Shown here: positions 1-7,057 of the stretch, piece by piece
Numbering within the stretch: the stretch's first letter is position 1
Layout: each line of letters starts with the position of its first letter
NCBI GenBank assembly: GCA_022704585.1
Contig: JAKJGD010000105.1
Span: 1-7,057, forward strand
Origin: Spirochaetota bacterium
GTDB lineage: Bacteria > Spirochaetota > UBA4802 > UBA5550
Reading direction: 5' to 3'
Length of the DNA: 7,057 bases
Translations under genes and position numbers: made by a program
Notes under the pieces: model-generated
The model's database searches: none
Seen by the model: only the letters and a program-made list of their open reading frames with translations
What the model was told of the DNA's origin: nothing

Positions 1-696
1 TCCGTCCCGTACGTTTTCAAGGTAGAGCGCGATCACAGTCGTGTTGTCATGGCTGAAATATTCTATCAGGTCAGCCTCGTCCACGTCCGACTTGTTGCCG
101 ATGCTCACCATCTTGTTAAGACCGACGATATCGTCCATGATCGATTCGAGCACAACTACACCGACGCCGCCGCTCTGTATTATGTAGGAGATTCCGCCGG
201 CCTTATTGAAGACATCCACGATCTCCTGGTAGGCCCCGTAGAAACAGCAGAACCGCGCGTAAATATCCATAACGCCGAGGCAATTCGGGCCCATGATGCG
301 GATGCCGTGCTTCTTCACCGCGTCGTTTATCTCGGCCTGGAGCTTCCCGCCCTCCTCGCCCTGTTCTGAAAATCCCGCGCTCTCGATGACGATGCTTTTT
401 ATCCCTTTTTCACCGCATTCTTTTACGAAATGCGGAACCACGGCCGCCGGAGTGATGATGACCGCGAGGTCCACGCTGCCCGGTATGTCGAGTACCGAGG
501 TATATCCGGGACAACCATGTACCGCTTCCCCTTTCCTGTTTACAGCGTAAACGGGATGGGGGTACTGAATATAGTCGTTAAGACACTTGCAAATTGTGGC
601 ACCGAGATTGAAAGGTGCGTTTGACGCGCCGATAACTGCTACTGAAGACGGATTGAAAAAGCTATCAAGATAGGAATTAATTAATTTTACATTCAT
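1..696 (-). CDS. ADP-forming acyl/acetyl-CoA synthetase, N-terminal part (C-terminus beyond window)
   Basis: 232 codons are visible from ATG (694-696) to the left edge, with no stop. The protein starts MNVKLINSYLDSFFNPSSVA. Residues about 10-145 are a CoA-binding Rossmann domain: the opening FNPSSVAVIGAS (14-25) is the family glycine loop, with DLAVIITPA (76-84) and MGPNCLG (135-141) further on. From about 165 the succinyl-CoA-ligase-like domain begins, with IIQSGGVG (172-179) and SIGNKSDVDEADLIEYF (198-214), both family hallmarks. Known members convert acyl-CoA, ADP and phosphate to the free acid, CoA and ATP in the cytoplasm, or run in reverse to activate acids. The phosphorylated histidine and the ATP-grasp domain would lie beyond the window, so activity and substrate cannot be judged. 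The start is supported by GGAG seven bases upstream. The gene lies 99 bp downstream of a tetR gene and has its own promoter carrying a palindromic operator candidate. An acetyltransferase-fused protein-acylation enzyme cannot be excluded. Confidence 0.93.
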   Translation of the reverse strand, partial: MNVKLINSYLDSFFNPSSVAVIGASNAPFNLGATICKCLNDYIQYPHPVYAVNRKGEAVHGCPGYTSVLDIPGSVDLAVIITPAAVVPHFVKECGEKGIKSIVIESAGFSEQGEEGGKLQAEINDAVKKHGIRIMGPNCLGVMDIYARFCCFYGAYQEIVDVFNKAGGISYIIQSGGVGVVVLESIMDDIVGLNKMVSIGNKSDVDEADLIEYFSHDNTTVIALYLENVRDG

Positions 697-716
697 CGAG
701 ATACTCCACAAATAAC

Positions 717-731
717 GTAAACAATGTTTAC
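717..731. promoter_or_regulatory. Palindromic operator candidate (likely TetR-family site)
   Basis: GTAAACAATGTTTAC is a perfect inverted repeat: two 7-bp arms around one central base. It overlaps the last two bases of the -10 box of the acyl-CoA synthetase promoter and extends into the start region, where a bound dimer would block RNA polymerase. The nearest regulator gene is the TetR-family gene directly upstream, so that protein is the likely binder (inference). Size and symmetry suit a TetR-family dimer. No second copy was found in the tetR leader, so autoregulation through this motif is not supported. Confidence 0.7.
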
Positions 732-757
732 TCTAAAAAACACAGTTTAAGTGTCAA
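730..757 (-). promoter_or_regulatory. Sigma-70-type promoter of the acyl-CoA synthetase gene
   Basis: Read on the minus strand, a perfect -35 box TTGACA (752-757) is followed after 16 bp by TAGAGT (730-735), which matches four of six positions of the -10 consensus. The spacer is T-rich. Transcription would start near 722-724, giving a leader of roughly 25-30 bases that contains the GGAG ribosome-binding site. The palindrome at 717-731 sits over the -10 edge and probable start point, the usual layout for repression. Confidence 0.65.
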
Positions 758-767
758 GTAAATTTAC
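758..767. promoter_or_regulatory. Short palindrome GTAAATTTAC next to the -35 box
   Basis: This perfect 10-bp palindrome has the same GTAAA/TTTAC ends as the operator candidate at 717-731 but lacks the five central bases. It directly abuts the upstream side of the TTGACA box. It could be a secondary repressor contact or part of an AT-rich UP-like element. AT-rich DNA gives such palindromes by chance, so the call is tentative. Confidence 0.3.
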
Positions 768-795
768 AAAAAAAATCTAAATGTACAGAAATTGA

Positions 796-1410
796 TTATT
801 GTTGAGAAGGTATGTTTTTAAAGAGTCGCGCGAGATTTTCAGCAACCTGCGTGCGGTGCTTGAGCACCTCTTCATCGCTCTTGCCCGGATGGTTGCGGAA
901 AGTGGCCACTATACCTGTAAGCGCGGCAAACAGGGTGTGGGAGTGAAGGCGTATATTACCACTGACTTTCATCTTGCGAAATATGATGTCAAAATTATCC
1001 AGCATCTGCCTCTCGAGTACATTGAGCCTGTCGAACAGGTCCCTGTCGACAGAACCTTCCATGAAAAAATTCATGAGCATCCTGAAATACTGGTCATGCC
1101 GGGTGAAGTATTCTATGAATACGCGTGCGATTTCTTCGATAGCCCCGTCAGACGACTCGTCGATCGTCTTGTATATTCCCCCGAATACTTCCTGCACGCC
1201 GCGGTAAAACGTTTCGGCGAACAGGGACTGCTGGTCGGGAAAATGCCGGTAGATAAGCGCAGGCGATATGCCAGCCCTCTTCGCGATGACCCGCATGTTT
1301 ACCTTGTTAAAGGGCTTGGTGGCGAATTCCTTCTCCGCGGCATCGACAATGATGGTGCGACGCGCATCTTTTTCCTTTTCTTTAAGCTCTGATAGAGTGT
1401 TCTGTTCCAT
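796..1410 (-). CDS. TetR/AcrR-family transcriptional repressor
   Basis: This 204-residue protein has the usual TetR-family length and plan. Residues about 17-63 form the N-terminal DNA-binding domain: helix 1 (RRTIIVDAAEKEFATKPFNK), then the helix-turn-helix VIAKRAGISPALIYRHFPDQ (41-60), in which SPALIYRHF is the recognition-helix signature. The rest (about 64-200) is a helical ligand-binding and dimerisation domain rich in Phe, Met and Leu (for example FRMLMNFFMEG, 109-119), which suggests a hydrophobic pocket. The ligand is unknown; a fatty-acid or acyl-CoA type molecule is a guess from the downstream acyl-CoA synthetase. The start at 1408-1410 keeps all of helix 1, but the ribosome-binding site is weak (GAGG about 13 bases upstream). 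The gene reads in the same direction as the synthetase, separated by 99 bp that hold the operator candidate, so repression of that neighbour is the likely role. Confidence 0.93.
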   Translation of the reverse strand: MEQNTLSELKEKEKDARRTIIVDAAEKEFATKPFNKVNMRVIAKRAGISPALIYRHFPDQQSLFAETFYRGVQEVFGGIYKTIDESSDGAIEEIARVFIEYFTRHDQYFRMLMNFFMEGSVDRDLFDRLNVLERQMLDNFDIIFRKMKVSGNIRLHSHTLFAALTGIVATFRNHPGKSDEEVLKHRTQVAENLARLFKNIPSQQ

Positions 1411-1463
1411 GGTATCTGCATTGCCTCGATCGACGGTCTAACTGTGGGCAAATAACGGCAATA

Positions 1464-1469
1464 TGTCAA
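1464..1469 (-). promoter_or_regulatory. -35-like box upstream of tetR
   Basis: On the minus strand the sequence is TTGACA, a perfect -35 match about 55 bases before the tetR start. No good -10 box follows at 16-18 bp; the best is CACAGT at 1441-1446 (three of six matches, 17-bp spacer). An 8-bp palindrome TCGATCGA (1426-1433) lies between this box and the start codon. This would be a weak promoter or a chance match. Confidence 0.35.
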
Positions 1470-1477
1470 GAAATATC

Positions 1478-1494
1478 GGGGCCGTTACGGCCCT
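1478..1494 (-). terminator. GC-rich hairpin between the kinase and tetR, possible terminator
   Basis: GGGCCG (1479-1484) and CGGCCC (1488-1493) form a perfect 6-bp stem with loop TTA, extendable by a G-T pair. On the minus strand it is followed by ATATTTCTT, a poor U-tract. It lies about 86 bases beyond the kinase stop codon and just before the tetR -35 box, where a terminator would be expected. On the plus strand a TAATTTTT stretch lies about ten bases further on, but no plus-strand gene needs it. Confidence 0.4.
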
Positions 1495-1520
1495 GTCGGG
1501 ACTAATTTTTGCAGCTGAGG

Positions 1521-1586
1521 GGGGTCAGAGCATCCCCGGGGTCAGAGCCCCATGCCGGGGATCGGATCCGCAACCGGGGTCAGAGC
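1521..1586. repeat. Three copies of GGGGTCAGAGC
   Basis: The 11-bp motif GGGGTCAGAGC occurs at 1521-1531, 1538-1548 and 1576-1586, all in the same orientation. The middle copy lies in CCCCGGGGTCAGAGCCCC, which can fold as GGGG/CCCC around a TCAGAG loop. A perfect palindrome GGATCGGATCC (1559-1569) lies between copies two and three. The third copy contains the kinase stop codon (TGA, complement of 1580-1582). The pattern resembles small intergenic palindromic (REP-like) elements of the kind moved by IS200-like Y1 transposases; no transposase gene is in the window, so the class is inferred. Confidence 0.65.
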
Positions 1587-4072
1587 GACATCACCCGCGT
1601 GAGCTCACGCTCCAGCTCCTCGAGGTTGAAAGGCTTGGCCATGGCGCCGGCAAACCCGTACTTCGGGTAATCGACGATTATCGGGTCATCCGCATAACCG
1701 CTCGTCACTATAGCGCTGACGCCGGGATCAATCTTTTTTAAAACGTCGATGACCTTGTCGGCACCGATGCCTCCGGGAATGATAAGATCCAGGATGACAA
1801 CATCAAACGGAGTTCCGCCGTTTTTCGCTTCCTGGTATACCCGCGCAGCCTCCGCTCCATTGGCCGTCGTGACGACATCATACCCCAGATGGCGGAGGAG
1901 CTTGGCACCGAGGTCCAGGATGATCAGCTCGTCATCCATGAGGAGTATCCTTCCCCCGCCGGCTTTTTTGGCATGAGCGGCGCTCAACTTCAGTACCGCC
2001 TTCTGGCGGGATGCGGGAAGGTACACGCTGAAGGTGGAACCGGTTCCCCGCTCCGATTCGACCGCTATGTGCCCGTCATGCTTTTTAACGATCGAATAGC
2101 AAATGGCGAGCCCGAGGCCCGTTCCCGAAGACTTCGTCGAAAAATAGGGATCGAATATCCTGGGGATAATCTCACCGGGTATGCCATTGCCCTGGTCGAT
2201 TATCTGTATCTTTATATATTTACCATCCTGGAGCGGAAGGTGGTCCTTCTCGAGAACGACGACATTTTCGGCAGTGACGACAAGCTTTCCTCCGTCCGGC
2301 ATCGCCTGGCGCGCGTTCAGTATGAGGTTGTGGACAACCTGGGCGATCTGCCCGCGGTCGATGTCCGCGTCCCAGAGCGAATCGGGAACATCGCAGGTGC
2401 AGGAGATGGACGATCCGCGGAGCACAAAGTACGCCGTGTCCACGAGCAGGTTCTGGATCGAGGTGATCTTCCTGACCGGGCTGCCGCCGCGGGAAAAGGC
2501 CATGAGCTGGTGCGTGAGGTTGCGCGCCATGGACGAGGCCTTTTCCGCCTCGGTGAGTATGCCGTAGCCCGGGTCCTCGCGCGGGATCGTCACCTTCGCC
2601 AGGGATATGTTCCCGAGTATGGCCGTCAGCAGGTTATTGAAATCATGCGCGATCCCCGCGGCAAGGATGCCCAGGGACTCGATCTTGCTGACGCGCAGGA
2701 GTTCGTCTTCCGCCTGCTTGCGCCGCGAAATATCATGGGCGATGCCGCGCAGGCCGGTGACCGCGCCGGCCGAATCCGTGACCGGGTGGCAGCACATCTC
2801 GACCCAGAGCTCGGCACCGTCCTTCTTCACGAGCCGAAGCTGGTTGTCGCCGCAGATCGTTTCCATGAAAGACTTTGTGCTGAGCTCCGAAGCTTCCCTG
2901 CTCTGGCGGTGCCGGTAGAGGAAGTCCTCGATGTCACCATGGTAAATGAATTCGAGCATGTTTCGCCCGATCATCTCCTCCTGAGCGTAACCGGTGACCT
3001 TGCGCACGGCCGGGTTGACAAACAGGATGACCCCCTCCGGGTCGATGTTCAGCACCATGTCGTCTATCGTGTTGATCAGGTTCCGGTACTTGCGCTCGGA
3101 ATCCATGATGATCGTTTCCTGCCTGCTGCGTTTCTGGATCTCGGCCATGAGCTGCTCGTTCGCGCGGGCCAGCTCGGCAGTCCGCTCGGCGACCCTCGCC
3201 TCAAGCTCGATCCGGGACTTCCTGAGCTCGTCCTCGCACTCCGCATTCCTGGTGACGTCGCGCGTGACCGCCGTAACGAAGAGCGACCTGCCGCGGTCAT
3301 CGAAGGCCACCTTGCCCTGTACCTCCACGGTGCGCCACGAGCCGTCCCGGTGCAGGATGCGTGCCTGCAGGGAAAAGTCCGGGTTTGCCGGCCGGGCCGA
3401 AGAATAGGCATGGAGCAGGTCCCTCAGGCAGTCCTGGTGCAGGATGTCGATAATGCTCCCCCCTGCGAGATCGCTGTTCCGATACCCGAGGTTACGCATC
3501 AGCGACTGGCTGGTGAAGAGAATCGTCCCGTCCGTTGACAGGACGAAGAATATATCATTGGAAATCTCCACCAGGTACTGGTAATAATCGATGCACCTGA
3601 GGAGCGAGGCCTCGGACTTCTTGAGGTTCATGATGTCACGGATAACGCCAAGCGTACCGGTGAATTCCCTGTCCGAACCTTCCGCCTCCGAGTGGTACTG
3701 GCCGACGGCAATGACATTACAGCAGGCAACGATCTCCTTTTCCCTGTTCTTCACGATCGAGTGGTCTTTCGGTATGAGGCGGACCCTGAGGTCGCGGGTT
3801 ATCCTCTTTCCGGTGCGCCGCTCGTCGAACAGCTTCGGCGGCTCGGCGCCGGTCAGGGCGTTGACAACGAGGTTGTTTATGGCCGTGGTCCTCTGCACAT
3901 TATTGACATCGTCGGGATGGATCAGTATGCTGAAATGCTTGAAGATCAATTCCCCGGGCTCGTAGCCGAGGTTGCGGATCGAATTGTTGATGTATATGAA
4001 GTAACCCTCGGCGTCCAGCTTGTATATGATGTCCGGAAGCATGTGGACAATCGCTTCAAAATTCCGATTCAT
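1580..4072 (-). CDS. Soluble hybrid sensor histidine kinase (PAS-PAS-PAS-HisKA-HATPase-REC)
   Basis: An 830-residue hybrid kinase with no signal peptide or membrane segment, so it probably senses a cytoplasmic signal. PAS1 spans about 1-150 and has a long insert containing PPKLFDERRTGKR (78-90). PAS2 spans about 161-275 and PAS3 about 326-452. They are separated by a coiled coil (about 278-325) with the motif RVAERTAELARANEQL. The HisKA H-box GIAHDFNN places the phosphorylated histidine at H476; the HDFNN form is typical of NtrB-like kinases. The ATPase domain keeps its N box (HNLILNARQAM, N582/N586), G1 (DQGNG, D626), F box (FDPYFSTK) and G2 (GTGLGLA, 650-656). The C-terminal receiver (about 707-827) has D713/D714, phospho-acceptor D762 in VVILDLIIPGG, T790 and K813. 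All catalytic residues seen are intact. There is no HPt domain or output domain and no partner regulator nearby. The start has GAGGGG just upstream and a strong promoter at 4227-4256. The ligand is unknown. Confidence 0.95.
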   Translation of the reverse strand: MNRNFEAIVHMLPDIIYKLDAEGYFIYINNSIRNLGYEPGELIFKHFSILIHPDDVNNVQRTTAINNLVVNALTGAEPPKLFDERRTGKRITRDLRVRLIPKDHSIVKNREKEIVACCNVIAVGQYHSEAEGSDREFTGTLGVIRDIMNLKKSEASLLRCIDYYQYLVEISNDIFFVLSTDGTILFTSQSLMRNLGYRNSDLAGGSIIDILHQDCLRDLLHAYSSARPANPDFSLQARILHRDGSWRTVEVQGKVAFDDRGRSLFVTAVTRDVTRNAECEDELRKSRIELEARVAERTAELARANEQLMAEIQKRSRQETIIMDSERKYRNLINTIDDMVLNIDPEGVILFVNPAVRKVTGYAQEEMIGRNMLEFIYHGDIEDFLYRHRQSREASELSTKSFMETICGDNQLRLVKKDGAELWVEMCCHPVTDSAGAVTGLRGIAHDISRRKQAEDELLRVSKIESLGILAAGIAHDFNNLLTAILGNISLAKVTIPREDPGYGILTEAEKASSMARNLTHQLMAFSRGGSPVRKITSIQNLLVDTAYFVLRGSSISCTCDVPDSLWDADIDRGQIAQVVHNLILNARQAMPDGGKLVVTAENVVVLEKDHLPLQDGKYIKIQIIDQGNGIPGEIIPRIFDPYFSTKSSGTGLGLAICYSIVKKHDGHIAVESERGTGSTFSVYLPASRQKAVLKLSAAHAKKAGGGRILLMDDELIILDLGAKLLRHLGYDVVTTANGAEAARVYQEAKNGGTPFDVVILDLIIPGGIGADKVIDVLKKIDPGVSAIVTSGYADDPIIVDYPKYGFAGAMAKPFNLEELERELTRVMSL

Positions 4073-4226
4073 GAGCCCCTCAGAAAAGCAAAATTTTCTA
4101 ACTCGCAGCCGTGAAAGATCAGGTGAACAATCACAGCATTAACCCCCGCTAGAACCGACCCCCCAGTTTTTCGCGTCTTTAAAAAATAAGTATAAAAACG
4201 GCCCCCGCTACTGCTATTTGCATGAC
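4073..4226 (-). other. Long leader of the kinase gene
   Basis: About 150 bases separate the predicted kinase promoter from its start codon. The stretch alternates AT-rich parts with C-runs on the plus strand: CCCCCGCTA is repeated at 4143-4151 and 4202-4210, and a CCCCCC run sits at 4159-4164. A short inverted repeat AGAAAA/TTTTCT (4082-4099) lies just upstream of the ribosome-binding site. No ORF or recognised riboswitch was seen. Function unknown; it may be plain untranslated leader or remnants of a small mobile repeat. Confidence 0.35.
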
Positions 4227-4256
4227 AGTATACCCATAAAGAGAACAGCCGGTCAA
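4227..4256 (-). promoter_or_regulatory. Sigma-70-type promoter of the hybrid kinase
   Basis: On the minus strand, TTGACC (4251-4256; five of six matches) and TATACT (4227-4232; five of six matches) are separated by 18 bp. Transcription would start near 4219-4221, leaving a leader of about 145-150 bases. It is the best promoter match in the 258-bp gap between the helicase and the kinase, and indicates that the kinase is transcribed separately from the repair gene. Confidence 0.65.
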
Positions 4257-4267
4257 CTAAATATCTT

Positions 4268-4298
4268 CATAAATTGATAATAATCATATTAATTTATG
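4268..4298. repeat. AT-rich inverted repeat upstream of the kinase promoter
   Basis: Arms CATAAATT (4268-4275) and AATTTATG (4291-4298) are perfect complements. Inside them AATA/TATT can continue the pairing after a 3-base bulge. It lies about 12 bp upstream of the kinase -35 box and 33 bp past the helicase stop codon. It could be a regulator-binding site, an UP-like element or a weak 3' hairpin of the helicase transcript. It lacks a GC stem with a U-tract, so a standard terminator is unlikely. Confidence 0.45.
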
Positions 4299-4330
4299 CA
4301 TCCAGCCAATGGGGAAATGATGGTTTTTTA

Positions 4331-7057
4331 TTACTTGAAAAGGTCAAGTTGCATATCATCGGAGCCGGTTTTTTTCCGTGGCTCCCTTTTACCGCGTTTC
4401 AGCAGAGCCTCTTCCAGGCGGTCTAAAAGCGGGCTCCGCTCCTGGTTCATTATCCTGCCCTTTACGGATCGTTTTTTCGCGTGGGTGATATACAGGTTGT
4501 TTATTGTCCTGGTGACACCGACATAGAACAGGCGAACCTCCTCTTCCATTTCGCGGCCTTCCTTCGCACCGAAAAGCTCGAAGGGTATAATTCCTTTCTC
4601 GCAGGCAGGTATGAAGACAGTGTCGAATTCAAGCCCCTTTGAAGCATGGATGGTCATGATCGAGACAGCCTCGGCCCGCTCATCCCTGTCGTCCGCACCC
4701 ATGCGCAGGGAACCGGAACGGAAAAACTCATGGTACCCTCCCCCGAACGGCTCCGCGAAGGAAGTGAGGCGCATGATCGACTCTTCAGGCGCGTCCAGGA
4801 CCACCATGACGAATTTCAGCACGTCCGCGACGCTGTCCCCCTTCTTGATCATGCCCCAGATGTCGCTTATGACACCGAGCGACAGCGATGTGTCTTTTCC
4901 CGTATAGAATATTTTCTTGAGCGATCTCACTGCCCGCCGGTACGGCTCCTGCCTGAGCATGGATTCGGTCCCGGCCGTCTGGTACGGGATGCCGTGGTTG
5001 CGGAACGCCTCGGTCAGGGCCTCGAACAGGAACGATGAACGGCACAGGACGGCAAAGTCCGAGAAGCCCCGGTTTTCCGCAGCCGCCTCGCCGTCGGATA
5101 TGCCGCTCTCCATGGAAAAGCTGCGTACGCCGCCGATGGCCGCCTCGATGGTCGCCGCGATCCAGTCGGCTTCACTCCGGTCGGAGGGCATCTCCCGGAT
5201 ATGCACCTTTACATCGAGGTCCCGTCCTGCCGGTGCGCTCCCCTTCTTGAGTATCTGTCCCGCCGCGCGCATGACCGGGTCCGGGCACCGGAAGCTGCGG
5301 TCCAGGCGGATGACCTTCATGCCCGGGTACTCTTCGGCTATCCGTTCCATGAAGCGAGCGTCTGACCCGCGGAAGCCGTAGATCGCCTGGTCCGGGTCCC
5401 CGATCATGAAGAGGTTCGGGTTCCCGGGGCCGGCCAGGAGGGTAAGGAACTCGTACTGGACCGCGTTAATGTCCTGGAACTCGTCAACCAAAATCCACTG
5501 AAACCGCTCCCGGTACGACTGCAGCAGGTCAGCATGCCTTTTAAGCAAACCGGCCGGGACGGCAATGCAGTCGTCCAGGTCTATCGCGTTCATCGACCTC
5601 AGGGCTTCATCGTATTTTTTCAGTATATTCTTCACTTCGCCGGGGCTTGCGGTCCCCTGCTTGACGGCGCTGATGTCGCGTATAACTCCCGGCATCTTCT
5701 TTTCGTCTGCAACGAACTCCGCGAGAATCTCCCGGATATCGTCCTCATCGGCGATGAAAAAATCCCTCGTCCGGCCGGCCAGCTCGCTGTTTTCCCGGAT
5801 GATGCCAAGCCCCAGCGCGTGGAAGGTTGATATCGTTATTCCGCCGGCCGGCATGAGGCGCTGTATGCGGGAGCGCATCTCGGCCGCGGCCTTGTTGGTG
5901 AACGTGACCGCGATAATCCGCTCCGTCGGCACGCCCGCGCTCCGCACCAGGTGAAGGATTCTGCGTGTCAGCACACCCGTCTTTCCGGTGCCGGGTCCGG
6001 CTATGACCATGCAGGGGCCTTCACCGTGCTCTATGCCCTCGCGCTGGCCATCGGTTAGGCTGAAGCCCCGGTCCCGCGCGGTTGGACCTTCAGGCAGATC
6101 GAAGAGAAGCCGGGGCGCGCCGGCAGATATCGCAGTGCCGCGCAGGTGCCTGAACTCATCAATGTCAAAGGTCAGCGACGACCCGGCGCGCGGAGGCGCC
6201 TGCCCTTCCGCCGGGGCAAACAGGCTGGTACCTGAGAAGGACTTGACCTCGCCTTCACGGAAGACCTTGATCCTGCCGAACTCGCCGTCATAACCTTCCT
6301 CAATGAAAACATCGCCGTTCCTGAGCCTGCGGACCGCTTCGGCGATGAGCTCACCTCCCGCGCGCCGGATCTCGTCAATCGGCGCCTCCAGGAGGATATA
6401 AAATTCAGATCCCAGGCCTCCGATCAGGCGTTGGTATTCCTTGCCCACCTTCACCGACTTACCGCTCTTCTGGTTCAGCAGCTCGGCAAGCAGGTCCGGC
6501 AGGGCGGTTATCGATCGGAATTCCCCTCCCGGACCGCCCGGCTCACGCCGGTCAGCCAGCTCCGCGACTCGGTACATCACTCCCTTGGTTACCGGACGCC
6601 CGCACACGGGACAGACACCGCCGTGCTTCACGGTCTCGAGCGGGTCCCATTTGACGCCGCATTTCCGATGGCCGTCGTGGTGGTATTTCCCCTCCTGGGG
6701 AAAGAACTCTATGGTACCAAGGAACCCGTTGCCGTCCCTGAGGCTCCTTAAGATGCCGTCATATCCTGGTTCCGTATCGAACCGGTTGGCCTCGCGCCCC
6801 AGCTTTTCCGGGGAATGCGCATCCGAGTTCGATACCAGACGGAACCGGTCGAGCATGCTGCAGGCGCGGTTCATCGGCGGATCGCTCGAAAGGCCGGTCT
6901 CCAGCGCGAATATGTAATCTGTCAGGTCGTCGTAGCATTCATCGATGGTGTCAAACCCCGATTTGGATCCGAGCACCGAGAACCAGGGCGTCCAGATATG
7001 ACACGGGATCAGGTAGGAGCGGTCCGACGAATCGAGCACCATCTCGAGCAGAATTTT
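4331..7057 (-). CDS. EndoQ-type PHP endonuclease fused to UvrD/Rep-family helicase (5' end beyond window)
   Basis: The frame stays open to the right edge: KILLE precedes the first visible ATG (7040-7042), which lies inside a conserved block, so the true start and roughly 150-180 residues are missing. Numbering below is from that ATG. Residues 1-110 match the second half of the EndoQ/COG1379 PHP nuclease: IPCHIWTPWFSVLGSKSGFD (12-31), FALETGLSSDPP (45-56), VSNSDAHSPEKLGREAN (70-86), with metal-ligand candidates H15, E48, D74 and H76. A zinc ribbon follows (H125, C128, C144, C147). Known EndoQ enzymes nick 5' of deaminated bases and abasic sites. After a linker (about 280-327) comes a superfamily 1A helicase: Walker A AGPGTGKT (348-355), TFTNKAAAEM, STFHALG, DEFQD (520-524), GDPDQAIYGFRGSD (548-561), RLDRSFRCP (579-587), TIHASKGLEFD (797-807), VGVTRT (841-846). 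The C-terminus QLDLFK matches the sliding-clamp motif. The likely role is repair of deaminated DNA by nicking followed by unwinding (inferred). Confidence 0.92.
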   Translation of the reverse strand, partial: KILLEMVLDSSDRSYLIPCHIWTPWFSVLGSKSGFDTIDECYDDLTDYIFALETGLSSDPPMNRACSMLDRFRLVSNSDAHSPEKLGREANRFDTEPGYDGILRSLRDGNGFLGTIEFFPQEGKYHHDGHRKCGVKWDPLETVKHGGVCPVCGRPVTKGVMYRVAELADRREPGGPGGEFRSITALPDLLAELLNQKSGKSVKVGKEYQRLIGGLGSEFYILLEAPIDEIRRAGGELIAEAVRRLRNGDVFIEEGYDGEFGRIKVFREGEVKSFSGTSLFAPAEGQAPPRAGSSLTFDIDEFRHLRGTAISAGAPRLLFDLPEGPTARDRGFSLTDGQREGIEHGEGPCMVIAGPGTGKTGVLTRRILHLVRSAGVPTERIIAVTFTNKAAAEMRSRIQRLMPAGGITISTFHALGLGIIRENSELAGRTRDFFIADEDDIREILAEFVADEKKMPGVIRDISAVKQGTASPGEVKNILKKYDEALRSMNAIDLDDCIAVPAGLLKRHADLLQSYRERFQWILVDEFQDINAVQYEFLTLLAGPGNPNLFMIGDPDQAIYGFRGSDARFMERIAEEYPGMKVIRLDRSFRCPDPVMRAAGQILKKGSAPAGRDLDVKVHIREMPSDRSEADWIAATIEAAIGGVRSFSMESGISDGEAAAENRGFSDFAVLCRSSFLFEALTEAFRNHGIPYQTAGTESMLRQEPYRRAVRSLKKIFYTGKDTSLSLGVISDIWGMIKKGDSVADVLKFVMVVLDAPEESIMRLTSFAEPFGGGYHEFFRSGSLRMGADDRDERAEAVSIMTIHASKGLEFDTVFIPACEKGIIPFELFGAKEGREMEEEVRLFYVGVTRTINNLYITHAKKRSVKGRIMNQERSPLLDRLEEALLKRGKREPRKKTGSDDMQLDLFK
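4337..4351 (-). other. C-terminal QLDLF sliding-clamp-binding motif in the EndoQ-helicase
   Basis: Codons 898-902 (counted from ATG 7040-7042) encode QLDLF, followed only by Lys and stop. This fits the bacterial beta-clamp-binding consensus QL(S/D)LF exactly. It sits on a charged, probably flexible tail (GKREPRKKTGSDDM), the usual place for such motifs. Archaeal EndoQ is known to work with PCNA, so a clamp tether on a bacterial relative makes sense. Binding itself is inferred. Confidence 0.7.

Follow-up and report, generated by a model that had tools for sequence, protein, structure and literature searches.

An EndoQ-like domain and a UvrD-like helicase joined in one conserved bacterial polypeptide with a clamp-type C-terminal motif

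The lesion endonuclease EndoQ (COG1379), represented here by PF1551 of P. furiosus (PfuEndoQ), incises DNA 5' of the lesion and leaves a 3'-OH and a 5'-phosphate (PMC4357722). Its residues Glu76, His84 and His139 hold an essential zinc and the alanine mutants are dead, H139A being inactive, and His139, Gly169 and Ser171 are reported to keep normal T and A out of the pocket (PMC8307549). In archaeal EndoQ a PIP box is required for binding and stimulation by PCNA, and beta-clamp motifs have been noted in bacterial homologues (PMC4858679). The repair of archaeal EndoQ nicks was called elusive in a 2021 review (PMC8438529), and the proposals made for it are strand displacement with flap removal, or EndoV together with a helicase (PMC4357722). 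Incision followed by UvrD-driven strand removal is also the principle of the UvrABC-UvrD and MutSL-UvrD systems (PMC7690668, PMC7776575). A superfamily 1 (SF1) motor joined to a nuclease is found in AddAB, AdnAB and RecB, and a UvrD-like helicase in GajB of the Gabija system. AddAB, AdnAB and RecB act on DNA ends rather than on base lesions.

The protein analysed here combines parts that are known, and the combination of EndoQ and helicase appears to be undescribed in the literature searched; no description of such a fusion was found in open-licence full-text literature, and one may appear in subscription papers. PMC4357722 names a homologue from Desulfovibrio that may be a fusion too. The window, which is the whole stretch of 7,057 nucleotides from a Spirochaetota bacterium that was analysed, contains the fusion gene on the minus strand at 4331..7057, as a frame of 908 open codons that ends with a stop codon at 4331..4333 and runs out of the window at position 7057, so that residues 146-1053 of 1053 are encoded inside and the 5' end lies outside. 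The protein search returned P0001 (1053 amino acids, from a 235,929-base contig). Its residues 146-1053 match the window translation exactly. The 145 residues outside the window begin LNFITDFHIHSHFS; the HxH motif is therefore present, and the gene start is placed about 435 bases past position 7057. The first-pass annotation, made from the sequence alone, had read an EndoQ-type domain and a superfamily 1A helicase on one polypeptide and had called for domain search, structure prediction and a taxonomic survey; that reading is borne out by the domain scores, motif residues and fold of P0001, from which both domains were recovered. The N-terminal metal half of the PHP domain, which it had set beforehand as a test of its own claim, was found in P0001 with its HxH motif, and a truncated or dead PHP domain is rejected because the metal site is complete. 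An assembly artefact, its other worry, is likewise rejected because the same EndoQ-helicase junction is shared by many separate assemblies.

The visible part of the EndoQ-like domain (P0001 residues 146-413; 6254..7057, minus strand) comprises the second half of the PHP domain, the zinc-binding domain and the C-terminal subdomain. The predicted model matches the EndoQ fold over 389 of 398 residues, which is the whole domain, in a VIA-align listing made up mostly of helicase chains, so that other relatives of the EndoQ part were hardly tested; identity to PfuEndoQ is 34% (125/372 aligned). By alignment, P0001 Glu94, His109, His165 (6998..7000), Gly200 and Ser202 (Gly200-Leu-Ser202 at 6887..6895) correspond to PfuEndoQ Glu76, His84, His139, Gly169 and Ser171, Glu94, His109 and His165 being the metal-ligand equivalents. 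All five are identical in 85/85 rows of alignment A1, whose rows were picked for their full length (74 from the 120 listed proteins and 11 from the 45 loci), so that the invariance figures apply to this chosen set. P0001 His8, His10, Asp224 and His226 are identical to PfuEndoQ His8, His10, Asp193 and His195, which are further metal ligands of the PHP family, and they are invariant in A1 as well; Asp224 and His226 lie in the Asp224-Ala-His226 stretch (6815..6823) of the SNSDAHSP motif. In the EndoQ chains 7k30 and 7k31, the position of PfuEndoQ Asp193 reads Asn. His275, Cys278, Cys294 and Cys297 (6602..6670) are candidate zinc ligands by alignment, kept in 85/85 A1 rows, the first being Cys in PfuEndoQ.

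SNSDAHSP was present in 119/119 listed homologues (120 minus P0022) and DxHIHS in 109/119, the other ten starting downstream of the motif through late-called starts or truncated frames. Exact motif patterns missed many relatives, GPGTGKT occurring in 35, a zinc pattern in 76, DE-QD in 112 and a motif VI pattern in 68 of the 119, so the alignment was used instead. The domain is filed here as EndoQ-like, without TIGR00375 equivalog status, because P0001 reaches 141 bits with this NCBIfam hypothetical equivalog, below its cut-off of 326.6; an unfused EndoQ (locus L019) reaches 170 bits, and the cut-off was attained in 0/45, 0/98 and 0/116 genomes of the sets surveyed compared with 2/14 control genomes. 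Fold, checked catalytic and gate residues, zinc-binding domain and a C-terminal motif of the clamp-interaction type are thus common to PF1551 and the fusion, whereas the fusion carries a helicase, has His as first zinc ligand, and bears a motif of beta-clamp type placed after the helicase where that of PF1551 is of PCNA type.

The two domains are joined by a linker (residues 414-477; 6062..6253, minus strand), mostly 50-75 residues long across 85 relatives and predicted with low confidence in the model, with pLDDT below 50 at residues 456-476. The remainder is a UvrD-like superfamily 1A helicase with a shortened 2B-like region (residues 478-1037; 4382..6061, minus strand), which scores 229 bits against 23 for PF00580 (UvrD/REP helicase) and matches the fold of D. 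radiodurans UvrD (4c30 chain D) over 538/642 residues. It contains the Walker A Lys504 (5981-5983), motif II DEFQD (5471-5485) and motif VI Arg995 (4508-4510), and 22 of the 24 helicase-motif positions checked are identical in 85/85 A1 rows, among them Lys504, Asp670, Glu671, Gln673, Asp674, Gln702, Arg708, Arg735, His949 and Arg995; the two variable positions, Gln483 and Thr947, are kept in 83/85 and 84/85. The main motif residues checked and the fold are those of the 3'-5' helicases UvrD, PcrA and Rep, and ATP-driven 3'-5' unwinding would be expected from this family. In contrast to these helicases, the 2B-like region is short in the window's relatives and P0001 stays below the NCBIfam equivalog cut-offs (PcrA 322.1/911.2, UvrD 256.2/1144.45, Rep 323.7/951.45 bits). 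A short 2B-like region may alter the control of unwinding, and since its length differs among loci (90 residues in P0001 versus 151-163 in L012, L013, L014, L016 and L044), helicase behaviour could differ.

P0001 ends in SDDMQLDLFK, in which QLDLF (residues 1048-1052; 4337..4351, minus strand) lies in a tail predicted with pLDDT below 50 (1041-1053) and resembles the consensus of bacterial beta-clamp motifs. Two patterns, a strict QLxLF and a relaxed one, were written after the tails had been inspected. Among the last 30 residues of 119 homologues (P0022, a protein of 538 amino acids without helicase domain, was left out of the count) the strict pattern occurred in 85 and the relaxed one in 115, the four exceptions being short proteins (554, 706, 761 and 906 aa), compared with 1/3947 and 7/3947 internal 30-residue windows and 0.14% and 1.9% of shuffled tails (n=23,800). 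Among fused genome loci whose 3' end is complete, 16/16 carried the relaxed motif and 11/16 the strict one; control frames of at least 300 residues from the same loci, excluding any with SNSDAHSP or GPGTGKT, carried the relaxed motif in 2/173, one of which (L033) is a fused protein missed by the filter. The relaxed motif was absent from the PcrA-like helicases of carrier genomes (0/7), which sets the fusion tail apart from them, and from shorter UvrD-like proteins (0/5). Where EndoQ and helicase are neighbours on separate frames, it stands on the helicase in 4/4 pairs and on the EndoQ half in 0/4. The EndoQ half of the L019 pair ends in a similar QASLF. Single-domain EndoQ proteins showed the relaxed motif in 7/28 and the strict one in 3/28, and several others end similarly, e.g., in QLGIDF. 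The fusion tail is a likely sliding-clamp hook. The clamp-type motif, the frequency of the fusion and the existence of unfused neighbouring pairs had escaped the first-pass annotation.

The protein search gave at least 7997 candidates, all at E ≤1e-3 to frame residues 1-350, in proteins of about 500 to 1590 residues, and PF00580 was found on 119/120 homologues among the matches listed. Homologues named by their source are entered as 'UvrD-helicase domain-containing protein', 'DNA helicase II / PcrA', 'TIGR00375 family' or hypothetical protein. Many fusion proteins are filed as helicases in databases, as had been guessed at first reading. EndoQ and helicase sequence lie in one frame in 20/45 genome loci, of which L002 and L018 are broken in the EndoQ part and L033 begins at the locus end; the named phyla are Spirochaetota, Planctomycetota, Chloroflexota, Acidobacteriota, Calditrichota, Thermodesulfobacteriota, Balneolota and Latescibacterota, besides bacteria without a phylum name. 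Relatives of the fusion occur in many bacteria. Among 98 relatives of Spirochaetes bacterium RBG_13_51_14 (G001), TIGR00375 matches occur in 35, of which 25 have the match in a frame of 850 residues or longer and one in a frame of 756 residues; a match was also seen in 3/14 control genomes. Among 116 relatives of Desulfocicer vacuolatum (G008), TIGR00375 matches occur in 108 (94 with a frame of 850 residues or longer), 107 match P0001 at 1e-60 or better, and 87 are plainly fused, i.e., a single unbroken alignment extends past the Walker A lysine to at least residue 547. Four further genomes (G247, G174, G151, G169) align in two segments, in same-length frames on one contig, that reach past this lysine, and in three (G242, G227, G232) the fusion alignment is interrupted by one stop codon. 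Most genomes have one strong EndoQ place, and each of nine carrier genomes searched with P0001 has one (two pieces in two broken ones). The fusion protein is a real, widespread and conserved two-domain protein with a clamp-type tail, and an EndoQ match in 107/116 sampled genomes of one bacterial group changes the picture of EndoQ as mainly archaeal with few bacterial cases.

In four loci the EndoQ frame is followed immediately by a separate helicase frame, in different overlapping stop-to-stop frames in L019 and L060, and as one same frame split by a single stop in L061 and L063. No helicase near EndoQ was seen in the whole 10.8-kb locus L017 or within about 2.5 kb downstream in L062, L064, L065 and L066; these EndoQ proteins fall in the same tree group as the fusions, so the nuclease may act without the helicase. 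For L025 and L037 a second fusion partner was considered and rejected, as neither long frame has an extra Pfam domain (E 0.01); both probably run from stop to stop beyond the true gene. In a quick maximum-likelihood tree built from 73 EndoQ domains, omitting the distant L071-L076 and rows with fewer than 330 aligned query residues, a group of 50 (SH-aLRT 97) unites every fused row (33) and every neighbouring row (4) with 13 of the 35 single-domain rows, leaving the other 22 and PfuEndoQ outside. L067 and L070 stop at contig ends. The simplest reading is that the fusion arose once, long ago, and was later split or lost in places; since the tree is rooted on one very long archaeal branch, that of PfuEndoQ, requires 12 switches between the linked and the single state, and includes six single-domain P rows that may stop at contig ends, this reading falls short of proof. 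In the helicase tree the fusion helicases are separate from the seven PcrA-like rows taken from carrier genomes, and these seven group together (99); with so few PcrA-like rows and no deep outgroup a single origin is unproved, and the fused row L002 is labelled 'other' there by the length filter.

The fusion protein is most likely a repair enzyme, and we think it rather probable that it serves as one enzyme for an alternative form of excision repair that removes deaminated or abasic nucleotides. In a first step the QLDLF tail would tether the enzyme to the beta sliding clamp, like the PIP box of archaeal EndoQ with PCNA. The EndoQ-type domain, judged by its residues and by the characterised enzymes, would then probably cut DNA beside the damaged (deaminated) base. 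In a third step, by analogy with UvrD family polarity, the SF1A motor would load at the nick on the undamaged strand and run 3' to 5' along it, away from the nick and across the lesion, so that the damaged strand is lifted by its 5' end; this direction follows from the geometry and from UvrD polarity (PMC7776575). The lesion would thereby end up in a flap for cellular 5' nucleases, a polymerase would fill in from the 3'-OH and ligase would seal. Compared with UvrABC-UvrD and MutSL-UvrD, nickase and motor are in one chain and the nick would fall at the lesion itself; compared with AddAB, AdnAB and RecB, the nuclease is of a different class. The computation shows complete domains with intact residues and fold, a fusion that is widespread in nature, EndoQ and helicase genes that in some loci stay side by side when unfused, and a conserved tail motif, and the nick-then-unwind scheme is well motivated by the conserved residues together with published work on P. 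furiosus EndoQ and UvrD. Against the scheme speak the modest identity to PfuEndoQ, the TIGR00375 score below cut-off, the varying length of the 2B-like region, the EndoQ proteins of the fusion group with no helicase seen nearby, and the PcrA-like helicases and UDG of most genomes surveyed for them. A natural helicase fusion with a clamp-type tail offers a concrete candidate answer to the repair of EndoQ nicks, in an enzyme where single mutations can separate incision, strand removal and clamp recruitment. The broader reading, that many bacterial lineages share a one-chain counterpart of UvrABC-UvrD or MutSL-UvrD, a beta-clamp-tethered lesion nickase carrying its own strand-removal helicase, which arose by one old fusion, was later split or lost in places with the clamp motif staying on the helicase, and is standard equipment in some groups such as the Desulfocicer relatives, is tentative, at slightly under an even chance.

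Among the alternatives, a reversed order of events, in which the motor scans and unwinds the DNA first and the EndoQ domain then cuts lesions exposed in single strands or bubbles, the helicase serving for searching and not for strand removal, is unlikely. UvrD-type motors usually require a nick or a single-stranded start, which fits nicking first, and the clamp-type tail suggests clamp recruitment over free scanning, although an EndoQ domain N-terminal to the motor on a long, low-confidence linker would suit such an arrangement. EndoQ does cut U and Hx in single-stranded DNA efficiently and helix instability at damage favours its cleavage, but abasic-site analogues are poor substrates in single strands (PMC11354406).

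Returning to the EndoQ domain as a cutter of deaminated bases, an EndoQ-like domain with a changed substrate (another lesion, an end structure, or a general PHP phosphodiesterase activity) that serves some other repair task or replication restart is less probable still. The lesions cut by the P. furiosus enzyme are also cut by the EndoQ homologues of T. kodakarensis, M. acetivorans and B. pumilus (PMC8438529, PMC6202378). The modest identity to PfuEndoQ, the His-for-Cys exchange and the NCBIfam score below cut-off would allow such a change, as would the fact that biochemistry of the fused form was not found in open-licence literature, but gate and catalytic residues are unchanged throughout the chosen rows and the fold match is nearly complete.

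An anti-phage defence enzyme against uracil-bearing or damaged phage DNA is disfavoured as very improbable, because the resemblance to GajB and another PADLOC defence helicase model lies within the helicase half for all of the best 25 of 53 matches to P0001, and because EndoQ in nearly all genomes of one group, with one strong place in most genomes and with gene neighbours kept across some species, is unlike the typically patchy distribution of defence genes. What speaks for it is the GajB resemblance of the helicase half itself and a defence role, beside repair, suggested for Bacillus EndoQ (PMC8307549).

The window neighbours of the fusion gene are, by Pfam, a PAS histidine kinase, a TetR regulator and part of a CoA-binding synthetase; no nuclease family is among these three, the upstream genes lying outside the window, and no operon with repair genes was seen after the fusion gene within the window. 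Replacement of uracil-DNA glycosylase (UDG) by the fusion was considered and is rejected, as UDG is present in 95/98 relatives of G001. EndoV was found in 1/26 of these relatives with an EndoQ frame of at least 700 aa versus 19/72 of the others (Fisher p 0.02), a contrast that may be kinship and allows no conclusion on EndoV replacement; among the 116 relatives of G008 no pattern appeared (9/108 with EndoQ versus 1/8 without, p 0.53). In 8/9 carrier genomes a separate PcrA-like helicase is encoded at another place (frames of 608-798 residues), which together with the UDG count indicates that the fusion enzyme is not the sole route. In the ninth, G007, the matches listed at other places are a 163-residue piece and a RecB-sized frame.

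Among the 98 sampled relatives of Spirochaetes bacterium RBG_13_51_14 (G001), EndoV was present in 1 of the 26 that carry a long EndoQ frame; the two are seldom found together, a pattern that possibly reflects kinship only. No such pattern for EndoV and long EndoQ frames was observed among the 116 sampled relatives of Desulfocicer vacuolatum (G008).

Six genomes (G139, G151, G158, G169, G174, and G187) contain long frames of 1242–1337 residues, in which the match to the EndoQ model (TIGR00375) is broken into two or three pieces, and this piecewise match suggests that an additional segment separates the zinc domain from the PHP part. In two further genomes, G227 (locus L061) and G232 (locus L063), a single TAA near the linker splits the shared EndoQ and helicase reading frame, which may represent a real separation or a sequencing error. 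Remote EndoQ-like proteins of approximately 430–495 residues and 28–35% identity are encoded at six loci in G001 relatives (L071–L076), several of them starting with LDLHSHSGYSGGVG or similar, and a separate subfamily is possible. In public databases, several proteins of EndoQ length for which no helicase domain is listed are called 'DNA helicase UvrD' or PcrA; these names were perhaps transferred from the fused form, or the proteins are perhaps fragments of it.

In the window, the fusion gene is followed on the reverse strand by genes for a PAS sensor histidine kinase that also carries a response-regulator domain (1580–4072), a TetR regulator (796–1410), and part of a CoA-binding synthetase (1–711). 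As judged by eye from the opening residues, the PAS histidine kinase again follows the fusion gene at the EndoQ homologue loci L001 and L003; at L004 it is the TetR and synthetase genes that do so, and at L005 the synthetase gene.
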